64,000 nucleotides of DNA, taken from Flavobacterium sp. N1736. GTDB lineage: Bacteria; Bacteroidota; Bacteroidia; Flavobacteriales; Flavobacteriaceae. This document shows, one piece after another, positions 1-64,000 of this stretch. The translations under genes were made by a program, and so were the position numbers. The notes below the pieces were generated by a model. That model saw only the letters and a program-made list of their open reading frames with translations. It ran no database searches and was not told the DNA's origin. Location of the stretch: assembly GCF_025947065.1 (NCBI RefSeq), contig NZ_CP109994.1, positions 1,240,001-1,304,000 of the forward strand, written 5' to 3'. Within the stretch, counting starts at the first letter, position 1. Each line of letters opens with the position of its first letter.

Positions 1-224
1 AAATAGACGATCAAAATCAATTGCAACAGTAATTTTTCCTAACTGCACCAAAGCAGCAATAAAGGATAATCAAAGTTCTGACAATTAATGAATTCCGGCA
101 GGATAATACAGCTTTAAATGGTTGCAAGTTATAATCTGCAACAAAATTTAACATAGTGAACAGCATATGGAAGTGAAGCTGACCGGCATCAATTAGAGCT
201 GTCTTTTTTTTAAAGTGATAGATT

Positions 225-671
225 TTACTGAACTGCCTTGTAAACCATCAGGACGATGATGGTAAAAAGATTGTGCAGGAATACCAGCTGAAGGTAATAT
301 CCCTTAAAATTATCTAAATGCCCTGATGGTATGACAAGGATCAAAAAAGTCCAGCTTATAATTCGCAGCAGGGCACTTATGAATCCTATAAACAAGCTTG
401 CCGTCCATGATATTTCCCTGAATTCACAGTACCATATCAGGCAGTAAACTGCAGTTAAACAGATTCCCATGCCGTGGCTGATGATAGTGCTGGAAATGAA
501 TTTGGCTTTCAGGGAAAAGTCTACCTCCAGCATCGCAAGAAGCCAGGTAAGGAAGGCGGGCTCCCGATAGATTTCGCTCTGTGTCGCCGATACAGTTTTG
601 TAGAACAGTACAAGGATACAGAAGGCCGCCAGCCATGAGAGCATAATTTGAAAGAGCAGATAAAGGGCCAT
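225..671 (-). CDS. Hypothetical four-helix membrane protein
   Basis: This 148-aa protein is not one I recognise. It is strongly hydrophobic. Likely membrane segments lie near residues 3-27, 57-80, 90-114 and 127-146, and a charged stretch around residues 28-45 contains most of the polar residues. There is no cysteine lipobox and no enzymatic motif that I can see. The stop lies 224 nt from the left edge of the window, so its downstream neighbour on the minus strand is outside the sequence. Local base composition is more G+C rich than most of the window, which could mean a different origin, but this was judged by eye. It is probably an inner-membrane protein of unknown function. Confidence 0.6.
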   Translation of the reverse strand: MALYLLFQIMLSWLAAFCILVLFYKTVSATQSEIYREPAFLTWLLAMLEVDFSLKAKFISSTIISHGMGICLTAVYCLIWYCEFREISWTASLFIGFISALLRIISWTFLILVIPSGHLDNFKGYYLQLVFLHNLFTIIVLMVYKAVQ

Positions 672-997
672 AAAATAAAAATAGGGGCGTATTTATGCAC
701 CAAATATAAGAAGATTAATGTTTGGAATCCCTTATAAAGAAAAGACTGAAATTCATTTTAGTTTTATATCGTATCGGCTTTTTGTCTTAAAGGAAGGGTC
801 ACGGTAAATTTCAATGGCTTTATTATTTCTGGTAATGATTCGAACTTAAGCTTATAATTAACAATTATTCAGTGTCTTGATTTGTACTTTAAATTAAATG
901 CAGCGATTCTGCACCCAATTCAAATTAATACTCTGTTTATATTGTTTCTTTCGTTAGCTTTTTATGGCAAAAAAAAGAATCAAGTCCAATTTTGGGA
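672..997. other. Spacer without a supported gene; possible histidine-kinase tail
   Basis: No complete gene is seen here. On the minus strand a short open stretch ending at the stop codon 764-766 would encode a peptide finishing in FTVTLPLRQ, which resembles the last strand of a histidine-kinase ATPase domain. A TGA codon closes the frame about 35 codons upstream. It may be a gene remnant or chance. Confidence 0.3.
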
Positions 998-1177
998 TTA
1001 GGTATCTTCATCTTTTTCGTTTAGAAATTTTCTTACTTGAACATATGCGATTTTTTGTAGAAATTCTAAAATCTCTTTTGCTTCTTCAAGTGTAACATTC
1101 TTTCCTTCATCGCTAAGCATTTTTTGAGCTTTATTAGCTGTAATTTTTCCTCTATATTTTTCTTCTTCAATTTCCAT
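998..1177 (-). CDS. Small 59-aa conserved-type protein
   Basis: A short ORF encodes a 59-aa acidic and lysine-rich protein starting MEIEEEKYRGKIT. The core KITANKAQKMLSDEG, followed by VTLEEAKEILEFLQKIA, resembles a family of very small Bacteroidota proteins that databases often label 'PTS sugar transporter subunit IIBC', a name with no functional support in a protein of this size. The pattern suggests a helix-turn-helix-like pair of helices in which the second carries LEEAKEILEFL. It sits alone between the membrane protein gene and the tRNA. I recognised it by pattern only, so the function is unknown. The start is the first ATG of the frame, and no signal peptide or membrane helix is present. 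Confidence 0.65.
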   Translation of the reverse strand: MEIEEEKYRGKITANKAQKMLSDEGKNVTLEEAKEILEFLQKIAYVQVRKFLNEKDEDT

Positions 1178-1333
1178 AAACTTAAATTAATGTTAAGATG
1201 AAGGTAGTTATTTTTTATAATATCAATGTTTACAGAGTTTTAAAGATGGTTTGTATACCGTAAAGTCAACCTTACTGGATTTACAAACCTTTTTTTTATA
1301 AGTTAAATTGGGTTAAATTAAGTGAAAAAAGCA

Positions 1334-1371
1334 TAAAAAAAACGCTAAAACTAATGTTTTAACGTTTTTTT
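1334..1371 (-). terminator. Terminator downstream of tRNA-Arg
   Basis: An inverted repeat (arms 1335-1351 and 1356-1371, one mismatch, loop TAAT) begins six bases beyond the tRNA 3' end and has A runs on one side and T runs on the other. It could stop transcription in either direction. Confidence 0.6.
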
Positions 1372-1376
1372 AAGAG

Positions 1377-1450
1377 TGACCTCGACTGGATTCAAACCAG
1401 TAACCTCTTGAGCCGTAATCAAGTGCGCTATTCAGTTGCGCCACGAGGCC
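1377..1450 (-). tRNA. tRNA-Arg(ACG)
   Basis: The minus strand folds as a complete 74-nt tRNA. The acceptor arm GGCCTCG pairs with CGAGGTC with one G-U pair. The D stem is GCGC/GCGC. The anticodon stem CTTGA/TCAAG encloses the loop TTACGGC, giving anticodon ACG for arginine. The T stem ACTGG/CCAGT encloses TTTGAAT. The discriminator base is A and CCA is not encoded. A34 is normally edited to inosine to read CGN codons. Confidence 0.95.
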
Positions 1451-1505
1451 TTTTGTTTTCACTAAGGTTATTTTTTATACCTTTGGTGATTGCTGTTAGC
1501 GGGTG

Positions 1506-1536
1506 CAAATATAGGCATAAATGTGACATATACAAA
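1506..1536 (-). promoter_or_regulatory. Bacteroidota-type promoter of tRNA-Arg
   Basis: On the minus strand TTTG is followed by 19 bases and then TATATTTG, which matches the Bacteroidota housekeeping promoter (TTTG at -33, TAnnTTTG at -7). It lies about 55 nt before the tRNA 5' end. It occupies the spacer shared with the divergent apt gene. Confidence 0.75.
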
Positions 1537-1563
1537 CGAAAAATAACATAAAAATAAAAAAAA

Positions 1564-2076
1564 ATGAAGATTGAAAATTATATACGTGATATTCAGGGGT
1601 TTCCTAAAGAAGGAATTTTATTTAAAGATATCACGCCATTACTAATTGATCCAAATGCGAGGGAAGAATGCCTTAAAATATTGCTAAATTCTTTAAACGG
1701 ACAAAAAATTGATAAGGTGATAGGAGCGGAGAGTCGTGGTTTTTTCTTCGGAATGTTATTGGCAGATCGATTAAATGCAGGTTTTGTGCCGGTTCGTAAA
1801 CCTAAAAAACTGCCTTTTACCACTATTTCGGCTTCTTATGAACTAGAATACGGAACAGATTCGCTGGAAATACATATTGATGCGATTAAAAAAGGCGAAA
1901 AAGTTTTAATTCATGACGATGTTCTGGCAACCGGCGGAACCGCAAAAGCGCTTGCTGATTTGGTAACTGAACTTGGCGGCGAAATTGTTCAGTTTAATTT
2001 TTTAATGGAACTTTCTTTTTTAAACGGAAGAGATAAAATAAAGGATAATCCTATATTTGCTGCAATAACCTATTGA
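1564..2076 (+). CDS. apt: Adenine phosphoribosyltransferase
   Basis: This 170-aa enzyme makes AMP from adenine and PRPP in purine salvage, in the cytoplasm. The length and start match the Apt family. The N-terminus (IRDIQGFPKEGILFKDITPL) is the family signature, and VIGAESRGFFFG follows near residue 55. The PRPP-binding loop VLIHDDVLATGGTAKAL lies near residues 118-134 with the two adjacent acidic residues typical of type I phosphoribosyltransferases. A basic RKPKKLPFT segment precedes it. The gene is divergent from the tRNA-Arg gene and is followed at 31 nt by an unrelated lipoprotein gene. Nothing is odd in the sequence. Confidence 0.96.
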   Translation: MKIENYIRDIQGFPKEGILFKDITPLLIDPNAREECLKILLNSLNGQKIDKVIGAESRGFFFGMLLADRLNAGFVPVRKPKKLPFTTISASYELEYGTDSLEIHIDAIKKGEKVLIHDDVLATGGTAKALADLVTELGGEIVQFNFLMELSFLNGRDKIKDNPIFAAITY

Positions 2077-2107
2077 TAAACCCAAATCAACCTAAATCTA
2101 CCTACCT

Positions 2108-2880
2108 ATGAAACAATTGTATTGTTTGGCCTTACTTACCGTATTATTTTCCTGTAATGAGAAAAAAGAAACTACGACAGAAAATCTAACTAAAAACACT
2201 TTAAAAGACAGCACAATCATAAAAGAAGCAACAGCCAATGCTTTAGACTTAAACCTGAAAAGTGTTTTAAGACCTGACGAAAATTTAAAACTCGAGCAAG
2301 TTTATAATGATAATGTTGAGTTTGTAAATTTTGACGGCAACGGCGATTATGCTTTATTTACAGTTCAAAAAAACAACAAGTTAATTTCGTTTTACACTGA
2401 TCTTGCCGACGTTAAAACGTTTAAAAGAGGTGATATATTAGATGTTGCCTGGAAAATGGACACTATTTATGAAGCAGGCGAAGGCGAAAAACAAGAATTT
2501 GCAGAATGGCTGGTAACTGCCAAAAAAGTAAAAGACGGAAATGTAAGTTTGTTTCGAAAAAGTATCCAAAACAAATAAAATATTATACAGATAAAGAAGA
2601 TTACACTGCCGATTTTAAAGATTATATCTATGAAGAAGTAGAATTTTATCTGGCAAATTCTAAAAATGAATTGGTAAAAAGTGCCATAAAAGATTCAAAA
2701 GCTAATTTGAGCTATTCAATTGAAGAAAAAGACAAAGACGGGCGTTCGTATGTCGTTTTAGGAATTTCGAATGATTTCGAGCATCATACCAATATAATTC
2801 AATGGCTGTATCTCGATAACGAAAATAGAAAACTATACGAATACGATTTACCAAATGATAAATTGATTCAGTTCGATTAA
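2108..2880 (+). CDS. Hypothetical lipoprotein, frameshifted in this sequence
   Basis: The first reading frame (2108-2578, 156 aa) begins with a lipoprotein signal peptide ending in the lipobox LFSC, followed by a charged mature region. It ends at a TAA. A second frame that overlaps it continues with a well-formed acidic protein segment to 2880 (…YYTDKEDYTADFKDYIYEE…). Adding one A to the five-A run near 2555-2560 joins the two into a single 257-aa product reading …SLFRKKYPKQIKYYTD…. The second ORF on its own would start inside the first and has no signal peptide. I therefore treat them as one gene with a one-base deletion or a sequencing error. The family is not recognised. Confidence 0.6.
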
Positions 2881-2901
2881 AGAATTTAAAATTGTCTTAG
2901 T

Positions 2902-3546
2902 TTATACTAAGACAATTTTGTTTTTAATAGCATATAAAACCAGTCCAATTCTGGTTTTAATTTCGAGTTTATCAAAAAGGCACTCTCTGTAGCCATCAAT
3001 TGTTTTTGGGCTCAAACACATTTCAGAAGCAATTTCCTTATATGTTTTTTCTGTGCAGGCATGTTTTATAAAAACGATTTCTTTTTCTTTTAAACTGATT
3101 TTTTTCGAGTCGTTATTCGCTTTCTTTACTAACATTCCCGAAACTAATTCGGTAAAATAAAAGCCTTTTTCGATAACGGAAATAATACCGTCTTTAAAAA
3201 TTTCGGGCGAAGTATCTTTTAGCAAATACCCTTTTGCGCCGTTGGTAATCATTTTTATAATAACTTCTTCATCATCATTTACAGACAGCGCAATAACTTT
3301 AAGCGCCGGCATATTTTCTTTAATCCATTTCATGGTACTAATACCATCTAAAACAGGCATATTAACATCTAATAAAATTAAATCGACATCAGTATTTATA
3401 TTTTCCTGTAAATACGAAATAAATACTTTTCCGTTTTCGAAGCGGTTAATTACTTCAAAATCTTTAAAGCTATTTATAAGAAGTTCAAGCGATTGCGAAA
3501 ACAGTAAATGATCATCTACAATAATAATTTTGTTTTTAGGTTTCAT
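2902..3546 (-). CDS. LuxR/NarL-type response regulator
   Basis: This 214-aa two-component regulator has a receiver domain in residues 1-125 and a LuxR-type helix-turn-helix in residues 148-210. The acidic pair is in IIIVDDH (about residues 8-12) and the phospho-acceptor Asp is in LLDVNMP (about residue 60). The conserved T/S position lies in ALSVND, and the Lys is in GYLLKD. The DNA-binding helix reads TYKEIASEMCLSPKTIDGYR. Its start overlaps the end of the upstream kinase gene by 11 nt, so the two are translated together and almost certainly form a cognate pair. The target genes cannot be told from the sequence. Confidence 0.93.
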   Translation of the reverse strand: MKPKNKIIIVDDHLLFSQSLELLINSFKDFEVINRFENGKVFISYLQENINTDVDLILLDVNMPVLDGISTMKWIKENMPALKVIALSVNDDEEVIIKMITNGAKGYLLKDTSPEIFKDGIISVIEKGFYFTELVSGMLVKKANNDSKKISLKEKEIVFIKHACTEKTYKEIASEMCLSPKTIDGYRECLFDKLEIKTRIGLVLYAIKNKIVLV

Positions 3547-4321
3547 CGGGTTTAGTTAAGGGATATTCTAAAGTTACGGTTGTTCCTGTTGCATCAGAGT
3601 TCATGATTAGTGCGGCTCCAATTAATTTAGCTCTCAATTTCATATTGCTTAATCCCAGGCCTGAGTTTGTTTTAAGGGCGTCGTAACCAATTCCAAAATC
3701 TTGTATTTTCAGGCAAAAAAGATCAGCAGTTGTTGTAATATTTACATCAAACTTGTCACTGTGCGAATGTTTCAGGCTGTTATGCAAAGCCTCCTGAAAA
3801 ATTCTGTAAATAAACAAATCGTGTTCTTCGTTAATCTCCGGTATTTCTCCGGAAAGCGTGTATTTATATTGAATTTTTTTCAGCTTTTTTATACGCTCTA
3901 AATCCTGTTTTATGGCTTCGATAAAATTGCTTTGCAGTAAATTGTCCTTATTGATAATTCGGGATAAAATTCTGATTTCGTCCAGCGATTTGGCTAATAT
4001 TTCTTTTAAATCACTTAGTTCATTATGCTGAATGGGTTTTTCGCTGTTGATATACATATTAAGCTGCATAATACCAACCGAGACGATTTGCCCGATATTA
4101 TCATGTAATTCTTTACTTATTTCAGAAAGAGTCTGATCTTTAATTTCAATTCTCGTTTTAATTAACTCAGATTGAAAATAAAGATCAGCTTCCATTTTTT
4201 CTACCAGATAGGTATTCTTTTTCTTTAGAAAATAAAAGAATATAACAAGCAAAATGATCAGTAAAGTTAAGAAAACTATACCTAACGAAATAACTAATAA
4301 TTGTACTTCTTTTCGCTCCAT
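3536..4321 (-). CDS. Sensor histidine kinase, HisKA_3/NarL-partner type
   Basis: With the ATG at 4319-4321 the product is 261 aa; a longer frame from 4342 adds seven residues but overlaps the upstream gene more. One membrane helix lies near residues 7-32. The HisKA_3 box ISKELHDNIGQIVSVG carries the phospho-acceptor His, as in NarX/DesK-type kinases that pair with LuxR-type regulators. The ATPase domain shows the N box (ALHNSLKHSHSDKF) and the G box (GLGLSNMKLRAKLIG). It has no large sensor domain of its own, so sensing may come from the 7-TM protein encoded just upstream, whose gene overlaps this one by 28 nt. The downstream regulator gene overlaps it by 11 nt. Confidence 0.92.
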   Translation of the reverse strand: MERKEVQLLVISLGIVFLTLLIILLVIFFYFLKKKNTYLVEKMEADLYFQSELIKTRIEIKDQTLSEISKELHDNIGQIVSVGIMQLNMYINSEKPIQHNELSDLKEILAKSLDEIRILSRIINKDNLLQSNFIEAIKQDLERIKKLKKIQYKYTLSGEIPEINEEHDLFIYRIFQEALHNSLKHSHSDKFDVNITTTADLFCLKIQDFGIGYDALKTNSGLGLSNMKLRAKLIGAALIMNSDATGTTVTLEYPLTKPDET

Positions 4322-4941
4322 AAAAATCCGATGATAAAACAAGTATGCGTTAAAAAATTCAGAATAAACAATACTAAACTAAATATTGAATCGTCTTGTT
4401 TGATTAAAAACCATTTTATGGCAAGCATGAAAGGTAAAAAAGGCACGTGAAAAACCAGAATTCCCAGAATGTACCAAAAAAAAACTGATTTTTTAAAATT
4501 TAATATTTTATCTGAATTAAAAATCTCTACCAAATATAAGCAAGATAGTATCATAACTACCAGAACACCAACTGCAAAACTATAAATAAACGAGTTATTG
4601 AGATCTTTTTCAAAATATAAAAGATTGAGAAAAAAAGAAAACACAAACAAGATTAAAAACATTACGGCTGATATTTTGTTATTCTGTTTTAGTAAAAGAC
4701 TCCTGAGAAGCAATATGTAGGCACAAAAACTGACAAGCATGTAAAAATTATATACATAATAATTTAATAAACCTGTCCAGTAAGTAAAATAGTAGCCAAC
4801 AATTTCTATAAGTATCGAAAACCAAATTAAAATAACTAACGATTTTGCTTTACGACCAGGAAGTTTGTGCAACGAAATCAAACCGATAATTCCTGATAAT
4901 AAAGCAAAATAAATGACATAAGATCTTAAAAATTCAAACAT
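4294..4941 (-). CDS. Seven-helix membrane protein linked to the two-component pair
   Basis: This 215-aa protein has about seven hydrophobic segments of 20-25 residues separated by short charged loops, which gives it a 7-TM layout. I do not recognise the family. Conserved-looking polar residues inside helices (for example YYVYNFYM near residue 63 and HVPFLPFM near residue 168) could line a ligand or ion site. Its stop codon lies inside the histidine kinase gene, so three genes (membrane protein, kinase, regulator) overlap end to start. The context suggests a sensory or regulatory subunit for the kinase, but that is inference. Confidence 0.75.
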   Translation of the reverse strand: MFEFLRSYVIYFALLSGIIGLISLHKLPGRKAKSLVILIWFSILIEIVGYYFTYWTGLLNYYVYNFYMLVSFCAYILLLRSLLLKQNNKISAVMFLILFVFSFFLNLLYFEKDLNNSFIYSFAVGVLVVMILSCLYLVEIFNSDKILNFKKSVFFWYILGILVFHVPFLPFMLAIKWFLIKQDDSIFSLVLFILNFLTHTCFIIGFLWSEKKYNY

Positions 4942-4950
4942 AAATTTTTT

Positions 4951-5448
4951 TTAATATATTAAGCTTGGCGGTCTGCCAATGTTTCCGTAATTCATTGGTT
5001 CAAGGCTTTGTATATCGCTTGGTGCATCATCTTCTAACGCAACAAAACTTTGAATTTTTGCCGTATTTGCAGCTTCTGCTTTCTTGCCTGTTGGTACTAA
5101 AAATAAAGTGGTTTGTCCTGCTTTTTCTCCATGTTTTTCATCTTCGGGATAAACACCAAAATAAAAGCGAATACCATCAACATTATAACCGTCCTGTACG
5201 CCTTGGGTTTTTATATAATGAATGTAACTTTCTAAAGCCTCTATCGAATACCAAATGGCATTTGCATCTTCTTTTTTAACAGATTTGCCGGTTTTTAAAG
5301 CAGCTTTCTTTTTGTTGTAATTTACGTTTAATACCTGAGCAAATTCTCGGGTAATTAACTGGCTTGGTTTTGCGGGTGGATTTTTCATGTTTTTAATGTA
5401 ATTAGTTAAAGGTTTAGTTAAAAAATATTTTTTAGATATTTCTGCCAA
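4951..5448 (-). CDS. Hypothetical protein, 165 aa
   Basis: This protein is not recognised. It is basic in the N-terminal half (KNMKNPPAKPSQ, KKKAALKTGKSVKKED) and has a mixed alpha/beta pattern in the middle (ALESYIHYIKTQG, VDGIRFYFGVYP). It then runs into a short disordered tail ending NYGNIGRPPSLIY. There is no signal peptide or membrane helix. A second possible start lies at residue 21 (MKNPPAKP). It ends only 9 nt before the start of the 7-TM gene on the same strand, so it is probably the first gene of that operon. It is divergent from the muramidase gene. Confidence 0.7.
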   Translation of the reverse strand: MAEISKKYFLTKPLTNYIKNMKNPPAKPSQLITREFAQVLNVNYNKKKAALKTGKSVKKEDANAIWYSIEALESYIHYIKTQGVQDGYNVDGIRFYFGVYPEDEKHGEKAGQTTLFLVPTGKKAEAANTAKIQSFVALEDDAPSDIQSLEPMNYGNIGRPPSLIY

Positions 5449-5645
5449 AATTATTTTAATCGTTTTAGAAACACAAGGGTGAATACACCCTTTTTTTACG
5501 AGGTAAATTTATTTAAAAAATCAGGTTAAAATACTGTTGTTTAGTGTTTTATGAATAATTATTTTTACAATGTTTGTTTTACTGAAAAAATAAACAAAAA
5601 ATACGGAGTTCAACCATCATCAAAAATAATTATAAATAAGAAACC

Positions 5646-6468
5646 ATGAAAACTATAAAATCAGGTCTGAGATCAAATGAAGTTTATTACTTAAATGAAC
5701 TTCTCGAAAAACTAAAATACAGCGTTGTTGTTTCTGATTACTTTGGAGTCGAAACAGATAAGGCGGTGAAAGACTTTCAGTTAAAAAAATAATCTGGTTG
5801 TAGACGGAATTGTTGGCTTAAAAACATGGTCTGCACTTATTGAAAAAAGTAAAGAAGGATTTTCTTCTAATAACAAATTACTTTCAGAGCAAAATCTTAT
5901 TGATTTTTCTAAAGATCATAATCTTGAGCTCGCTGTTGTTAAAGCGGTTAACGAAGTAGAGAGTGGAGGAAAAGGTTTTTTGGTAGACGGACGACCAAAG
6001 ATTTTATTTGAAGGACATATTTTTTGGAAAGAACTCGAAAAACGAGGTATAAATCCGGCGAATTATGCCAATGCCAATAATCAGGATATTTTGTTTAAAA
6101 ACTATACAAAAAAGTATTATTTGGGAGGTGCCGCAGAATATACACGATTAGAAAAAGCAATACATTTAAATCCAGATAAAAAGTTTAGCGACGCAGCAAA
6201 ATGTGCCGCATCCTGGGGTTTGTATCAAATTATGGGCTTTAATGCAGTTTCTATAGGGTATAAAAATATAGACGAATATGTCGATAAAATGTATCTGAAT
6301 GAAGGCGAACAGCTAAAAGCATTTGGATTGTTTCTCGCAAAGAATAATTTGATTGGTTTTTTAAGAAATAAAAAATGGGCAGATTTTGCTTCAAAATACA
6401 ATGGACCAATTTATAAAACCAATAAATACGATGAGAAGTTAAAGAAAGCCTATATTAAATTTTCCTGA
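5646..6468 (+). CDS. Peptidoglycan-binding N-acetylmuramidase, frameshifted in this sequence
   Basis: The ATG at 5646 opens a peptidoglycan-binding domain (MKTIKSGLRSNEVYYLNELL… to DKAVKDFQLKK). The frame then stops at a TAA formed by a run of seven A bases near 5784-5790. Reading with six A bases continues as NNLVVDGIVGLKTWSAL, the expected end of that domain. It then runs into an N-acetylmuramidase domain (DUF3380-type) with VKAVNEVESGGKGF, which holds the probable catalytic Glu, followed by RPKILFEGHIFW and CAASWGLYQIMGFN. The intended product is about 273 aa and would cleave the glycan backbone of peptidoglycan, like phage endolysins. No signal peptide is visible. The frameshift is either an assembly error or a recent mutation. 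Confidence 0.75.
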
Positions 6469-6475
6469 GGTTTTT

Positions 6476-6780
6476 TTGTTTGAAGTTTCAGGTTTAAAGT
6501 TTCAGGTTTGAGGTTTCTTTTGTTTCAGGTTTCTTTTGTTTCAGGTTTCAGGTTTTGCGTTTAGTTTGTCATTTCGATCGAAGAGAGAAATCACACACGA
6601 AACTCGACAAAGATTGGCGACATACTATACGGAGCTTCTGGTGTGATTTCTCGTTCCTCGAAATGACAAAACTAGTAACTTTCAAAACCTGAAAATTGAA
6701 ACCTTTGCAGTTAATTAAACGTTCCAACAAACTTGAAACCTGAAACTTGAAACAAAAGAAACCTGAAACCGCAAACAAAA
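6476..6780. repeat. Degenerate inverted phrase repeat around palindrome B1
   Basis: The left part (6476-6560) repeats the phrase GTTTCAGGTTT several times. The right part (6685-6780) repeats the complement, GAAACCTGAAAC. Together they form a large imperfect inverted repeat with palindrome B1 at its centre. The spacer lies between two convergent genes and holds no coding sequence. Confidence 0.7.
6568..6667. repeat. Palindromic repeat family B, copy 1
   Basis: This 100-bp element starts GTCATTTCGATCGAAGAGAG and ends with the near complement …CCTCGAAATGAC. The arms are about 27 bp, and a middle section contains CGACAAAGATTGGCG. Related copies lie at 39039-39137 and 43452-43551. It encodes nothing. 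It sits between the convergent muramidase and pheT genes. Confidence 0.85.
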
Positions 6781-6789
6781 CGCAAAACA

Positions 6790-6822
6790 AAACCCGACAG
6801 GTTTTTAAAACCTGTCGGGTTT
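6790..6822. terminator. Bidirectional terminator between muramidase and pheT
   Basis: A near-perfect 33-bp palindrome has 16-bp arms (6790-6805 and 6807-6822) with the G+C core CCCGACAGG/CCTGTCGGG flanked by A and T runs. It lies 42 nt beyond the pheT stop, so it can terminate pheT as well as the plus-strand gene. Confidence 0.8.
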
Positions 6823-6863
6823 GAATTATGTATAAACAAAAGTTTAGCTATAAACAGAAAGTT

Positions 6864-9284
6864 TTATCTTAAACTTGCTCCAAGTTCTGTCTCAAAAGTT
6901 TGTTGCAATTTCGACATGATTTTATCAATCTGAGTATCTGTAAGCGTTTTTGTATTATCCTGAATAGTAAAACTTAAAGCATACGATTTTTTACCTTCCG
7001 GAAGTTTTTCACCTTCATAAACATCAAATAAATTAACGTCTTTTAAAAGTGCTTTTTCTGTTTGCTTCGCCAGGTTATAAATACTATCGTAAGTTGTATT
7101 CTGATCGATTAGTAACGCTAAATCTCTGCGAACTTCCGGATATTTAGGAATTTCGGTATATTTAATTTTTCCGGTAATGATTTTCAATACTAAATCCCAG
7201 TTAAAATCAGCATAATAAACATCTTGTTTGATTCCGAAATGTTTTAAAATCGATTTTTTTACGACTCCCATTTCAACCAAAGTATCATTGTTGTAGCAAA
7301 TAGAAGTTCCTTCTGAGAAAACATCAGATTGCATTGGCGCATTCGAGATTTTATCAATTCCCAAACGAGACAAAACCGCATTTACATATCCTTTTAATAA
7401 AAAGAAATCAGTTGATTTTTGAGGATTTGTCCAGCTTTCTTTATTTCTGTTTCCGGAAATAGACAAAGAAAGGTGTTTATGTTCTTCGTAACCGTTTAGG
7501 TATTTATGGTAAGATTTTCCAAATTCAAACAATTTCAAATCAGAATTTCTTCTGTTAATATTGTATGAAATCGCTTCAAGCCCGGAAAACAATAATGATT
7601 GACGCATTGTAGATAAATCACTACTCAACGGGTTTAGCATGGTAACATTATGTTCTTCTTTTAAAACAGCTGATAGTTTTGCATAAGCCGCTGTTGTTAA
7701 AGAGTTTGCCATCATTTCATGAAATCCTTGCGAATTCAATTGTGATGCAATTACATTTTGTACTTTATAATCTTCTGTTCTTGGTGAATTTGCAACCGTT
7801 GCGTTGAATTTTTTAGAGAAATCAATATTGTTATAACCGTAAACTCTCAAAATTTCTTCGATAACATCAATTTCACGCTGCACATCAACACGATAAGCAG
7901 GAATCGTTAATCCTAAACCGGAATCAGAAACACTGTTTACTTTAATATCTAGAGAAACTAATATTTTCTTGATGGTATCTTTTGGAATTTCCTGTCCGAT
8001 AATTTTAGAAACATGGCTAAAATTCAGTAAAACAGAAAAATCTTCTACTTTTTTTGGATAAACTTCCACAACATCACACGTAATTTTTCCGCCTGCAACT
8101 TCCTGAATTAAAAGTGCAGCACGTTTCAAAGCATATTCTGTAATTGTTGGGTCAATTCCTCTTTCAAATCTAAAAGAAGCATCGGTATTTAATTGATGTC
8201 TTTTTGCTGTTTTACGAACGCTAACGGCATCAAAATAAGCACTTTCTAAAAATATAGTGGTAGTTCCGTCTGTAACACCCGATTTTTTTCCTCCAAAAAC
8301 ACCTGCAATACAAAGCGGTCCTTTTTCGTCGCAAATCATTAAATCTTCGGCGTGTAATGTTCTTTCAACATCATCAAGAGTGGTGAATTTAGTTCCCTCA
8401 GGAAGTGTTTTTACAATTACTTTTCCTGAAATTTTTGCAGCATCAAAAGCGTGTAATGGCTGTCCTAATTCGTGTAAAACATAATTAGTAACATCGACAA
8501 TATTATTTTTTGGAGTTAATCCAATAGATTTTAAACGATCTTGTAACCATGCCGGAGAAGGTCCAACAGAAATTCCAGAAATCGTTACACCGCAATATCT
8601 TGGTGCTAAATGAGGATCTTCGACACTTACATCAATTTTTAAAGTACGCATGTCAACTCTAAAATTGCTTACAGATGGCGTAATCAATTCTACGTTTACA
8701 CCGCGTTGCAGCATTCCTGCTCTTAAATCACGCGCAGTTCCAAAATGACTCATGGCGTCAGCACGATTTGGCGTTAATCCAATTTCGAAAACTTCATCAC
8801 TTGCAATTTGAAATACCTCTGCAGCAGGAGTTCCGGGAACCAATTCCTGATCCAAAACCATAATTCCGTCATGGCTTGTTCCTAATCCTAATTCATCCTC
8901 GGCACAAATCATTCCGTGACTATCCTGACCGCGGATTTTTCCTTTTTTTATAGTAAATTCAGCTCCGTCTTTATCGTATAAAACTGTACCAATAGTAGCA
9001 ACAGGCACTTTTTGTCCTGCGGCAACATTAGCAGCTCCGCAAACAATTTGTATAGGCGTTTCTAAGCCAATATCTACAGTTGTAACCTTTAATCTGTCGG
9101 CATCCGGATGTTTTTCGCACGTTAATACATGTCCAACAACAACCCCTTCTAAACCACCTTTTACTGATTCGTATTTTTCGACAACTTCAACTTCAAGACC
9201 CAAATCTGTCAATAATTCTGAAGTTTGCTCAGATGTCCAGTCTGTTTTAATAAATTGTTTTAACCAGTTGTAAGATATTTTCAT
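6864..9284 (-). CDS. pheT: Phenylalanine-tRNA ligase beta subunit
   Basis: This 806-aa protein is the beta subunit of the cytoplasmic alpha2-beta2 enzyme that charges tRNA-Phe. The length fits the family. The order of domains is normal: the N-terminal B1 region (MKISYNWLKQFIKTDW), a tRNA-binding fold near residues 45-155 (VVVGHVLTCEKHPDADRLKV), the B3/B4 region (APRYCGVTI), the B5 domain (residues about 400-475), a catalytic-like core, and the C-terminal ferredoxin-fold anticodon-binding domain (KYPEVRRDLALLID onward). It is transcribed alone, since pheS is not adjacent. A TATATTTG promoter box lies 30 nt upstream, and a palindromic terminator follows. Confidence 0.97.
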   Translation of the reverse strand: MKISYNWLKQFIKTDWTSEQTSELLTDLGLEVEVVEKYESVKGGLEGVVVGHVLTCEKHPDADRLKVTTVDIGLETPIQIVCGAANVAAGQKVPVATIGTVLYDKDGAEFTIKKGKIRGQDSHGMICAEDELGLGTSHDGIMVLDQELVPGTPAAEVFQIASDEVFEIGLTPNRADAMSHFGTARDLRAGMLQRGVNVELITPSVSNFRVDMRTLKIDVSVEDPHLAPRYCGVTISGISVGPSPAWLQDRLKSIGLTPKNNIVDVTNYVLHELGQPLHAFDAAKISGKVIVKTLPEGTKFTTLDDVERTLHAEDLMICDEKGPLCIAGVFGGKKSGVTDGTTTIFLESAYFDAVSVRKTAKRHQLNTDASFRFERGIDPTITEYALKRAALLIQEVAGGKITCDVVEVYPKKVEDFSVLLNFSHVSKIIGQEIPKDTIKKILVSLDIKVNSVSDSGLGLTIPAYRVDVQREIDVIEEILRVYGYNNIDFSKKFNATVANSPRTEDYKVQNVIASQLNSQGFHEMMANSLTTAAYAKLSAVLKEEHNVTMLNPLSSDLSTMRQSLLFSGLEAISYNINRRNSDLKLFEFGKSYHKYLNGYEEHKHLSLSISGNRNKESWTNPQKSTDFFLLKGYVNAVLSRLGIDKISNAPMQSDVFSEGTSICYNNDTLVEMGVVKKSILKHFGIKQDVYYADFNWDLVLKIITGKIKYTEIPKYPEVRRDLALLIDQNTTYDSIYNLAKQTEKALLKDVNLFDVYEGEKLPEGKKSYALSFTIQDNTKTLTDTQIDKIMSKLQQTFETELGASLR

Positions 9285-9313
9285 GTTAACTTTTTTATTC
9301 TAGTATGAGGATA

Positions 9314-9321
9314 CAAATATA
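9314..9321 (-). promoter_or_regulatory. Probable pheT -7 box
   Basis: The minus strand reads TATATTTG, a full match to the Bacteroidota -7 element TAnnTTTG, 30 nt before the pheT start. A partial -33 element (TTTC) lies about 20 nt upstream of it. Confidence 0.5.
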
Positions 9322-9557
9322 AGGATTGCACATTGTAGTAAGAAAGAAATTATTTGGTTTTTTATCGTTGTTTTTAATTTTGATTTAAGTTATTATAAAT
9401 GAGAATTTTACTGCTTTTTAACCAATTGTTTAATCAATAAAACATCAAATGCAGTTTAGAAAAATGAATCTGATACTTTTGTGCTACAAGATGAATGAAA
9501 AGTGCTATCCTGCTTTCGGGAATAAGCGTAGTTTTGACACAAATAAAATAATTAAGA

Positions 9558-10469
9558 ATGAGTACTATTAGCCAAAAACCAAAATTTAAACCGGAATATA
9601 ATAATTATATAAATGGAAAATCTAAAGCACCTGTTAAAGGAAAATATTTTGATGTTATTTCGTCAATCGACGGAAAAGCACTTACAAAAGCAGCTTATTC
9701 AGACAATGAAGATTTAGAAATAGCGGTAGATGCCGCATATAAAGCGCTTAATTCATGGCAAAAAACATCTGTTGCCGAGCGAAGTATTTTATTAAATAAG
9801 ATTGCTAAAGAAATAGAAGACAATCTTGAATGTATCACTTTGCTGCAAAGTATTGACAATAGTAAAGTGGTTCGTAAAAAAGCAGTATCAGATATTCCGC
9901 TGGCTATTGATCATTTTAGGTATTTTGCAGGTTTAATGCGTACAGAAGAAAATGCTATTGAAGCGATGGATTCTCAAATTGTTTCTATTACATTATGCGA
10001 TCCGTTAAAGGTTGTTACGAGGGTGATTCCGTGGAATTTTCCCGTTTTATTGGCCGTTTGGAAAATTGCACCGGCATTGGCAGCAGGAAATACAATTGTT
10101 TTAAAAGCCGACGAAAGAATGCCGTTGTCGATATTAGTTTTGATTAAGTTAATAGGATCTGTTCTTCCTCCGGGAGTTTTAAATATTGTAAACGGTTTTG
10201 ACTTTGAATTTAGGTCTTCATCAAAAACAGATAAAAAAACTTCTAAAGCTGCATTTATGAGTTCTCCCACGGGAAATTCGGCAATCCGGCATATTGAAAA
10301 CAGTATTTTGTTTACGCCTCAGGTAAATGGAAAATTTCCAAATATATTTGACCCGTCTGTAGCAGATCATGATGATGATTTTTTTGATAAAGCTATTGAA
10401 GGTGCTGTTTTATTTGCACTAAATCATATACTAATCAGGCAGGATATTCATGTTAAAAATAAGGGTTAG
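9558..10469 (+). CDS. Truncated, degenerate aldehyde dehydrogenase
   Basis: This 303-aa protein is clearly aldehyde dehydrogenase-derived. It keeps the N-terminal NAD-binding half, including VTRVIPWNFPVLLAVWKIAPALA near residue 155, GNTIVLKADERMPLS, and the LPPGVLNIVNGF segment. It lacks what the enzyme needs. The normal general-base Glu of the ELGGK motif aligns with Gln in PQVNGKFPNIF. The region that should hold the catalytic Cys reads FALNHILIRQDIH, and about 190 C-terminal residues are absent. The glycine-rich FTGST loop is also missing, with about 30 residues deleted between NGF and TPQV. It cannot be an active dehydrogenase. It is either a decaying pseudogene or a non-catalytic remnant. 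Confidence 0.85.
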   Translation: MSTISQKPKFKPEYNNYINGKSKAPVKGKYFDVISSIDGKALTKAAYSDNEDLEIAVDAAYKALNSWQKTSVAERSILLNKIAKEIEDNLECITLLQSIDNSKVVRKKAVSDIPLAIDHFRYFAGLMRTEENAIEAMDSQIVSITLCDPLKVVTRVIPWNFPVLLAVWKIAPALAAGNTIVLKADERMPLSILVLIKLIGSVLPPGVLNIVNGFDFEFRSSSKTDKKTSKAAFMSSPTGNSAIRHIENSILFTPQVNGKFPNIFDPSVADHDDDFFDKAIEGAVLFALNHILIRQDIHVKNKG

Positions 10470-10496
10470 AAGTTTTATACTTTTAACCCCAAACTT

Positions 10497-11432
10497 TTAC
10501 CTTTTTAGATTATTGACATGCAACGTTTTATATTGCTTTGGAGTAATTCCTTCGTGCTTTTTAAACACCCGTGTAAAATAATTAGCGTCTACAAAACCAG
10601 ATAAATAGCAAATTTCATTAATTTGTAATTCAGGATTTTGGAGTAATTTTTTGGCATGTTTTATTTTTTCTTTCAAAATATATTCAATCGGACTCATGCC
10701 TAATTCCCGTTTAAAAAATCGATAAAATGATACGGTACTCATGCAGGCTTTTTCGCTTAAACTTTTAAGATTAATATTTCCTTTTAAATTGAGTTTGATA
10801 AATTCAGTCATTTCAAAAATCAAATTGTTAGGCTGAATAAGCGTTCCGTTATCAAGAGATTTTAAATTTTGAGTTTGTATAATCCGAATCAATAGTTCTT
10901 TTAAAGCCAAATCTGCCAGCGCATCTTTAGTAATCGATGTACTCATGCATTCTTTAAGAAGTTTGTTAATCGTTGTTGCCAGATCTGCATTATTATAGAA
11001 ATAGTAATTTTGATAATCTAAGTTCCAATATTCATTATGATTTTCTTTTGGATAATTTTCGTTTAAATAAATTAAAGTATTTGTTATTTTCGATTTATCA
11101 ATTGCCAATGCGAGACATTGTGTTGGATTTTTTTCTGATGCTTCAGGAAAATCGATTTTCATTTCTACGTTTGATGGAATTATAACTGTTTCACCGGGTA
11201 AATAATCAAACGCGGGATCATCAAAAAGATGCATTATCTTTTTGCCTTTTAGCATACTTGTTACTACAAAATCATTGAATTTTAGCGGTACCAAGCGGGA
11301 ACATTCGTAAGTTTCAAAAATATTTAACTCACATTGACTCAGTGTATAAATGGTTCTGTTTTCGACCAGTGTTTTTAATGATTTTTCATTCGACAAATCA
11401 GGATGATTGTTGATAAAATGTTGTTTGCTCAT
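10497..11432 (-). CDS. AraC family transcriptional regulator
   Basis: With the ATG at 11430-11432 (MSKQHFINNH) the product is 311 aa; a longer frame from 11468 adds twelve unlikely residues. The C-terminal 100 residues hold two helix-turn-helix motifs of the AraC/XylS type: LKSLSEKACMSTVSFYRFFK, then LQINEICYLSGFVDANYFTRVFKKHEGITPKQYK. The N-terminal two thirds is a cupin-like effector domain resembling the family that sits next to aldehyde dehydrogenase genes in Bacteroidota. It converges on the degenerate aldehyde dehydrogenase gene with only 27 nt between them, so that gene may once have been its target. No signal peptide is present. Confidence 0.92.
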   Translation of the reverse strand: MSKQHFINNHPDLSNEKSLKTLVENRTIYTLSQCELNIFETYECSRLVPLKFNDFVVTSMLKGKKIMHLFDDPAFDYLPGETVIIPSNVEMKIDFPEASEKNPTQCLALAIDKSKITNTLIYLNENYPKENHNEYWNLDYQNYYFYNNADLATTINKLLKECMSTSITKDALADLALKELLIRIIQTQNLKSLDNGTLIQPNNLIFEMTEFIKLNLKGNINLKSLSEKACMSTVSFYRFFKRELGMSPIEYILKEKIKHAKKLLQNPELQINEICYLSGFVDANYFTRVFKKHEGITPKQYKTLHVNNLKR

Positions 11433-11497
11433 TGTAATTAAATTTAAGAGTTTTTTAAATTTAATCAAAATAGAAGCTTTATAGGATTTAACGCCTA

Positions 11498-12361
11498 TTA
11501 AATCAGTTCTTCAACATGTTTTTTGATGTTTTCGGCAATCTTTTTTGTTGGCAAATCATTTTCATCATCGCCAAAAGGATCTTCAATTTCCTCGGCAATA
11601 AGCTCTAAACTGGCTAAAACATAAAAGATAAAAACCACAACAGGCGCCACATAATATCCTAAGCTAATCGAATATCCAAATGGTAAAGTCATCGTATAAA
11701 AGAAAATGAATTTTTTTATGAAAGCGCTGTACGAGTAGGGAATAGGTGTGTTTTTAATTCTTTCGCAAGCGCCGCAAATATCGGTAAAAGACTGTAATTC
11801 TTCGTTTAGAATAATTAACTGATCTCCGGTAATTTTTTTGGCATCATACAAATCATTGATTTTATGAAACATCATTCTTTTTACCTGATTCGGTTTGTGT
11901 TTATAATGATCAATTTCTAAATCAACGTCTTCAAAAAGCTGTTTTCCGGTATCTGTATCTTTAAGATGTCTGTGTAAAATAGAAGCGTATGTTGGAATAA
12001 ATTTTCTAAAAAACTTTCGGTCGTTTTCATCTTTCAGCATTGCCGATAGTTTGATGGCAAGGTTACGGCTGCTGTTTACAAGACCGCCCCATAATTTACG
12101 GCCTTCCCACCAACGATCATAGGCTGTATTGGTACGGAAAACAAGCAATAATGAAATCACAAAACCAAGCATTCCGTGCATAATAGGAATGTTGTGTATA
12201 TAATCGTTTTTACTAAATTTAAAATATTCAACCTCCAGATAACCAACTATTGCAGCATAAATTCCAATCGCAATCATGATTGGAAATAATTTTCTAACGG
12301 TATCAGATTTATGAAAATGGAATATAAAAGTAAACCAGTCTTTGGTATTATATGAGATCAT
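11498..12361 (-). CDS. Bestrophin family anion channel
   Basis: This 287-aa inner-membrane protein belongs to the bestrophin (formerly UPF0187) family, whose members form anion or cation channels as pentamers. The family marks are near residues 60-95: a hydrophobic helix (GMLGFVISLLLVFR) followed by TNTAYDRWWEGRKLWGGLVN and SSRNLA. Membrane segments lie near residues 23-46, 62-80, 210-232 and 235-258. The C-terminal part carries an acidic stretch (EEIEDPFGDDENDLP) typical of the family's Ca-clasp region. The gene stands alone between the AraC gene and the efflux operon. The family call is firm; the physiological ion is unknown. Confidence 0.92.
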   Translation of the reverse strand: MISYNTKDWFTFIFHFHKSDTVRKLFPIMIAIGIYAAIVGYLEVEYFKFSKNDYIHNIPIMHGMLGFVISLLLVFRTNTAYDRWWEGRKLWGGLVNSSRNLAIKLSAMLKDENDRKFFRKFIPTYASILHRHLKDTDTGKQLFEDVDLEIDHYKHKPNQVKRMMFHKINDLYDAKKITGDQLIILNEELQSFTDICGACERIKNTPIPYSYSAFIKKFIFFYTMTLPFGYSISLGYYVAPVVVFIFYVLASLELIAEEIEDPFGDDENDLPTKKIAENIKKHVEELI

Positions 12362-12429
12362 TAAAATTTGTTTTTGTAAACAAATTTAATTTAAAAATTA
12401 AGCTTTGTGTGCAATTCTTGAAAATTTTA

Positions 12430-12582
12430 TTTAACACATAGAAACATAGACTTTTTCTTTTCTTAAAGAAGATTAAAATAAATGATACATCATTTAAACA
12501 TAGTCCCGAAGCATCGGGATGCATTTAAATAAGTGAAATGCCTTTTTTGCAGTGATACAAATCTATGTTTCTATGTGTTAAA
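12430..12582. repeat. 21-bp perfect inverted repeat flanking a 111-bp core
   Basis: The arms TTTAACACATAGAAACATAG(A) at 12430-12450 and their exact complement at 12562-12582 enclose a core with no ORF. The core contains a small hairpin, TCCCGAAGCATCGGGA, near 12503-12520. The element fills most of the spacer between tolC and the bestrophin gene. It has the layout of a small non-autonomous element, though no target duplication is evident. Confidence 0.7.
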
Positions 12583-12600
12583 ATAATTATAGACAACGAG

Positions 12601-13911
12601 TTAAAAATTAATATTTCCCGCCAATTCTTTTAACGCAATTTCAGATAATTTTGCTTCATATTGCGCATTGCTGTAACGCACTTTTGCATTTACATAATTA
12701 AGCTGTGCCGTTCTAAAATCAAGTGTTGTAATAGTTCCAATTCTAAATTTATCCAACGTAATTTGAAGATTTTGTTTGGCAATTGCTTCGTTATCTTCTT
12801 CAAGACCAATTAATTCAAGGTTGGTTAAATACGTTTGAAAAGCGGTACTTAATTGCGTGTTCAAAATCATATTTTGCTGTTCGATTGCAATTTGAGTATT
12901 CTCGATTTGCAATTTGGCAACTTTTTCATTTCGATGCTGATTAAAACCGTCAAAGATATTCAGCGTTGCATTAAAACCATAATTTAAACCTCTTGCAGAT
13001 GACTGAGTTGTAAAGCCCAGACTCGATTGACTGTCGGCAAAATTATATCCCGAAGTTAAGTTTACCACAGGATAACGATCTGCTTTTACTTGTTTGAGTT
13101 GTAACTCGGCAATACGTTTATTAATAACCTGCGATTCTAAAGCCGGATTTTGCTTTTGTGCCAAATCCATTAAATTAGCCAGAACCAAAGTATTGTCAAC
13201 CGTTACTTTATCACTTACCTTAAAGTCAATTTTAGGATCACGGGCTAAATATTGATTCAATAAAATTTTGGCATTTGCATACGATTCCTTTTGTCTTAAT
13301 AACGCAACCTGATCAGAATTTAAATCTACCTGAGCATTTAAAACCTCCAATTTTGAAGCTTTCCCGATACTGAAACGATTTTGTGCCAATTCTAATCTTT
13401 GTTTAGAAATTACAATTGTAGTATCTAAAGCGGCTAATTGCTGTTGTTGCTGCACCAAATCATAATAAGAAGAATTTACCTGACCAATTTTTACCAAAAT
13501 AGTTTGTTTAAGCTGAGAATCGCCCAGTTTTTGAAGCTCTTTTAACTGATCTAATCTGGCAAACATTTTCATACCGTCAAAAACAGTCCATCCTAAACTT
13601 ACACCATAATTTAAACTATTGTTTTTAGCATTGTCAAGAGATGTAGATGTGCCATCCTGACGGGTTTGCGATGTATTTTGAATACTTCTGTTATCTGTAA
13701 CCGAAGCTGTAGCAACAGGCAGCATTCCGGCGTTTCCAATAGTTACATTGGTTTCGTTTATTTTTGTGTTGTTTTTTGCAATTTTAATTTCAAAGTTATT
13801 TTCCAAAGCTATTTTCATAGCATCTTCAATAGTCAGAACTTCCTGTGCATTCACTTTTATGATGCAAAACAAGAATAATAGCAGCGTATTGAATAAAATT
13901 TTAGTATTCAT
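12601..13911 (-). CDS. TolC family outer-membrane efflux protein
   Basis: The start at 13911 gives 436 aa beginning MNTKILFNTLLLFLFCIIKV, a signal peptide cleaved after NAQ. A frame from 13938 adds nine residues that lie in an inverted repeat and is less likely. The mature protein shows the internal duplication of the TolC fold, with long coiled-coil helices rich in Gln, Asn and Leu (residues about 130-230 and 320-430) and two beta-barrel hairpins. The ending LNYVNAKVRYSNAQYEAKLSEIALKEL is typical. It is the last gene of the adaptor-pump-TolC operon. It provides the exit duct across the outer membrane for the RND pump. Confidence 0.93.
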   Translation of the reverse strand: MNTKILFNTLLLFLFCIIKVNAQEVLTIEDAMKIALENNFEIKIAKNNTKINETNVTIGNAGMLPVATASVTDNRSIQNTSQTRQDGTSTSLDNAKNNSLNYGVSLGWTVFDGMKMFARLDQLKELQKLGDSQLKQTILVKIGQVNSSYYDLVQQQQQLAALDTTIVISKQRLELAQNRFSIGKASKLEVLNAQVDLNSDQVALLRQKESYANAKILLNQYLARDPKIDFKVSDKVTVDNTLVLANLMDLAQKQNPALESQVINKRIAELQLKQVKADRYPVVNLTSGYNFADSQSSLGFTTQSSARGLNYGFNATLNIFDGFNQHRNEKVAKLQIENTQIAIEQQNMILNTQLSTAFQTYLTNLELIGLEEDNEAIAKQNLQITLDKFRIGTITTLDFRTAQLNYVNAKVRYSNAQYEAKLSEIALKELAGNINF

Positions 13912-13926
13912 ATTGGTTTTCTTTTG

Positions 13927-13970
13927 CCATGAATTCACGAATTAATTTAATAAAATTCGTGAATTCATGG
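13927..13970. repeat. Perfect inverted repeat in the pump-TolC spacer
   Basis: The two 17-bp arms CCATGAATTCACGAATT (13927-13943) and AATTCGTGAATTCATGG (13954-13970) are exact complements separated by 10 nt. The hairpin lies inside the operon, between the pump stop and the tolC start. There is no T run, so it could adjust mRNA stability or TolC expression rather than terminate. Confidence 0.75.
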
Positions 13971-13980
13971 CTAATATTAT

Positions 13981-16900
13981 TTATTTACTTTCTCTTTCGT
14001 ATTCGTCAATATGATCAAATTCCGGATAATGTTTTCTGGCTTTAGACCACATCAAATAAATAGCAGGAATTACAAAAAGGGTTAATGCCAAAGAGAAAAT
14101 AGTTCCTCCAACAATTACAACTCCCATTCCAATTCTACTTGTAGAAGCTGCTCCAAGCGACATTGCAATTGGCAAAGCGCCTAATGCAATGGCTAAACTC
14201 GTCATTAAAATAGGGCGCAAACGTGCTTCTGAAGCTTCTAAAATGGCTTCTAGTTTTGGTTTTCCCTGTTCTCGTAACTGATTCGCAAATTCGACAATCA
14301 AAATACCATTTTTGGTTACCAAACCAATAAGCATTACCGTACCAATCTGGCTAAAAATATTCCAGGTTTGATTGAATAACCATAAGGAGAATAAAGCTCC
14401 CGCAACCGCCATTGGCACCGTTAAAATAATAATAAACGGATCTATAAAACTCTCAAACTGAGCGGCAAGAATCAAAAATATTAATAATAAAGCCAATCCA
14501 AAAGCAAAAGAAGTATTCGAGCTGCTTTCGACAAAATCTCGCGATTCTCCACTTAAATCCGTTGTAAAACTCTGGTCTAAAACTTTCGCTTTAATTCGGT
14601 CCATTTCTTCAATACCGTCGCTGATACTTTTTCCCGGTGCTAAACCTGCAGAAACGGTTGCCGACATATATCTATTATTGTGATACAATTGCGGCGGATT
14701 ACTTTGTTCTTCGACTTTAACCACGTTGTCCATTTGAATTAATTCTCCGTTTTTGTTTTTTACAAACATCGAAGTTAAATCCAAAGGTTTCGAACGGTCT
14801 TTTTGGTCAAATTGTCCAATAACCTGATATTGTTTTCCGTTTTTTATGAAATAGCCAAAACGCTGTCCGCTCAAAGAAAGTTGCAGCGTTTGCGCAATAT
14901 CCATAATCGAAATTCCTAAACTTTCTGCTTTTGCGCGATCAATACTTACATTAATCTCCGGTTTATTAAATTTCAGATTTACATCTGTTGTCGAGAATAC
15001 ATCACTTTTCCCGACTTCATCCATGAAAACCGGAATTTTTTCTCTTAGTTTTTCAAAAGTCGGAGCCTGAATAATATACTGAATTGGTAAACCTCCACGT
15101 CGGTTTACGGCAATTGTAGGCTGTTGAATTACAGATGTTTTAGCATCCGGATATTTTTTAGTCCATTTCGTTAATTTATCAGCAATATCTTTTTGAGATC
15201 TCGTTCTTTCATCCGGTTCCTTCAACGAAAGCCTGATGAAACCTGAATTTGTTGCAGAACCTCCGGAACCTCCGGCGGTAATGACCAAACTTACTTTTTT
15301 CTCCGGAATTGAATCTTCAACCAATTTTGACATTTCCTGCATAAAACGGTTGGTATAATCGTAAGATGAACCTTCTGGAGTTGTCATACGCATGGTTACA
15401 GAACTACGGTCATCATAAGGAGCAGTTTCTTTGGGAAGTATGGTAAAAAATAAATAAATCAATCCAAAACAAACAATTAATATGGGGAAACTAATCCATT
15501 TTTTCTCCATAAAGCGACCTAAAGATTCGGCATATCCGCTATTTAGCTTTTCGAAAAAAGGCTCTGTTTTAACGTAGAATTTTGATTTTTTTTGCTCGCC
15601 GCCTTTCATTAAATACGCATTCAGCATTGGCGTTAATGTCAGCGATACAAAGGCAGAAATTAGAACCGCGGCTCCAATTACAACCCCAAATTCCCGAAAG
15701 AGTCGACCAACGAAACCTTCTAAGAAAATTACAGGTAAAAATACTGCGGCTAATGTTACCGAAATTGAAATTACGGCATAAAAAATCTCATTTGAACCTT
15801 TTATCGCCGCTTCAATTGGCGACATTCCTTCTTCGACTTTCTTGAAGATATTTTCGGTAACCACAATTCCGTCATCAACCACCAGACCGGTTGCTAAAAC
15901 AATAGCTAAAAGGGTTAATACATTGATAGAGAATCCAAAAAGCCACATGATAAAAAACGTAGCAATTAACGAAACCGGAATATCAATTAAAGGTCTGAAG
16001 GCAATTGCCCAGTCTCTAAAAAATAAATAGATAATAATGATTACCAAAATAATCGAAATACCTAAAGTTTCGGCAACTTCAAGTACTGATTTTTTTACGA
16101 AAAGCGTATTATCAAGTGCAATATTTAGTTTAATATCCTTTGGAAGATCCTTCTTTAGAGCATCATATTTTTTATAAAACTCTTTCGAAATATCAAGATA
16201 ATTGGCGCCCGGCATTGGTACAATCGCCAATCCAATCATTGGAAGCCCAGAAGATGTTAAGGAAGTTTCGATATTTTCAGGTCCTAATTCAGCACCGCCA
16301 ACATCACTTAAACGAACAATTTTATCGCCATCAGTACGAATAATAATATTATTAAATTCTTCCGGTTTAGATAAATTTCCGATTGTTTTTACGGTTAATT
16401 CCGTGTTATTTCCCGTTAGTTTTCCAGAAGGTAATTCGACATTTTGTGCATTTAAGGCGTCACGAACTTCTGCAACTGTACAGCCGTAAGCCGTTAATTT
16501 TACAGGATCGATCCATAAACGCATTGCGTACCGTTTTTGTCCCCAAATTTGTACACCGCTAACTCCGGGAATTGTTTCTAAACGCTGCGAAATAACATTT
16601 TCGGCATAATCGCTTAATTCTAGAGAGCTTCTGGTATCACTTTGAACAGTCATCGAAATAATAGATTCACTATCGGCATCTGCCTTAGAAACTACCGGCG
16701 GCGCATCAATATCCTGTGGCAAACTTCGAACGGCTTGCGAAACTTTGTCACGAACATCATTCGCAGCTTCTTCAAGATTTTTGTCTAAGTTAAATTCGAT
16801 GGTAATATTACTGCTTCCCTGATTACTTGACGATGTAATATTTCGAATTCCGTCAATTGCATTTACAGCTTTCTCAAGAGGTTCCGTAATTTGCGATTCA

Positions 16901-17076
16901 ATAATATCAGAATTGGCTCCGGTATAATTGGTTCTGATAGAAACCTGTGCCGGATCAATAGAAGGAAATTCACGAACACCCAAAAAAGTATAACCAATGA
17001 AACCGAATAAAATAATTAAAAGATTCAGTACAATGGTTAAAACGGGTCTTCTTATACTTGTGGTTGATAAACTCAT
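13981..17076 (-). CDS. RND efflux transporter, HAE1/AcrB-like
   Basis: This 1031-aa inner-membrane proton antiporter exports hydrophobic compounds through a tripartite complex. The length matches AcrB/MexB homologues. One membrane helix lies near residues 10-29, a large periplasmic loop spans residues 30-330, and helices 2-6 follow. The proton-relay Asp pair occurs in LVVDDGIVVTENIFKKVEEG at about residue 400. A second periplasmic loop spans about residues 550-860, and the last five helices follow (…VMLIGLVTKNGILIVEFANQ…). The N-terminal MSLSTTSIRRPVLTIVLN is family-typical. It lies between the adaptor gene (116 nt away) and tolC (43 nt beyond its stop). Confidence 0.96.
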   Translation of the reverse strand: MSLSTTSIRRPVLTIVLNLLIILFGFIGYTFLGVREFPSIDPAQVSIRTNYTGANSDIIESQITEPLEKAVNAIDGIRNITSSSNQGSSNITIEFNLDKNLEEAANDVRDKVSQAVRSLPQDIDAPPVVSKADADSESIISMTVQSDTRSSLELSDYAENVISQRLETIPGVSGVQIWGQKRYAMRLWIDPVKLTAYGCTVAEVRDALNAQNVELPSGKLTGNNTELTVKTIGNLSKPEEFNNIIIRTDGDKIVRLSDVGGAELGPENIETSLTSSGLPMIGLAIVPMPGANYLDISKEFYKKYDALKKDLPKDIKLNIALDNTLFVKKSVLEVAETLGISIILVIIIIYLFFRDWAIAFRPLIDIPVSLIATFFIMWLFGFSINVLTLLAIVLATGLVVDDGIVVTENIFKKVEEGMSPIEAAIKGSNEIFYAVISISVTLAAVFLPVIFLEGFVGRLFREFGVVIGAAVLISAFVSLTLTPMLNAYLMKGGEQKKSKFYVKTEPFFEKLNSGYAESLGRFMEKKWISFPILIVCFGLIYLFFTILPKETAPYDDRSSVTMRMTTPEGSSYDYTNRFMQEMSKLVEDSIPEKKVSLVITAGGSGGSATNSGFIRLSLKEPDERTRSQKDIADKLTKWTKKYPDAKTSVIQQPTIAVNRRGGLPIQYIIQAPTFEKLREKIPVFMDEVGKSDVFSTTDVNLKFNKPEINVSIDRAKAESLGISIMDIAQTLQLSLSGQRFGYFIKNGKQYQVIGQFDQKDRSKPLDLTSMFVKNKNGELIQMDNVVKVEEQSNPPQLYHNNRYMSATVSAGLAPGKSISDGIEEMDRIKAKVLDQSFTTDLSGESRDFVESSSNTSFAFGLALLLIFLILAAQFESFIDPFIIILTVPMAVAGALFSLWLFNQTWNIFSQIGTVMLIGLVTKNGILIVEFANQLREQGKPKLEAILEASEARLRPILMTSLAIALGALPIAMSLGAASTSRIGMGVVIVGGTIFSLALTLFVIPAIYLMWSKARKHYPEFDHIDEYERESK

Positions 17077-17192
17077 GTGAGATTTTAGATTTTAGATTGT
17101 TGATTTTAGATTGTTGATTTCTAATATCTATGTTCAAGCCTTATGACTTTTGGCTTTAAGACTTTCCGCTTTAGGAATATTTCACTTTAGGA

Positions 17193-18251
17193 CTATTTCA
17201 CTTTAACTTTTATCGGGGCTTCATTTTTTAATGACATTACGCCACTTGTAATCAAAGTATCTCCGGCTTTTAATCCTGATAAAATTAAAATAGAAGCATC
17301 TGTTCTGGTGGTTGCATCTACCATAACTTCTTTGGCTTTGCCCATATTGGCGATGTATACTTTTTTACCGTCTTGTACTGGTACAATAGCTTCTGTAGGA
17401 ACTACAATGGCATCTTTTATAATATTTAAAGGCAATTTTACATCAGCAAAAGTTCCCGGAAAAAGTTTTCCGTCAATATTATCCGCAATAGAACGTATTT
17501 TTAATGTACGGGTTGCCACTTCAACTTCCGGCTCTATGGCGTAAATTTTTGCAGTATATACTTTATCAGATCCTGAAACAGAAAAATCAATCGTTGAACC
17601 ATTTTTTACTTGTGAAGCATATTTTTCAGGAATCGAAAATGTAATTTTTAATTTTCCGGTATTCACTAATTTTGCCACCAAAACAGCTGGTGTAATATAA
17701 GTTCCCGGTGAAATAGAACGCAAACCAACTTTTCCTGAAAAAGGAGCTTTAACAGATGTTTTGGCAATTTGGGCTCTTATTAATTGAGTCTGGGCTTTCA
17801 TCGAAGCATAATCTGCATTTGCAACATCAAATTCTTCCTGACTAATTGCTTCTTTTTGTAGTAATAACTTCGCTCGTCTTTCATTTTCGCCCGCTAAACC
17901 TTCTTTTGTCTGGGCTTGTCTTAACTGCGCTTTTAATTCAACATCATTTACTTTAAAAAGTACCTGACCTTTATTTACATAAGTACCTTCATTAAAGTAA
18001 ATACCTTCAACAATTCCCGAAACTTCACTATGAATTTCTATTTGTTCATTGGCTTCAATAGATCCTGATAATGACAAATTATTATCAAAAGTCGAAGTTT
18101 TAACAACAATTCCCGTTACAGTTGTAGGCTTGTCTTTGTCGCCGGATTTTTTAGATTCGTCGTTTTTACTTTTGTTAGAAATCACTCTGTAAGTGATAAA
18201 CCCTCCGAGTACTATAATTATAAGGGCGTAAATAAGGTTTTTTACTTTCAT
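17193..18251 (-). CDS. RND efflux periplasmic adaptor (membrane fusion protein)
   Basis: This 352-aa protein links the inner-membrane pump to TolC. It has an N-terminal membrane anchor (residues 4-22) with no lipobox. Domains follow the usual symmetric order: half of the lipoyl/biotinyl-like domain (GSIEANEQIEIHSEVSGIVEG), an alpha hairpin around residues 105-165 (LRQAQTKEGLAGENERRAKLL), the second lipoyl half (SVKAPFSGKVGLRSISPGTYI), a beta-barrel domain, and a membrane-proximal domain ending in INSG-like TLITSGVMSLKNEAPIKVKVK. It is the first gene of the efflux operon. The 541 nt upstream presumably holds the operon promoter, but no regulator gene is adjacent. Confidence 0.94.
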   Translation of the reverse strand: MKVKNLIYALIIIVLGGFITYRVISNKSKNDESKKSGDKDKPTTVTGIVVKTSTFDNNLSLSGSIEANEQIEIHSEVSGIVEGIYFNEGTYVNKGQVLFKVNDVELKAQLRQAQTKEGLAGENERRAKLLLQKEAISQEEFDVANADYASMKAQTQLIRAQIAKTSVKAPFSGKVGLRSISPGTYITPAVLVAKLVNTGKLKITFSIPEKYASQVKNGSTIDFSVSGSDKVYTAKIYAIEPEVEVATRTLKIRSIADNIDGKLFPGTFADVKLPLNIIKDAIVVPTEAIVPVQDGKKVYIANMGKAKEVMVDATTRTDASILILSGLKAGDTLITSGVMSLKNEAPIKVKVK

Positions 18252-18793
18252 AAAATTGAGGTAAAGATATTTTTTTGGTGTTTTTAGTAGCTCGCAAATT
18301 TAACTTTTTGTATCGAAATCGAAAGGTGTTAGCGTTTATTTAACACATGAATCACAATAAATTTAAACAGCTGTTTGAATGGTTATTTCTGCAAAACTTT
18401 TGTCTTTAGACAATGATTTTTTGAAATGGTTTAAAATGAAAATGATTTTTTTAAGCTAAAACTAATAATTTCAAAAGATACAACTTGTAAAGTATTAAAT
18501 ATCAGATAATTGGTTTTATTTTAAAGATTTATCAGACAGAAATAATTTTAGGATAATTATTTTTTTTGCTTTTTGTCTGATTTTTTTTGCATTTAATCGT
18601 TTTTATTTGTAACATTGGTAAGCTTAAACAAAATGGTAGTTTTTTTGTGAGAATATTAATGTTTTCGGATGTTAAGTGTTAAAGTATGTAGGTTTTTTAT
18701 TTTATTTTAAGTTAAAAACATACCTTTTTAAAACTAAATAATTAACAAGTGTTTATAATTCGTTCTATTTTTTAAATTAAAACTACCTGATTT
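18252..18793. other. 542-nt divergent spacer without a gene
   Basis: The spacer separates the efflux operon (minus) from the thioredoxin-like gene (plus), so it must hold promoters for both. It is very A+T rich with repeated T tracts (for example near 18545-18600). I saw no ORF, RNA fold or strong TTTG-N19-TAnnTTTG match. Confidence 0.6.
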
Positions 18794-19393
18794 ATGAGGA
18801 AAAAAATACTCGTTAGTTTATGGATCACATTACTGTTTTGTGCCATTTCATTTTTGTTTTGGCAAAACGAATTAAAGTATACCTTACCTACGCCGGTTCC
18901 TAAAAATTACCATGCAGTTGCAATGGGTTCTACAATTAATTTAGGAAAATGCTGGATCACAAACAACAAACCGGTTTTTATTCATTTTTTTAATCCGGAT
19001 TGTCCGTGTTCGCGCTTTAATATACCTCACGTAAGCGCACTCATTAAAAAATACGGTGACCAAATTAATTTTAAAATTGTGGTATTAAACAAACACAAAG
19101 ATTTTACAATAGCAGAGATCCAGAAAAAGTTTAATGCCGATATTCCTGTCTATTTTGATGAAAGTATGGCCGTAAAATGTGGTGTTTTTTCTACGCCGCA
19201 AGCTGTCATTATGGATGGTTCTCACAGGTTATATTATCGCGGAAACTACAATAAAACAAGATATTGCACCAATGCCGACAGTAATTATGCCCAAATGGCA
19301 ATAGATTCATTGCTGCAGCAAACCAAATCTCCATCATTTGATGCTTTAGCTCTGAGAGCTTACGGATGCTCATTACCAAAATGTACTAAATAA
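18794..19393 (+). CDS. Membrane-anchored thioredoxin-like protein
   Basis: This 199-aa protein has one N-terminal membrane helix (residues 5-24) and a periplasmic thioredoxin-like domain. The active-site region reads FIHFFNPDCPCSRFNIPHV with CPC in place of CxxC, so the two active-site Cys have a one-residue spacing followed by Ser. The fold continues with a VVLN strand and the cis-Pro region (VFSTPQAVIMDG), as in TlpA/AhpC-TSA relatives. Additional Cys residues (KCGV, RYCTN, GCSLPKCTK) are unusual in number. The domain could sense or relay redox state. It is the first of four same-strand genes with 29-63-nt gaps that continue into chemoreceptor-like membrane and PAS proteins. Confidence 0.8.
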   Translation: MRKKILVSLWITLLFCAISFLFWQNELKYTLPTPVPKNYHAVAMGSTINLGKCWITNNKPVFIHFFNPDCPCSRFNIPHVSALIKKYGDQINFKIVVLNKHKDFTIAEIQKKFNADIPVYFDESMAVKCGVFSTPQAVIMDGSHRLYYRGNYNKTRYCTNADSNYAQMAIDSLLQQTKSPSFDALALRAYGCSLPKCTK

Positions 19394-19422
19394 ATCTAAT
19401 CTTAACCTAAATTACTACAATT

Positions 19423-20277
19423 ATGAAAACAAAAGCCAGTTTAAACGAACAGGATTATTTGCACAGTTTTATGTCGACAATGACGCAAAAATCAGACACG
19501 ATTATCAATTACGTTCTTGCAGCCTATTTCTTTCTGGGAATTGGTCTTGCTTTCAAATACGATACATTCGAAATTGGAGTAGGAGTGGGTACCTTGAATC
19601 TTTTAATGTATTATTCGGCAAAACTTTTACTCAAAAAATCAAATTTTTACCAGTATGTTTTATCCGTAGTTTTAGCAATTTTTATGGCGCAGTATATCTA
19701 TCAGATGCATGGTATGTTTGAGATGCATTTTACAGTATTTATTGCCAGTACGATTTTGATTATTTATCAAAACTGGAAACTGCAAATTCCGCTTACGCTT
19801 TTGGTAGTCCTGCATCACGCTGGTTTGGCTTATATGCAGAATTTTGTTTATCAGGATCCAAGAGGATTGCAGGTTTATTTTTCGCAGGTAAATTTTGACA
19901 TGGAAACTTTGATTATTCATGTAGTATTGGCTGCTGTGGTATTTTTCATGAACGGGTATTGGGCTTATTATTTTAAAGAACACAGCCAGAATCACATTTC
20001 TAAAATATCTGACGAATACGAATTGGAAAACATCAAATTGGCTTCGGCAAAATACAGTTCCTTAACTGCAACCAAAGAATATAATGATTTCGTACACAGA
20101 ACAACTTTAGATTTAAAATTACCGGTAAGTTCTGTCTTAAAATTAATTGATGTTTCAAAAGGACATACTGATAATGATCAATTGCTTAATTATCTGGAAA
20201 TGATGAGAGAAAGTGCTAAAAAAATTGACGATTTAGTGAACGATATTCACGTAAAATCTACAAATGGCAGAGGTTAG
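19423..20277 (+). CDS. Chemoreceptor-like six-helix membrane sensor with degenerate HisKA segment
   Basis: This 284-aa protein has about six membrane helices in residues 25-195. The region with FEMHFTVFIASTILIIYQNW and LLVVLHHAGLAYMQ matches, from memory, the MHFHFF…VHH membrane sensor region seen in some methyl-accepting chemotaxis proteins and kinases. The C-terminal part (residues 200-284) resembles a histidine-kinase dimerisation helix, YNDFVHRTTLDLKLPVSSVL. The expected phospho-acceptor His of HELRTPL aligns with Leu, and no ATPase domain follows. It therefore cannot be a working kinase as it stands. It may be a sensory scaffold for another protein, possibly the PAS protein encoded downstream. 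Confidence 0.72.
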   Translation: MKTKASLNEQDYLHSFMSTMTQKSDTIINYVLAAYFFLGIGLAFKYDTFEIGVGVGTLNLLMYYSAKLLLKKSNFYQYVLSVVLAIFMAQYIYQMHGMFEMHFTVFIASTILIIYQNWKLQIPLTLLVVLHHAGLAYMQNFVYQDPRGLQVYFSQVNFDMETLIIHVVLAAVVFFMNGYWAYYFKEHSQNHISKISDEYELENIKLASAKYSSLTATKEYNDFVHRTTLDLKLPVSSVLKLIDVSKGHTDNDQLLNYLEMMRESAKKIDDLVNDIHVKSTNGRG

Positions 20278-20334
20278 AATTTTATATTTTGCCACTTCGT
20301 TTTCTCAAATCAATTTTTAACTTAATCTTATTTT

Positions 20335-20679
20335 ATGTCCAAACACGATTTTGAATCAGCAAACAGAATGCTGATGAACTTAAAAAAATCATTTGATGTT
20401 TTTTTGAAAAATGATGCTTCTTCACATTCATTTGAAAAAGCGGGATCTGAAACCGAATTCGGTAAAGAGGTTGCCAAAATTTTTGATGAAAACAAGGACA
20501 ATCCAAATGTAAAAAATTTAGATTTTCAGTATAAAAAAATCATTCAGATTGCCAACGATATTCAGCATTTAAAACAAGTAAATGATAATACTTTGCCTGA
20601 TTGGTTAGAAGATGAACTGGAAAATGTTTTTAAGAAAATCAAAGACTTATTGAAGATTTTAGAAGAAGAACTTAATTAA
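20335..20679 (+). CDS. Small acidic coiled-coil-like hypothetical protein
   Basis: This 114-aa soluble protein has no recognised domain. It is highly charged with long helical heptad-like stretches, for example ANRMLMNLKKSFDVFLK at the N-terminus and LEDELENVFKKIKDLLKILE at the C-terminus. There is no Cys, signal peptide or membrane helix. It lies between the membrane sensor gene and the PAS gene on the same strand, with spacings of 57 and 63 nt, so it probably shares their mRNA. It could be a coupling or adaptor protein in that group. This rests only on position and helix content. Confidence 0.6.
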   Translation: MSKHDFESANRMLMNLKKSFDVFLKNDASSHSFEKAGSETEFGKEVAKIFDENKDNPNVKNLDFQYKKIIQIANDIQHLKQVNDNTLPDWLEDELENVFKKIKDLLKILEEELN

Positions 20680-20742
20680 AAAACTTTAAAGAACACCACT
20701 TATACGTACAAACGTAATTACTATTAATTAAAACACAAGATT

Positions 20743-21345
20743 ATGGATACCAGAATTACTCGCCCAACCCCATCTGACAGAGAAGTTGATTGGAACAAAA
20801 CAAAGGTGTTACTCAGTAAAACAGATACAAAAGGAACCATTTTATATGCCAACGAAGCTTTTATTGATGTTTCTGGTTATGATGAATTTGAGCTGATCGG
20901 ACAGCCGCACAACGTTATACGTCATCCCGATATGCCAAAAGTGATTTTTAAATTTTTATGGGATAGTATCAAATCAAACAAAAATATTCATGCGATTATA
21001 AAAAATATGTCTAAAACAGGCAGATATTATTGGGTAATTACCGATTTTAAAATAATAGCCGATGGCGATGGAGAAATTGTTGGATTTTTTGGAACCCGAA
21101 AATCAGTGCCCGAAGAAATTATCGTAAAGTTTATAGAACCATTGTATAAAAAACTAATACACATTGAAGAAGTAAGCGGAATTGAAGCCTCTGAAAATTA
21201 TTTGATTGGCTTTTTAGAAGAACGAAAGAAAACGTACATGGAATATGTAGATCATTTGGTTGCAACAGGCAAAGACGATAAAAATAAAGTAAGTAAAGGT
21301 TTTTTTAATGGTTTTTTCGAAAAAAAGAATACTGGTAAAAAGTAA
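20743..21345 (+). CDS. Aer-like PAS domain protein without signalling domain
   Basis: This 200-aa cytoplasmic protein is dominated by an N-terminal PAS domain (residues 20-130). It shows the aerotaxis-receptor type signature: YANEAFIDVSGYDEFELIGQPHN, then VIRHPDMPKVIFKFLWD, then GRYYWVITDFKII and GFFGTRKSVP. Aer PAS domains bind FAD and read cell redox state. The expected downstream HAMP and methyl-accepting domains are absent. A short helical region (residues 140-200) ends in a basic tail. It is the last of four same-strand genes beginning with a thioredoxin-like protein. A redox-sensing role is likely; the output is unknown. Confidence 0.8.
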   Translation: MDTRITRPTPSDREVDWNKTKVLLSKTDTKGTILYANEAFIDVSGYDEFELIGQPHNVIRHPDMPKVIFKFLWDSIKSNKNIHAIIKNMSKTGRYYWVITDFKIIADGDGEIVGFFGTRKSVPEEIIVKFIEPLYKKLIHIEEVSGIEASENYLIGFLEERKKTYMEYVDHLVATGKDDKNKVSKGFFNGFFEKKNTGKK

Positions 21346-21780
21346 AAAGTTAAATGTAAAAAGTTAAATGTAAAAAGTAAAAGGTAAAAAGTTAAAAGTT
21401 AAATGTTAGAAGTTAAGTGGAAAACATCTAACATTTAACATCTAACATTTCACATCCAATATTTAACATCTAACACATATGCTTCATTGTATCGATAAAA
21501 TATTCAACTTAAAATTTGCTCCCCAACAAATTTAAATCAACCTTACCGTAATGGTAATTGGATATTGATACAGTGAAGTTATTTTTTTTCTTTAGGTTCA
21601 AAGGTGCAAAGTTTCAGAGGTTCAAAGTTGCAAAGGTTAAAAACGAAAAAGTTTTAACCTGAAACCTGAAATTAAAGCTTAAAAAAAATAAAAATCCAAC
21701 CTTTGTCCATATAAACCTTTATCCCTCTGAACCTCAGTCCCTATGAACCTTTGTACCTTTGAACCTTTGTCCCTTTGAAC
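21346..21780. repeat. Spacer made of two phrase-repeat blocks
   Basis: No gene is seen. From 21346 to 21475 a run of (A)AAAGTTAAATGT-like phrases is followed by ACATCTAACATTTAAC-like complements. From 21595 to 21780 phrases like AGGTTCAAAGGTGCAAAG are followed by CCTTTGAACCTTTGTCC. Each block is an imperfect long inverted repeat. They separate the PAS gene from the convergent recG gene. Confidence 0.7.
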
Positions 21781-23889
21781 CTAACTAATATAATTCCAAA
21801 TATTCTTTTTCTTCGTTAATTCGATGAAAACCGCTTTTAAAGTCGCGTGTTCCGGTTTTTGTAAAGGAGCATCATTTTTTAAAACCATTAAAGCATAATT
21901 TCTGGCTAAAGCCAAAATATCACGATCGCGAACAATGTCTGCGATTTGCAGGTTTAGAACGCCACTTTGCTGCGTTCCCATTAAATCGCCGGGACCACGA
22001 AGTTTTAAGTCAACTTCGGCAATTTCAAAACCATCGTTAGTCTGAACCATCGTTTCCATTCTCGTTTTACTGTCCGCACTTAATTTATGGCTCGTCATTA
22101 AAATACAATAACTCTGCTCAGCGCCACGACCAACACGTCCGCGTAATTGGTGCAGTTGCGATAAACCAAAACGTTCCGCACTTTCGATAATCATAACACT
22201 CGCATTTGGCACATTTACGCCTACTTCAATCACGGTTGTAGCCACCATAATATTGGTTTTTCCTTCAGAAAAGCGTTTCATTTCGGCATCTTTATCAGCA
22301 GGTTTCATTTTTCCGTGCAAAATAGAAATCGAATATTGCGGTAACGGAAAATCGCGCGAAATACTTTCGTAACCGTCCATTAAATCTTTAAAATCCATTT
22401 TTTCAGATTCCTGAATTAGCGGATAAACAATATAAATTTGTCTTCCAAGAGCAATTTCATCTCTCAGAAACTTCCAGACTTTCAAACGATTACTGTCAAA
22501 ACGATGCACGGTTTGAATAGGTTTTCTGCCCGGAGGCAATTCATCAATCACAGAAATATCCAAATCGCCGTATAAACTCATTGCCAGAGTTCGCGGAATT
22601 GGCGTTGCCGTCATAACCAAAACGTGTGGCGGAATTTCGTTTTTCTTCCACAATTTAGAACGCTGTTCCACACCAAAACGGTGTTGTTCATCAATTACAG
22701 CCAAACCTAAATTCAGAAACTTTACTTTATCTTCAAGCAAAGCATGCGTTCCTATCAAGATATGTAAAGATCCGTTTTCAAGCTCTTCGTGAATGATTTT
22801 TCGAGCCGCAGTTTTAGTAGAACCTGTTAATATTTTTATGTTGATATTTAATGTTTTAGCCAATTCTGATAAACCAATAAAATGCTGATTAGCCAAAATT
22901 TCGGTTGGCGCCATTAAACAAGCCTGAAAACCATTATCGAGCGCCAAAAGCATGCTCATAAAAGCGACAATTGTTTTTCCTGAACCTACATCACCCTGCA
23001 ATAATCGGTTCATTTGGGCATTACTTCCCATATCAGAACGGATTTCTTTAATCACTCTTTTTTGCGCATTTGTAAGTTCAAAAGGCAAATGATTTTGATA
23101 GAATTCATTAAAAAACTCACCCACTTTTGTAAACGGATGTCCTTTTATTTTATGTTTTCTGATTAGATTTTTCGTAATTAATTGCAATTGAATAAAGAAC
23201 AATTCTTCAAACTTTAATCGGAATTGGGCTTTCGCCAAAGCATCAGTACTTTTTGGAAAATGAATATTAAATAAAGCAGCTTTTTTTGAAATTAACTTTA
23301 ATTCCTCCATTAAATAAGCAGGGAAAGTTTCAGAAAACAACGCTTGAGTTTCAATAAACAATTGCTGCATTAATTTATTAATCGTTCTATTCGAAATACC
23401 GCGATTCGTTAACGTTTCTGTAGAAGGATAAACCGGCTGCATGGCAGATCGTAAACTTTTTTCGTGTTCACTCAATAATTCAATTTCCGGATGCGCCATA
23501 CTAAACTGACTTCCGTAAAGAGAACATTTTCCAAAAATCACACAAACTTCATTCAGTTTCAAACTTTCGCGAACCCATTTATGTCCCTGAAACCAGTTTA
23601 GGTCAATTTGCCCCGTATCATCCACAAAAGTAGCAACAAGACGTTTTTTATTCTTAGCAAATTCAACCGTTTTTATGTTGATAATTTTACCAATAATCTG
23701 AACTTCAGCACCAGTATTCTGCAATTCATTGATCTTATAATATCGGGTTCTGTCAATATACCGATTCGGAAAAAAATTAATCAAATCTCCGTATTTATGA
23801 ATTCCCAATTCCTTACGAAGCAACTGGCCGCGACTGGGACCAACGCCTTTTAGGTATTCAATTGGGGTTTCAAGAAGATTATTAGACAT
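21781..23889 (-). CDS. recG: ATP-dependent DNA helicase RecG
   Basis: This 702-aa helicase regresses stalled forks and branch-migrates Holliday junctions during recombination repair. It has the family order: an N-terminal wedge domain with an OB fold (residues about 55-150, including VQIIGKIINIKTVEF), then the superfamily 2 helicase core. Walker A reads LLQGDVGSGKTIVAFMS near residue 297, the DExH box reads VIDEQHRFG near residue 397, motif III is VMTATPIPRTLA, and motif VI reads QLHQLRGRVGRGAEQSYC. The C-terminal TRG region is present (LKLRGPGDLMGTQQSG). The length is normal and the gene is single. The spacer beyond its start carries an 18-bp inverted repeat. Confidence 0.97.
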   Translation of the reverse strand: MSNNLLETPIEYLKGVGPSRGQLLRKELGIHKYGDLINFFPNRYIDRTRYYKINELQNTGAEVQIIGKIINIKTVEFAKNKKRLVATFVDDTGQIDLNWFQGHKWVRESLKLNEVCVIFGKCSLYGSQFSMAHPEIELLSEHEKSLRSAMQPVYPSTETLTNRGISNRTINKLMQQLFIETQALFSETFPAYLMEELKLISKKAALFNIHFPKSTDALAKAQFRLKFEELFFIQLQLITKNLIRKHKIKGHPFTKVGEFFNEFYQNHLPFELTNAQKRVIKEIRSDMGSNAQMNRLLQGDVGSGKTIVAFMSMLLALDNGFQACLMAPTEILANQHFIGLSELAKTLNINIKILTGSTKTAARKIIHEELENGSLHILIGTHALLEDKVKFLNLGLAVIDEQHRFGVEQRSKLWKKNEIPPHVLVMTATPIPRTLAMSLYGDLDISVIDELPPGRKPIQTVHRFDSNRLKVWKFLRDEIALGRQIYIVYPLIQESEKMDFKDLMDGYESISRDFPLPQYSISILHGKMKPADKDAEMKRFSEGKTNIMVATTVIEVGVNVPNASVMIIESAERFGLSQLHQLRGRVGRGAEQSYCILMTSHKLSADSKTRMETMVQTNDGFEIAEVDLKLRGPGDLMGTQQSGVLNLQIADIVRDRDILALARNYALMVLKNDAPLQKPEHATLKAVFIELTKKKNIWNYIS

Positions 23890-23939
23890 TTTTTTAGACT
23901 TCTTAGATTTTAGATCTTTAGACTTAGACTTTATAAAAT

Positions 23940-24002
23940 AGAATATAGAAAATAGAGTATAGAAAATATAGACAAAAGTCTGTGCTCTATTTTCTATATT
24001 CT
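23940..24002. repeat. 18-bp perfect inverted repeat
   Basis: Arms 23940-23957 (AGAATATAGAAAATAGAG) and 23985-24002 are exact complements around a 27-nt loop. The element lies between the divergent recG and DUF1697 genes, so it is not placed as a terminator for either. Confidence 0.65.
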
Positions 24003-24103
24003 TTTCTCTTTAGGAAAGCGAAGATAGATTTTAATTGGGAATTTTGAAAATGAGCGGGTTTAAAGTGTAGAAAATAATATCTTTGAAGAATAAAATTTTA
24101 CAA

Positions 24104-24649
24104 ATGACAACACATTTAGCACTTTTACGCGGCATCAACGTTTCTGGTCATAATATGATGAAAATGGACGCTTTGAAAGCAATGTTGGAAAATATTGGTT
24201 TTCAAAATGTGAAGACTTATCTGCAATCCGGAAATGTTTTTGTTGATACTGACGAAGAAAGCGCTTCAAAAGTGGGTTTCATGATCAAACAGGAAATTTT
24301 TAAGGTTTTCGGACATGAAGTTCCTGTGATTGTAATTACGAAAGAAGATTTAGAATTGTGTTTTAAAAACAACCCATATTTCAAGGAAAAAGATATCGAT
24401 ACCAAAAAACTATACGTAGCATTTGTTTCGACATTATTGAAAAAAGAAAATATAAATGATTTGAAAATCAGTCAGTTTAAGCCAGACGAAGCAAGTATTG
24501 ACGGAAACAGAATTTTTATTAAATATGATGTTGGCGCCGGAAAAACCAGATTGGAAGGCAAATATATCGAGAAAAAACTGAACGTTTTAGTAACAATGCG
24601 AAACTGGAATACGGTTACGAATTTGCTTGCGATGTATGCTGAAAATTAG
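24104..24649 (+). CDS. DUF1697 family protein
   Basis: Starting at the ATG (MTTHLALLRGINVSGHN) the product is 181 aa; a TTG upstream at 24083 would add seven residues and is not needed. The N-terminal LLRGINVSGHNMMKMDALKAMLENIGF and the TYLQSGNVFVDTD segment near residues 45-58 are the DUF1697 signature. The family is soluble, about 180 aa and widespread in bacteria, with no established reaction. The C-terminal KKLNVLVTMRNWNTVTNLLAM is also conserved. It is divergent from recG and convergent with the Dph6-like gene, with no operon partner. Confidence 0.9.
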   Translation: MTTHLALLRGINVSGHNMMKMDALKAMLENIGFQNVKTYLQSGNVFVDTDEESASKVGFMIKQEIFKVFGHEVPVIVITKEDLELCFKNNPYFKEKDIDTKKLYVAFVSTLLKKENINDLKISQFKPDEASIDGNRIFIKYDVGAGKTRLEGKYIEKKLNVLVTMRNWNTVTNLLAMYAEN

Positions 24650-24694
24650 AAAATGAGTCAATTAGATAATTATTAAAGAGCATTCTAAAATTAT

Positions 24695-25468
24695 CTAATT
24701 AACACATTTCAAATCACAATACCAAAATCCAAAATCAAAAGGATCATTTGTGGTAGAATCGCAAGCGGTATTTGATGTGTTTTCATTTTTAGGTTCTTCG
24801 TATTTGCGATACACAATTTCCCCAATTTCAAAAAGGATTGGTTCTGAAAAAATAGGACCATCAAATGTAAACGTATGAAACTCGCCATTTTCTCCGCAAA
24901 CATCTACATTTTCGGGCAAATCATTAATGAAGTCCTGATCGATAATTCGCCCAACAAAACTTTTATCGAGATATCTCTCATTAACACAAACCACAATCGT
25001 TTTAAATCCTAAGGCAATAAATTCCTGAATTAAATCATGAGTCGGAATTTTCCAGATTGGAAAAACGCCTTCAAAACCTATTTTTGCCAATTGATCTTCG
25101 CGATATTTTCGCAAATCTTCCAGAAAAATATCCCCAAAAACAGAATGTGTAATACCTTCATTTTTCAATTCTGTTAACGTTTCAGCCATTATAGCATCAT
25201 AGATTTCCATTGTTGGCATTTCCGGAATCTGTATGATTTTTAAAGGTATGACGATACTTTTTGCCTGCGATTCCAATAATTCAACACGAACGCCATGCAT
25301 CGAAATTCTCTGAAATTGCTGGTTGACGCTTGTTAGAAGATATTCGATTTTATATTCGGAATTTTTTAAGATTTTGTATAATGTAAGAGCAGAATCTTTT
25401 CCGCTGCTCCAATTGAATATGGCTTTTTTTGGTGTTGACACGATATTGTAATTTTCTATCGTAAACAT
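24695..25468 (-). CDS. Dph6-like ATP-dependent amidoligase family protein
   Basis: This 257-aa soluble protein belongs to the adenine nucleotide alpha-hydrolase-like group annotated as diphthine-ammonia ligase (Dph6/ATP_bind_4). The PP-loop motif FNWSSGKDSALTLYKIL lies near residues 18-34, with SSGKDS in place of the usual SGGKDS. A later block (GEFHTFTFDGPIFSEPI near residue 193) matches the family's ENGEFHT signature. Bacteria lack diphthamide, so the physiological substrate here is unknown. A cysteine-bearing tail (YCDLKC) follows. The gene is divergent from the M1 peptidase, with 66 nt between them. Confidence 0.85.
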   Translation of the reverse strand: MFTIENYNIVSTPKKAIFNWSSGKDSALTLYKILKNSEYKIEYLLTSVNQQFQRISMHGVRVELLESQAKSIVIPLKIIQIPEMPTMEIYDAIMAETLTELKNEGITHSVFGDIFLEDLRKYREDQLAKIGFEGVFPIWKIPTHDLIQEFIALGFKTIVVCVNERYLDKSFVGRIIDQDFINDLPENVDVCGENGEFHTFTFDGPIFSEPILFEIGEIVYRKYEEPKNENTSNTACDSTTNDPFDFGFWYCDLKCVN

Positions 25469-25502
25469 ACAAATTTCATTCGATTTGTTAATGAAACCTT
25501 TG

Positions 25503-25510
25503 TAACTTTG
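25503..25510 (+). promoter_or_regulatory. Probable -7 box of the M1 peptidase gene
   Basis: TAACTTTG matches TAnnTTTG and lies 24 nt before the start. A TTTG is found at 25484-25487, only 15 nt upstream of the box, which is shorter than the usual spacing. Confidence 0.4.
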
Positions 25511-25534
25511 AACTTTGCCGCTAATCTATTTTAA

Positions 25535-27595
25535 ATGAAATACATTCTCTTATTATTTACCACATTCATTTTTGCTCAACAAACCCAATTTGTCGATTTT
25601 AAATCGGTAAACGGACAATTGAAATTATACGCCAAAGAAAAAACGGTTACAGGATCTGTCGATTATCAATTTGATGTTTTACAGCCCATTGACACGATTA
25701 AATTAGATGCCAAAAACATGGAATTTTCAAAGGTCGAAATCAATCAAAAAGAGGTAGTTTTTGTAAATACAGGCAAGGAATTGCAAATTATTTTCAATTT
25801 CCAGAAAGGGCAAAATCATCTAACTTTTGATTATGTTGTAAAGCCAAAACAAGCTTTGTATTTTGTAGCTATTGAAAACACCGACGTGCAAATCTGGACG
25901 CAAGGGCAGGGAAGATACACCAGTAATTGGTTTCCGAGTTTTGATGATGTGAATGAAAAACTGGTTTTTAATCTGGGAATTACGTATGATAAAAATTATC
26001 AGGTGGTTTCAAACGGAACTTTAAAAGAAAAAACAGCAACCGGAGATTTATTGCATTGGCAATATCAGATGAAAAACCCAATGAGTTCTTATTTATTGAT
26101 GCTTGCCATTGGAAAATATGATAAAAAAGAATTCACGGCAAAATCTAAAATTCCGTTAGAATATTATTTAGAAAATAAAGATGCGAATCGTTTTGAGCCA
26201 ACATATCGTTATTCGAAACGCATTTTTGATTTTTTAGAGAAAGAAATTGGAGTTGATTATCCATGGGAAATTTACAGAGAAATTCCGGTTCGCGATTTTT
26301 TATATGCGGGAATGGAAAATACAACATCGACACTTTTTGCAACACGTTATGTTGTTGATTCGATAGGTTTTGAAGATCGAAATTATACCAATGTTGATGC
26401 GCATGAACTGGCACATCATTGGTTTGGAGATTTAATAACCGCCGAAAGCAGCACGCATCACTGGCTCCAGGAAGGTTTTGCAACCTATTATGCGGCATTA
26501 GCAGAAAGGGAAATTTATGGCGATGATTATTTTTATTCGAAATTATATGATACCGCTCAACAAATAAAATTCGCCTCAAGAACCGATACAATTCCCGTTT
26601 TAAATGCCAAAGCAAGCTCGCTTACTTTTTATGAAAAAGGAGCCTGGGCATTGTTCGTTTTACATGAATCAATTGGTGACAAAGCGTTCAAAAAAGCTAT
26701 AAAAAGTTATTTAAAAAAGTATGCTTTTCAAAATGTCAATACGCAGAATTTTCTCGACGAAATAAAAAAAGTATCCAATTTTGATGTTGCTCAATTTCAA
26801 AAAACGTGGTTAGAATCAACAGTTTTTGATACAGCTGCAGCAAATGCTTTGTTGAGTAAAAATAAATCAATTCAAATTCGTTTAGAAGTTGATAAACTGA
26901 AAAAAACACCAATTGCAGATAAACTGGATTTTCTAAGAAACACCTTAAAATCTGATGTTTATTATGCTGTAAAAGAAGCTATTGTTGATCAATTAGAAAA
27001 CGAAAAATTTGAAGCAAAGAAAGAACTTTTACTTTTGGCTTTGCAAACTAATAATGTACAAATTCGTCAGGCTGTTGCAGGTAGTTTGACCAAAATTCCG
27101 GAAGATTTCAGAACAGCATATGAAACTTTGCTTGACGATAAATCCTATCAAACGCAGGAAATTGCATTGTATTGGTTATGGAAAAACTTCCCAAATCATC
27201 GCACTGAATATTTGGATAAATCTAAAAACTGGATCGGTTTTAATGACTATAATTTGCGTACGATGTGGCTTTCGCTGGCATTATCAACACCGGATTACAG
27301 TACTAATTCTGAAGGTTTAATTGCAGAATTAATTTCGTTTTCATCAACAAAATACGAAGCTGCAACACGACAAAATGCTCTTGAAAAATTGATTGCTTTT
27401 AAGATAATTAACGATCAGGTTCTCAGTAATTTAGTTAGTTCGACAACACATCATATGTGGCAATTTTCAAAATTTGGAAGAGAAACAATTCGATTTTTAT
27501 TAAAAAATCCTGAAATGCGTGCTTCGTTTGATAGAATTTTACCTAATTTGAGCCCCGATGAACAATTTCAATTGAATCGTTTGTTGAAAGAATAG
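25535..27595 (+). CDS. M1 family metallopeptidase (aminopeptidase)
   Basis: This 686-aa zinc aminopeptidase has a short signal peptide (MKYILLLFTTFIFAQQ), so it acts in the periplasm or outside the cell. The N-terminal beta domain is followed by the catalytic thermolysin-like domain. The exopeptidase motif reads AGMENT (around residue 260), the zinc motif is HELAHHWFGDLIT (around residue 290), and the third zinc ligand Glu is in WLQEGFATYYA. The C-terminal part (residues 430-686) is helical, with HEAT-like repeats as in leukotriene A4 hydrolase relatives. The gene is followed at 29 nt by a patatin gene on the same strand. Confidence 0.95.
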   Translation: MKYILLLFTTFIFAQQTQFVDFKSVNGQLKLYAKEKTVTGSVDYQFDVLQPIDTIKLDAKNMEFSKVEINQKEVVFVNTGKELQIIFNFQKGQNHLTFDYVVKPKQALYFVAIENTDVQIWTQGQGRYTSNWFPSFDDVNEKLVFNLGITYDKNYQVVSNGTLKEKTATGDLLHWQYQMKNPMSSYLLMLAIGKYDKKEFTAKSKIPLEYYLENKDANRFEPTYRYSKRIFDFLEKEIGVDYPWEIYREIPVRDFLYAGMENTTSTLFATRYVVDSIGFEDRNYTNVDAHELAHHWFGDLITAESSTHHWLQEGFATYYAALAEREIYGDDYFYSKLYDTAQQIKFASRTDTIPVLNAKASSLTFYEKGAWALFVLHESIGDKAFKKAIKSYLKKYAFQNVNTQNFLDEIKKVSNFDVAQFQKTWLESTVFDTAAANALLSKNKSIQIRLEVDKLKKTPIADKLDFLRNTLKSDVYYAVKEAIVDQLENEKFEAKKELLLLALQTNNVQIRQAVAGSLTKIPEDFRTAYETLLDDKSYQTQEIALYWLWKNFPNHRTEYLDKSKNWIGFNDYNLRTMWLSLALSTPDYSTNSEGLIAELISFSSTKYEAATRQNALEKLIAFKIINDQVLSNLVSSTTHHMWQFSKFGRETIRFLLKNPEMRASFDRILPNLSPDEQFQLNRLLKE

Positions 27596-27624
27596 AACGC
27601 CAAAAACAAAACCTACAATATTTT

Positions 27625-28530
27625 ATGAGAGCATTGGTTATTTCCGGTGGTGGCAGTAAAGGCGCATTTGCCGGCGGTGTTGCACAATATTTAATAGAAG
27701 AGAAAAATTACGAATACGACTTATTTTTAGGAACTTCAACCGGAAGTTTGCTTATTCCGCATTTAGCTTTAGGACATATCAAAAAAATTCATTCGGTTTA
27801 CACCAATGTTACCATGTCGAGTATTTTCAATATTTGCCCATTTGTGGTAAAAAATAAAGATGGAGTTGATATTGTAACCATAAATCACTTCAATGTTTTA
27901 CGTCAGTTTTTTAAAGGAAAAAGAACTTTTGGCGAAAGTAAAGGATTGAAGAAATACATTCAGAATAATTTTAGTCTTTCTGATTTCAATAAACTAAAAA
28001 AACTCAATAATGACGTTATAATTACCGTAACCAATTTTACCAAAAACGAATCAGAATACAAATCTATAAAAGATTGTACGTATGAAGAATTTTGTGACTG
28101 GTCGTGGATTTCGAGTAATTATGTTCCGTTTATGAGTTTGGTAGAAAAAAATAACTACGAATACGGCGATGGCGGATTTTCTAGTTTGGTGCCAATTCGT
28201 GAAGCGATTAACCGCGGAGCAACAGAAATTGATGTAATTATTCTGGAAACCGAAGTGAATATGGATAAAATGGTTATTGGTAAAAACCCGTTTTCGCTAA
28301 TGATTGATTTGTTTAGAATTGCCTTAGATCAGGTTGAAAAACACGATATTGCTATAGGAAAACTTATGGCAAACAATAAGAATGTGAAACTTAACTTATA
28401 TTACACACCAACAAAACTCACTGATAATGCGCTTATTTTTAATAAGGAAGTAATGAAATTATGGTGGGAACAAGGGTACGAATATGCTCAGAATAAGTCT
28501 GAGGTTATGAGTGATAACAGGAAATTTTAG
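27625..28530 (+). CDS. Patatin-like phospholipase
   Basis: This 301-aa protein has the catalytic dyad of the patatin fold. The oxyanion region is VISGGGSKGAFAGGV (residues 5-19), the nucleophile Ser is in FLGTSTGSLLIP (around residue 41), and the Asp is in YGDGGFSSLVP (around residue 186). It hydrolyses acyl chains of lipids. There is no signal peptide, so it is probably cytoplasmic or membrane-associated. The start codon follows the peptidase stop by 29 nt, so the two may be co-transcribed. An 18-bp inverted repeat directly after the stop is a likely terminator. Confidence 0.93.
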   Translation: MRALVISGGGSKGAFAGGVAQYLIEEKNYEYDLFLGTSTGSLLIPHLALGHIKKIHSVYTNVTMSSIFNICPFVVKNKDGVDIVTINHFNVLRQFFKGKRTFGESKGLKKYIQNNFSLSDFNKLKKLNNDVIITVTNFTKNESEYKSIKDCTYEEFCDWSWISSNYVPFMSLVEKNNYEYGDGGFSSLVPIREAINRGATEIDVIILETEVNMDKMVIGKNPFSLMIDLFRIALDQVEKHDIAIGKLMANNKNVKLNLYYTPTKLTDNALIFNKEVMKLWWEQGYEYAQNKSEVMSDNRKF

Positions 28531-28537
28531 ATTATTT

Positions 28538-28584
28538 GATTTTAGATTTTAGATTGCTGTAACGTTAATCTAAAATCTAAAATC
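28538..28584. terminator. Bidirectional terminator-like inverted repeat
   Basis: Arms GATTTTAGATTTTAGATT (28538-28555) and the exact complement (28567-28584) enclose an 11-nt loop. It begins eight bases past the patatin stop and twenty before the DUF7935-like gene's stop on the other strand. It could serve both convergent genes. Confidence 0.65.
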
Positions 28585-28603
28585 TGAATTCTAAAATTAA
28601 TTC

Positions 28604-29125
28604 TTACCAAAGCTCTGAAACTTCATTTTTAATATATCCCAAAGCAGCATTACTAGGAGATTGTTTTTCTAATAAATCATTTAAAATTACTTCGCGTAAT
28701 TTATCTGCGCTGTCTACACGCTCGCTCATGGCAGCTTTACGAATAATTTGTATTGTTGAGTTTTTGGCTGTTGTAATAATTGTCCAGCATTCATCAGACA
28801 TGTAAATTTGCTGCGTTAAATTGTGCTCAAATTCCTGTTCGATCTGATCGATTACAAAGTTTTCATAATCGTGTTTTTGATTTGAAATTGGCGCGATTCT
28901 AATCAATAATTTTGTCAAATTAATACGTTCCAAATATAAAGTCATACGCTCATAAGCCTGTAAACGTATTGGCAAAGATTGTTTTTGATATTCTCTGTTT
29001 AATAAAAAAGCACGTTTTTTATCGTTGTTTTTAATGTGTAATTCAAAAAAACTGTAAGCCACAAATCCGGTAACAATGGCTGGTAAAGTATAACTGGCTA
29101 ATTCTATAATTCTTGTAAAATCCAT
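28604..29125 (-). CDS. Hypothetical membrane-anchored protein, DUF7935-like
   Basis: This 173-aa protein has one N-terminal membrane helix (residues 8-27, ELASYTLPAIVTGFVAYSFF) followed by a long soluble helical region. The soluble part includes LPIRLQAYERMTLYLERINLTKLL and IYMSDECWTIITTAKNSTIQIIR. The pattern matches the Bacteroidota family now called DUF7935, as I recall it. No enzyme motif is present. The role is unknown; the anchor with a helical cytoplasmic or periplasmic domain suggests a scaffolding or regulatory function. The gene is divergent from a TSUP transporter, with 123 nt between starts. Confidence 0.75.
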   Translation of the reverse strand: MDFTRIIELASYTLPAIVTGFVAYSFFELHIKNNDKKRAFLLNREYQKQSLPIRLQAYERMTLYLERINLTKLLIRIAPISNQKHDYENFVIDQIEQEFEHNLTQQIYMSDECWTIITTAKNSTIQIIRKAAMSERVDSADKLREVILNDLLEKQSPSNAALGYIKNEVSELW

Positions 29126-29248
29126 TTGAATAATTTTTCAACAAAAATATACTTTTTGATGAGAAAACAACATTATTTTTATTGTAATAAATGAAATGGA
29201 AGCCTACTTTTGTGCACAATTCTTTAAACCGACTGAAACCCAATATAA

Positions 29249-30016
29249 ATGGAATCATACATCATAATTTTACTTTGTTTAGCGGCTTTTGCTGCAGGAT
29301 TTATTGATGCAATTGTAGGCGGCGGCGGATTAATACAAACTCCAATGGGTTTAATTTTATTGCCTAATTTACCGGTTTCAACAGTTATTGGAACTTTAAA
29401 ATTACCCGCTTTTACCGGAACCGCTTTTGCCGCTTTTCAATATTTGAAAAAAGTAGTTATTGAGTGGAAGTTATTATTGATTATGATGTGTTTGGCGGTT
29501 CCGTCGGCATTTTTGGGTTCGACGATATTAACGATGGTCAGCAATGATTTTATGAAGCCACTTTTGCTTGTCGTTTTGTCTTTATTGTTTATTTATACCT
29601 ATGCAAAGAAAAATTTTGGTCAGCATGTTGAAAAAGATCATTCTTCGACGACACGAATAATTTATGCGGTTGTAATTAGTATAATTGTTGGCTTTTATGA
29701 TGGATTTATCGGTCCCGGAACCGGAAGTTTTTTTGTCGTTGCTTTTATCGCACTTTTAGGTTTTGATTTTTTACACGCTTCGGCAAATGCTAAAATGGTT
29801 AATCTGGCGACAAACTTTGGTTCGATTTGTTTGTTTATGATAAAGGGGAAAATCATTTGGTCAATTGCAATTCCGATGGCAATTAGTAACGGACTTGGCG
29901 GCTGGATTGGTGCTAAATTGGCAATCAACAAAGGAAATGGTTTTATTAGGATTTTCTTTTTGGTTGTAGTAATTGGCACTTTGATTCGTTTTGCTTATGA
30001 TGTGTTTTTTAAGTGA
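29249..30016 (+). CDS. TauE/SafE (TSUP) family permease
   Basis: This 255-aa inner-membrane protein has about eight helices. The two sequence repeats of the TSUP family are visible: AAFAAGFIDAIVGGGGLIQTP near residues 11-33 and VGFYDGFIGPGTGSFFVVAFI near residue 147. Members export sulfite, sulfoacetate or other small anions. No sulfur-pathway gene lies next to it, so the substrate cannot be assigned. The start ATG is preceded by a divergent gene and followed at 156 nt by the UvrD helicase gene. Confidence 0.9.
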   Translation: MESYIIILLCLAAFAAGFIDAIVGGGGLIQTPMGLILLPNLPVSTVIGTLKLPAFTGTAFAAFQYLKKVVIEWKLLLIMMCLAVPSAFLGSTILTMVSNDFMKPLLLVVLSLLFIYTYAKKNFGQHVEKDHSSTTRIIYAVVISIIVGFYDGFIGPGTGSFFVVAFIALLGFDFLHASANAKMVNLATNFGSICLFMIKGKIIWSIAIPMAISNGLGGWIGAKLAINKGNGFIRIFFLVVVIGTLIRFAYDVFFK

Positions 30017-30017
30017 A

Positions 30018-30108
30018 AGATGCTAAGGTTCTTAGATTCTGAGTTCCTGAGTTCCTGAGTTTTATTTTAATAACTCAGAATCTCAGAACCTCAGAACCTT
30101 AGCGTCTT
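30018..30108. repeat. Long imperfect inverted repeat after the TSUP gene
   Basis: Phrases AGATGCTAAGGTTCTTAGA and TGAGTTCC (30018-30060) are answered by AACTCAGAATCTCAGAACC and AACCTTAGCGTCTT (30072-30108). The A run that follows (30109-30116) is on the minus-strand side. It is a candidate transcription stop. Confidence 0.6.
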
Positions 30109-30145
30109 AAAAAAAAGGTACTAGCTTATTCAATCATTAATTCTT

Positions 30146-30153
30146 ATTTTTGC
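30146..30153 (+). promoter_or_regulatory. Probable -7 box of the UvrD/PcrA helicase gene
   Basis: TATTTTTG matches TAnnTTTG 20 nt before the start codon. No clear TTTG -33 element is present at the usual distance. Confidence 0.4.
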
Positions 30154-30172
30154 ATAAAAGGAGAAAAATTTC

Positions 30173-32509
30173 ATGCGTAAATATATTGACCAGCTGAACG
30201 AAGCACAACGAGAACCCGTTTTACAAAAAGACGGGCCAATGATTATTATTGCTGGTGCAGGATCTGGAAAAACCCGTGTTTTAACAATTAGAATTGCTTA
30301 TTTGATGGCTCAGGGTGTTGATGCTTTCAATATTTTGTCACTTACGTTTACGAACAAAGCGGCTCGTGAAATGAAGCACAGGATTTCGGATATTGTGGGA
30401 GCGACGGAGGCAAAAAACCTTTGGATGGGAACTTTTCACTCGATTTTTGCACGTATTCTTCGTTCAGAATCAGAACATTTGGGATATCCGTCTAACTTTA
30501 CGATTTATGATTCTCAGGATTCGCAGCGGCTTATTTCTTCGATTATAAAGGAAATGCAGCTGGATCGTGATATCTATAAACCAAAACAGGTTTTGGGCCG
30601 AATTTCGAGTTATAAAAATAGTCTGATTACGGTAAAAGCATATTTTAATAATCCTGAATTACAAGAGGCTGATGCTATGGCGAAAAAGCCAAGATTGGGA
30701 GAAATTTATCAGCAATATGTAGAGCGCTGTTTTAAAGCAGGGGCAATGGATTTTGATGATTTATTATTGAAAACCAATGAGTTACTAACGCGTTTTCCGG
30801 AAGTATTGTCTAAATACCAAAACCGTTTTCGTTATATCCTGGTTGATGAGTACCAGGATACAAATCACTCTCAGTATTTGATTGTTAGGGCTTTATCAGA
30901 TAAATTTCAGAATATTTGTGTGGTTGGAGATGATGCGCAGAGTATTTATGCTTTCCGTGGCGCGAATATTAATAATATCTTGAATTTCCAGAAGGATTAT
31001 GAAGGTGTAAAAACCTTTAGATTGGAGCAAAATTACCGTTCGACAAGAAATATTGTTGAAGCTGCAAATACAATTATTGACAAGAATAAAACGAAGCTTG
31101 ATAAAATTGTTTGGACAGCAAATGATTTTGGTCCGAAGATTAAAGTACATCGCAGTTTAACTGATGCCGAAGAAGGTCGTTTTGTAGCGAGTACAATTTT
31201 TGAGCAAAAAATGCAAAATCAATTGCACAACGGTTCGTTTGCAATTTTGTATCGTACTAACGCTCAATCTCGTGCAATGGAAGATGCATTGAGAAAACGC
31301 GATATTCCGTATCGAATTTATGGCGGATTGTCATTTTACCAACGCAAGGAAATTAAAGATGTTTTGTGTTATTTGCGTTTGGTAATTAATCCTAAAGATG
31401 AAGAAGCGCTGATTCGTGTAATTAATTATCCGGCTCGTGGAATTGGTGATACTACGGTAGAAAAACTAACTATTGCGGCAAATCATTACAAACGTTCGAT
31501 TTGGGAAGTAATGGTGAATATTGATAAAATTGATTTGAAACTGAATGCCGGAACAAAAAATAAACTGAATGATTTTGTAACGATGATTCAGAGTTTTCAG
31601 GTAATCGATCAAAATCAGGATGCTTTTTATGTTACGGATCATGTGGCGAAAAAAACAGGTTTGGTTCAGGAACTGAAAAAAGATGCTACGCCTGAAGGGA
31701 TGGCAAAAATTCAGAATATAGAGGAACTTTTAAATGGTATAAAAGATTTTACGGAAGGGCAAAGAGAAATTGACGGAGCAAGAGGTGCATTGTCTGAATT
31801 TATGGAAGATGTGGCACTTGCAACAGATTTAGATAAAGATACATCTGATGAAGATCGTGTAGCTTTGATGACGATTCACCTGGCAAAAGGACTTGAATTT
31901 CCGCATGTTTTTGTGGTTGGTATGGAAGAAGATTTGTTTCCGAGTGCCATGAGTATGAGTACCAGAAGCGAGCTTGAAGAAGAACGTCGTTTGTTTTACG
32001 TAGCTTTGACCCGCGCTGAACATCAGGCGTATTTAACGTATGCGCAATCGCGTTACCGCTGGGGAAAACTGACAGATAGCGAACCGTCTCGTTTTATTGA
32101 AGAAATTGATCCGCAATATTTAGAATATTTAACACCTGCAGAAAGCAATTATCGTTATAAACCCATGATTGATGGTGATATTTTTGGTGATGTTGATAAA
32201 TCGAAACTACGATTGGCAAAACCGGTAGGAGGAACTCCGCCCAAATATATTACGGATAACGAACCAAAACCGGATTTAAATATTCGTAAACTAAAACCTG
32301 TTTCAGGAAATGCTCCGGCTTCTGCCGGTACAAATTTATTTGATAGTAAATTAACCATTGGAAATGTTGTCATGCATGAGCGCTTTGGTAAAGGTGAAGT
32401 GGTTAATCTTGAAGGCGTTGGCGCTGATAAAAAAGCAGAAATTAAATTTGAAGTCGGCGGAATTAAAAAACTGTTGCTTCGATTTGCAAAACTTGATGTA
32501 ATTGGGTAA
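30173..32509 (+). CDS. UvrD/PcrA family DNA helicase
   Basis: This 778-aa superfamily 1 3'-5' helicase is used in nucleotide excision repair and in clearing replication blocks. Walker A is AGAGSGKTRVLTIR (residues 28-41), and motif Ia is LSLTFTNKAAREMKHR. Walker B is ILVDEYQDTNHSQY near residue 220, followed by VVGDDAQSIYAFRGA and LEQNYRSTRNI. Motif V/VI reads VALMTIHLAKGLEFPHVFV and LFYVALTRAEHQAYLTYA. The C-terminal tail after residue 680 carries a Tudor-like segment (GNVVMHERFGKGEVVNLEG) seen in PcrA. The length is normal. I cannot choose between the names uvrD and pcrA. Confidence 0.95.
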   Translation: MRKYIDQLNEAQREPVLQKDGPMIIIAGAGSGKTRVLTIRIAYLMAQGVDAFNILSLTFTNKAAREMKHRISDIVGATEAKNLWMGTFHSIFARILRSESEHLGYPSNFTIYDSQDSQRLISSIIKEMQLDRDIYKPKQVLGRISSYKNSLITVKAYFNNPELQEADAMAKKPRLGEIYQQYVERCFKAGAMDFDDLLLKTNELLTRFPEVLSKYQNRFRYILVDEYQDTNHSQYLIVRALSDKFQNICVVGDDAQSIYAFRGANINNILNFQKDYEGVKTFRLEQNYRSTRNIVEAANTIIDKNKTKLDKIVWTANDFGPKIKVHRSLTDAEEGRFVASTIFEQKMQNQLHNGSFAILYRTNAQSRAMEDALRKRDIPYRIYGGLSFYQRKEIKDVLCYLRLVINPKDEEALIRVINYPARGIGDTTVEKLTIAANHYKRSIWEVMVNIDKIDLKLNAGTKNKLNDFVTMIQSFQVIDQNQDAFYVTDHVAKKTGLVQELKKDATPEGMAKIQNIEELLNGIKDFTEGQREIDGARGALSEFMEDVALATDLDKDTSDEDRVALMTIHLAKGLEFPHVFVVGMEEDLFPSAMSMSTRSELEEERRLFYVALTRAEHQAYLTYAQSRYRWGKLTDSEPSRFIEEIDPQYLEYLTPAESNYRYKPMIDGDIFGDVDKSKLRLAKPVGGTPPKYITDNEPKPDLNIRKLKPVSGNAPASAGTNLFDSKLTIGNVVMHERFGKGEVVNLEGVGADKKAEIKFEVGGIKKLLLRFAKLDVIG

Positions 32510-32514
32510 AAAAA

Positions 32515-32645
32515 GTTTCAAGTTTAAAGTTTCAGGTTTTTACCAATTTTGTGTAAAATTTCCCGAACTTTATAGTAAACACTTAATAAACTTATTCACG
32601 TTTTCAACTTGAAACCTGAAACAAATAAAAACTTGAAACAAAAAA
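32515..32645. repeat. Phrase inverted repeat (GTTTCAGGTTT type)
   Basis: AAGTTTCAAGTTTAAAGTTTC-like phrases (32513-32545) are answered by AACTTGAAACCTGAAAC and ACTTGAAAC (32608-32640). The same lexicon occurs at 6476-6780 and 35830-35905. Confidence 0.6.
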
Positions 32646-32649
32646 CAAA

Positions 32650-33270
32650 ATGGCTGAGTTCATAAAAATATATCCTGATAAACCTAGTGAAGCTGCAATT
32701 GCAAAGGTTGTAAAAGTGCTTCAAAACGGAGGTTTGGTTATTTATCCAACAGATACTGTTTACGGTTTGGGTTGTGATATTACCAATTCTCGTGCTTTAG
32801 AAAAAATTGCCAAAATTAAAGGAGTAAAATTAGAAAAAGCTAATTTTTCATTTATATGTCATGATTTGAGTAATCTTTCAGATTATGTGCGCCAGATAGA
32901 TACTTCGACTTTTAAAATTCTAAAAAGAGCTTTGCCGGGACCTTATACTTTTATTTTACCGGGAAATAATAATTTGCCAAAAGAGTTTAAAAAGAAAACT
33001 ACTGTTGGTATTCGTGTGCCTGATAACAATATTATTTTGGAAATTGTTCGACAACTAGGAAATCCTGTTGTCTCTACATCAATTCGTGACGAAGATGATG
33101 TAATTGAATATACTACAGATCCTGAATTGATTTTTGAGAAATGGCAGAATCTTGTCGATATGGTAATTGACGGTGGTTACGGTGATAATATCGGTTCGAC
33201 GATTATTGACCTTTCAGAACACGAGCCAGTAATTGTAAGGGAAGGCAAGGGCGATATTGGAATTTTGTAA
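32650..33270 (+). CDS. L-threonylcarbamoyladenylate synthase (Sua5/YciO/YrdC)
   Basis: This 206-aa enzyme makes threonylcarbamoyl-AMP from Thr, bicarbonate and ATP, the first step of the t6A37 modification of ANN-reading tRNAs. The YrdC fold shows IYPTDTVYGLGCDITN near residue 32 and KRALPGPYTFILPG near residue 97. VGIRVPDN and NPVVSTSIRDEDDV near residue 137 complete the family marks. It lacks the C-terminal Sua5 domain, so it is of the short TsaC type; YciO is the closest alternative. tsaE, which acts later in the same pathway, lies at 45387-45794. Confidence 0.9.
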   Translation: MAEFIKIYPDKPSEAAIAKVVKVLQNGGLVIYPTDTVYGLGCDITNSRALEKIAKIKGVKLEKANFSFICHDLSNLSDYVRQIDTSTFKILKRALPGPYTFILPGNNNLPKEFKKKTTVGIRVPDNNIILEIVRQLGNPVVSTSIRDEDDVIEYTTDPELIFEKWQNLVDMVIDGGYGDNIGSTIIDLSEHEPVIVREGKGDIGIL

Positions 33271-33404
33271 AAAAATACTGAAATAGTATAATTATTTAAA
33301 ATAAATAACTAACTTTAGTATAGTTAAAATTTAGTTAGTTAATTTAAAGATAATGCTATTCTTGATTTATATTTAATTGGTTATTAAAAAAGTTAAGGAT
33401 ACAT

Positions 33405-33430
33405 AAAAGCAGGTCATTGACCTGCTTTTT
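33405..33430. terminator. Bidirectional terminator between sua5-like gene and OmpA gene
   Basis: The 11-bp arms AAAAGCAGGTC and GACCTGCTTTT are perfectly complementary around ATT, followed by another T. This is a classic intrinsic terminator in both directions. It lies between convergent genes. Confidence 0.9.
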
Positions 33431-33460
33431 CTGTTTATATAAGTATGTAAAAAACTTAGA

Positions 33461-34294
33461 TTATTTCGCTTGTTTTTTCATTTCTTTTTCAATCATATCA
33501 TAGAATTGATCAATTTTTGGCATAACAACAATACGAGTTCTTCTGTTACGTGCTTTGTTTTCAGGAGTATCATTTGCAACTAAAGGTACATATGAACTTC
33601 TACCTGCAGCAATTAATTTTGCAGGGTTAACTCCAAGATCATTTGTTAATACACGAACGATAGAAGTAGAACGTTTAACACTTAAATCCCAGTTGTCTAG
33701 CAAAACTCCGTTGCTTTTGTAAGGAACGTTATCTGTGTGACCTTCAACCATACATTCAAAATCAGGTTTGTCGTTTACAACTTTTGCAACTTTAGCTAAA
33801 ACACCTTTTGCTGCATCAGTTACGTCATAACTTCCACTTTTAAATAATAATTTATCAGCAATAGAAATAAATACAACTCCTTTTTCAACATTGATTTCGA
33901 TATCCGGATCGTTGATTCCAACTGCTCCTTTTAAGCTTGTAACCAAAGCCAGAGTAACACTGTCTTTTTTAGTTAAAGCATCTTGAAGTCTTGATATTTT
34001 TAAATCTTTTTCTTTTAAACTTTCTAAAGATTTTTCAAGATTTTCAGCTCCTTTTGTAGTTAATACTGTTAAATCTTTAGAGCTGTTAATTAAGTCCTGA
34101 TTGTGTTGTTTATAGCTTTCAGCTGTTGCTGCTAATCCTGCTTTTTCTTCAAGGCAAGAATTTAATTTAACTGTACAAGAGTTTAATAAATCCTGGATCT
34201 CTTTGTTCTTAGCTTCTAAAGCTGCGTATTCTTTTTTAGATACACACGAAGTTAAGGCCATTAATACTGTTAGTGCGATGACTATTTTTCTCAT
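33461..34294 (-). CDS. OmpA family lipoprotein
   Basis: This 277-aa outer-membrane lipoprotein starts with the signal peptide MRKIVIALTVLMALTSC, whose Cys is the lipidated residue. A coiled-coil region follows (residues 23-115, EYAALEAKNKEIQDLLNSC and related heptads). The C-terminal OmpA domain (residues about 145-265) binds peptidoglycan. It shows MVEGHTDNVPYKSNG, NWDLSVKRSTSIVRVL and ENKARNRRTRIVVMP. The layout resembles Pal-like proteins that tie the outer membrane to the wall. It is transcribed alone after the glycosyltransferase gene on the opposite side of a terminator. Confidence 0.93.
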   Translation of the reverse strand: MRKIVIALTVLMALTSCVSKKEYAALEAKNKEIQDLLNSCTVKLNSCLEEKAGLAATAESYKQHNQDLINSSKDLTVLTTKGAENLEKSLESLKEKDLKISRLQDALTKKDSVTLALVTSLKGAVGINDPDIEINVEKGVVFISIADKLLFKSGSYDVTDAAKGVLAKVAKVVNDKPDFECMVEGHTDNVPYKSNGVLLDNWDLSVKRSTSIVRVLTNDLGVNPAKLIAAGRSSYVPLVANDTPENKARNRRTRIVVMPKIDQFYDMIEKEMKKQAK

Positions 34295-34328
34295 AGGTAT
34301 TATATTTAATTAAACGTTGATTACAAAT

Positions 34329-35348
34329 TTAGTTTTTAATATTTTGATTACTGTTAAAGATTTCTTTAAAAACAGTGACTTTCTTAATGTAATACAAGTA
34401 AACGATACTTTTTACGGTATAGTATTGCTGTATTTGAAAATCTTTTCGTTTTCGTATATATTTTAAAGATATACAATAAAATGAAAAATGCGCCTTTAAA
34501 ATTGCAAAAGTATGATTAAATTTTCCTTGCGTAAGAAAACGTATACCGGCAATACCATCTAAAATCATTCGGAAGAAAATTACAAAAAACAATCTTTTTC
34601 CAGGCAGATTCTTCACCAGCATTAGCAAGGAATTTCTGAAATTTAAATAGGTTTTTCGGGGATTAGATTGGTTTAAAGTAGCTCCGCCAACATGATAAAC
34701 GACTGACTTTGAATTGTATTTAATGATATGTCCTTCATTTGATGCACGCCAGCATAAATCTATTTCTTCCTGATGTGCAAAGAAAGTTTCATCAAAACCT
34801 TTTAGTTCATCATACACTTCTTTTCGAATAAAAAAGCAAGCGCCCGATGCCCAAAATAATTCGCAATTATCATCGTACTGACCATTATCTTTTTCGATGG
34901 TGTCAAAAATTCGGCCACGACAATAAGGATATCCGTATTTATCTATAAAACCACCGGCAGCTCCGGCATATTCGAAATATTCTTTGTTTTTAAAATCCAG
35001 AATTTTAGGTTGAATAATTGCTGTTTGGTTTTCAGTATCAAAAGTTTCGATAATAGGTTTCAGCCAATTCTCTGTAACTTCTATATCAGAATTAACTAAA
35101 GCATAAATTTCGGCATTAACATCTTTTAAAGCATCATTATAACCTTTTGCAAAACCATGATTGCCACTGTTTATAATGATTTTAATTGTTGGGAAATTTT
35201 GCCTGACAAAATCAATTGAATTATCTGTTGACGCATTATCTGCAACATATATTGTGGCTTCTTCTGAAAATTGAATTATTGAAGGTAAAAATTGTTCTAA
35301 TAATTTTACTCCGTTCCAATTTAAAATGACAACAGCTATTTTATCCAA
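34329..35348 (-). CDS. Family 2 glycosyltransferase
   Basis: This 339-aa protein has a GT-A fold at residues 1-220. The nucleotide-sugar region begins AVVILNWNGVKLLEQFLPSI and VADNASTDNSIDFV, and the metal-binding position is in ALVNSDIEVTENWLKPII. The acceptor side reads FWASGACFFIRKEVYDELKGFDETFFAHQEEIDLCWRA, in which EEIDLCWR is the typical catalytic-base region. The C-terminal 80 residues are hydrophobic and basic and probably associate with the inner membrane. The family resembles rhamnosyl- and other transferases used for surface glycans. The gene ends 34 nt before the OmpA gene's start; no glycan-gene cluster is adjacent. Confidence 0.9.
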   Translation of the reverse strand: MDKIAVVILNWNGVKLLEQFLPSIIQFSEEATIYVADNASTDNSIDFVRQNFPTIKIIINSGNHGFAKGYNDALKDVNAEIYALVNSDIEVTENWLKPIIETFDTENQTAIIQPKILDFKNKEYFEYAGAAGGFIDKYGYPYCRGRIFDTIEKDNGQYDDNCELFWASGACFFIRKEVYDELKGFDETFFAHQEEIDLCWRASNEGHIIKYNSKSVVYHVGGATLNQSNPRKTYLNFRNSLLMLVKNLPGKRLFFVIFFRMILDGIAGIRFLTQGKFNHTFAILKAHFSFYCISLKYIRKRKDFQIQQYYTVKSIVYLYYIKKVTVFKEIFNSNQNIKN

Positions 35349-35364
35349 AAGTATTTTTTTATAG

Positions 35365-35817
35365 TTAGTAAATTTCTTTATAATCAGGTAAAGATTTTAA
35401 AAACTCATATTTTTCATTTTCAAAATCCATCTGACAATAGTAATGGTTTAGTCCATTCGTCACATTCAAAAACCGTGCCTGCATTGTCATATTATAACGG
35501 GCAATCTGATCAAAAGTTGCTTGAGATATTTTTACTTCAGGCGCTTTACATTCTACCAATATATGTATAGAACCATCAGAATTAAAGACAACAATATCAT
35601 AGCGTTTTCGTAAGCCATTGATTGTTAAAACTTTCTCTACGTTTATGAGCGATTTGGGGTATTTTTTTTCATTCATTAGATAATGAACAACATGCTGACG
35701 AACCCATTCTTCCGGAGTAAGAATGATAAATTTTTTCCTGATTTCATCAAAAATAGACACTTTATTTTCGCTATTTTTGAATCGGAAAGTATAAGTAGGA
35801 AAATTTAATTGCTGCAT
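35365..35817 (-). CDS. Type I restriction HsdR N-terminal-like domain protein
   Basis: This 150-aa protein is a single-domain nuclease-like fold of the HSDR_N type. The PD-(D/E)XK features are DIVVFNSDGSIHILVECKAP near residues 74-93, in which ECK carries the active-site Glu and Lys, and then QIARYNM. No motor or specificity subunit is encoded nearby, so it is not a restriction system. Such small proteins are common in Bacteroidota next to holA, which here is divergent with 96 nt between starts. The function is unknown. Its start lies 16 nt upstream of the glycosyltransferase start region on the same strand. Confidence 0.85.
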   Translation of the reverse strand: MQQLNFPTYTFRFKNSENKVSIFDEIRKKFIILTPEEWVRQHVVHYLMNEKKYPKSLINVEKVLTINGLRKRYDIVVFNSDGSIHILVECKAPEVKISQATFDQIARYNMTMQARFLNVTNGLNHYYCQMDFENEKYEFLKSLPDYKEIY

Positions 35818-35829
35818 TGCACAAAAATA

Positions 35830-35905
35830 TTAAAATAGTTTAAAGTTTCATGTTTAAAGTTTCAAGTTATTGAAGCCGGAACCTGAAACTTTAAACTTGA
35901 AACAA
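35830..35905. repeat. Phrase inverted repeat (GTTTCAAGTTT type)
   Basis: TTTAAAGTTTCATGTTTAAAG phrases (35836-35865) are answered by CCTGAAACTTTAAACTTG (35882-35900). The repeat lies between the divergent HSDR-like and holA genes, so its position is promoter-like rather than terminator-like. Confidence 0.6.
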
Positions 35906-35913
35906 AAGACCGA

Positions 35914-36918
35914 ATGGATGAAGTTGTAAAAATTGTTAATGATATAAAAGCCGGAAATATAAAACCTATTTATTTTTTAATGGGTGAGGAGCCTTATTAT
36001 ATTGACAAGTTATCTGAATATATAGAACAAAATGTCCTTTCGGAAGAAGAAAAAGGGTTTAATCAAACTGTATTATATGGTAGGGATGTTTCTGTAGAAG
36101 ATATCGTTTCAACGGCCAAGCGCTATCCTATGATGTCTGACCGTCAGGTTGTTATTGTAAAAGAAGCACAAGATTTATCAAGAACAATAGACAAAATTGA
36201 ATCGTATGTAAATAACCCAATGGAAACTACGGTTTTGGTTTTTTGCTATAAATACAAAACCCTTGACAAACGTAAAAAGGTTACCAAATTATTAGCTCAA
36301 AACGGAGTGGTTTACGAAAGTAAAAAACTATACGAAAATCAGGTTGGCGATTGGATAAAACGTGTTCTTGCAGGAAAAAAATATACAATAGATCCAAAAG
36401 CAAATGCGATGTTAGTCGAGTTTTTAGGAACAGATTTGAGTAAAATCAATAATGAACTGGAGAAATTACAAATCATTTTGCCACAAGGAACCGTTATTAC
36501 ACCACAACATATTGAAGAAAACATTGGTTTTAGTAAAGACTATAATGTTTTTGAATTAAGAAAAGCAATTGGAGAACGAAATCAGTTAAAAGCATATAAA
36601 ATTGCCGAAAATTTTGCTCATAATCCTAAAGAATATCCATTGGTAATGACAACGGGGTTGGTTTTTGGATTTTTTGTTCAGCTTTTAAAATACCACGGAT
36701 TAAAGGATAAAAACCCTAAAAATGTGGCAGCTGCAATTGGTGTAAACCCTTATTTTTTAAAAGAATACGATTTGGCAATAAAGAATTATCCAATGCGAAA
36801 AGTGAGTCAGATTGTGGGAGCTTTGCGCGATGTAGATGTTAAAAGTAAAGGAGTTGGCGCTAATGCTTTGCCTCAGTCAGATTTGTTAAAAGAAATGCTG
36901 TACAAAATATTTAATTAA
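35914..36918 (+). CDS. holA: DNA polymerase III subunit delta
   Basis: This 334-aa clamp-loader subunit opens the beta clamp. The family marks are IKPIYFLMGEEPYYIDKLSEYI at residues 17-38, then YPMMSDRQVVIVKEAQ near residue 71, and FLGTDLSKINNELEKL near residue 171, which belongs to the AAA+ collar-joining lid region. The C-terminal collar (residues 210-334) ends in QSDLLKEMLYKIF. As is normal for delta, no Walker A motif is present. The start MDEVVKIV is the first ATG of the frame. It stands alone ahead of a small membrane protein gene. Confidence 0.95.
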   Translation: MDEVVKIVNDIKAGNIKPIYFLMGEEPYYIDKLSEYIEQNVLSEEEKGFNQTVLYGRDVSVEDIVSTAKRYPMMSDRQVVIVKEAQDLSRTIDKIESYVNNPMETTVLVFCYKYKTLDKRKKVTKLLAQNGVVYESKKLYENQVGDWIKRVLAGKKYTIDPKANAMLVEFLGTDLSKINNELEKLQIILPQGTVITPQHIEENIGFSKDYNVFELRKAIGERNQLKAYKIAENFAHNPKEYPLVMTTGLVFGFFVQLLKYHGLKDKNPKNVAAAIGVNPYFLKEYDLAIKNYPMRKVSQIVGALRDVDVKSKGVGANALPQSDLLKEMLYKIFN

Positions 36919-36985
36919 GCCACGAAAATTCACGATATTTGCATCTCTAAAAATTTTACTACTTTAAAATAATAATTACACAATT

Positions 36986-37168
36986 ATGGGAATGAATAAA
37001 AATACCGTTTTAGGATGGGCTACTTTTATAATGGTACTTATGGGATTGTTACTTATAGGTCTTGGCGCTTTTAGATACAGAGATGTATCTGGCTGGGGAT
37101 TTGTAGCGGTAGGTGTTGGTTTTTTTGCTAACGCATGGGTTTTTAACGCATTAAAAGGTAGAGTATAA
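36986..37168 (+). CDS. Small two-helix membrane protein, CAL67264 family
   Basis: This 60-aa membrane protein has two helices (residues 8-28 and 36-54) joined by the charged turn FRYRDVSGWG. This matches the small Bacteroidota family called CAL67264, as I recall it. No function is known. The ATG at 36986 gives MGMNKNTVLG; an ATG two codons later is possible. It lies between holA (67 nt) and ettA (76 nt), all on the plus strand, so it may be co-transcribed with one or both. Confidence 0.85.
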   Translation: MGMNKNTVLGWATFIMVLMGLLLIGLGAFRYRDVSGWGFVAVGVGFFANAWVFNALKGRV

Positions 37169-37244
37169 TTTCAATATCAATTGCAAAAAAACAATTGCAA
37201 TATAAAATCAAAAAAAATCAATTAATTAAAATAAAAATAAACAA

Positions 37245-38936
37245 ATGTCAGACGATAAGAAAGTAATTTTCTCAATGCAAAAATTGAGTAAAACCTATCA
37301 GGGAGCAGACAAACCAGTACTTAAAAATATTTATTTGAGTTTCTTTTACGGAGCTAAAATTGGTATTTTAGGACTAAATGGTTCTGGTAAATCTTCACTT
37401 TTGAAGATTATTGCCGGAGTTGATAAAAATTATCAGGGAGATGTTGTTTTTCAACCGGGTTATACTGTTGGTTATTTAGAGCAAGAGCCTATTCTTGATG
37501 ATTCTAAAACAGTTATTGAAATTGTACGCGAAGGAGCTGCAGAAACTATGGCAGTTTTAGAAGAGTACAATCAAATTAATGATTTGTTTGGTCTTCCTGA
37601 ATATTATGAAGATCAGGATAAAATGGATAAGTTGATGGACCGTCAGGCAGCATTACAAGATAAAATTGATGCTCTTGGTGCTTGGGAAATCGATACGAAA
37701 CTTGAAATCGCAATGGATGCTTTGCGTACGCCGGAAGGTGATACGCCTATTAAAAACCTTTCTGGTGGAGAGCGTCGTCGTGTAGCTTTATGTCGTTTGT
37801 TATTGCAACAACCTGATGTACTGTTACTTGATGAGCCTACCAACCACTTAGATGCTGAGTCTGTACTTTGGCTAGAACAGCATTTAGCACAATATGCCGG
37901 AACTGTAATTGCAGTAACGCACGATAGATACTTCTTGGATAATGTTGCCGGTTGGATTCTTGAGTTAGATAGAGGAGAAGGTATTCCGTGGAAAGGGAAT
38001 TATTCATCCTGGTTAGACCAAAAATCAAGCCGTATGGCGCAAGAAGAAAAAGTAGCTTCTAAACGTAGAAAAACATTAGAGCGTGAGCTTGACTGGGTTC
38101 GTCAGGGAGCAAAAGGACGTCAAACCAAACAAAAAGCACGTTTACAGAATTACGATAAATTATTAAACGAAGATCAAAAACAACTGGATGAAAATCTGGA
38201 AATTTATATCCCGAATGGTCCACGTTTAGGTACAAATGTTATTGAAGCTAAAAATGTTGCTAAAGCTTTTGGAGACAAATTATTGTACGATAATTTGAAT
38301 TTCACTTTGCCACAAGCCGGAATTGTTGGAATTATTGGACCAAACGGTGCCGGTAAGTCAACCATTTTCAAAATGATTATGGGCGAGCAAAAAACAGATA
38401 GCGGAGAATTTTCAGTTGGTGAAACGGTAAAAATCGCTTATGTAGATCAGTCTCACTCTAATATTGATCCAAATAAATCTATTTGGGAAAACTTCGCCGA
38501 TGGTCAGGAATTGATTATGATGGGAGGAAAGCAAGTAAATTCAAGAGCTTACCTTTCACGTTTTAATTTTGGTGGAGGCGAGCAAAATAAAAAAGTTTCA
38601 ATGCTTTCCGGTGGAGAACGTAACCGTTTGCACCTTGCAATGACATTAAAAGAAGAAGGAAACGTACTTTTACTGGATGAGCCTACGAATGATTTAGATG
38701 TAAATACGCTTCGTGCCCTTGAAGAAGGTTTAGAGAATTTTGCTGGTTGTGCCGTAATTATTTCGCACGACAGATGGTTCTTAGACAGAATTTGTACACA
38801 CATTCTGGCTTTTGAAGGAGATTCTGAAGTTTATTATTTCGAAGGAGGTTTCTCTGAATACGAAGAAAATAAAAAGAAACGTTTAGGTGGTGATTTAACG
38901 CCAAAACGTTTGAAATACAGAAAGTTAATTAGATAA
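37245..38936 (+). CDS. ettA: Energy-dependent translational throttle protein EttA (ABC-F)
   Basis: This 563-aa cytoplasmic ABC-F ATPase binds the ribosomal E site and gates translation according to the ATP level. It has two nucleotide-binding domains: Walker A GILGLNGSGKSSLLKI with signature LSGGERRRVALCRLLL and Walker B LLLDEPTNHLDAES, then Walker A GIIGPNGAGKSTIFK with LSGGERNRLHLAMTL and LLLDEPTNDLD. The linker region (residues about 245-325, RRKTLERELDWVRQGAKGRQTKQKAR) is the EttA type. The N-terminal arm is a short insertion. Length and order match EttA rather than Uup or Vga-type resistance factors. Confidence 0.95.
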   Translation: MSDDKKVIFSMQKLSKTYQGADKPVLKNIYLSFFYGAKIGILGLNGSGKSSLLKIIAGVDKNYQGDVVFQPGYTVGYLEQEPILDDSKTVIEIVREGAAETMAVLEEYNQINDLFGLPEYYEDQDKMDKLMDRQAALQDKIDALGAWEIDTKLEIAMDALRTPEGDTPIKNLSGGERRRVALCRLLLQQPDVLLLDEPTNHLDAESVLWLEQHLAQYAGTVIAVTHDRYFLDNVAGWILELDRGEGIPWKGNYSSWLDQKSSRMAQEEKVASKRRKTLERELDWVRQGAKGRQTKQKARLQNYDKLLNEDQKQLDENLEIYIPNGPRLGTNVIEAKNVAKAFGDKLLYDNLNFTLPQAGIVGIIGPNGAGKSTIFKMIMGEQKTDSGEFSVGETVKIAYVDQSHSNIDPNKSIWENFADGQELIMMGGKQVNSRAYLSRFNFGGGEQNKKVSMLSGGERNRLHLAMTLKEEGNVLLLDEPTNDLDVNTLRALEEGLENFAGCAVIISHDRWFLDRICTHILAFEGDSEVYYFEGGFSEYEENKKKRLGGDLTPKRLKYRKLIR

Positions 38937-38954
38937 TAATCTGATAAATTTCAA

Positions 38955-38981
38955 TCCCGTCCCGAAGTTTCGGGATCGGGA
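38955..38981. repeat. Nested CCCGA hairpin
   Basis: TCCCGTCCCGAAGTTTCGGGATCGGGA (27 bases) folds on itself with one bulged base. A related core, TCCCGAAGCATCGGGA, occurs at 12503-12520. It lies just after the ettA stop, ahead of the terminator. Confidence 0.6.
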
Positions 38982-38983
38982 TA

Positions 38984-39030
38984 AAATCCCAAATTCCAAA
39001 TTGTCATGATTTGAATTTGGGATTTTTTTT
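38984..39030 (+). terminator. ettA terminator
   Basis: Arms AAATCCCAAATTC (38984-38996) and GAATTTGGGATTT (39013-39025) are perfectly complementary and run into a T tract to 39030. This is an intrinsic terminator for the plus strand. Confidence 0.75.
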
Positions 39031-39038
39031 ATTTTTTT

Positions 39039-39137
39039 GTCATTTCGACGTAAGGAGAAATCACACGCGTAACTCGCCAAAGATTAGATTTTCGTTGTGA
39101 AGTTTCTTGTGTGATTTCTCCCTTTGGTCGAAATGAC
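39039..39137. repeat. Palindromic repeat family B, copy 2
   Basis: This 99-bp element starts GTCATTTCGACGTAAGGAGA and ends …TCGAAATGAC, with an inner section carrying CGCCAAAGATTAG. It is about 100 bp like the other family B copies. It lies between the convergent ettA and DCC-family genes. A 16-bp sequence TGAATTTGGGATTTTT flanks it on both sides as a direct repeat (39012-39027 and 39145-39160). Confidence 0.85.
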
Positions 39138-39162
39138 AATATTGTGAATTTGGGATTTTTTA

Positions 39163-39605
39163 TTAAAGAAATTTTGCTTTCAATTCCGGAGTAGGAATCA
39201 TACAGCTTTCTTTTTTGCCATACCATTTATAACGGTTTTTAGCAATATAATCGTAAATGTAATTTCGCACTTTTTCAGGTAGAATTTTAAAAACAGAAAT
39301 GAAACTGTAAATCCCGCCTAAGTCTTCAGCGATTTCTATTACTGCCGAAGATTTATAATAATAAGCAACACCGGGATTATATAAAATAATACTATCAATT
39401 TTAGTTTGATCTACACCTATATAATTACAAATCTCAATTCCTATTTCGGATTGCAATGCCACAAAACGAAAAATATCTTTTTTGTCATGTTTAATGATAA
39501 ACTGAACTGCGTCGTTGCAAAGATTGCAAACGCCGTCGAAAAGGATTATTTTTTTCCGTCAGCAGTCTTTGCGAGGAACGAAGCAATCTCATTTTGGGTT
39601 TTCAT
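39163..39605 (-). CDS. DCC family thiol-disulfide oxidoreductase, N-terminal frameshift
   Basis: The main frame encodes KKIILFDGVCNLCNDAVQF, the DCC family signature with CNLC as the probable redox pair. It then runs through FVALQSEIGIEICNY and the C-terminal helices to 39163. That frame has no start: a TGA lies just before it. A different frame starts with ATG at 39603-39605 and reads MKTQNEIASFLAKTADGKK before stopping at the run of seven A bases near 39550-39556. Adding one A joins the two into a 147-aa protein. The first codons (NEIASFLAK) come from palindromic repeat family A. The gene is either frameshifted in this sequence or has lost its native start to the repeat. Confidence 0.55.
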
Positions 39606-39654
39606 AAATTGTGGTTACTTATTTTAGTGTGGTTGCTTCGTTCCTCGCAATGAC
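39565..39654. repeat. Palindromic repeat family A, unit 1
   Basis: This 90-bp element starts GTCTTTGCGAGGAACGAAGC and ends …TTCCTCGCAATGAC, with 24-bp arms that match at all but about two positions. It overlaps the 5' end of the DCC-family gene. Unit 2 follows after 13 bases. Confidence 0.9.
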
Positions 39655-39667
39655 CTTGCGTGCGTGC

Positions 39668-39754
39668 GTCTTTGCTAGGAACGAAGCAATCTCATGGGTT
39701 TTCATAAATTGTGGTTACTTATTTTAGTGTGGTTGCTTCGTTCCTCGCAATGAC
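39668..39754. repeat. Palindromic repeat family A, unit 2
   Basis: This is a second tandem copy of the same element, 87 bp, nearly identical to unit 1, with one change in the left arm (GCTAGG in place of GCGAGG) and a short deletion in the centre. The spacer CTTGCGTGCGTRY recurs after each unit, so the true tandem period is about 100-103 bp. Confidence 0.9.
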
Positions 39755-39767
39755 CTTGCGTGCGTAT

Positions 39768-39796
39768 GTCTTTGCGAGGAACGAAGCAATCTCATT
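39768..39796. repeat. Palindromic repeat family A, half unit 3
   Basis: Only the left arm, GTCTTTGCGAGGAACGAAGC and the next nine bases, is present before the sequence leaves the repeat. It ends 24 nt from the stop of the GIY-YIG gene. Confidence 0.85.
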
Positions 39797-39819
39797 ATGT
39801 ATTTCCGTTTCAATTGTAA

Positions 39820-40125
39820 TTACTCAAACATTATATTTTCAATTTCTTCGAATAAATCTTTCCAAGTTGGATTTATAGAACGAATCAAATCGTTTTTTGC
39901 CTCTCTTGATCCGGCTTTAATTTGCTTTTCTCTGGTTATTGCGTCTTCAATCCATTGAAATTGTTCGTAGTACACTAAAATATTTGTGTTATAACGAGCA
40001 GAGAATGACTTTGGATATTTTTTATTTTTATGCTCTGATATTCTTTTCGGCAGATTTGAAGTCACTCCTGTATAAACAACTGTTTGATATTTATTGGTAA
40101 TAATGTATACAAAACCTGGCTTCAT
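39820..40125 (-). CDS. GIY-YIG nuclease family protein
   Basis: This 101-aa protein is a stand-alone GIY-YIG domain. The first strand pair reads FVYIITNKYQTVVYTGVTSN, in which YI(x)VYTG is the GIY-YIG motif and Thr replaces Ile. The catalytic Arg is in LPKRISEHK. The helix with YYEQFQWIEDAITREKQIKAG carries the probable metal-binding Glu in TREKQIK. Length and order match the small UPF0213/YhbQ-like group. On its left lie two and a half copies of palindrome family A, and on its right one full copy (40148-40233), so the gene is enclosed by the repeats. It may be a nuclease linked to the spread or upkeep of those repeats. Confidence 0.9.
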   Translation of the reverse strand: MKPGFVYIITNKYQTVVYTGVTSNLPKRISEHKNKKYPKSFSARYNTNILVYYEQFQWIEDAITREKQIKAGSREAKNDLIRSINPTWKDLFEEIENIMFE

Positions 40126-40147
40126 GTATTTATCTTTTTAAGTTTGA

Positions 40148-40233
40148 GTCCTTGCGAGGAACGAAGCAATCTCACTACAATTAGACACAAAGTTTGATTT
40201 TGTTAGTGTGGTTGCTTCGTTCCTCGCAATGAC
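40148..40233. repeat. Palindromic repeat family A, unit 4
   Basis: This 86-bp copy starts GTCCTTGCGAGGAACGAAGC and ends …TTCCTCGCAATGAC. Its centre differs from units 1-2, while the arms are preserved. It lies 22 nt from the GIY-YIG start. Confidence 0.9.
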
Positions 40234-40480
40234 AAAGCTAAAGAATAAAACTATGTTTGTAGGTTTTTTATTATTATTTATTTTATCTATTAAAATGATA
40301 AAATGTATAAATTTTACAAATAAAAAATGGCTTTCATAAATTATTTTTAAGCACTTTTTAAAAAATATCCATCTTCATTGTTGTCTTTTATAAAGATCTT
40401 TGTTTAAATCGCTTTATTTTAATTTTCGACTAAATTTAAGCTTTTATAACAACTGAAAACTGCGACAGAATACTGAAAAC

Positions 40481-42646
40481 TTATTTCTTCCCAACTTCTA
40501 CAAATTCCAATTCATCTAAACTTACTTTCGAAGTAAAAATGCCGTAATTAACTGTTGCCTTATTTTTTTCGATGGAATCAATACTTCCAACAGATCTTCC
40601 GTCTAGCATTCTTACCCGATCGCCAACTTTTAAAACAGGTCTTGGTTTTTCGATAACAGGTTTCAGTTTCTTTTCTTTTTTCTCTTTTCGAATTTCTTCA
40701 ACCTGAACAGAAACTTCTGCAATAACTTCTTTTTTCTTTTCGATTATAGCTTTTGTTTCTTTTGGAGTTGCTTTTTTACGTTTTGAATTTTCAATTTCTA
40801 TGATTTTCAAAAATTCTCCAATAAGTTCTTTTTTATTTTTATTGTTGAAATATTTTTCAGAAATATCTTCGATTTTCTGACCTATGTAAATTGTCTTTTG
40901 GTTGCTGTCGTATAATTCCTGATAGCTTTCCAGTTTCTGTTTGATTTTTACATTGATGTTTTCCATTTTTTTGCTTTCTTCACGCGCTCTAGTTTCTTCT
41001 TCTTTAAGATTAATAGAAGTTTTTTCTAATTTTGAACGCTCTTTTTGAAGTGTTGCTATGGTTTTATCAAAACGAACTTTACCAACTTCGATTTTTTTCT
41101 TGGCACGATTTATCAATCCAAACGGTATTCCATTTTTTAATGCGACTTCAAAAGTAAAAGAACTTCCTGCCTGACCTAAAGCCAGCTTGTACATTGGTTC
41201 AAGCGATTTTTCGTCAAACATCATATTGGCATTTGTAGCAAAAGGCAATTCGTTAGCCAGAATTTTCAAGTTTGAATAATGCGTTGTAATAATTCCGAAA
41301 GCTTCACGATGGTAAAATTCTTCTAAGAAAATTTCAGCCAAAGCGCCACCTAATTCAGGATCTGAACCTGTACCAAATTCATCAATTAAAAACATGGTTT
41401 TCTTGTTGCATTTTTTCAAGAAGTAATTCATGTTTTTTAATCGGTAACTATATGTACTTAAATGATTTTCAATGGATTGATTGTCTCCAATATCTGTTAA
41501 GATTCTATCAAACAAGAAAGTTTCGCTGCGTTCATGAACCGGAATCAACATTCCTGATTGTAACATCAATTGTAATAAACCAACTGTTTTAAGGGAAATT
41601 GTTTTTCCTCCGGCATTTGGTCCCGAAATTACAATGATTCGGTTATCTTGTTTTAATTCAATTGTTTGCGGATGCGTAATTTCGTTTTTCTGTTTATTGT
41701 TCAGATACAAAATAGGATGATATGCTTCTCTAAAAAACAATCTTCTTTCTTCGGTAATTGTGGGTAAAATTCCGTTGATTCTGTTTGCGTATTTTGCTTT
41801 TCCGGCAACGACATCAATATCACTTAGAAACTCCTGATATTCAATTAGTAAAGGTAAATACGGACGAATCTGATTTGATAATTGTTTTAGAATTCGGGTA
41901 ATTTCTTCTTTTTCTTCGTATTCAAGATTGGCTAATTCTCTGGAATATTGCAAAGTAGCTTCCGGTTCAATATAAGCAATGCTTCCGGTTTTAGAACTTC
42001 CTAAAATAGAACCTTTTACTTTTCGACGATACATTGCTAAAACGGCTAAAACTCTACGGTTTTGCACAAAACTTTCCTTGATATCATCCAGATAACCGAG
42101 ACTGTTATTGTGAGAAAGTGCTACTCCAAAACTTTGATTTACTTTGCCGCGAACGATATTCATATTCTGGCGAATACTTAAAAGAGCAGGCGAAGCGTTG
42201 TCTTTTATTTCTCCATATTTGTCTACAATGGCGTCAATTAGAGTTACAATATCTTTTGTATATTCAACTCTTGAAGCTCTTGCGTTTAAGTTTGGATAAT
42301 AGTCATCAAATTTTTTTAAGAAATTCAGCAAGAAATTTGATGTTGACGAAAGTGTTGCAATTTTCCTAAAACTGCCTACTTCCAGAAAACTATCTTCTAT
42401 TGCTAAAAACTTGATTTCGTGCGTTATGGCATCAAATCCGTGATTGGGAATTGCGTTATTATTTTGAAAAGACGAAACATATTCTGATGTCTGCATTAAA
42501 GCCTGCATCAAAGTTTCTTTATCTCTAAATGGTGTTATTTGTAAAGCTTTTTCCTTTCCAATATCTGTATTACAGCCTGCCGAAATGGTTTCTAGCACTG
42601 TTGGAAATTGTAAATCTTGTAATGTTTTTTCGGTAATACTAATCAT
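40481..42646 (-). CDS. mutS2: MutS2-family DNA-binding ATPase
   Basis: This 721-aa protein resembles the MutS2 branch of the MutS family, which acts on recombination or collided ribosomes rather than mismatches. The order is an N-terminal helical core (ISITEKTLQDLQFPTVLETI), a clamp, and then the ATPase. Walker A is ISGPNAGGKTISLKTVGLLQ near residue 340, Walker B is MFLIDEFGTGSDPELGGALA near residue 419, and the composite site reads THYSNLK. A long coiled coil follows (residues 515-600). The C-terminal end (VLKVGDRVRMLDGRSVGSI) is a KOW-like segment. The Smr nuclease domain found in many MutS2 proteins is absent, which is usual in Flavobacterium. Confidence 0.9.
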   Translation of the reverse strand: MISITEKTLQDLQFPTVLETISAGCNTDIGKEKALQITPFRDKETLMQALMQTSEYVSSFQNNNAIPNHGFDAITHEIKFLAIEDSFLEVGSFRKIATLSSTSNFLLNFLKKFDDYYPNLNARASRVEYTKDIVTLIDAIVDKYGEIKDNASPALLSIRQNMNIVRGKVNQSFGVALSHNNSLGYLDDIKESFVQNRRVLAVLAMYRRKVKGSILGSSKTGSIAYIEPEATLQYSRELANLEYEEKEEITRILKQLSNQIRPYLPLLIEYQEFLSDIDVVAGKAKYANRINGILPTITEERRLFFREAYHPILYLNNKQKNEITHPQTIELKQDNRIIVISGPNAGGKTISLKTVGLLQLMLQSGMLIPVHERSETFLFDRILTDIGDNQSIENHLSTYSYRLKNMNYFLKKCNKKTMFLIDEFGTGSDPELGGALAEIFLEEFYHREAFGIITTHYSNLKILANELPFATNANMMFDEKSLEPMYKLALGQAGSSFTFEVALKNGIPFGLINRAKKKIEVGKVRFDKTIATLQKERSKLEKTSINLKEEETRAREESKKMENINVKIKQKLESYQELYDSNQKTIYIGQKIEDISEKYFNNKNKKELIGEFLKIIEIENSKRKKATPKETKAIIEKKKEVIAEVSVQVEEIRKEKKEKKLKPVIEKPRPVLKVGDRVRMLDGRSVGSIDSIEKNKATVNYGIFTSKVSLDELEFVEVGKK

Positions 42647-42778
42647 TTAATTCCTTTAATAAAGTACGTACAAAAGTACGAAAATAGTGTGACTGAATTC
42701 TATAAACTTCTTATCTAAATTTTATCGTTTCGTAATATGATTTTACTTAAAAATTTCTGAAATTCGCAATAAAAAATT

Positions 42779-43444
42779 ATGGACGTAAAAATGCATTCTT
42801 CCTGGAAGCCAGTTTTAAATGAAGAATTTGAAAAACCATATTTCAACGAATTAATTGCTTTTGTAAAATCTGAATATACTGCTAAAATTTGTTATCCAAA
42901 AGGCAATCAAATTTTTTCAGCTTTTGATCATTGTCATTTTGATCAGGTAAAAGTTGTTATTATAGGACAAGACCCGTATCACGGACCAAATCAGGCGAAT
43001 GGTTTGTGTTTTTCTGTTAATGATGGAATTCCTTTTCCTCCCTCTCTTCAAAATATTTTTAAAGAAATTGAAACGGATTTAAATAAACCTATGCCTAAAT
43101 CGGGTAATCTTGAACGTTGGGCAGATCAGGGCGTTTTTCTTTTAAATGCTACTTTAACAGTTCGACAGTCTGAAGCCGGAAGCCATCAGGGAAAAGGCTG
43201 GGAAAAATTTACAGATGCTGTTATTAAACAGATTTCTGCTGAAAAGGAAAATGTTGTGTTCTTACTTTGGGGAGGTTTTGCTCAAAAAAAAGCCGCATTA
43301 ATTGACGCTTCAAAACATCATATTTTAAAATCAGGACATCCTTCTCCTTTAAGTGCAAATAGAGGGTTTTGGTTTGGAAACAAACACTTTAGTCTGACTA
43401 ATGCTTTTTTGAAATCAAAAGGAATGAAAGAGATTGAGTGGTAA
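42779..43444 (+). CDS. ung: Uracil-DNA glycosylase, family 1
   Basis: This 221-aa base-excision repair enzyme removes uracil from DNA. The catalytic water-activating motif reads VVIIGQDPYHGPNQANGLCFSV (residues 59-80), with Asp in GQDPYHG. The Phe that stacks on uracil and the PFPPSLQNIFKEI region follow. The leucine-loop motif is HILKSGHPSPLSANRGFWFG near residues 180-199, carrying the second catalytic His. The length is normal. The start ATG is preceded by the divergent mutS2 gene. A family B palindrome lies just downstream. Confidence 0.97.
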   Translation: MDVKMHSSWKPVLNEEFEKPYFNELIAFVKSEYTAKICYPKGNQIFSAFDHCHFDQVKVVIIGQDPYHGPNQANGLCFSVNDGIPFPPSLQNIFKEIETDLNKPMPKSGNLERWADQGVFLLNATLTVRQSEAGSHQGKGWEKFTDAVIKQISAEKENVVFLLWGGFAQKKAALIDASKHHILKSGHPSPLSANRGFWFGNKHFSLTNAFLKSKGMKEIEW

Positions 43445-43451
43445 TGTTTTT

Positions 43452-43551
43452 GTCATTTCGACGTAAGGAGAAATCATACAAGTGATTCCGTTCCTAAAAG
43501 CGCTAATCTTTGTCGAGTTTCTAGTGTGATTTCTCCTTACGTCGAAATGAC
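43452..43551. repeat. Palindromic repeat family B, copy 3
   Basis: This 100-bp element starts GTCATTTCGACGTAAGGAGA and ends with its complement …CGTCGAAATGAC; the arms match at almost every position. The inner section contains GCGCTAATCTTTGTCGAG. It lies between the convergent ung and DUF4258-like genes. Confidence 0.88.
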
Positions 43552-43561
43552 AAAAAAAACA

Positions 43562-43948
43562 CTATTTTTCAGCAGGCTTCTTAACAATTTCGTCAAGAAT
43601 TGCTTTATTTTCGTAGTTGATTACTTTTAAAATAATTTCCTGATTTTTAACTGTTTTTCCTTCTATAATATACAGTTTTCCTTTGTTTACCGGAACGTTA
43701 CTTTTGTCAAAATCAACATCTCCGTATGTCAGCGTATTTTTAATATCGGCAGTATCAACCCATTTTTCGTTTAAAGTCTGAATTGCTTTTGCAGAATATT
43801 GAAAGGGTTTTGTTCTTAGATTATTTAAAACTCTTGCGTTTGGAAAATAGTTGCAACGTGTATCTTTTCCACTAAAAACAAGGGCTACAAAAAAGCATCC
43901 CATAACCAGACCAATCAAATAATAAGCAAAACGATGTACGAACTTCAT
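43562..43948 (-). CDS. DUF4258-like membrane-anchored protein
   Basis: With the start at 43948 (MKFVHRFAYYLIGLVMGCFF) the product is 128 aa; a longer frame from 43966 adds six residues. One membrane helix lies at residues 7-27. The soluble part includes CNYFPNARVLNNLRTKPFQYS, YGDVDFDKSNVPVNKGKLYII and a final strand-rich region, a pattern that fits the DUF4258 family as I recall it. No catalytic residues are obvious. The gene lies 37 nt downstream of ald on the same strand and may share its mRNA. Confidence 0.7.
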   Translation of the reverse strand: MKFVHRFAYYLIGLVMGCFFVALVFSGKDTRCNYFPNARVLNNLRTKPFQYSAKAIQTLNEKWVDTADIKNTLTYGDVDFDKSNVPVNKGKLYIIEGKTVKNQEIILKVINYENKAILDEIVKKPAEK

Positions 43949-43984
43949 GAGTAAAATTTTTGGCAAAGGTACATTAAAGTTCTT

Positions 43985-45184
43985 TTAAAATACAAGTAAA
44001 TTAATATCGTTATCAGGTAAATCAAACCATTCGCCAATTGCTTTATTTGTTAGGATTCCGTGGTATAAATAGATTCCGTTTTTTAAACCTTTATTACATC
44101 TGATAGAACTTTCTAAACCGCCATCATCTGCTATTTGAAGTAGGTATGGTGTTAGTATGTTACTAATTGAAAGTGAGGCAGTTTTGGAATATCTTGATGG
44201 AATATTTGGTACACAATAATGTAGAACATTACTTTTTATGAATGTTGGTTTTTCGTGCGTTGTAACTTCTGATGTTTCAAAACAACCGCCTGTATCAATA
44301 CTTACATCTACAATTACGGCGCCTTTTTTCATGTGCTCCACCATCGTTTCAGTCACTATAATTGGGCAGCGTTCTTTTCCGCGCATAGCTCCAATAGCGA
44401 CATCACAACGTCTTAAAGCTTTTAGTAGTGCTTTTTGCTGAACTGTAGAAGTGAATATTCTTTGGTTTAAATTATTTTGTAAGCGGCGTAATTTGGTAAT
44501 CGAATTATCAAAAACCTTTACGTTTGCTCCTAAACCAATGGCGGTTTTGGCAGCAAATTCGCCAACTGTTCCTGCGCCTAAAATAACGACTTCGGTAGGA
44601 GGGACGCCGGTAATGTTTCCGAATAAAAGCCCTTTTCCGAATTCGTCAGTAATCATCAATTCTGATGCTATAAGTATAGAAGCTGTTCCGGCAATTTCGC
44701 TTAAAGATTTTACAGCCGGATAAGAACCGTCTTCGTCCTTAATATATTCAAAAGCAAGTGCAGTTATTTTTTTCTGTGCCAAAGCTTCAAAATAAGCTTT
44801 CTTTTTTGTTTTTAACTGAATGGCAGAAATAATAATCGTTTCAGGATTAATCATCTCAATTTCAGCTAATGTTGGCGGTTCGACTTTAAGCAGCATTGGG
44901 CAGCCAAATACTTTTTTTGTATCTTTTGTAACTTCTGCGCCCGCATCACTGTATTCTTTATCAGAATAACTCGAACTTTCTCCGGCGCCTGATTCAATCA
45001 TAACGCGGTGACCTTCGTAAGTTAACGAATTTACTGCGTCCGGCGTCAGGCAAATACGACGTTCCTGATAACTTGTTTCTTTAGGTATCCCTATGAAAAG
45101 CTCTCTTTTAAAGCGGCCCACTTCAAGTTTTTCTTCTTGTGGCAACAATTGTTGTTTCGTAAATGGAGTTAAGGTTATTGACAT
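43985..45184 (-). CDS. ald: Alanine dehydrogenase
   Basis: This 399-aa NAD-dependent enzyme interconverts L-alanine with pyruvate and ammonia. The substrate domain starts FIGIPKETSYQERRICLTPDAV and shows VMIESGAGESSSYSDKEY near residue 60. The NAD fold reads VPPTEVVILGAGTVGEFAAKTAIGLGANVKVFDNS near residues 195-230. VVDVSIDTGGCFETSEVTTH, with the motif VDVSIDTGG, lies near residue 280. The protein is about 30 residues longer than classical Ald at the N-terminus, in the style of the Bacteroidota alanine dehydrogenases. tsaE and porX lie upstream on the same strand, an arrangement I know from other Flavobacterium genomes. Confidence 0.92.
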   Translation of the reverse strand: MSITLTPFTKQQLLPQEEKLEVGRFKRELFIGIPKETSYQERRICLTPDAVNSLTYEGHRVMIESGAGESSSYSDKEYSDAGAEVTKDTKKVFGCPMLLKVEPPTLAEIEMINPETIIISAIQLKTKKKAYFEALAQKKITALAFEYIKDEDGSYPAVKSLSEIAGTASILIASELMITDEFGKGLLFGNITGVPPTEVVILGAGTVGEFAAKTAIGLGANVKVFDNSITKLRRLQNNLNQRIFTSTVQQKALLKALRRCDVAIGAMRGKERCPIIVTETMVEHMKKGAVIVDVSIDTGGCFETSEVTTHEKPTFIKSNVLHYCVPNIPSRYSKTASLSISNILTPYLLQIADDGGLESSIRCNKGLKNGIYLYHGILTNKAIGEWFDLPDNDINLLVF

Positions 45185-45312
45185 GGGTTATGCGAAAAAT
45201 TAAGGGTACAAATTACGTAAAAAGTTTTAAAATTAGTGCAAATATTCTGCTAATACTAAAAGCGAATTTTAAGATATTATTTTTTCTGTTTTTAGAGTAT
45301 TTTATATTTGCT

Positions 45313-45366
45313 AAAAACTTTGTGAATCTCTGTGAAAGTTTTAACACGGAGATTCACAAAGTTTTT
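45313..45366. repeat. 18-bp perfect inverted repeat between tsaE and ald
   Basis: Arms AAAAACTTTGTGAATCTC (45313-45330) and the exact complement (45349-45366) enclose an 18-nt loop. It lies 20 nt beyond the tsaE stop on the minus strand, so it could end the tsaE transcript. Confidence 0.6.
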
Positions 45367-45386
45367 CACAGAGTTTCATAAAGATT

Positions 45387-45794
45387 TTAAATTAATTCCA
45401 GTTCTCTTTTTCCATCTGGCAATAACTTAATATTGATTGTTGAAGTTTCTTCAGGAAGCAGATTTTCAATTTTTTCAGACCATTCAATAAAACACCAGTT
45501 TTCGGAGTATAAATAATCATCAACGCCCATATCTAGCGCTTCCGTTTCTTTGTTTAATCGGTAAAAATCAAAGTGATACACTATTTCGTTTTGTGAAGTA
45601 AAGTATTCATTTACCAAAGAAAAAGTTGGGCTGCTTGTTGCATCTTTAACTCCTAAACTTTTGCATAATTGTTTAATTAAAGTAGTTTTTCCTACGCCCA
45701 TTTCTCCGTTAAAAAGGATGATTTTCTTTGGGTTTTGGACTAAAATCTGTTCGGCTACTTCTTGAATCTGATCTAATGAAAAAACGATATTCAT
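45387..45794 (-). CDS. tsaE: tRNA t6A biosynthesis ATPase TsaE
   Basis: This 135-aa P-loop ATPase works with TsaB and TsaD to attach threonylcarbamoyl to A37 of tRNA. Walker A is LFNGEMGVGKTTLIKQLCKS (residues 29-48), followed by SSPTFSLVNEY, the switch-type region. VYHFDFYRL near residue 72 is the Walker B-like region, and ENWCFIEWSEKIENLLPEE is the C-terminal signature. The length is normal. It lies between porX and ald on the same strand. Confidence 0.95.
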   Translation of the reverse strand: MNIVFSLDQIQEVAEQILVQNPKKIILFNGEMGVGKTTLIKQLCKSLGVKDATSSPTFSLVNEYFTSQNEIVYHFDFYRLNKETEALDMGVDDYLYSENWCFIEWSEKIENLLPEETSTINIKLLPDGKRELELI

Positions 45795-45881
45795 TTTTTT
45801 TAAAGTTACAAAGGTTCAAAGAGGAAAAGTTCTGAGGTTTTTCTCTTGAAGGCATTGGTTTATATTTAGTTTTAATAGTCT

Positions 45882-45926
45882 CAGTTGCAGTTTTCAGTCT
45901 CAGATGAAAACTGAAAACTGCAACTG
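45882..45926. terminator. porX downstream hairpin
   Basis: Arms CAGTTGCAGTTTTCAG (45882-45897) and the exact complement (45911-45926) enclose a 13-nt loop. The hairpin starts 11 nt past the porX stop. On the minus strand no strong T tract follows, so termination is plausible but unproven. Confidence 0.5.
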
Positions 45927-45937
45927 AAAACCGTTTT

Positions 45938-47491
45938 TTATTTCGGATTAAATACCAAAAACGGAATAATCATTTCTTCTAAAGAAATTCCGCCATGCTG
46001 ATACGTGTTTTTGTAATAACTTACATAATGATTGTAGTTGTTTACGTAGGCTAAAAACAAATCATTTTTGGCAAAAATAAACGAACTGCTCATATTTATA
46101 GCCGGCAAACCAATTGTTTTAGGTTCTTTTACCACATAAACATCTTTTTGTTCATAGGTTAAACTACGTCCGGTTTTGTAACGCAAATTTAAACTTGTAT
46201 TTTTATCTCCAACAACTTTCGACGGGTTTTTTACATTAATTGTTCCGTGATCTGTAGTTAGAATTAATTTAAAACCTAAAAGTTGTGCTTGCTGAATAAT
46301 TTCCAGTAATGGCGAATTTTTAAACCAGCTTAATGTTAAGGAACGATACGCTTTATCATCAGAAGCAAGTTCTTTTACAACTTCCATTTCGGTTTTTGCG
46401 TGCGATAACATATCTACAAAATTGTAAACAACTGTTACCAAGTCATTTCCTTTTAAGGCTTTAAAGTTTTCGGCTAATTTTTTTCCACCGGCATAATTGG
46501 TGATTTTAAAATAATCTTCTTTGATATCTAAACCTAAACGTTTTAATTGTGCCGATAAAAATTCTGCTTCATAAAGGTTTTTTCCGCCGTCTTCGACATC
46601 ATTTTTCCAGTATTCAGGAAATTTCTTTTCCATTTCCAAAGGCAGTAAACCAGAGAAAATTGCATTTCTGGCATATTGCGTTGCTGTTGGAAGTATAGAG
46701 AAATACGGAACTTCTTTTTCTAATTTATAATAATTGGCTACGACAGTTTCAAAAGATTTCCATTGATCGTAACGCAAATTATCAATTACAACAAATAAAA
46801 CGGGTTTGTCTTTCTTTTTAATTTCGGGAACAACCAGTTCTTTAAATAAGGTATGCGACTGAATAGGCTTGTCTGCTTTTGGCGCAAACCAATCTTCATA
46901 ATTTCTTTCAATGTATTTTCCAAATTGCGAATTGGCTTCTACTTTTTGCGATTCAAGAATTTCAATCATTCCCTGATCGTTGATGTTCTCCAATTCCAGT
47001 TCCCAGAAAATCAGTTTTTTATATAGTTCTACCCAATCTTCATAGGAATTAACCATTGCTAATTCCATCGAAATTTTTCTAAATTCTTTTTGATAATCTA
47101 AAGTCGTTTTTTCAGAAATTAGTCTCGAATGATCCAGATTTTTCTTCAAACTCAATAAAATCTGGTTTGGATTTACGGGTTTTATCAAATAATCAGCGAT
47201 TTTAGAACCAATGGCTTCTTCCATTATATATTCTTCTTCGCTTTTGGTAATCATTATCATCGGTATTGCCGATTTTTTCTCTTTCATTTCTGAAAGTGTT
47301 TCCAAACCACTCATTCCCGGCATGTTTTCATCCAAAAAGACAATATCAAAATTATCTTCTTCGAACAAGGCAATCGCGTCCAGACCGTTATTTGAAGTTG
47401 TTACAGTGTAGTTTTTCTTTTCGAGAAATAATATATGTGGCTTTAAAAGATCGATTTCGTCATCAACCCAAAGTATTTTGATCTTATCCAT
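45938..47491 (-). CDS. porX: T9SS regulator PorX
   Basis: This 517-aa protein has a receiver domain and a C-terminal alkaline-phosphatase-superfamily domain. This is the layout of PorX, the response regulator of type IX secretion that works with the kinase PorY and the sigma factor SigP. The receiver begins KIKILWVDDEIDLLKPHIL, and the phospho-acceptor Asp is in IVFLDENMPGMSG (near residue 54), with the Lys in YLIKPVNP. The effector domain shows VLFVVIDNLRYDQWKSFE near residue 228 and LILTTDHGTINVKNP near residue 412, the metal-binding motifs. The receiver and phosphatase-like parts are joined by a long helical segment. Confidence 0.95.
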   Translation of the reverse strand: MDKIKILWVDDEIDLLKPHILFLEKKNYTVTTSNNGLDAIALFEEDNFDIVFLDENMPGMSGLETLSEMKEKKSAIPMIMITKSEEEYIMEEAIGSKIADYLIKPVNPNQILLSLKKNLDHSRLISEKTTLDYQKEFRKISMELAMVNSYEDWVELYKKLIFWELELENINDQGMIEILESQKVEANSQFGKYIERNYEDWFAPKADKPIQSHTLFKELVVPEIKKKDKPVLFVVIDNLRYDQWKSFETVVANYYKLEKEVPYFSILPTATQYARNAIFSGLLPLEMEKKFPEYWKNDVEDGGKNLYEAEFLSAQLKRLGLDIKEDYFKITNYAGGKKLAENFKALKGNDLVTVVYNFVDMLSHAKTEMEVVKELASDDKAYRSLTLSWFKNSPLLEIIQQAQLLGFKLILTTDHGTINVKNPSKVVGDKNTSLNLRYKTGRSLTYEQKDVYVVKEPKTIGLPAINMSSSFIFAKNDLFLAYVNNYNHYVSYYKNTYQHGGISLEEMIIPFLVFNPK

Positions 47492-47711
47492 AAACAGTTT
47501 TAATTTTAATGCAATTTAAATGTATAGAACTTAAAAAGTATTAAAAATAGTATAAAATTCAGAATAACAATTTGAGATTTATTTCAAATTTAATTTTAGT
47601 TCTGTTATTACCTAAGAAATTAATACTGTAAAATCGCAATTTTTTAAGTGAAAAACCCAAAGCTGTTTATAGTTAATTACTTATATTTGTTGACCAAAAA
47701 ATAACCAAATA
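47492..47711. other. Spacer between porX and HD gene
   Basis: This 220-nt divergent spacer presumably holds the promoters of porX and of the HD gene. I saw no RNA structure and no perfect TTTG-N19-TAnnTTTG match. Confidence 0.5.
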
Positions 47712-48941
47712 GTGACCCATATTAATAAATTAAAAATATTTAATGATCCCATTTATGGGTTTATTTCCATCCCGAACGAGCTTATTTACGACTTAATTCA
47801 GCATCCGTATTTTCAGCGTTTGCGCCGTATTTCTCAAATGGGACTTTCTTATTTGGTATATCCGGGAGCAAATCATACTCGTTTTCATCATGCCTTAGGA
47901 TGCATGCATTTAATGCAAAAAGCTATTGAAACACTTCGTTTTAAAGGCGTTGCAATTTCAAATGAGGAAGAATGTGCTTTGTTAATCGCCATTTTACTAC
48001 ACGATATTGGTCATGGGCCATTTTCGCATGCTATGGAAAAAAGCATTGTTGAAGATGTGCATCATGAGGCTATTTCGTTGTTATTCATGAATCAGATTAA
48101 TGAGGAATTTGACGGAAAGTTAAGTCTGGCAATTCAGGTTTTTAAAGGAGAATATCATAGAAAATTCATGCTGCAACTAATTTCTAGTCAGTTAGATATG
48201 GATAGAATGGATTATCTGAAAAGAGACAGTTTTTATACAGGAGTTGCAGAAGGAAATGTAAATTCTGAACGATTGATTCAGATGATGAATGTTGTGGATG
48301 ATATTTTGGTTATTGAAGAAAAAGGAATTTATTCGGTTGAGAAATTTTTGCTTTCAAGAAGGTTAATGTATTGGCAGGCTTATTTGCACAAAACGAGTTT
48401 GGTTGCCGAATTAATTTTGATGAAGGTTTTGAAAAGAGCCAAAGAACTTACCTTAAAAGGGGTTAAACTGCCTTGTAGTGAGCCACTTTCGTATTTTATG
48501 CAAAACAAAATTACATTGGAGGATTTTGATGCCGAAATACTGGATTTGTTTTCACAATTGGATGATTTTGATATTATAAGTGCTTTAAAAGCATGGCAAA
48601 AACAGGATGATTTTATACTTTCTACTTTAAGTAAAATGATCATTAACAGGGATTTACTAAAGATTAAATTGAGTGCAGAAAAGATTCCGATGGAAGAATC
48701 CCAATCGCTAAAGGAAGAATTTGCAGAGGAACATCATATTTCATCGGTAGATGCGGGATATTTTATATTTCGGGGCAAAATAAAAAATCAGGCATACAGT
48801 AAAGAGGCCGAACCGATACGAATTTTGAAAAAAGATAAAACAATTGAGGATGTTGTTGAAGCTTCTGATCAGCTGAATTTGAAATCATTATCTAAATTGG
48901 TGACAAAATATTACATCTGTTATCCAAAACAACTTATCTAA
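47712..48941 (+). CDS. HD domain phosphohydrolase (dGTPase-like)
   Basis: This 409-aa protein starts at a GTG (MTHINKLKIFNDPIYGF); the sequence from that codon matches the usual N-terminus of the family, and no in-frame ATG lies upstream. The HD domain shows FQRLRRISQMGLSYLVYPGANHTRFHHALGC, in which RFHH is the first metal-binding position. ALLIAILLHDIGHGPFSHAME carries the HD pair, and MDRMDYLKRDSFYTG provides the last Asp. Such proteins hydrolyse dNTPs or related nucleotides. It is followed at 39 nt by lpxD and may share transcription with the lipid A genes. Confidence 0.9.
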   Translation: MTHINKLKIFNDPIYGFISIPNELIYDLIQHPYFQRLRRISQMGLSYLVYPGANHTRFHHALGCMHLMQKAIETLRFKGVAISNEEECALLIAILLHDIGHGPFSHAMEKSIVEDVHHEAISLLFMNQINEEFDGKLSLAIQVFKGEYHRKFMLQLISSQLDMDRMDYLKRDSFYTGVAEGNVNSERLIQMMNVVDDILVIEEKGIYSVEKFLLSRRLMYWQAYLHKTSLVAELILMKVLKRAKELTLKGVKLPCSEPLSYFMQNKITLEDFDAEILDLFSQLDDFDIISALKAWQKQDDFILSTLSKMIINRDLLKIKLSAEKIPMEESQSLKEEFAEEHHISSVDAGYFIFRGKIKNQAYSKEAEPIRILKKDKTIEDVVEASDQLNLKSLSKLVTKYYICYPKQLI

Positions 48942-48980
48942 AATTAACATTTAAAATCTATTTTTTATATTTTTGTCGCG

Positions 48981-50024
48981 ATGAAATTTACAGCAGAACA
49001 AATAGCAGGAATTTTAGAAGGAGAAATTGTTGGTAATCCCAATGTAGAAGTTTCCCGCTTATCTAAAATCGAAGAAGGCGAGGAAGGATCGCTTACTTTT
49101 TTGGCTAACCCAAAATATATCAACTACATATATACTACAAAAGCGAGCGTAACGATTGTTAACGACAGCTTTGTACCAGAAGCCGAAATCACTACAACTT
49201 TAATTAAAGTAGAAGATGCGTATGCCTCTTTTTCTAAACTTTTGCAGTTTTACAATCAGGTAAAACTGAATAAAAACGGGATTGAAGCGCACTCTTTTAT
49301 AACGGAAGGAACTAAATATGGCGAAAATCTATACTTGGGAAGCTTTAGTTATATTGGTCAAAATGTGATTTTAGGCAATAATGTGAAGATTTACCCAAAT
49401 AGTTTTATTGGTGATAATGTTGTTATTGGTGATAATGTATATATTTTTGCCGGGGCTAAGATTTATTCTGAAACCGTAATTGGCAATAATTGTACAATAC
49501 ATTCAGGAACAATTATAGGTGCAGATGGTTTTGGTTTTGTACCAAATGAAGAAGGGGTTTATAGTAAAGTACCGCAAATTGGTAATGTTATTATAGAAGA
49601 TAATGTTGATATTGGTGCAAATACTACAATAGACAGAGCAACTCTGGGATCTACAATTATTAGAAACGGAGTTAAATTAGACAATCAAATTCAGATTGCA
49701 CATAATGTAGAAATTGGTAAAAACACTGTAATCGCTGCTCAATCAGGCGTTGCGGGTTCTACAAAAATTGGCGAAAACTGTATGATTGGCGGGCAGGTTG
49801 GTATCGCAGGTCATTTAATAATAGGTAATAACGTTAGGCTTCAGGCGCAGTCCGGAGTTGCAAGAAATATTAAAGATGATGAAGTGCTGCAAGGTTCTCC
49901 ATCGCTTGGATATGCTGATTTTAATAAGTCATACGTTCATTTTAAGAATTTACCTAAAATTGTGGCCGAACTGGAAGAATTGAAGAAACAAATAATAAAC
50001 CCAAAAAATGGAAATAATGGTTAA
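48981..50024 (+). CDS. lpxD: UDP-3-O-(3-hydroxyacyl)glucosamine N-acyltransferase
   Basis: This 347-aa enzyme adds the N-linked acyl chain in lipid A synthesis. The N-terminal uridine-binding domain starts [16 protein letters not shown]. From residue about 100 the left-handed beta-helix is built of hexapeptide repeats ([20 protein letters not shown] and many similar). The catalytic His is in [15 protein letters not shown] near residue 237. [15 protein letters not shown] is a typical late coil. Its last 17 nt overlap the start of lpxC-fabZ, so the two are translationally linked. A TATTTTTG box (48968-48975) lies only 5 nt before the start codon, suggesting a very short or absent leader. Confidence 0.94.
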
Positions 50025-51405
50025 ACAGAAGACCATCAAAAATGAAATTTCGCTAACAGGAGTTGGATTACACACTGGAAAAGAAGTTACAATGACTTTT
50101 AAACCAGCTCCAATTAATAACGGTTTCACTTTTGTAAGAATTGATTTGCAAGGTCAGCCAGTGATTGAAGCTGATGCTAATTATGTTGTTAATACACAAA
50201 GAGGTACAAATTTAGAAAAATTAGGTGTAAAAATCCAGACTCCGGAACACGTTTTGGCTGCATTGGTTGGATGTGATCTGGATAATGTTATCATAGAATT
50301 AAATGCTTCTGAACTGCCTATTATGGACGGTTCTTCAAAATATTTTGTTGAAGCTATTGAAAAAGCCGGAATCGAAGAACAAGATTCTAAACGTAATGTT
50401 TATGTAGTAAAAGAAGTTATTTCGTTTACTGATGAAGCTACGGGAAGTGAGATTTTGGTAATGCCAAGCGATGATTATCAAGTTACTGCAATGGTTGATT
50501 TTGGTACTAAAGTTTTAGGTACTCAAAATGCTACTATGAAAAGTATTGCCGATTTTAAAGATGAAATCGCAAATTCAAGAACTTTTAGTTTCCTGCATGA
50601 GTTAGAGTCTTTATTAGAACATGGTTTAATTAAAGGCGGAGATTTAAATAATGCTATTGTTTATGTAGATAAGGAAATATCTGACTCTACAATGGAAAAT
50701 TTAAAGAAGGCTTTTGGTAAGGATAAAATTTCGGTAAAACCAAATGGTGTTTTAGATAACCTTACTTTACATTATCCAAACGAAGCTGCGCGTCATAAAT
50801 TATTAGATGTTGTGGGTGATTTAGCTTTAATTGGTGTTAGAATTCAAGGAAAAATTATTGCAAATAAGCCTGGGCATTACGTAAATACCCAATTTGCTAA
50901 AAAGATTGGAAAAATCATTAAAATCGAACAAAGAAATCATGTTCCGGTTTATGATCTGAATAAAGAACCTTTGATGGATATTCACAAAATCATGGCGATG
51001 TTACCTCACCGTCCACCATTTTTGTTGATTGACAGAATTATAGAAATGTCTGACCGCCATGTAGTTGGTTTGAAAAATGTTACAATGAATGAAAATTTCT
51101 TTGTAGGACATTTTCCTGAGGCTCCGGTAATGCCGGGAGTTTTAATTGTTGAAGCTATGGCTCAAACAGGAGGAATTTTGGTTTTAAGCACGGTTCCGGA
51201 TCCTGAAAATTATTTAACATATTTCATGAAAATTGATAATGTTAAATTCAAACATAAAGTATTGCCCGGAGATACGCTGATTTTCAAATGCGAATTGATT
51301 TCTCCTATCCGTAGAGGAATCTGTCATATGCAGGCAAATGCTTACGCAAATGGTAAATTAGTTACTGAGGCAGAATTAATGGCGCAAATTGTAAAAAAAC
51401 AATAA
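50008..51405 (+). CDS. lpxC-fabZ: Bifunctional LpxC deacetylase / FabZ dehydratase
   Basis: This 465-aa fusion is typical of Bacteroidota. The N-terminal LpxC domain (residues 1-305) removes the acetyl group from UDP-acyl-GlcNAc, the committed step of lipid A. It shows the zinc ligand His in [12 protein letters not shown], then [16 protein letters not shown], and the [22 protein letters not shown] motif with two further zinc/catalytic residues (His and Asp). The FabZ domain (residues 320-465) dehydrates hydroxyacyl-ACP. It has [14 protein letters not shown] and the catalytic [28 protein letters not shown] at 50017 is an alternative start. lpxD overlaps the start, and lpxA follows at 74 nt. 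Confidence 0.95.
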
Positions 51406-51479
51406 TAATTTTATCAAATTTATTGTTTACGTTTGTTGCCCAAATTAGATTATTTTAATTTAAAATATAAAACTTACAG

Positions 51480-52265
51480 ATGAATCAACCATTAGCATAT
51501 GTTCATCCTGGCGCTAAAATCGCTAAAAATGTTGTAATTGAGCCTTTTACAACAATTCACAATAATGTTGTTATTGGTGATGGTACCTGGATTGGTTCAA
51601 ATGTAACCATTATGGAAGGCGCTCGAATTGGTAAAAATTGCAATATTTTTCCGGGAGCGGTAATTTCTGCGGTACCACAAGATTTAAAATTTGGCGGAGA
51701 AGATTCTCTTGCGATAATTGGCGACAATTGTACGATTAGAGAGTGTGTAACTATAAATAGAGGTACAGTTGCTTCAGGGCAAACTATTTTGGGTAACAAT
51801 TGTTTAGTTATGGCTTATGCCCATATTGCGCATGATTGTGAGATTGGAAATAATGCTATTATTGTAAACGGAGTTGCTCTTGCAGGTCACGTAGTTGTTG
51901 GTAATCACGCAGTTATTGGTGGTTTGGCAGCTATTCACCAATTTATTCATATTGGAGATCATGCTATGATTTCTGGTGGATCTTTGGTTAGAAAAGATGT
52001 TCCGCCTTATACAAAAGCGGCAAAAGAACCATTATCATACGTAGGAATTAATTCTGTTGGTTTAAGAAGAAGAGGATTTAGTACTGAAAAAATTAGAGAA
52101 ATTCAGGAAATTTACAGAATTTTATATCAAAAAAATTACAATACTACTCAGGCTTTAAGTATTATTGAAGCTGAAATGGAAGCTACTCCTGAGAGAGATG
52201 AAATTCTGGATTTTATCAGAAATTCATCAAGAGGAATTATGAAAGGTTATTCAGGGAATTATTAA
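51480..52265 (+). CDS. lpxA: Acyl-ACP-UDP-GlcNAc O-acyltransferase
   Basis: This 261-aa enzyme performs the first acyl transfer of lipid A synthesis. The left-handed beta-helix runs from residue 5 to about 185 (AYVHPGAKIAKNVVIEPFTTI onward), and the catalytic His is in NCLVMAYAHIAHDCEIGNN (around residue 123). IHQFIHIGDHAMISGGSLVRKDVPPY closes the helix. A C-terminal helical domain (residues 190-261, GLRRRGFSTEKIREIQEIYRILY) completes the fold. The length and order are normal. It lies last in the lpxD, lpxC-fabZ, lpxA series. Confidence 0.95.
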   Translation: MNQPLAYVHPGAKIAKNVVIEPFTTIHNNVVIGDGTWIGSNVTIMEGARIGKNCNIFPGAVISAVPQDLKFGGEDSLAIIGDNCTIRECVTINRGTVASGQTILGNNCLVMAYAHIAHDCEIGNNAIIVNGVALAGHVVVGNHAVIGGLAAIHQFIHIGDHAMISGGSLVRKDVPPYTKAAKEPLSYVGINSVGLRRRGFSTEKIREIQEIYRILYQKNYNTTQALSIIEAEMEATPERDEILDFIRNSSRGIMKGYSGNY

Positions 52266-52395
52266 TTTTAGAGTTTAGATTTCTGATTTTAGATTTCTAA
52301 GCTGCAGATTAAAAAATAATATCATTAAATATAAAAAATGAAGATTGATTCTGTTGAGAATCTAAAATCTACATTCTAAAATCTAAAATAAAAAC
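52266..52395. repeat. Phrase inverted repeat (TTTAGATTTC type)
   Basis: AGAGTTTAGATTTCTGATTTTAG phrases (52268-52303) are answered by GAATCTAAAATCTACATTC and AAATCTAAAATA (52361-52390). It may terminate lpxA transcription. Confidence 0.6.
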
Positions 52396-52397
52396 AA

Positions 52398-52963
52398 ATG
52401 GCATCTACATCAGATATTAGAAACGGATTGTGTATTAAATTCAATCACGATATTTATAAAATCGTTGAATTTCTTCACGTAAAACCTGGAAAAGGTCCCG
52501 CTTTCGTAAGAACAAAATTGAGAAGTTTAACTACAGGAAGAGTATTGGATAATACATTTTCTGCAGGACATAAAATTGATGATGTGCGTGTTGAAACGCA
52601 TAATTATCAGTTTTTATATGCTGAAGGAGATGAATTTCATTTTATGAATACAGAATCTTATGAGCAAATTTCTTTAAATAAAAACATTTTGGATGCTCCG
52701 GGATTATTGAAAGAAGGAACAAGTGTAATGGTTCAGGTAAATACTGAAACTGATTTGCCATTATCTGTAGATATGCCATCTTCTGTAATTCTTGAAGTTA
52801 CTTACGCTGAGCCGGAGTAAAAGGAAATACAGCTACAAACGCAACTAAATCTGCTACGGTAGAAACTGGTGCAACTGTAAACGTTCCTTTATTCATCAAC
52901 GAAGGTGATAAAATTAAAATTGATACAGCTTCAGGTTCTTACATGGAGCGTGTAAAAGAGTAG
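52398..52963 (+). CDS. efp: Elongation factor P, frameshifted in this sequence
   Basis: The reading frame from 52398 encodes 140 residues of EF-P, including the KOW-like start [15 protein letters not shown] and the conserved loop [17 protein letters not shown], in which K in PGKG is the modification site. It stops after the OB domain at a TAA formed by …CCGGAGTAA…. In another frame the expected C-terminal domain continues ([29 protein letters not shown] and MERVKE, stop at 52961-52963). Adding one G to the GG at 52815-52816 gives a full 188-aa EF-P. EF-P rescues ribosomes at polyproline and is a core gene, so a consensus error is far more likely than a true loss. Confidence 0.93.
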
Positions 52964-52965
52964 TT

Positions 52966-53098
52966 TATTAATTAGATAATTTGTCAATGAGTCAATTAGA
53001 AAATTGATGCTACAGCAGAAATTGAATATTTTTATTTTCTAATTGACACATTTTCTAATTGGCACATTTTCTAATTGACAAATTTTCTAATTTAAATA
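52966..53098. repeat. Phrase inverted repeat (CTAATTGACA type)
   Basis: TAGATAATTTGTCAATGAG and CAATTAGAAAATTG (52973-53007) are answered by four TTTTCTAATTG(A/G)CA phrases at about 53033-53093. It fills the spacer between efp and the second LpxD-like gene. Confidence 0.6.
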
Positions 53099-53099
53099 T

Positions 53100-54029
53100 A
53101 TGAAATTTCCAAAAGTTCACTCTTTACGAGAAATTGCAAATTTGCTTGAGTGCGAATTTATAGGAGACCAAGACTTCCCCGTTTTAGGTATGAATGAAAT
53201 ACATGTTGTCGAACCGGGCGATATTGTTTTTGTAGATCATCCTAAATATTACGATAAAGCTTTACAATCTGCAGCTACAATTGTTTTAATTAATAAAAAA
53301 GTAGACTGTCCCGAAGGTAAAGCACTTTTAATTTCTGATGATCCTTTCAGAGATTTTAATACCTTAACTAAACATTTTAGACCTTTTCAGGGAACAAACG
53401 TATCTATTGCTCTTTCTGCAAATATTGGCGAAGGAACTGTAATTCAGCCTAATTGTTTTGTTGGAAACAACGTTACAATTGGTGAAAATTGTTTGATTCA
53501 TTCTAATGTTTCCATATACGACAATACGGTTATTGGCGATAATGTAATAATTCATGCAGGAACTATTTTAGGAGCTGATGCTTTTTATTATAAAAAACGT
53601 CCTGATGGTTTTGATCAGTTAATTTCCGGTGGACGGGTTGTTATCGAAAATAATGTTGGTATTGGTGCTCTTTGTACTATAGATAAAGGAGTTACAGGAG
53701 ATACAACAATTGGTGAAGGAACTAAAATTGACAATCAGGTTCATGTTGGTCATGATTCAGTTATAGGAAAAAAATGTTTAATTGCTTCACAAACCGGTAT
53801 TGCGGGATGTGTTGTTATTGAAGATGAAGTTACAATTTGGGGACAAGTTGGTACTACAAGCGGTATAACAATAGGAGCGAAGGCTGTTATTATGGGACAA
53901 ACTGGTGTTACTAAATCAGTTGAAGGCGGAAAATCTTATTTTGGAACTCCAATCGAAGAATCAAGAGAAAAGTTAAAGCAATTAGCCAATATCAAAAAGA
54001 TTCCTGAAATTCTAAATAAATTGAAGTAA
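53100..54029 (+). CDS. LpxD-like N-acyltransferase, second copy
   Basis: This 309-aa protein has the N-terminal uridine-binding domain ([20 protein letters not shown]) and a left-handed beta-helix ([22 protein letters not shown] onward) like LpxD. The catalytic His position is kept in [15 protein letters not shown] near residue 216. It is about 40 residues shorter than lpxD at 48981. It may act in lipid A synthesis with a different acyl chain or in another sugar acylation. It is followed by only 1 nt to an NTF2-like gene and lies in the same strand block as lpxA and efp. Confidence 0.88.
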
Positions 54030-54030
54030 T

Positions 54031-54393
54031 ATGTCTATAAAAGAATTTGTTCAAAAATTTTATAAGTCGGATGCCTTGATTGACAGCGAAATCATGAAAA
54101 CTTATTTGCATCCCGAAGTAAAGTTAGATTGGCATAGCACCAAAGGACTAATCGAAATGGATTATGATTCGATGCTGGCTATGGCGAATGAATTAAGTCG
54201 TGCTTATGTGCGTTCGAAAGTTAGAATTAGCCATATTATTGCCGAAGATGACTTAGTTTCAATTCGTTACTCTCATTTTGTAAAAACGATTGAGAACCCA
54301 AGAGAAGAAATGCTATTGGCGCATTTTTCTACAATTTGGCAAATTAAAGATGACAAACTTTATCGCGGTTATCAAATGAGTCAATTTTCTTAA
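54031..54393 (+). CDS. Nuclear transport factor 2-like (SnoaL-like) protein
   Basis: This 120-aa soluble protein has the alpha-plus-beta cone fold sequence pattern of NTF2-like proteins. EIMKTYLHPEVKLDWHSTKG carries the usual polar pocket residues, followed by MDYDSMLAMANELSRAYVRS and AEDDLVSIRYSHFVKTIENP. STIWQIKDDKLYRGYQMSQF is the last strand pair. The reaction or ligand cannot be predicted. The start lies 1 nt after the LpxD-like stop, so the two are very probably co-translated. It precedes sucD by 84 nt. Confidence 0.8.
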   Translation: MSIKEFVQKFYKSDALIDSEIMKTYLHPEVKLDWHSTKGLIEMDYDSMLAMANELSRAYVRSKVRISHIIAEDDLVSIRYSHFVKTIENPREEMLLAHFSTIWQIKDDKLYRGYQMSQFS

Positions 54394-54434
54394 TTTTTTT
54401 GAGGACAAAAACGTTAAAATAGATTACAAAACCT

Positions 54435-54442
54435 TATTTTTG
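54435..54442 (+). promoter_or_regulatory. Probable -7 box of sucD
   Basis: TATTTTTG matches TAnnTTTG 35 nt before the start ATG. The usual TTTG at -33 is not clear. Confidence 0.4.
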
Positions 54443-54477
54443 CAACACAATTTTAAAAACTACATAAAATATATATC

Positions 54478-55350
54478 ATGAGTGTTTTAGTTAATAAAGA
54501 TTCCAAAATAATTGTTCAAGGATTTACAGGAAGCGAAGGAACTTTCCATGCTTCTCAAATGATTGAGTACGGTACTAATGTTGTTGGTGGTGTTACTCCT
54601 GGAAAAGGAGGAACCAGCCATTTAGACCGTCCGGTTTTTAATACAGTAAAAGACGCTGTAGAGCAAGCCGGAGCTGATACATCTATCATTTTTGTTCCGC
54701 CGGCTTTTGCTGCTGATGCAATTATGGAAGCTGCTGACGCTGGAATTAAAGTAATTATTGCAATTACAGAAGGAATTCCTGTAGCAGATATGATTAAAGC
54801 TAATAATTATGTTAAAGAAAGAAATTCAAGATTAATCGGGCCAAACTGTCCGGGAGTTATTACTCCGGGTGAAGCTAAAGTTGGTATTATGCCAGGTTTT
54901 GTTTTCAAAAAAGGAACTGTTGGTATCGTTTCTAAATCAGGAACTTTAACGTATGAAGCTGCAGATCAGGTTGTAAAACAAGGTTTAGGAATTACTACAG
55001 CTATTGGTATTGGTGGAGATCCAATTATTGGAACTACTACTAAAGAAGCTGTTGAATTATTAATGAACGATCCAGAAACTGAAATTATCATCATGATTGG
55101 TGAAATTGGAGGTCAATTAGAAGCTGATGCTGCTAAATGGGTTAGAGCTGATGGTAACCGTAAACCAGTTGTTGGTTTTATCGCCGGAGAAACTGCTCCT
55201 GCTGGTAGAACAATGGGTCACGCAGGTGCTATTGTTGGTGGTTCTGATGATACAGCTGCCGCTAAAAAACAAATTATGAGAGACAACGGAATCCACGTTG
55301 TTGATTCACCAGCTGAAATTGGTAAAAAAGTAAAAGAAATACTTGGATAA
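54478..55350 (+). CDS. sucD: Succinyl-CoA ligase alpha subunit
   Basis: This 290-aa subunit makes succinate and ATP or GTP from succinyl-CoA in the TCA cycle. It has the CoA-binding Rossmann domain ([23 protein letters not shown] near residues 10-32, [13 protein letters not shown]). The ligase domain has [20 protein letters not shown] and [17 protein letters not shown], and the phosphohistidine loop reads [14 protein letters not shown] near residue 240. The length is normal. sucC is not adjacent here. It is followed by an intrinsic terminator. Confidence 0.97.
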
Positions 55351-55378
55351 TCTCCAATATTTAAAATAAAAAAATTCC

Positions 55379-55411
55379 AAAAAAGTCTCAATGTTTACTT
55401 GAGACTTTTTT
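55379..55411. terminator. sucD terminator
   Basis: The 12-bp arms AAAAAAGTCTCA and TGAGACTTTTTT are perfectly complementary around a 9-nt loop. The T tract follows on the plus strand. Confidence 0.85.
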
Positions 55412-55491
55412 ACATTTTAAAAATACTGAGGTATAAATAAAAAAACTTAGCATCTTAGAACCTCAGTATCTTAGAGGCTTAAAAAAGAAAT

Positions 55492-55920
55492 ATGTACAAA
55501 GAATTAGAAAAGTTTAAAGTAAGCAACAGTTTTACTTTTACGATCGAAGATAGTTTAGAACAAATTTGCAATGCTCCCGAAGGAAGCGCTGGAATTTTTG
55601 TTGTTTATGCTGTTGAAGGTGATGCAAAAGAATTGATAATGGTTTCTTCTACAGGAACTGTTCAAAATGACGGAACTTTGAAAAGCAAAAACGGTGGTTT
55701 ATATGATAAAATCGTAAACGGACACCAATTTGCAAAAACAGGAAGAAAATATTCATGGCCGGCACAAATGAAGTTAGAAAGTATTGACGCTCTTGAAGTA
55801 GTTTGGTACGAAACTTTTAATGCTGATGTAAAAGCAATTCCAACAGCAGTTGAAGGTCTGGTTTTGCAAAATTTCTTAGATGAAAATGCAAAATTACCAA
55901 GATGGAATGTTGCTTTCTAA
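55492..55920 (+). CDS. Hypothetical protein, possible degenerate GIY-YIG fold
   Basis: This 142-aa soluble protein is not one I can name. The middle reads GIFVVYAVEGDAKELIMVSSTGTV followed by KSKNGGLYDKIVNGHQFAKTGRKYSWP, which resembles a group of small proteins carrying a GIY-YIG-like fold (G-x-Y-V-x-Y … Y-I-G-S-S-G-K … G-G-L-R-D-R). Here the Tyr-Ile-Gly motif has become IMVSS and the conserved Arg is Lys, so a nuclease activity is doubtful. ALEVVWYETFNADVKAIP and a C-terminal LPRWNVAF complete it. It is a single gene framed by terminator hairpins. Confidence 0.7.
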   Translation: MYKELEKFKVSNSFTFTIEDSLEQICNAPEGSAGIFVVYAVEGDAKELIMVSSTGTVQNDGTLKSKNGGLYDKIVNGHQFAKTGRKYSWPAQMKLESIDALEVVWYETFNADVKAIPTAVEGLVLQNFLDENAKLPRWNVAF

Positions 55921-55944
55921 AAGCTATTAAAATATAAATTTTTG

Positions 55945-55982
55945 AAAAAGCCTTGCTATTTATTTAGTAAGGCTTTTTTTAT
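55945..55982 (+). terminator. Terminator after the 142-aa gene
   Basis: Arms AAAAAGCCTTGCTA and TAGTAAGGCTTTTT pair with one G-U and run into a T tract. It starts 25 nt past the stop codon. Confidence 0.85.
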
Positions 55983-56043
55983 TAAGTTGTAGGTTTTCAA
56001 TTTTTGGTTTTATATATTTAGCATCCAAAAACAAACCTAAACT

Positions 56044-58515
56044 ATGATTAAAAACTACTTGCTATTACTGGCTTTATGCTTCTTTTCGTCTATAAATGCT
56101 CAGGTAATTACTATTCCTGATGCTAATTTTAAAGCTGCTTTGATTGCGGCTGATCCTGAAGCTTTAAATTATTCGGCTTTAGATAAGGATGGATATGGGT
56201 TGAAAGTCGATGCAAATGATGATGGAGAAATACAGCAGTCCGAAGGATTATTAATAGCTACTTTATATGTAACAGGCAAAGATATTTTAACATTAGATGG
56301 GATTCAGGAATTTAAAAATTTGAAATTTCTGGATTGTTCTCAAAATAATATTACCACTCTTGATTTGAGTGCATTAGTAAAACTGGAATCATTATTTTGT
56401 GATTTTAATAGTTTAAATAATTTGAATCTTGAAAATCTGTCACAGCTTCGTGATTTATCTTGTGTAAATAATCAATTGACGAGTTTAGACCTGCGTAGTT
56501 CAGTTAATCTTAAATTTCTTTATTGTGCAAGTAATAATCTTTCAAATTTAAATATATCCGGTTTAAGTAAAATAACTCAAATTGATTATTCTTATAACAG
56601 TTTAAGTAATTTAGATATAAGTAATCTTTCAGCTCTTGATTATTTAGGTTGTTTTTCTAATCAAATAATTAGTTTAAATTTAGATAACTTCAACAAACTT
56701 GAAGTTTTATATTGTGGCAACAACGAATTGACAGATTTGAATTTGACAAATTTGCCAAAGCTGAAACATTTAGCATGCCAGAGCAACTCACTTACCACTT
56801 TAGATGTCACAAAATTACCTGCACTTGAATCAATTTCCTTTGGTAATAACGAATTTACAGCTATAGATTTAAAAAGTCTGAGCAATCTTAATTCGGTATC
56901 AGTTATAGGATCTTCATTATCCGGCATCGATGTTAGTGAATGTCACTCTCTGAATTATCTTTTTGTATCCGGAAATTCTTTATTAGAATCTATATTCATG
57001 AAAAATGGCAGTTTGGAAAGCGATATTATAATTGAAGCAAATGAAAAATTAAAATATATCTGTGCAGATGAAGAACAGATATTAAAAGTTAAAACCATAT
57101 TAGAAGAAGCAAACCAGCTTGAATGTAATGTAAACTCCTATTGTTCGTTTGTTCCAGGAGGAGAAAGTTTTACGATTCAGGGAAGTAACAAATATGATAT
57201 AGACAATAATGGCTGCGATGCTGCTGATATTCCGGCATCTTTTTTCAAATTTAAAATTGATGATGGTTCAAAATCGGGGACTTTTATAAGCGATGAAACG
57301 GGAAATTATGGAATAAATGTACCCGCAGGCTTGTATAATATTACTCCGGTTTTTGAAAATCCTTCTTATTTTTCTGTTTCACCGGCAGCTTCAACAATAG
57401 AATTTGCAACAGCTACAAGTCCGTTTTTGCAGGATTTTTGTATTACATTAAACGGATTACATAACGATTTGGAAATTACATTTTTACCAATTGGAGTAGC
57501 AAGGCCAGGATTTGTTACAAAATATAAAATTGTCTATAAAAATAAAGGAAATACAACGCAATCAGGAACTGTTAATCTTTTGTTTAATGATTCAGTATTA
57601 AAATTAATAAATGCTAATCCGGCAGTTTCAACGCAGTCTTTAAATAATTTGTCATGGAGTTTTGCTAATTTAAAACCTTTTGAAAAACGTGAAATTGCAT
57701 TTTCTTTAGATGTAAATTCAACCATGGACACGCCGGCAGTACAAAATGGAGATATTATTCCATTTACGGCTTCTGTAAGTTCATCACAAACAGACGAAAC
57801 GCCAATAGATAATACTTTTGCTCTCGATCAAACGGTGGTGGGTTCTTATGATCCAAACGATAAAACGTGTTTAGAAGGTAATGTTATTAAACCGGAATTA
57901 GTTGGAGAATATGTTCATTATATGATTCGTTTTGAAAATACAGGAACTTATTTTGCCGAAAATATTGTGGTGAAAGATATGATTGATTTATCTAAGTTTG
58001 ATATTTCGACATTAATACCAATAAGTTCAAGCCATAGTTATACAACTAAAATTTCTGATGGAAATAAGGTGGAATTTATCTTCGAAAAAATAAATCTTCC
58101 ATTTGATGATGCCAATAATGATGGTTATATTGCTTTTAAAATCAAAACTTTACCTACTTTAAAAGTGGGTGATTCGTTTACAAATGAAGCTAATATTTAT
58201 TTTGATTATAATTTTCCAATTTTAACGAATAAGGCAACATCTACGTTTAATACTTTAGGAACTAAGGATTTTGAGTTCTCTGATTATTTTAATGTATATC
58301 CAAATCCTGCAAAAGAAACGTTGAATATTTCTTCAAAAAACGATCTTGAAATACAATCAATTTCAATTTATAATATGTTGGGTCAATTGGTAATTGCAGT
58401 TCCAAATGCGAAGAATACGACAAAAATTGAAGTTTCGAAATTAAGAACAGGTAATTATTTATTACATATTAAGACGGATAAAGGAATTTCAGGAACAAAA
58501 TTTATTAAAGAATAA
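56044..58515 (+). CDS. T9SS-secreted leucine-rich-repeat protein
   Basis: This 823-aa protein starts with a signal peptide (MIKNYLLLLALCFFSSINAQ). Residues about 60-340 hold leucine-rich repeats of the short kind (LDCSQNNITTLDLSALVKLE and about a dozen more). Residues about 375-460 hold a prealbumin-like domain, and residues 600-740 form a domain with GSYDPNDKTCLEGNVI, FENTGTYFAENIVVKDMI and EANIYFDYNFPILTN, matching the Bacteroidota DUF7619 type as I recall it. The last 80 residues form the type A T9SS sorting domain (YPNPAKETLNIS, YNMLGQLV, KLRTGNYLLHI, GTKFIKE). It is exported by type IX secretion and anchored or released at the surface; the binding partner is unknown. Confidence 0.92.
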   Translation: MIKNYLLLLALCFFSSINAQVITIPDANFKAALIAADPEALNYSALDKDGYGLKVDANDDGEIQQSEGLLIATLYVTGKDILTLDGIQEFKNLKFLDCSQNNITTLDLSALVKLESLFCDFNSLNNLNLENLSQLRDLSCVNNQLTSLDLRSSVNLKFLYCASNNLSNLNISGLSKITQIDYSYNSLSNLDISNLSALDYLGCFSNQIISLNLDNFNKLEVLYCGNNELTDLNLTNLPKLKHLACQSNSLTTLDVTKLPALESISFGNNEFTAIDLKSLSNLNSVSVIGSSLSGIDVSECHSLNYLFVSGNSLLESIFMKNGSLESDIIIEANEKLKYICADEEQILKVKTILEEANQLECNVNSYCSFVPGGESFTIQGSNKYDIDNNGCDAADIPASFFKFKIDDGSKSGTFISDETGNYGINVPAGLYNITPVFENPSYFSVSPAASTIEFATATSPFLQDFCITLNGLHNDLEITFLPIGVARPGFVTKYKIVYKNKGNTTQSGTVNLLFNDSVLKLINANPAVSTQSLNNLSWSFANLKPFEKREIAFSLDVNSTMDTPAVQNGDIIPFTASVSSSQTDETPIDNTFALDQTVVGSYDPNDKTCLEGNVIKPELVGEYVHYMIRFENTGTYFAENIVVKDMIDLSKFDISTLIPISSSHSYTTKISDGNKVEFIFEKINLPFDDANNDGYIAFKIKTLPTLKVGDSFTNEANIYFDYNFPILTNKATSTFNTLGTKDFEFSDYFNVYPNPAKETLNISSKNDLEIQSISIYNMLGQLVIAVPNAKNTTKIEVSKLRTGNYLLHIKTDKGISGTKFIKE

Positions 58516-58611
58516 ACTTATGTCGTCATGGGTAAAATCTGACAATTACAATTTTGTTTGAAAATATTTATTTTTTAATATTTATTTAAGAATGCTGATG
58601 CAGTCAAAGAT

Positions 58612-58648
58612 AGGAGCGGTTTCTGTATTAAGAAACCGCTCCTTTTTT
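58612..58648 (+). terminator. Strong terminator after the LRR gene
   Basis: The 13-bp arms AGGAGCGGTTTCT and AGAAACCGCTCCT are perfectly complementary around GTATTA and followed by six T bases. It lies about 100 nt past the LRR stop and separates it from the sigma-factor genes. Confidence 0.92.
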
Positions 58649-58674
58649 GTAAAAAAATTGTTTTTATATTTTTG
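58646..58674 (+). promoter_or_regulatory. Probable promoter of the sigma-factor operon
   Basis: TTTG (58646-58649) is followed by 17 nt and TATTTTTG (58667-58674), close to the Bacteroidota consensus. It lies about 100 nt before the sigma-factor start and directly after the terminator. Confidence 0.5.
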
Positions 58675-58775
58675 CTTTTATATATTTATCGCACAATACG
58701 AAAGAATAATGTTAAAAAACTGTTCTCTCAATATTAAGAAAGCCTGTCTTCAAAAAATACGACGCCTCGATAAAT

Positions 58776-59393
58776 ATGAAAAGCCAAATTTTAAATAGCA
58801 AACCATTAGATGATAATACTCTTTGGAGTAATTTAAAAGTTGGCGATGAAAAATCTTTTTCGCTTCTTTTTGAAAAGTATTATAAGGATTTAATTAGTTA
58901 CGGAAATTCACTTTCTCCTTTTTCAGAAAAGGTGCAGGATTGTGTGCAGGATGTTTTTGCTGATATTTGGGTTTATAGAAACTCATTGCAGGAAGATGTT
59001 GTTGTAAAGGCTTATTTGTTATCGAGCGTAAGAAAAAGAATTGCACGCTTATTTCAAAGAGATCATATTTTTCGTAAAACTACTTCGACTGAGGCAATTG
59101 AATTTCTTTTTGACTTTTCTATAGAAAACGAATTAGTTGAAGATGAAGTTACTGCAGAACGTGTTTTATATTTGAACAAATTACTTAACGATTTGCCGGC
59201 ACGCCAAAAAGAAGCTTTGTATCTTAGATATCATCAAGGTTTGACTGTTGAGCAAATTGCAGAATTGCTGGATGTTAATTATCAATCGGCAAATAACTTA
59301 TTGTACCGCGGATTATTGAGTCTTCGTAAAGAATGGAAGGGCAATTTATCCTATATTTTACTACTATCTTCGGGGGTTTTACAATTTTCTTAA
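58776..59393 (+). CDS. RNA polymerase sigma factor, ECF type
   Basis: This 205-aa sigma-70-family protein has region 2 (EKSFSLLFEKYYKDLISYGNSL and VQDCVQDVFADIWVYRN) in residues 25-80 and region 4 (LPARQKEALYLRYHQGLTVEQ, then IAELLDVNYQSANNLLYRGL) in residues 140-190. There is no anti-sigma domain of its own. The next gene on the strand is a FecR-type anti-sigma factor and the third a SusC receptor with an STN domain. This is the layout of Bacteroidota trans-envelope signalling, in which substrate binding at the receptor releases the sigma factor. The start ATG at 58776 gives MKSQILNSK. Confidence 0.93.
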   Translation: MKSQILNSKPLDDNTLWSNLKVGDEKSFSLLFEKYYKDLISYGNSLSPFSEKVQDCVQDVFADIWVYRNSLQEDVVVKAYLLSSVRKRIARLFQRDHIFRKTTSTEAIEFLFDFSIENELVEDEVTAERVLYLNKLLNDLPARQKEALYLRYHQGLTVEQIAELLDVNYQSANNLLYRGLLSLRKEWKGNLSYILLLSSGVLQFS

Positions 59394-59473
59394 AAAAAAC
59401 TTAAAAAAAATCACAATTAGGTGAGTATATAATAAGAAAAGTGTCCTCTATGTTTTTGTAACCTTATTTCTAA

Positions 59474-60586
59474 ATGCAAAAACGTAATAATTATACCGAA
59501 ATCGAAGACCTTTTATCCGATCAATCTTTTCAATCATGGGTTTTATTAAAAATTGATGAGCAAGGCTGGGAGGAATGGACTTTAGAAAATCGTCAACGAG
59601 CGAAATTAGTTGAAGATGCCAGACTTTTATTGCTGGCCATGAAAGTTACTGATATTAATTTATCTCAAAACGAGATTTATTCAGCGCTGGAATCTACCTG
59701 GAAAAAGATTGAAGAAAAAGAAAGTTTTTATAGAAACACAAAATCAAAAATAGTACATCTAAAAAAGTACTTGTTGGGTGGTGTTGCTGCAGCAATATTG
59801 CTTTGCTTTTTATCCATCTGGGTTTTTAAAAATAACAGCATAACAAGTAATACCGTTGTTACATACAATGAACTGATTGAAGAGAATAATGAAGGTCTGG
59901 TGGAACAAACCAATAATTCAGACATTTCACAAATCATCACATTATCTGACGGAAGTTCGGTTTTATTACAACCAAAAAGTAAATTAAGTTATCCTAAAAT
60001 CTTTACCGGAAATGAAAGAAAGGTCTATTTATCCGGCGAAGGTTTCTTTGAAATTAGTAAAAATCCCAAAAAGCCTTTTTTTGTTTACGCAAACGAAATT
60101 GTAACAAGAGTTGTTGGTACTAGTTTTAGAATTAAAGCATATCAGGACCAGCAAAATGTTGAAGTTCTTGTTCGCACCGGTAAAGTAAGGGTAAAATCAA
60201 ACAGTCTAATTTCGAATGCAACCAATAATGAAGTGATTTTACTTCCAAATCAGGCACTTCGATTTATTCGTAAAGATTTAGTTTTTAATAAAATAACCAA
60301 TATTACCAAAGACGAAGTTCTGGTAAAAAGTGTTGGAAATATTGAACAATTAAGTTTTGAATTTAACGATATTCCAATTGCTCAAATTTTCGAAACAATA
60401 GAACAGGCTTATCTGGTTAATATTGATTATCCTAAAGATAAATTGAACGACTGTCATTTAACAACATCATTAAGTGACCAGCCGCTTCCGGAAAAACTTA
60501 AAATTATTTGTAAAAGTATTGGAAATGATACAAGTTTTGAGATGAATGGCAATCAAATTACCATAACATCAAAAGGCTGTAACTAG
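59474..60586 (+). CDS. FecR family anti-sigma/sensor protein
   Basis: This 370-aa inner-membrane protein has a cytoplasmic N-terminal region (residues 1-95), one membrane helix at about residues 99-118 (LLGGVAAAILLCFLSIWVF), and a periplasmic FecR domain. The periplasmic part shows QIITLSDGSSVLLQPKSKLSYP and NERKVYLSGEGFFEISKNPKKPFFVY, then VVGTSFRIKAYQ, and a C-terminal STN-like segment (SFEFNDIPIAQIFETIEQAY). It would hold the sigma factor encoded 80 nt upstream and take a signal from the TonB-linked receptor downstream. Confidence 0.93.
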   Translation: MQKRNNYTEIEDLLSDQSFQSWVLLKIDEQGWEEWTLENRQRAKLVEDARLLLLAMKVTDINLSQNEIYSALESTWKKIEEKESFYRNTKSKIVHLKKYLLGGVAAAILLCFLSIWVFKNNSITSNTVVTYNELIEENNEGLVEQTNNSDISQIITLSDGSSVLLQPKSKLSYPKIFTGNERKVYLSGEGFFEISKNPKKPFFVYANEIVTRVVGTSFRIKAYQDQQNVEVLVRTGKVRVKSNSLISNATNNEVILLPNQALRFIRKDLVFNKITNITKDEVLVKSVGNIEQLSFEFNDIPIAQIFETIEQAYLVNIDYPKDKLNDCHLTTSLSDQPLPEKLKIICKSIGNDTSFEMNGNQITITSKGCN

Positions 60587-60798
60587 AAAAAAATCTTTTT
60601 CAAGTAAATAAAATTTAAACTAAAAACCAAACCTAAATATTATTAATGCCTATGTAACAATGCAATACATAAAAAAAGTGCCGAAATGCTGTAACATTAT
60701 CGACACTTAAATTTAATTGAATTGCTTTCTGTAAAAAGTAATTCATAACGTTTCTTAAAAATACACTCGAACAGTATTAATCAAAACACACCAAAATT

Positions 60799-63700
60799 AT
60801 GAAAAAACCAGTTGTTAAACAACGATTACTCCACCGAATCATGAAAATAACGCTATTTCAGTTTGTCTTAGCACTTGTATTTTCAAGTGTTACAATGGCA
60901 AACAGTGTAAATGGACAAAGAAAACTAGATACGAAAGTTACGATTACTGTGTCAGATTTAACTTTAGATAATGCTTTATCGAAGTTGCAAAAGTCTGCAC
61001 ATGTAAAGTTTTCGTACAATTCAAGATTGCCGCAATTGAACCAAAAGGTTACGATAGAGGCCAATCAGGAAGTTTTGTCTAGTGTACTTAATCGAATTTT
61101 AAAACCATTTAATATTACTTTTTCGGAGGTAAGCAACCAGATTATTTTACAAAAAGATACTTCATTAGAGCCATTTTCTAATTTAGATAATAATAATTCC
61201 TTATTTGCTACGCTTATGGCAGGGCCTATCATTAAAGGAAAAGTAACAGACCCGTCTGGTGTGCCGCTTCCTGGTGCAACAGTAATGGCAAAAGGTACTA
61301 AAATTGCTGTATTGACTGATTTTGATGGAAATTTCTCTATCGAAATGCCGGCAAACAGTACAGCATTAGTTGTTTCTTATGTTGGTATGGAAACTAAAGA
61401 AATTGGTATCGAAAATACGGCTCCAACTGTTATTTTGAATGAAGCAGGACAAAACCTGAAAGAAGTTGTAGTAACTACAGGTTATGAAAAAACATCAAAA
61501 AGAACATTTACGGGTGCGATCAGTAAAATTTCCGGAGCTGAATTAAAAGTAGACGGAGTTGTTGATGTGAGCAGAATGATCGAAGGTAAAGCTGCCGGTG
61601 TTACGGTACAAAACGTAACGGGTACATTTGGTACAGCGCCTAAAATTACAGTTCGTGGATCGTCTTCAATTTTTGGAGATACAAAACCTTTATGGGTTAT
61701 TGATGGAGTTGTTCAGGAAGATATTATCAATGTTTCGTTTGCTGATTTAGCTTCAGGAAATTCATCAACATTATTAAGTTCTTCGGTAGCAGGTTTAAAC
61801 TCGAATGATATTCAAAGTATTGAGATTCTGAAAGATGCATCGGCAACATCTATTTACGGTTCAAGATCGTTAAATGGGGTTGTGGTTGTTACTACAAAAC
61901 AAGGACGTAGAGATTCTCCGTTAAAAGTGAGTTATTCTGTAGAAAATACAGTTAGAACAGTGCCAAGTTATACACAATATGACATCTTGGATTCTCAGGA
62001 ATCGATGAGTGTTTTTCAGGAAATGAGACAAAAAGGGTACCTTGATTTGAGTTCATCGTATACAGGTAGATTTGGAGGAGCTTATAATATTCTTGCAAAA
62101 GAGATTAACAATTACAATACCAGTGGTGGTCAATACGGAGTTAAAAATGACCAACCGTATATTAACGAATTCCTAAAAAAATACGAACTGGCAAATACAG
62201 ATTGGTTCAGTGTTTTATTTAGACCATCTATTACTCAAAACCACTCATTAAGTTTTTCTGGTGGTGGAAAAAACAATACATTTTATGCTTCTCTTGGATA
62301 TTACACAGATCCGGGATGGACTATTGCTGATAATGTAAAACAGTTAACATCAAACATTAAAGGGACTTTCTTTGTAAACGACAGATTAAATATTACAGTT
62401 TCGAGTATGGGTTCGGTACGTAATCAACAAGCTCCGGGATCTTACGAAAGTAAAGAAGATGTGGTATTTGGAAAAACAACGAGAGATTTTGACATCAACC
62501 CGTTTAATTATGTTTTAAGTACAAGCAGAACTTTAAGACCTTATGATGATAATGGTAATTATGAATACTACCAAAACAACTGGGCGCCAATGAATATCAT
62601 CAACGAATTAGAAAATAATACGTTAGATATTAAAGTAAATGATATTCGTTTTCAGGTTGATTTAGATTATAAAATCAACAAAAATTTAACTTACAATCTT
62701 ACAGGTTCTGCACGTTATGCAAACACTTCAAGAGAGCATAAAATTTATGAAGGTTCAAATGTTGTTGCAGCCTATAATGCAGGTGTGGGAGATAATGTAA
62801 ATACAACAATACAAAGTGCCAACGTATTTTTATATCAAAACCCAAATGATTTAACAGCGCCAAAAGTGTCTGTTTTACCAGAAGGAGGTTTTTTAAGAAA
62901 ATATACAAATGACCTGACTTCTTACAACATTAGAAATAGTGTTACGTATAGAAATACAATTAAAGACAAGCATGAAATTGAAGGTTTTTTTGGTACAGAG
63001 CTTAGATCTGTAGACAGAAATAATGACAATTTTACTGCTGTAGGTATTCAGTATGACAAAGGTCTTGTACCATTTATTGATCCTAAAATCATTGAAAAAA
63101 TTGTAAATGGAGGAGATTCATATTATGAGTTTGGTGAAGAAAGAGAAAGAACGGTTGGTTTCTTCGGTAAAGTAGGTTATACATACGATCGTCGTTATAC
63201 AGGATCTATTACAGGTCGTTATGACGGATCTAACAGACAAGGAAACAGCAATTCATCAAGATGGCTGCCAACTTATACATTTAGTGGAAAATGGAATGTG
63301 GCTGAAGAAAGCTTCATGAAAAATGTAGAATCTGTTAATACTTTGGCTTTAAGAGCTTCTTACGGGCTTACTGCAACGGCTGGTCCTGCAACAAACTCAT
63401 TAGCTATTTACAAAAGTTTTATAACAGATCGTTTTAACCTTTCTGATAGAGAAAATGCTATTAGAATTGAAGATTTACAAAATCAGGATTTAACTTGGGA
63501 AAAACAATTTGAAACTAACATTGGTGTAGATTTAGGTATGTTTAACAATAGAGTACAATTAACAACAGATGTATACAGACGTAAAGCGTTTGATTTGATT
63601 GATTATGTAATTACTTCAGGAGTTGGAGGACAATCTGTTAAACAAGGTAACAATGCCGATATGGAAACTAAAGGTATTGAGCTTGGATTTACTACTCAAA

Positions 63701-64000
63701 ACATTGTAACAGATAGTTTTAAGTGGTCAACAACATTAAACTTCTCAGTTTATGATCAAAAAATTACAAAATTAGCAAACAAACCATCAGCATTTGATTT
63801 GGTTGATTCTAATGGAGGAAATACAGTAGGACATCCTAGAAACTCGATCTATTCGTATCAGTTTACAGGATTAAACAATCAGGGATTACCAACTTTTATT
63901 TTACAGGACGGCGCTACAAATAACATTACAGAAGCTGACTTTCAGGATACGAATGATGTTACTAAATACTTGAAATATGAAGGATCAATTGAGCCTAATA
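60799..64000 (+). CDS. SusC/RagA TonB-linked outer-membrane receptor with STN domain, partial
   Basis: The frame opens at ATG 60799 and runs without a stop to the right edge, so at least 1067 codons are present and the C-terminus is missing. Residues about 15-40 form a signal peptide (IMKITLFQFVLALVFSSVTM). An STN domain follows (SKLQKSAHVKFSYNSRLPQL, NRILKPFNITF), then a carboxypeptidase-like domain (GPIIKGKVTDPSGVPLPGATV, FDGNFSIEMP). The TonB-dependent plug carries IEILKDASATSIYGSRSLNG and VVVTTGYEKTSKRTFTGAI, and beta-barrel strands follow. The STN domain marks receptors that signal to FecR, whose gene lies 212 nt upstream. A SusD partner would be expected beyond the window. Confidence 0.93.
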   Translation, partial: MKKPVVKQRLLHRIMKITLFQFVLALVFSSVTMANSVNGQRKLDTKVTITVSDLTLDNALSKLQKSAHVKFSYNSRLPQLNQKVTIEANQEVLSSVLNRILKPFNITFSEVSNQIILQKDTSLEPFSNLDNNNSLFATLMAGPIIKGKVTDPSGVPLPGATVMAKGTKIAVLTDFDGNFSIEMPANSTALVVSYVGMETKEIGIENTAPTVILNEAGQNLKEVVVTTGYEKTSKRTFTGAISKISGAELKVDGVVDVSRMIEGKAAGVTVQNVTGTFGTAPKITVRGSSSIFGDTKPLWVIDGVVQEDIINVSFADLASGNSSTLLSSSVAGLNSNDIQSIEILKDASATSIYGSRSLNGVVVVTTKQGRRDSPLKVSYSVENTVRTVPSYTQYDILDSQESMSVFQEMRQKGYLDLSSSYTGRFGGAYNILAKEINNYNTSGGQYGVKNDQPYINEFLKKYELANTDWFSVLFRPSITQNHSLSFSGGGKNNTFYASLGYYTDPGWTIADNVKQLTSNIKGTFFVNDRLNITVSSMGSVRNQQAPGSYESKEDVVFGKTTRDFDINPFNYVLSTSRTLRPYDDNGNYEYYQNNWAPMNIINELENNTLDIKVNDIRFQVDLDYKINKNLTYNLTGSARYANTSREHKIYEGSNVVAAYNAGVGDNVNTTIQSANVFLYQNPNDLTAPKVSVLPEGGFLRKYTNDLTSYNIRNSVTYRNTIKDKHEIEGFFGTELRSVDRNNDNFTAVGIQYDKGLVPFIDPKIIEKIVNGGDSYYEFGEERERTVGFFGKVGYTYDRRYTGSITGRYDGSNRQGNSNSSRWLPTYTFSGKWNVAEESFMKNVESVNTLALRASYGLTATAGPATNSLAIYKSFITDRFNLSDRENAIRIEDLQNQDLTWEKQFETNIGVDLGMFNNRVQLTTDVYRRKAFDLIDYVITSGVGGQSVKQGNNADMETKGIELGFTTQNIVTDSFKWSTTLNFSVYDQKITKLANKPSAFDLVDSNGGNTVGHPRNSIYSYQFTGLNNQGLPTFILQDGATNNITEADFQDTNDVTKYLKYEGSIEPN

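Follow-up and report, generated by a model that had tools for sequence, protein, structure and literature searches.

The small GIY-YIG nuclease gene that we analyzed in Flavobacterium sp. N1736 is paired with the palindromic repeat that encloses it, and its product is probably a sequence-specific nuclease acting on a cognate hairpin, namely the GTC-tagged arm of the palindrome, which it would recognize in single-stranded form. The gene lies in a window of 64,000 nucleotides (the whole stretch of DNA that was analyzed) within a 5.1 Mb genome that consists of one contig. By comparing homologous loci within the genus and beyond, we observed the pairing of gene and repeat, its specificity and its breadth, along with purifying selection on the gene and differences between genomes in whether an orthologous site is occupied. 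Mobility or linkage without binding could likewise produce co-location and co-divergence.

The palindromes at the locus are 86 to 90 bp long (Table 1). Direct reading and a repeat search confirmed the description given in the earlier note, with two and a half copies on the stop side of the gene and one full copy 22 nt from its start codon. Within the 64-kb window, the 22-nt arm TTGCGAGGAACGAAGCAATCTC is matched 7 times when up to 3 mismatches are allowed, exclusively at the GIY-YIG locus, compared to 0 matches in 100 shuffles; the palindrome copies enclosing the gene are real and far beyond chance. When folded as one strand, full palindrome 3 reaches -28.7 kcal/mol (z -9.3). The differing centers that the earlier note had pointed out were also borne out: both the length and the sequence of the spacer vary among 11 palindromes of this genome (3 at the window locus), which were collected by an 18-nt arm core in which at most 2 substitutions were allowed; this choice accounts in part for the constancy of the arms. 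The open reading frame on the start side of the gene is, presumably, mutS2.

Table 1. Coordinates of the GIY-YIG gene, the surrounding palindromes and the neighboring open reading frames in the window
Feature	Coordinates	Strand	Details
99-aa ORF	39163-39462		neighbor, stop side of GIY-YIG gene
Full palindrome 1	39565-39654	none	+ arm 39565-39591, - arm 39628-39654; direct reading and repeat search
Full palindrome 2	39668-39754	none	+ arm 39668-39694 (1 substitution), - arm 39728-39754
Half palindrome, single arm	39768-39794	+	25 nt past GIY-YIG stop codon
GIY-YIG single-domain nuclease gene (putative), 101 aa	39820-40125	-	from ORF list
Full palindrome 3	40148-40233	none	+ arm 40148-40174, - arm 40207-40233; 22 nt from start codon
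Presumed mutS2	40481-42646		neighbor, start side of GIY-YIG gene

The window contains three more GTC-tagged palindromes, with ATTTC/GAAAT stems (39039-39137, 43452-43551 and 6568-6667), none of which directly flanks a GIY-YIG gene. An Rfam search of positions 38900-40400 yielded 24 matches up to E 1, all below the gathering scores and 22 of them to microRNA families; we attribute them to the palindromes alone. A group I intron homing endonuclease was rejected as an identity for the gene: the match to TIGR01453 scores 22.4 bits, below the cut-off of 56.05, Rfam reported no intron family in the same interval, and the open reading frame is stand-alone and intergenic. The one PADLOC hit, to a candidate system, was weak (E 0.0037).

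The arm unit consists of GTC, a stem, a loop, the complementary stem and a tail, and a palindrome is formed by two arms in inverted orientation, with GTC on the outer sides. In the window family, GTC is followed by an ATTGC-GAGGAACGAA-GCAAT stem-loop. The genome carries 119 such arms (63 forward and 56 reverse, up to 3 mismatches), compared to 0 for a reversed-pattern control, and 110 arms with the ATTTC stem (two loop types pooled). Among 291 recurring GTC-27mers, picked without a hairpin requirement, 94 have a perfect 5-bp stem right after GTC, compared to 2, 13 and 7 at neighboring offsets and 2.45 in shuffles; among the remainder are 27mers whose stem is imperfect and GTC words in a different phase. 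The two sides of the stem vary together (ATTGC/GCAAT, ATTTC/GAAAT, ATTCC/GGAAT, ATCCT/AGGAT, ATGCT/AGCAT), which argues that the recognized object is the folded strand. Folded in silico, a lone ATTGC arm forms a weak hairpin (-2.4 kcal/mol, with 46 of 200 shuffles equally good).

On the whole, these arms resemble the CGTC-tagged REPs, which, according to a 2013 survey, carry the tag CGTC, often TGTC, and a stem that starts with complementary AT, include the Neisseria dRS3 and were reported from Bacteroidetes (PMC3733652). Across the genus, 88 of the 94 stems begin with AT, and T precedes GTC at 77, 64 and 59% for the three nearest bases (128 element ends, 64 distinct palindromes); at the window locus, the tags are mixed (AGTC, CGTC, TGTC or GGTC), with the four + arms beginning with TT or CT. 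The dimensions differ, given that the same source assigns stems of 8-9 bp and loops of 4-5 nt to CGTC-tagged REPs (PMC3733652), whereas the same-genus arms have 5-bp stems and loops of mostly 9-10 nt. A T run (at least 6 of 8 bases on one side) precedes 19 of the 64 elements, compared to 5 of 60 control positions; these runs are perhaps terminator tracts that serve as insertion sites.

Domain content, predicted fold and conserved residues place the window protein in the GIY-YIG nuclease superfamily. Its only Pfam matches are GIY-YIG (PF01541, E 2.7e-16) and T5orf172, with none to a Y1 (HUH) transposase. The structural model is an alignment-based AlphaFold prediction (mean pLDDT 92.6), which replaced a poor one made from the single sequence (pLDDT 47.6). 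UPF0213 GIY-YIG proteins (PDB 1zg2 and 1ywl) are the nearest solved structures by profile, and 1zg2 is also the best by fold (E 3.1e-4, TM 0.55), with weaker matches to Slx1 and UvrC (E 0.036 or worse). Among 41 aligned sequences, including the window protein, Y7, Y18, G20, E66 and N85 are invariant and R28 is conserved in at least 90%; we take these to be the active-site residues. The median dN/dS ratio of 0.065 in 51 of 55 pairs (11 genes), a rough value because dS is often near or above 1 in the pairs inspected, indicates strong purifying selection; in some relatives, the gene contains in-frame stops.

The genome encodes six PF01541 matches. One paralog (L002), 46% identical to the window protein, adjoins an ATTTC/GAAAT palindrome, and 131 bp downstream of another (L004), 37% identical, lies a palindrome that shares the ATTTC stem but has a different loop. 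Because these three small GIY-YIG genes each have their own repeat nearby, the test was widened to the genus. The gene of the latter paralog (L004, 1350-1845; near 4348305 of the genome) lies beside tRNA-Phe as if inserted there, with a stretch containing the end of the tRNA and its terminator-like hairpin duplicated on the two sides of the gene.

Loci were chosen by protein similarity alone, and matches occurred in at least 95 of 121 genomes among the matches listed. We used 30 loci (L037-L066, L037 being the window gene), 60 middle-scoring loci and 20 of the lowest class; L002 was added and L004 left out of the flanking and stem-agreement counts. The rest of the listed matches, of which many lay on small contigs, did not enter the analysis. 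The resulting 91 loci were split at 106 bits against the window protein into 27 upper and 64 middle ones, the upper group being slightly wider than the 26-genome orthologous clade discussed below. The earlier note had suggested testing whether homologs are flanked by the repeat more often than random genes, and they are: of the 91 loci, 78 have an arm within 250 bp on at least one side and 50 have one on each side, as opposed to 652 of 3,820 (17%) and 27 of 3,820 (0.7%) random blocks of the same genus, and 43 and 0 of 216 random open reading frames of at least 200 aa. The values are similar for the upper loci (23 of 27, both sides 17 of 27) and the middle ones (55 of 64, both sides 33 of 64), and the fraction of flanks with an arm falls from 106/182 at 0-100 bp to 12/178 at 500-600 bp. 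The 17% of random blocks with an arm results from a permissive detector, so some one-sided arm matches at the loci will be chance; 13 of the 91 loci have no arm by this detector. In a distinct low-scoring GIY-YIG clade of the genus (L127-L146, 95-115 aa), arms were found at only 2 of 20 loci, on both sides at 1; this arm-less clade may belong with UPF0213.

By sequence comparison, arm type tracks protein type, even among paralogs of one genome. The arm stem of a gene agrees with that of the nearest protein in another genome at a rate of 0.77 (78 genes in 53 genomes), whereas global shuffling gives 0.22 (0 of 2,000). With shuffling confined to individual genomes, the agreement is 0.70 against 0.34 (0 of 5,000; 44 genes, from the 19 genomes that hold two or more). 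After the exclusion of 119 homologous-neighborhood pairs, it is still 0.61 against 0.31 (1 of 5,000 shuffles), so shared descent of the neighborhood is not the explanation. With rising protein identity, stem agreement takes the values 0.24 (30-39%, 41 pairs), 0.06, 0.07, 0.36, 0.30, 0.64 and 0.82 (at least 90%, 13 pairs). Flanking, copy number and the match between arm and protein all point to recognition, the first half of the earlier suggestion that the protein recognizes or processes the palindrome. These data also bear on the scenario in which the repeats, dependent on another enzyme, and the GIY-YIG genes simply hitch-hike, piling up at the same permissive intergenic sites: different repeat families do occupy the same intergenic sites in relatives, and one genome (G103) is repeat-rich without the gene, but the arm-protein match within genomes and the lack of arms at 18 of the 20 loci of the other GIY-YIG clade of the genus make this scenario highly improbable.

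The number of arms follows the presence of the gene to a considerable extent. Across the 121 genomes, the median count of ATTGC arms is 16 in the 26 genomes with the orthologous clade and 0 in the other 95 (p 2.6e-10), that of ATTTC arms is 6 in the 63 genomes with other flanked-type genes versus 0 (p 2.8e-9), and ATTGC arms are mildly elevated with other flanked-type genes (median 3 versus 0.5, p 0.0053), all these p values ignoring relatedness and genome size. ATTTC arms are not tied to the window-protein clade (p 0.17, 121 genomes). Because ATTGC arms also rise with other flanked-type genes, copy number alone is not clean evidence. The relation that the earlier note proposed to test, with arm count following gene presence, holds for the medians but not for every genome, with at least 10 ATTGC arms in 9 of the 95 genomes that lack the clade and at most 2 in 5 of the 26 that possess it. 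Abundant repeats without the gene, which had been named as evidence against the proposed link, were found in part, chiefly in two genomes. One of these (G103, one contig) has 58 ATTGC and 133 ATTTC arms, and a profile search identified only four distant homologs with arm-less flanks; in the other (G099, 40 ATTGC arms), the profile search detected no homolog. These arm-rich genomes without a close homolog indicate that the repeats can outlast the gene or do without it; the gene may have been lost there recently, or help may come in trans.

Comparison of orthologous sites shows that both gene and repeats come and go. The gene is present at the mutS2 site in 8 of 30 loci (the window genome, G114, G079, G052, G102, G008, G004 and G066), together with arms in the first five of these; the site lacks the gene in the close relatives G054, G075 and G103, with other or decayed repeats in its place, and the orthologous gene is elsewhere by coordinates in G051, G110, G017 and G005. 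We also searched 10 relatives for three other element sites and aligned two of these (L014 and L031). At the intergenic site L014, whole palindromes are present or absent among relatives, with three repeat families in one stretch: the window genome has an ATTGC palindrome there, G114 and G103 have palindromes of other families, and G054, G052 and G102 have no palindrome. At L031, the palindrome is absent in G114 and G075, the only anchorable ones of six loci tried. The arms around the genes are oriented: among same-genus loci with an arm within 150 bp, the nearest upstream arm is + in 40 of 56 and the nearest downstream arm is - in 45 of 65. An inverted arm pair spans the gene at 42 of the 91 loci, with the same stem in 37 of the 42.

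The orientation of the arms, the gene-spanning pairs, and the variable occupancy of the mutS2 and L014 sites are the features expected of a mobile element similar to RAYT/REPIN, with the GIY-YIG protein as the mobility enzyme, the arm-gene-arm unit as the autonomous form and the short palindrome as its miniature derivative. We consider this origin possible but rather doubtful, and we extend the same reserve to the implied route, in which a nick made by the nuclease in an exposed arm leads to the insertion of a copy through host repair or replication. Flanking direct repeats are absent at 56 of the 64 palindromes (the longest tested, 8 nt, occurs at 4 of 64, with 0.2 expected), no transposition event was seen among the orthologous sites compared, and, in the multi-phylum set (the best 80 of at least 583 matches), an inverted pair spans the gene at only 27 of 80 loci, with a shared stem in 10 of the 27. 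Moreover, GIY-YIG enzymes hydrolyze DNA, and no joining activity is known for them. Mobility is compatible with the cognate-nuclease explanation that we favor.

The association extends far beyond the genus. A profile search identified relatives, including the arm-less kind, in 124 of 198 Bacteroidota genomes. In a scan of named genomes, the best 80 of at least 583 pattern matches, taken as multi-phylum loci, included some from Alpha-, Beta- and Gammaproteobacteria, Fibrobacter, Chloroflexi and Patescibacteria; among these best 80, arms are present on both sides at 35 loci, on one side at 28 and on neither at 17. The pairing is accordingly not particular to Bacteroidota, and the Bacteroidota counterpart pictured in the earlier note does not hold in that form, with 63 of these best 80 of at least 583 matches having an arm nearby in many phyla. 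In the same best 80, the fraction of flanks with an arm falls from 84/157 at 0-100 bp to 11/147 at 500-600 bp, the nearest upstream arm is + in 37 of 47 and the nearest downstream arm - in 34 of 40, and, for the 63 with an arm, stem agreement is 0.35 against 0.155 (0 of 5,000 shuffles), a value not corrected for relatedness. Eight Bradyrhizobium loci among the best 80 of at least 583 matches are mostly armless, with a clear pair only at L268. The Neisseria gonorrhoeae homolog is 41% identical to the window protein (E 3e-22, single comparison) and is embedded in CGTCATTCCCGC...GCGGGAAT repeats, which we take to be of the dRS3 type (a name after PMC3733652). Elsewhere, dRS3-type arms have an 8-bp stem and a 4-nt loop, and two GIY-YIG genes of the genus (L085 in G065 and L121 in G082) lie beside dRS3-like arms.

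This homolog is a candidate for the published ssn gene. The Ssn family of Chenal and colleagues (Veyrier laboratory, 2025) reportedly comprises site-specific GIY-YIG nucleases that cut particular single-stranded targets, with the Neisseria enzyme modulating DNA uptake and transformation; the principle of the pairing has probably been published in this form. The window system resembles Ssn in the small single-domain GIY-YIG protein, the target repeated through the genome, the cognate repeat occurring both near the gene and genome-wide (7 of the 119 arms surround the window gene), and, should the gonococcal candidate prove to be ssn, the similarity to a protein encoded among dRS3-type repeats. 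The differences are that the window repeat has another stem and loop, that cleavage is, in the window case, our inference, and that, in one genome, three GIY-YIG genes go with three different repeat families, two of the genes being flanked by their repeat and the third lying 131 bp from it.

The reported role of the Neisseria enzyme in transformation, the strong purifying selection on the gene and the persistence of repeats without it in two genomes (G103 and G099) would fit a housekeeping or regulatory use, with the nuclease removing or cutting repeat hairpins in replication or DNA uptake and other forces maintaining the repeats. Taken alone, such a use seems unlikely because it leaves unexplained the location of genes between arms and the arm counts that track gene presence.

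The system shares with REPINs and RAYT a short hairpin REP, inverted pairs, extragenic location and a gene flanked by REPs, but the enzyme is a predicted GIY-YIG protein rather than a Y1 transposase, and the tag is GTC rather than GTAG, so that, judged by these features, it is not a RAYT/REPIN member. According to the 2013 survey, CGTC-type REPs had no dedicated transposase (PMC3733652), and REP counts for two Flavobacterium genomes are tabulated in PMC12306157; a term search of both texts returned no occurrence of "GIY". Our literature search, which covered mostly openly licensed papers, yielded no paper joining GIY-YIG genes with REPs and no report of several orthogonal nuclease-repeat pairs in one genome.

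Under the cognate-nuclease explanation, the target would be the palindrome arm, that is, the GTC tag and the immediately following short stem-loop, read while the DNA is single-stranded, and gene and repeat would constitute a cognate pair. The palindrome, with its two inverted arms and free spacer, would represent the dispersed, non-autonomous form, and the gene between arms the form encoding the enzyme. The protein would bind and nick the arm as a single-stranded hairpin, during replication or DNA uptake. Nicking followed by repair might also spread the palindromes, in which case arm-gene-arm would be the autonomous form.

These findings tie the CGTC-type REPs, for which the 2013 survey had no known enzyme (PMC3733652), family by family to small GIY-YIG genes, and reveal several apparently orthogonal nuclease-repeat pairs within one genus. 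The less explored aspects are the layout, which resembles that of mobile elements, and the tie to CGTC-type REPs. Tentatively, and with more doubt than confidence, we suggest that GIY-YIG genes could be the dedicated, co-diversifying partners of CGTC-type REPs across phyla. They would then form a second REP/REPIN system, independent of the first, with a hydrolytic nuclease in place of the RAYT transposase, an autonomous arm-gene-arm unit and several orthogonal pairs coexisting on a chromosome. If confirmed, the link would help explain the origin and spread of CGTC-type repeats and would provide a natural series of single-stranded DNA nucleases with differing sequence specificities.
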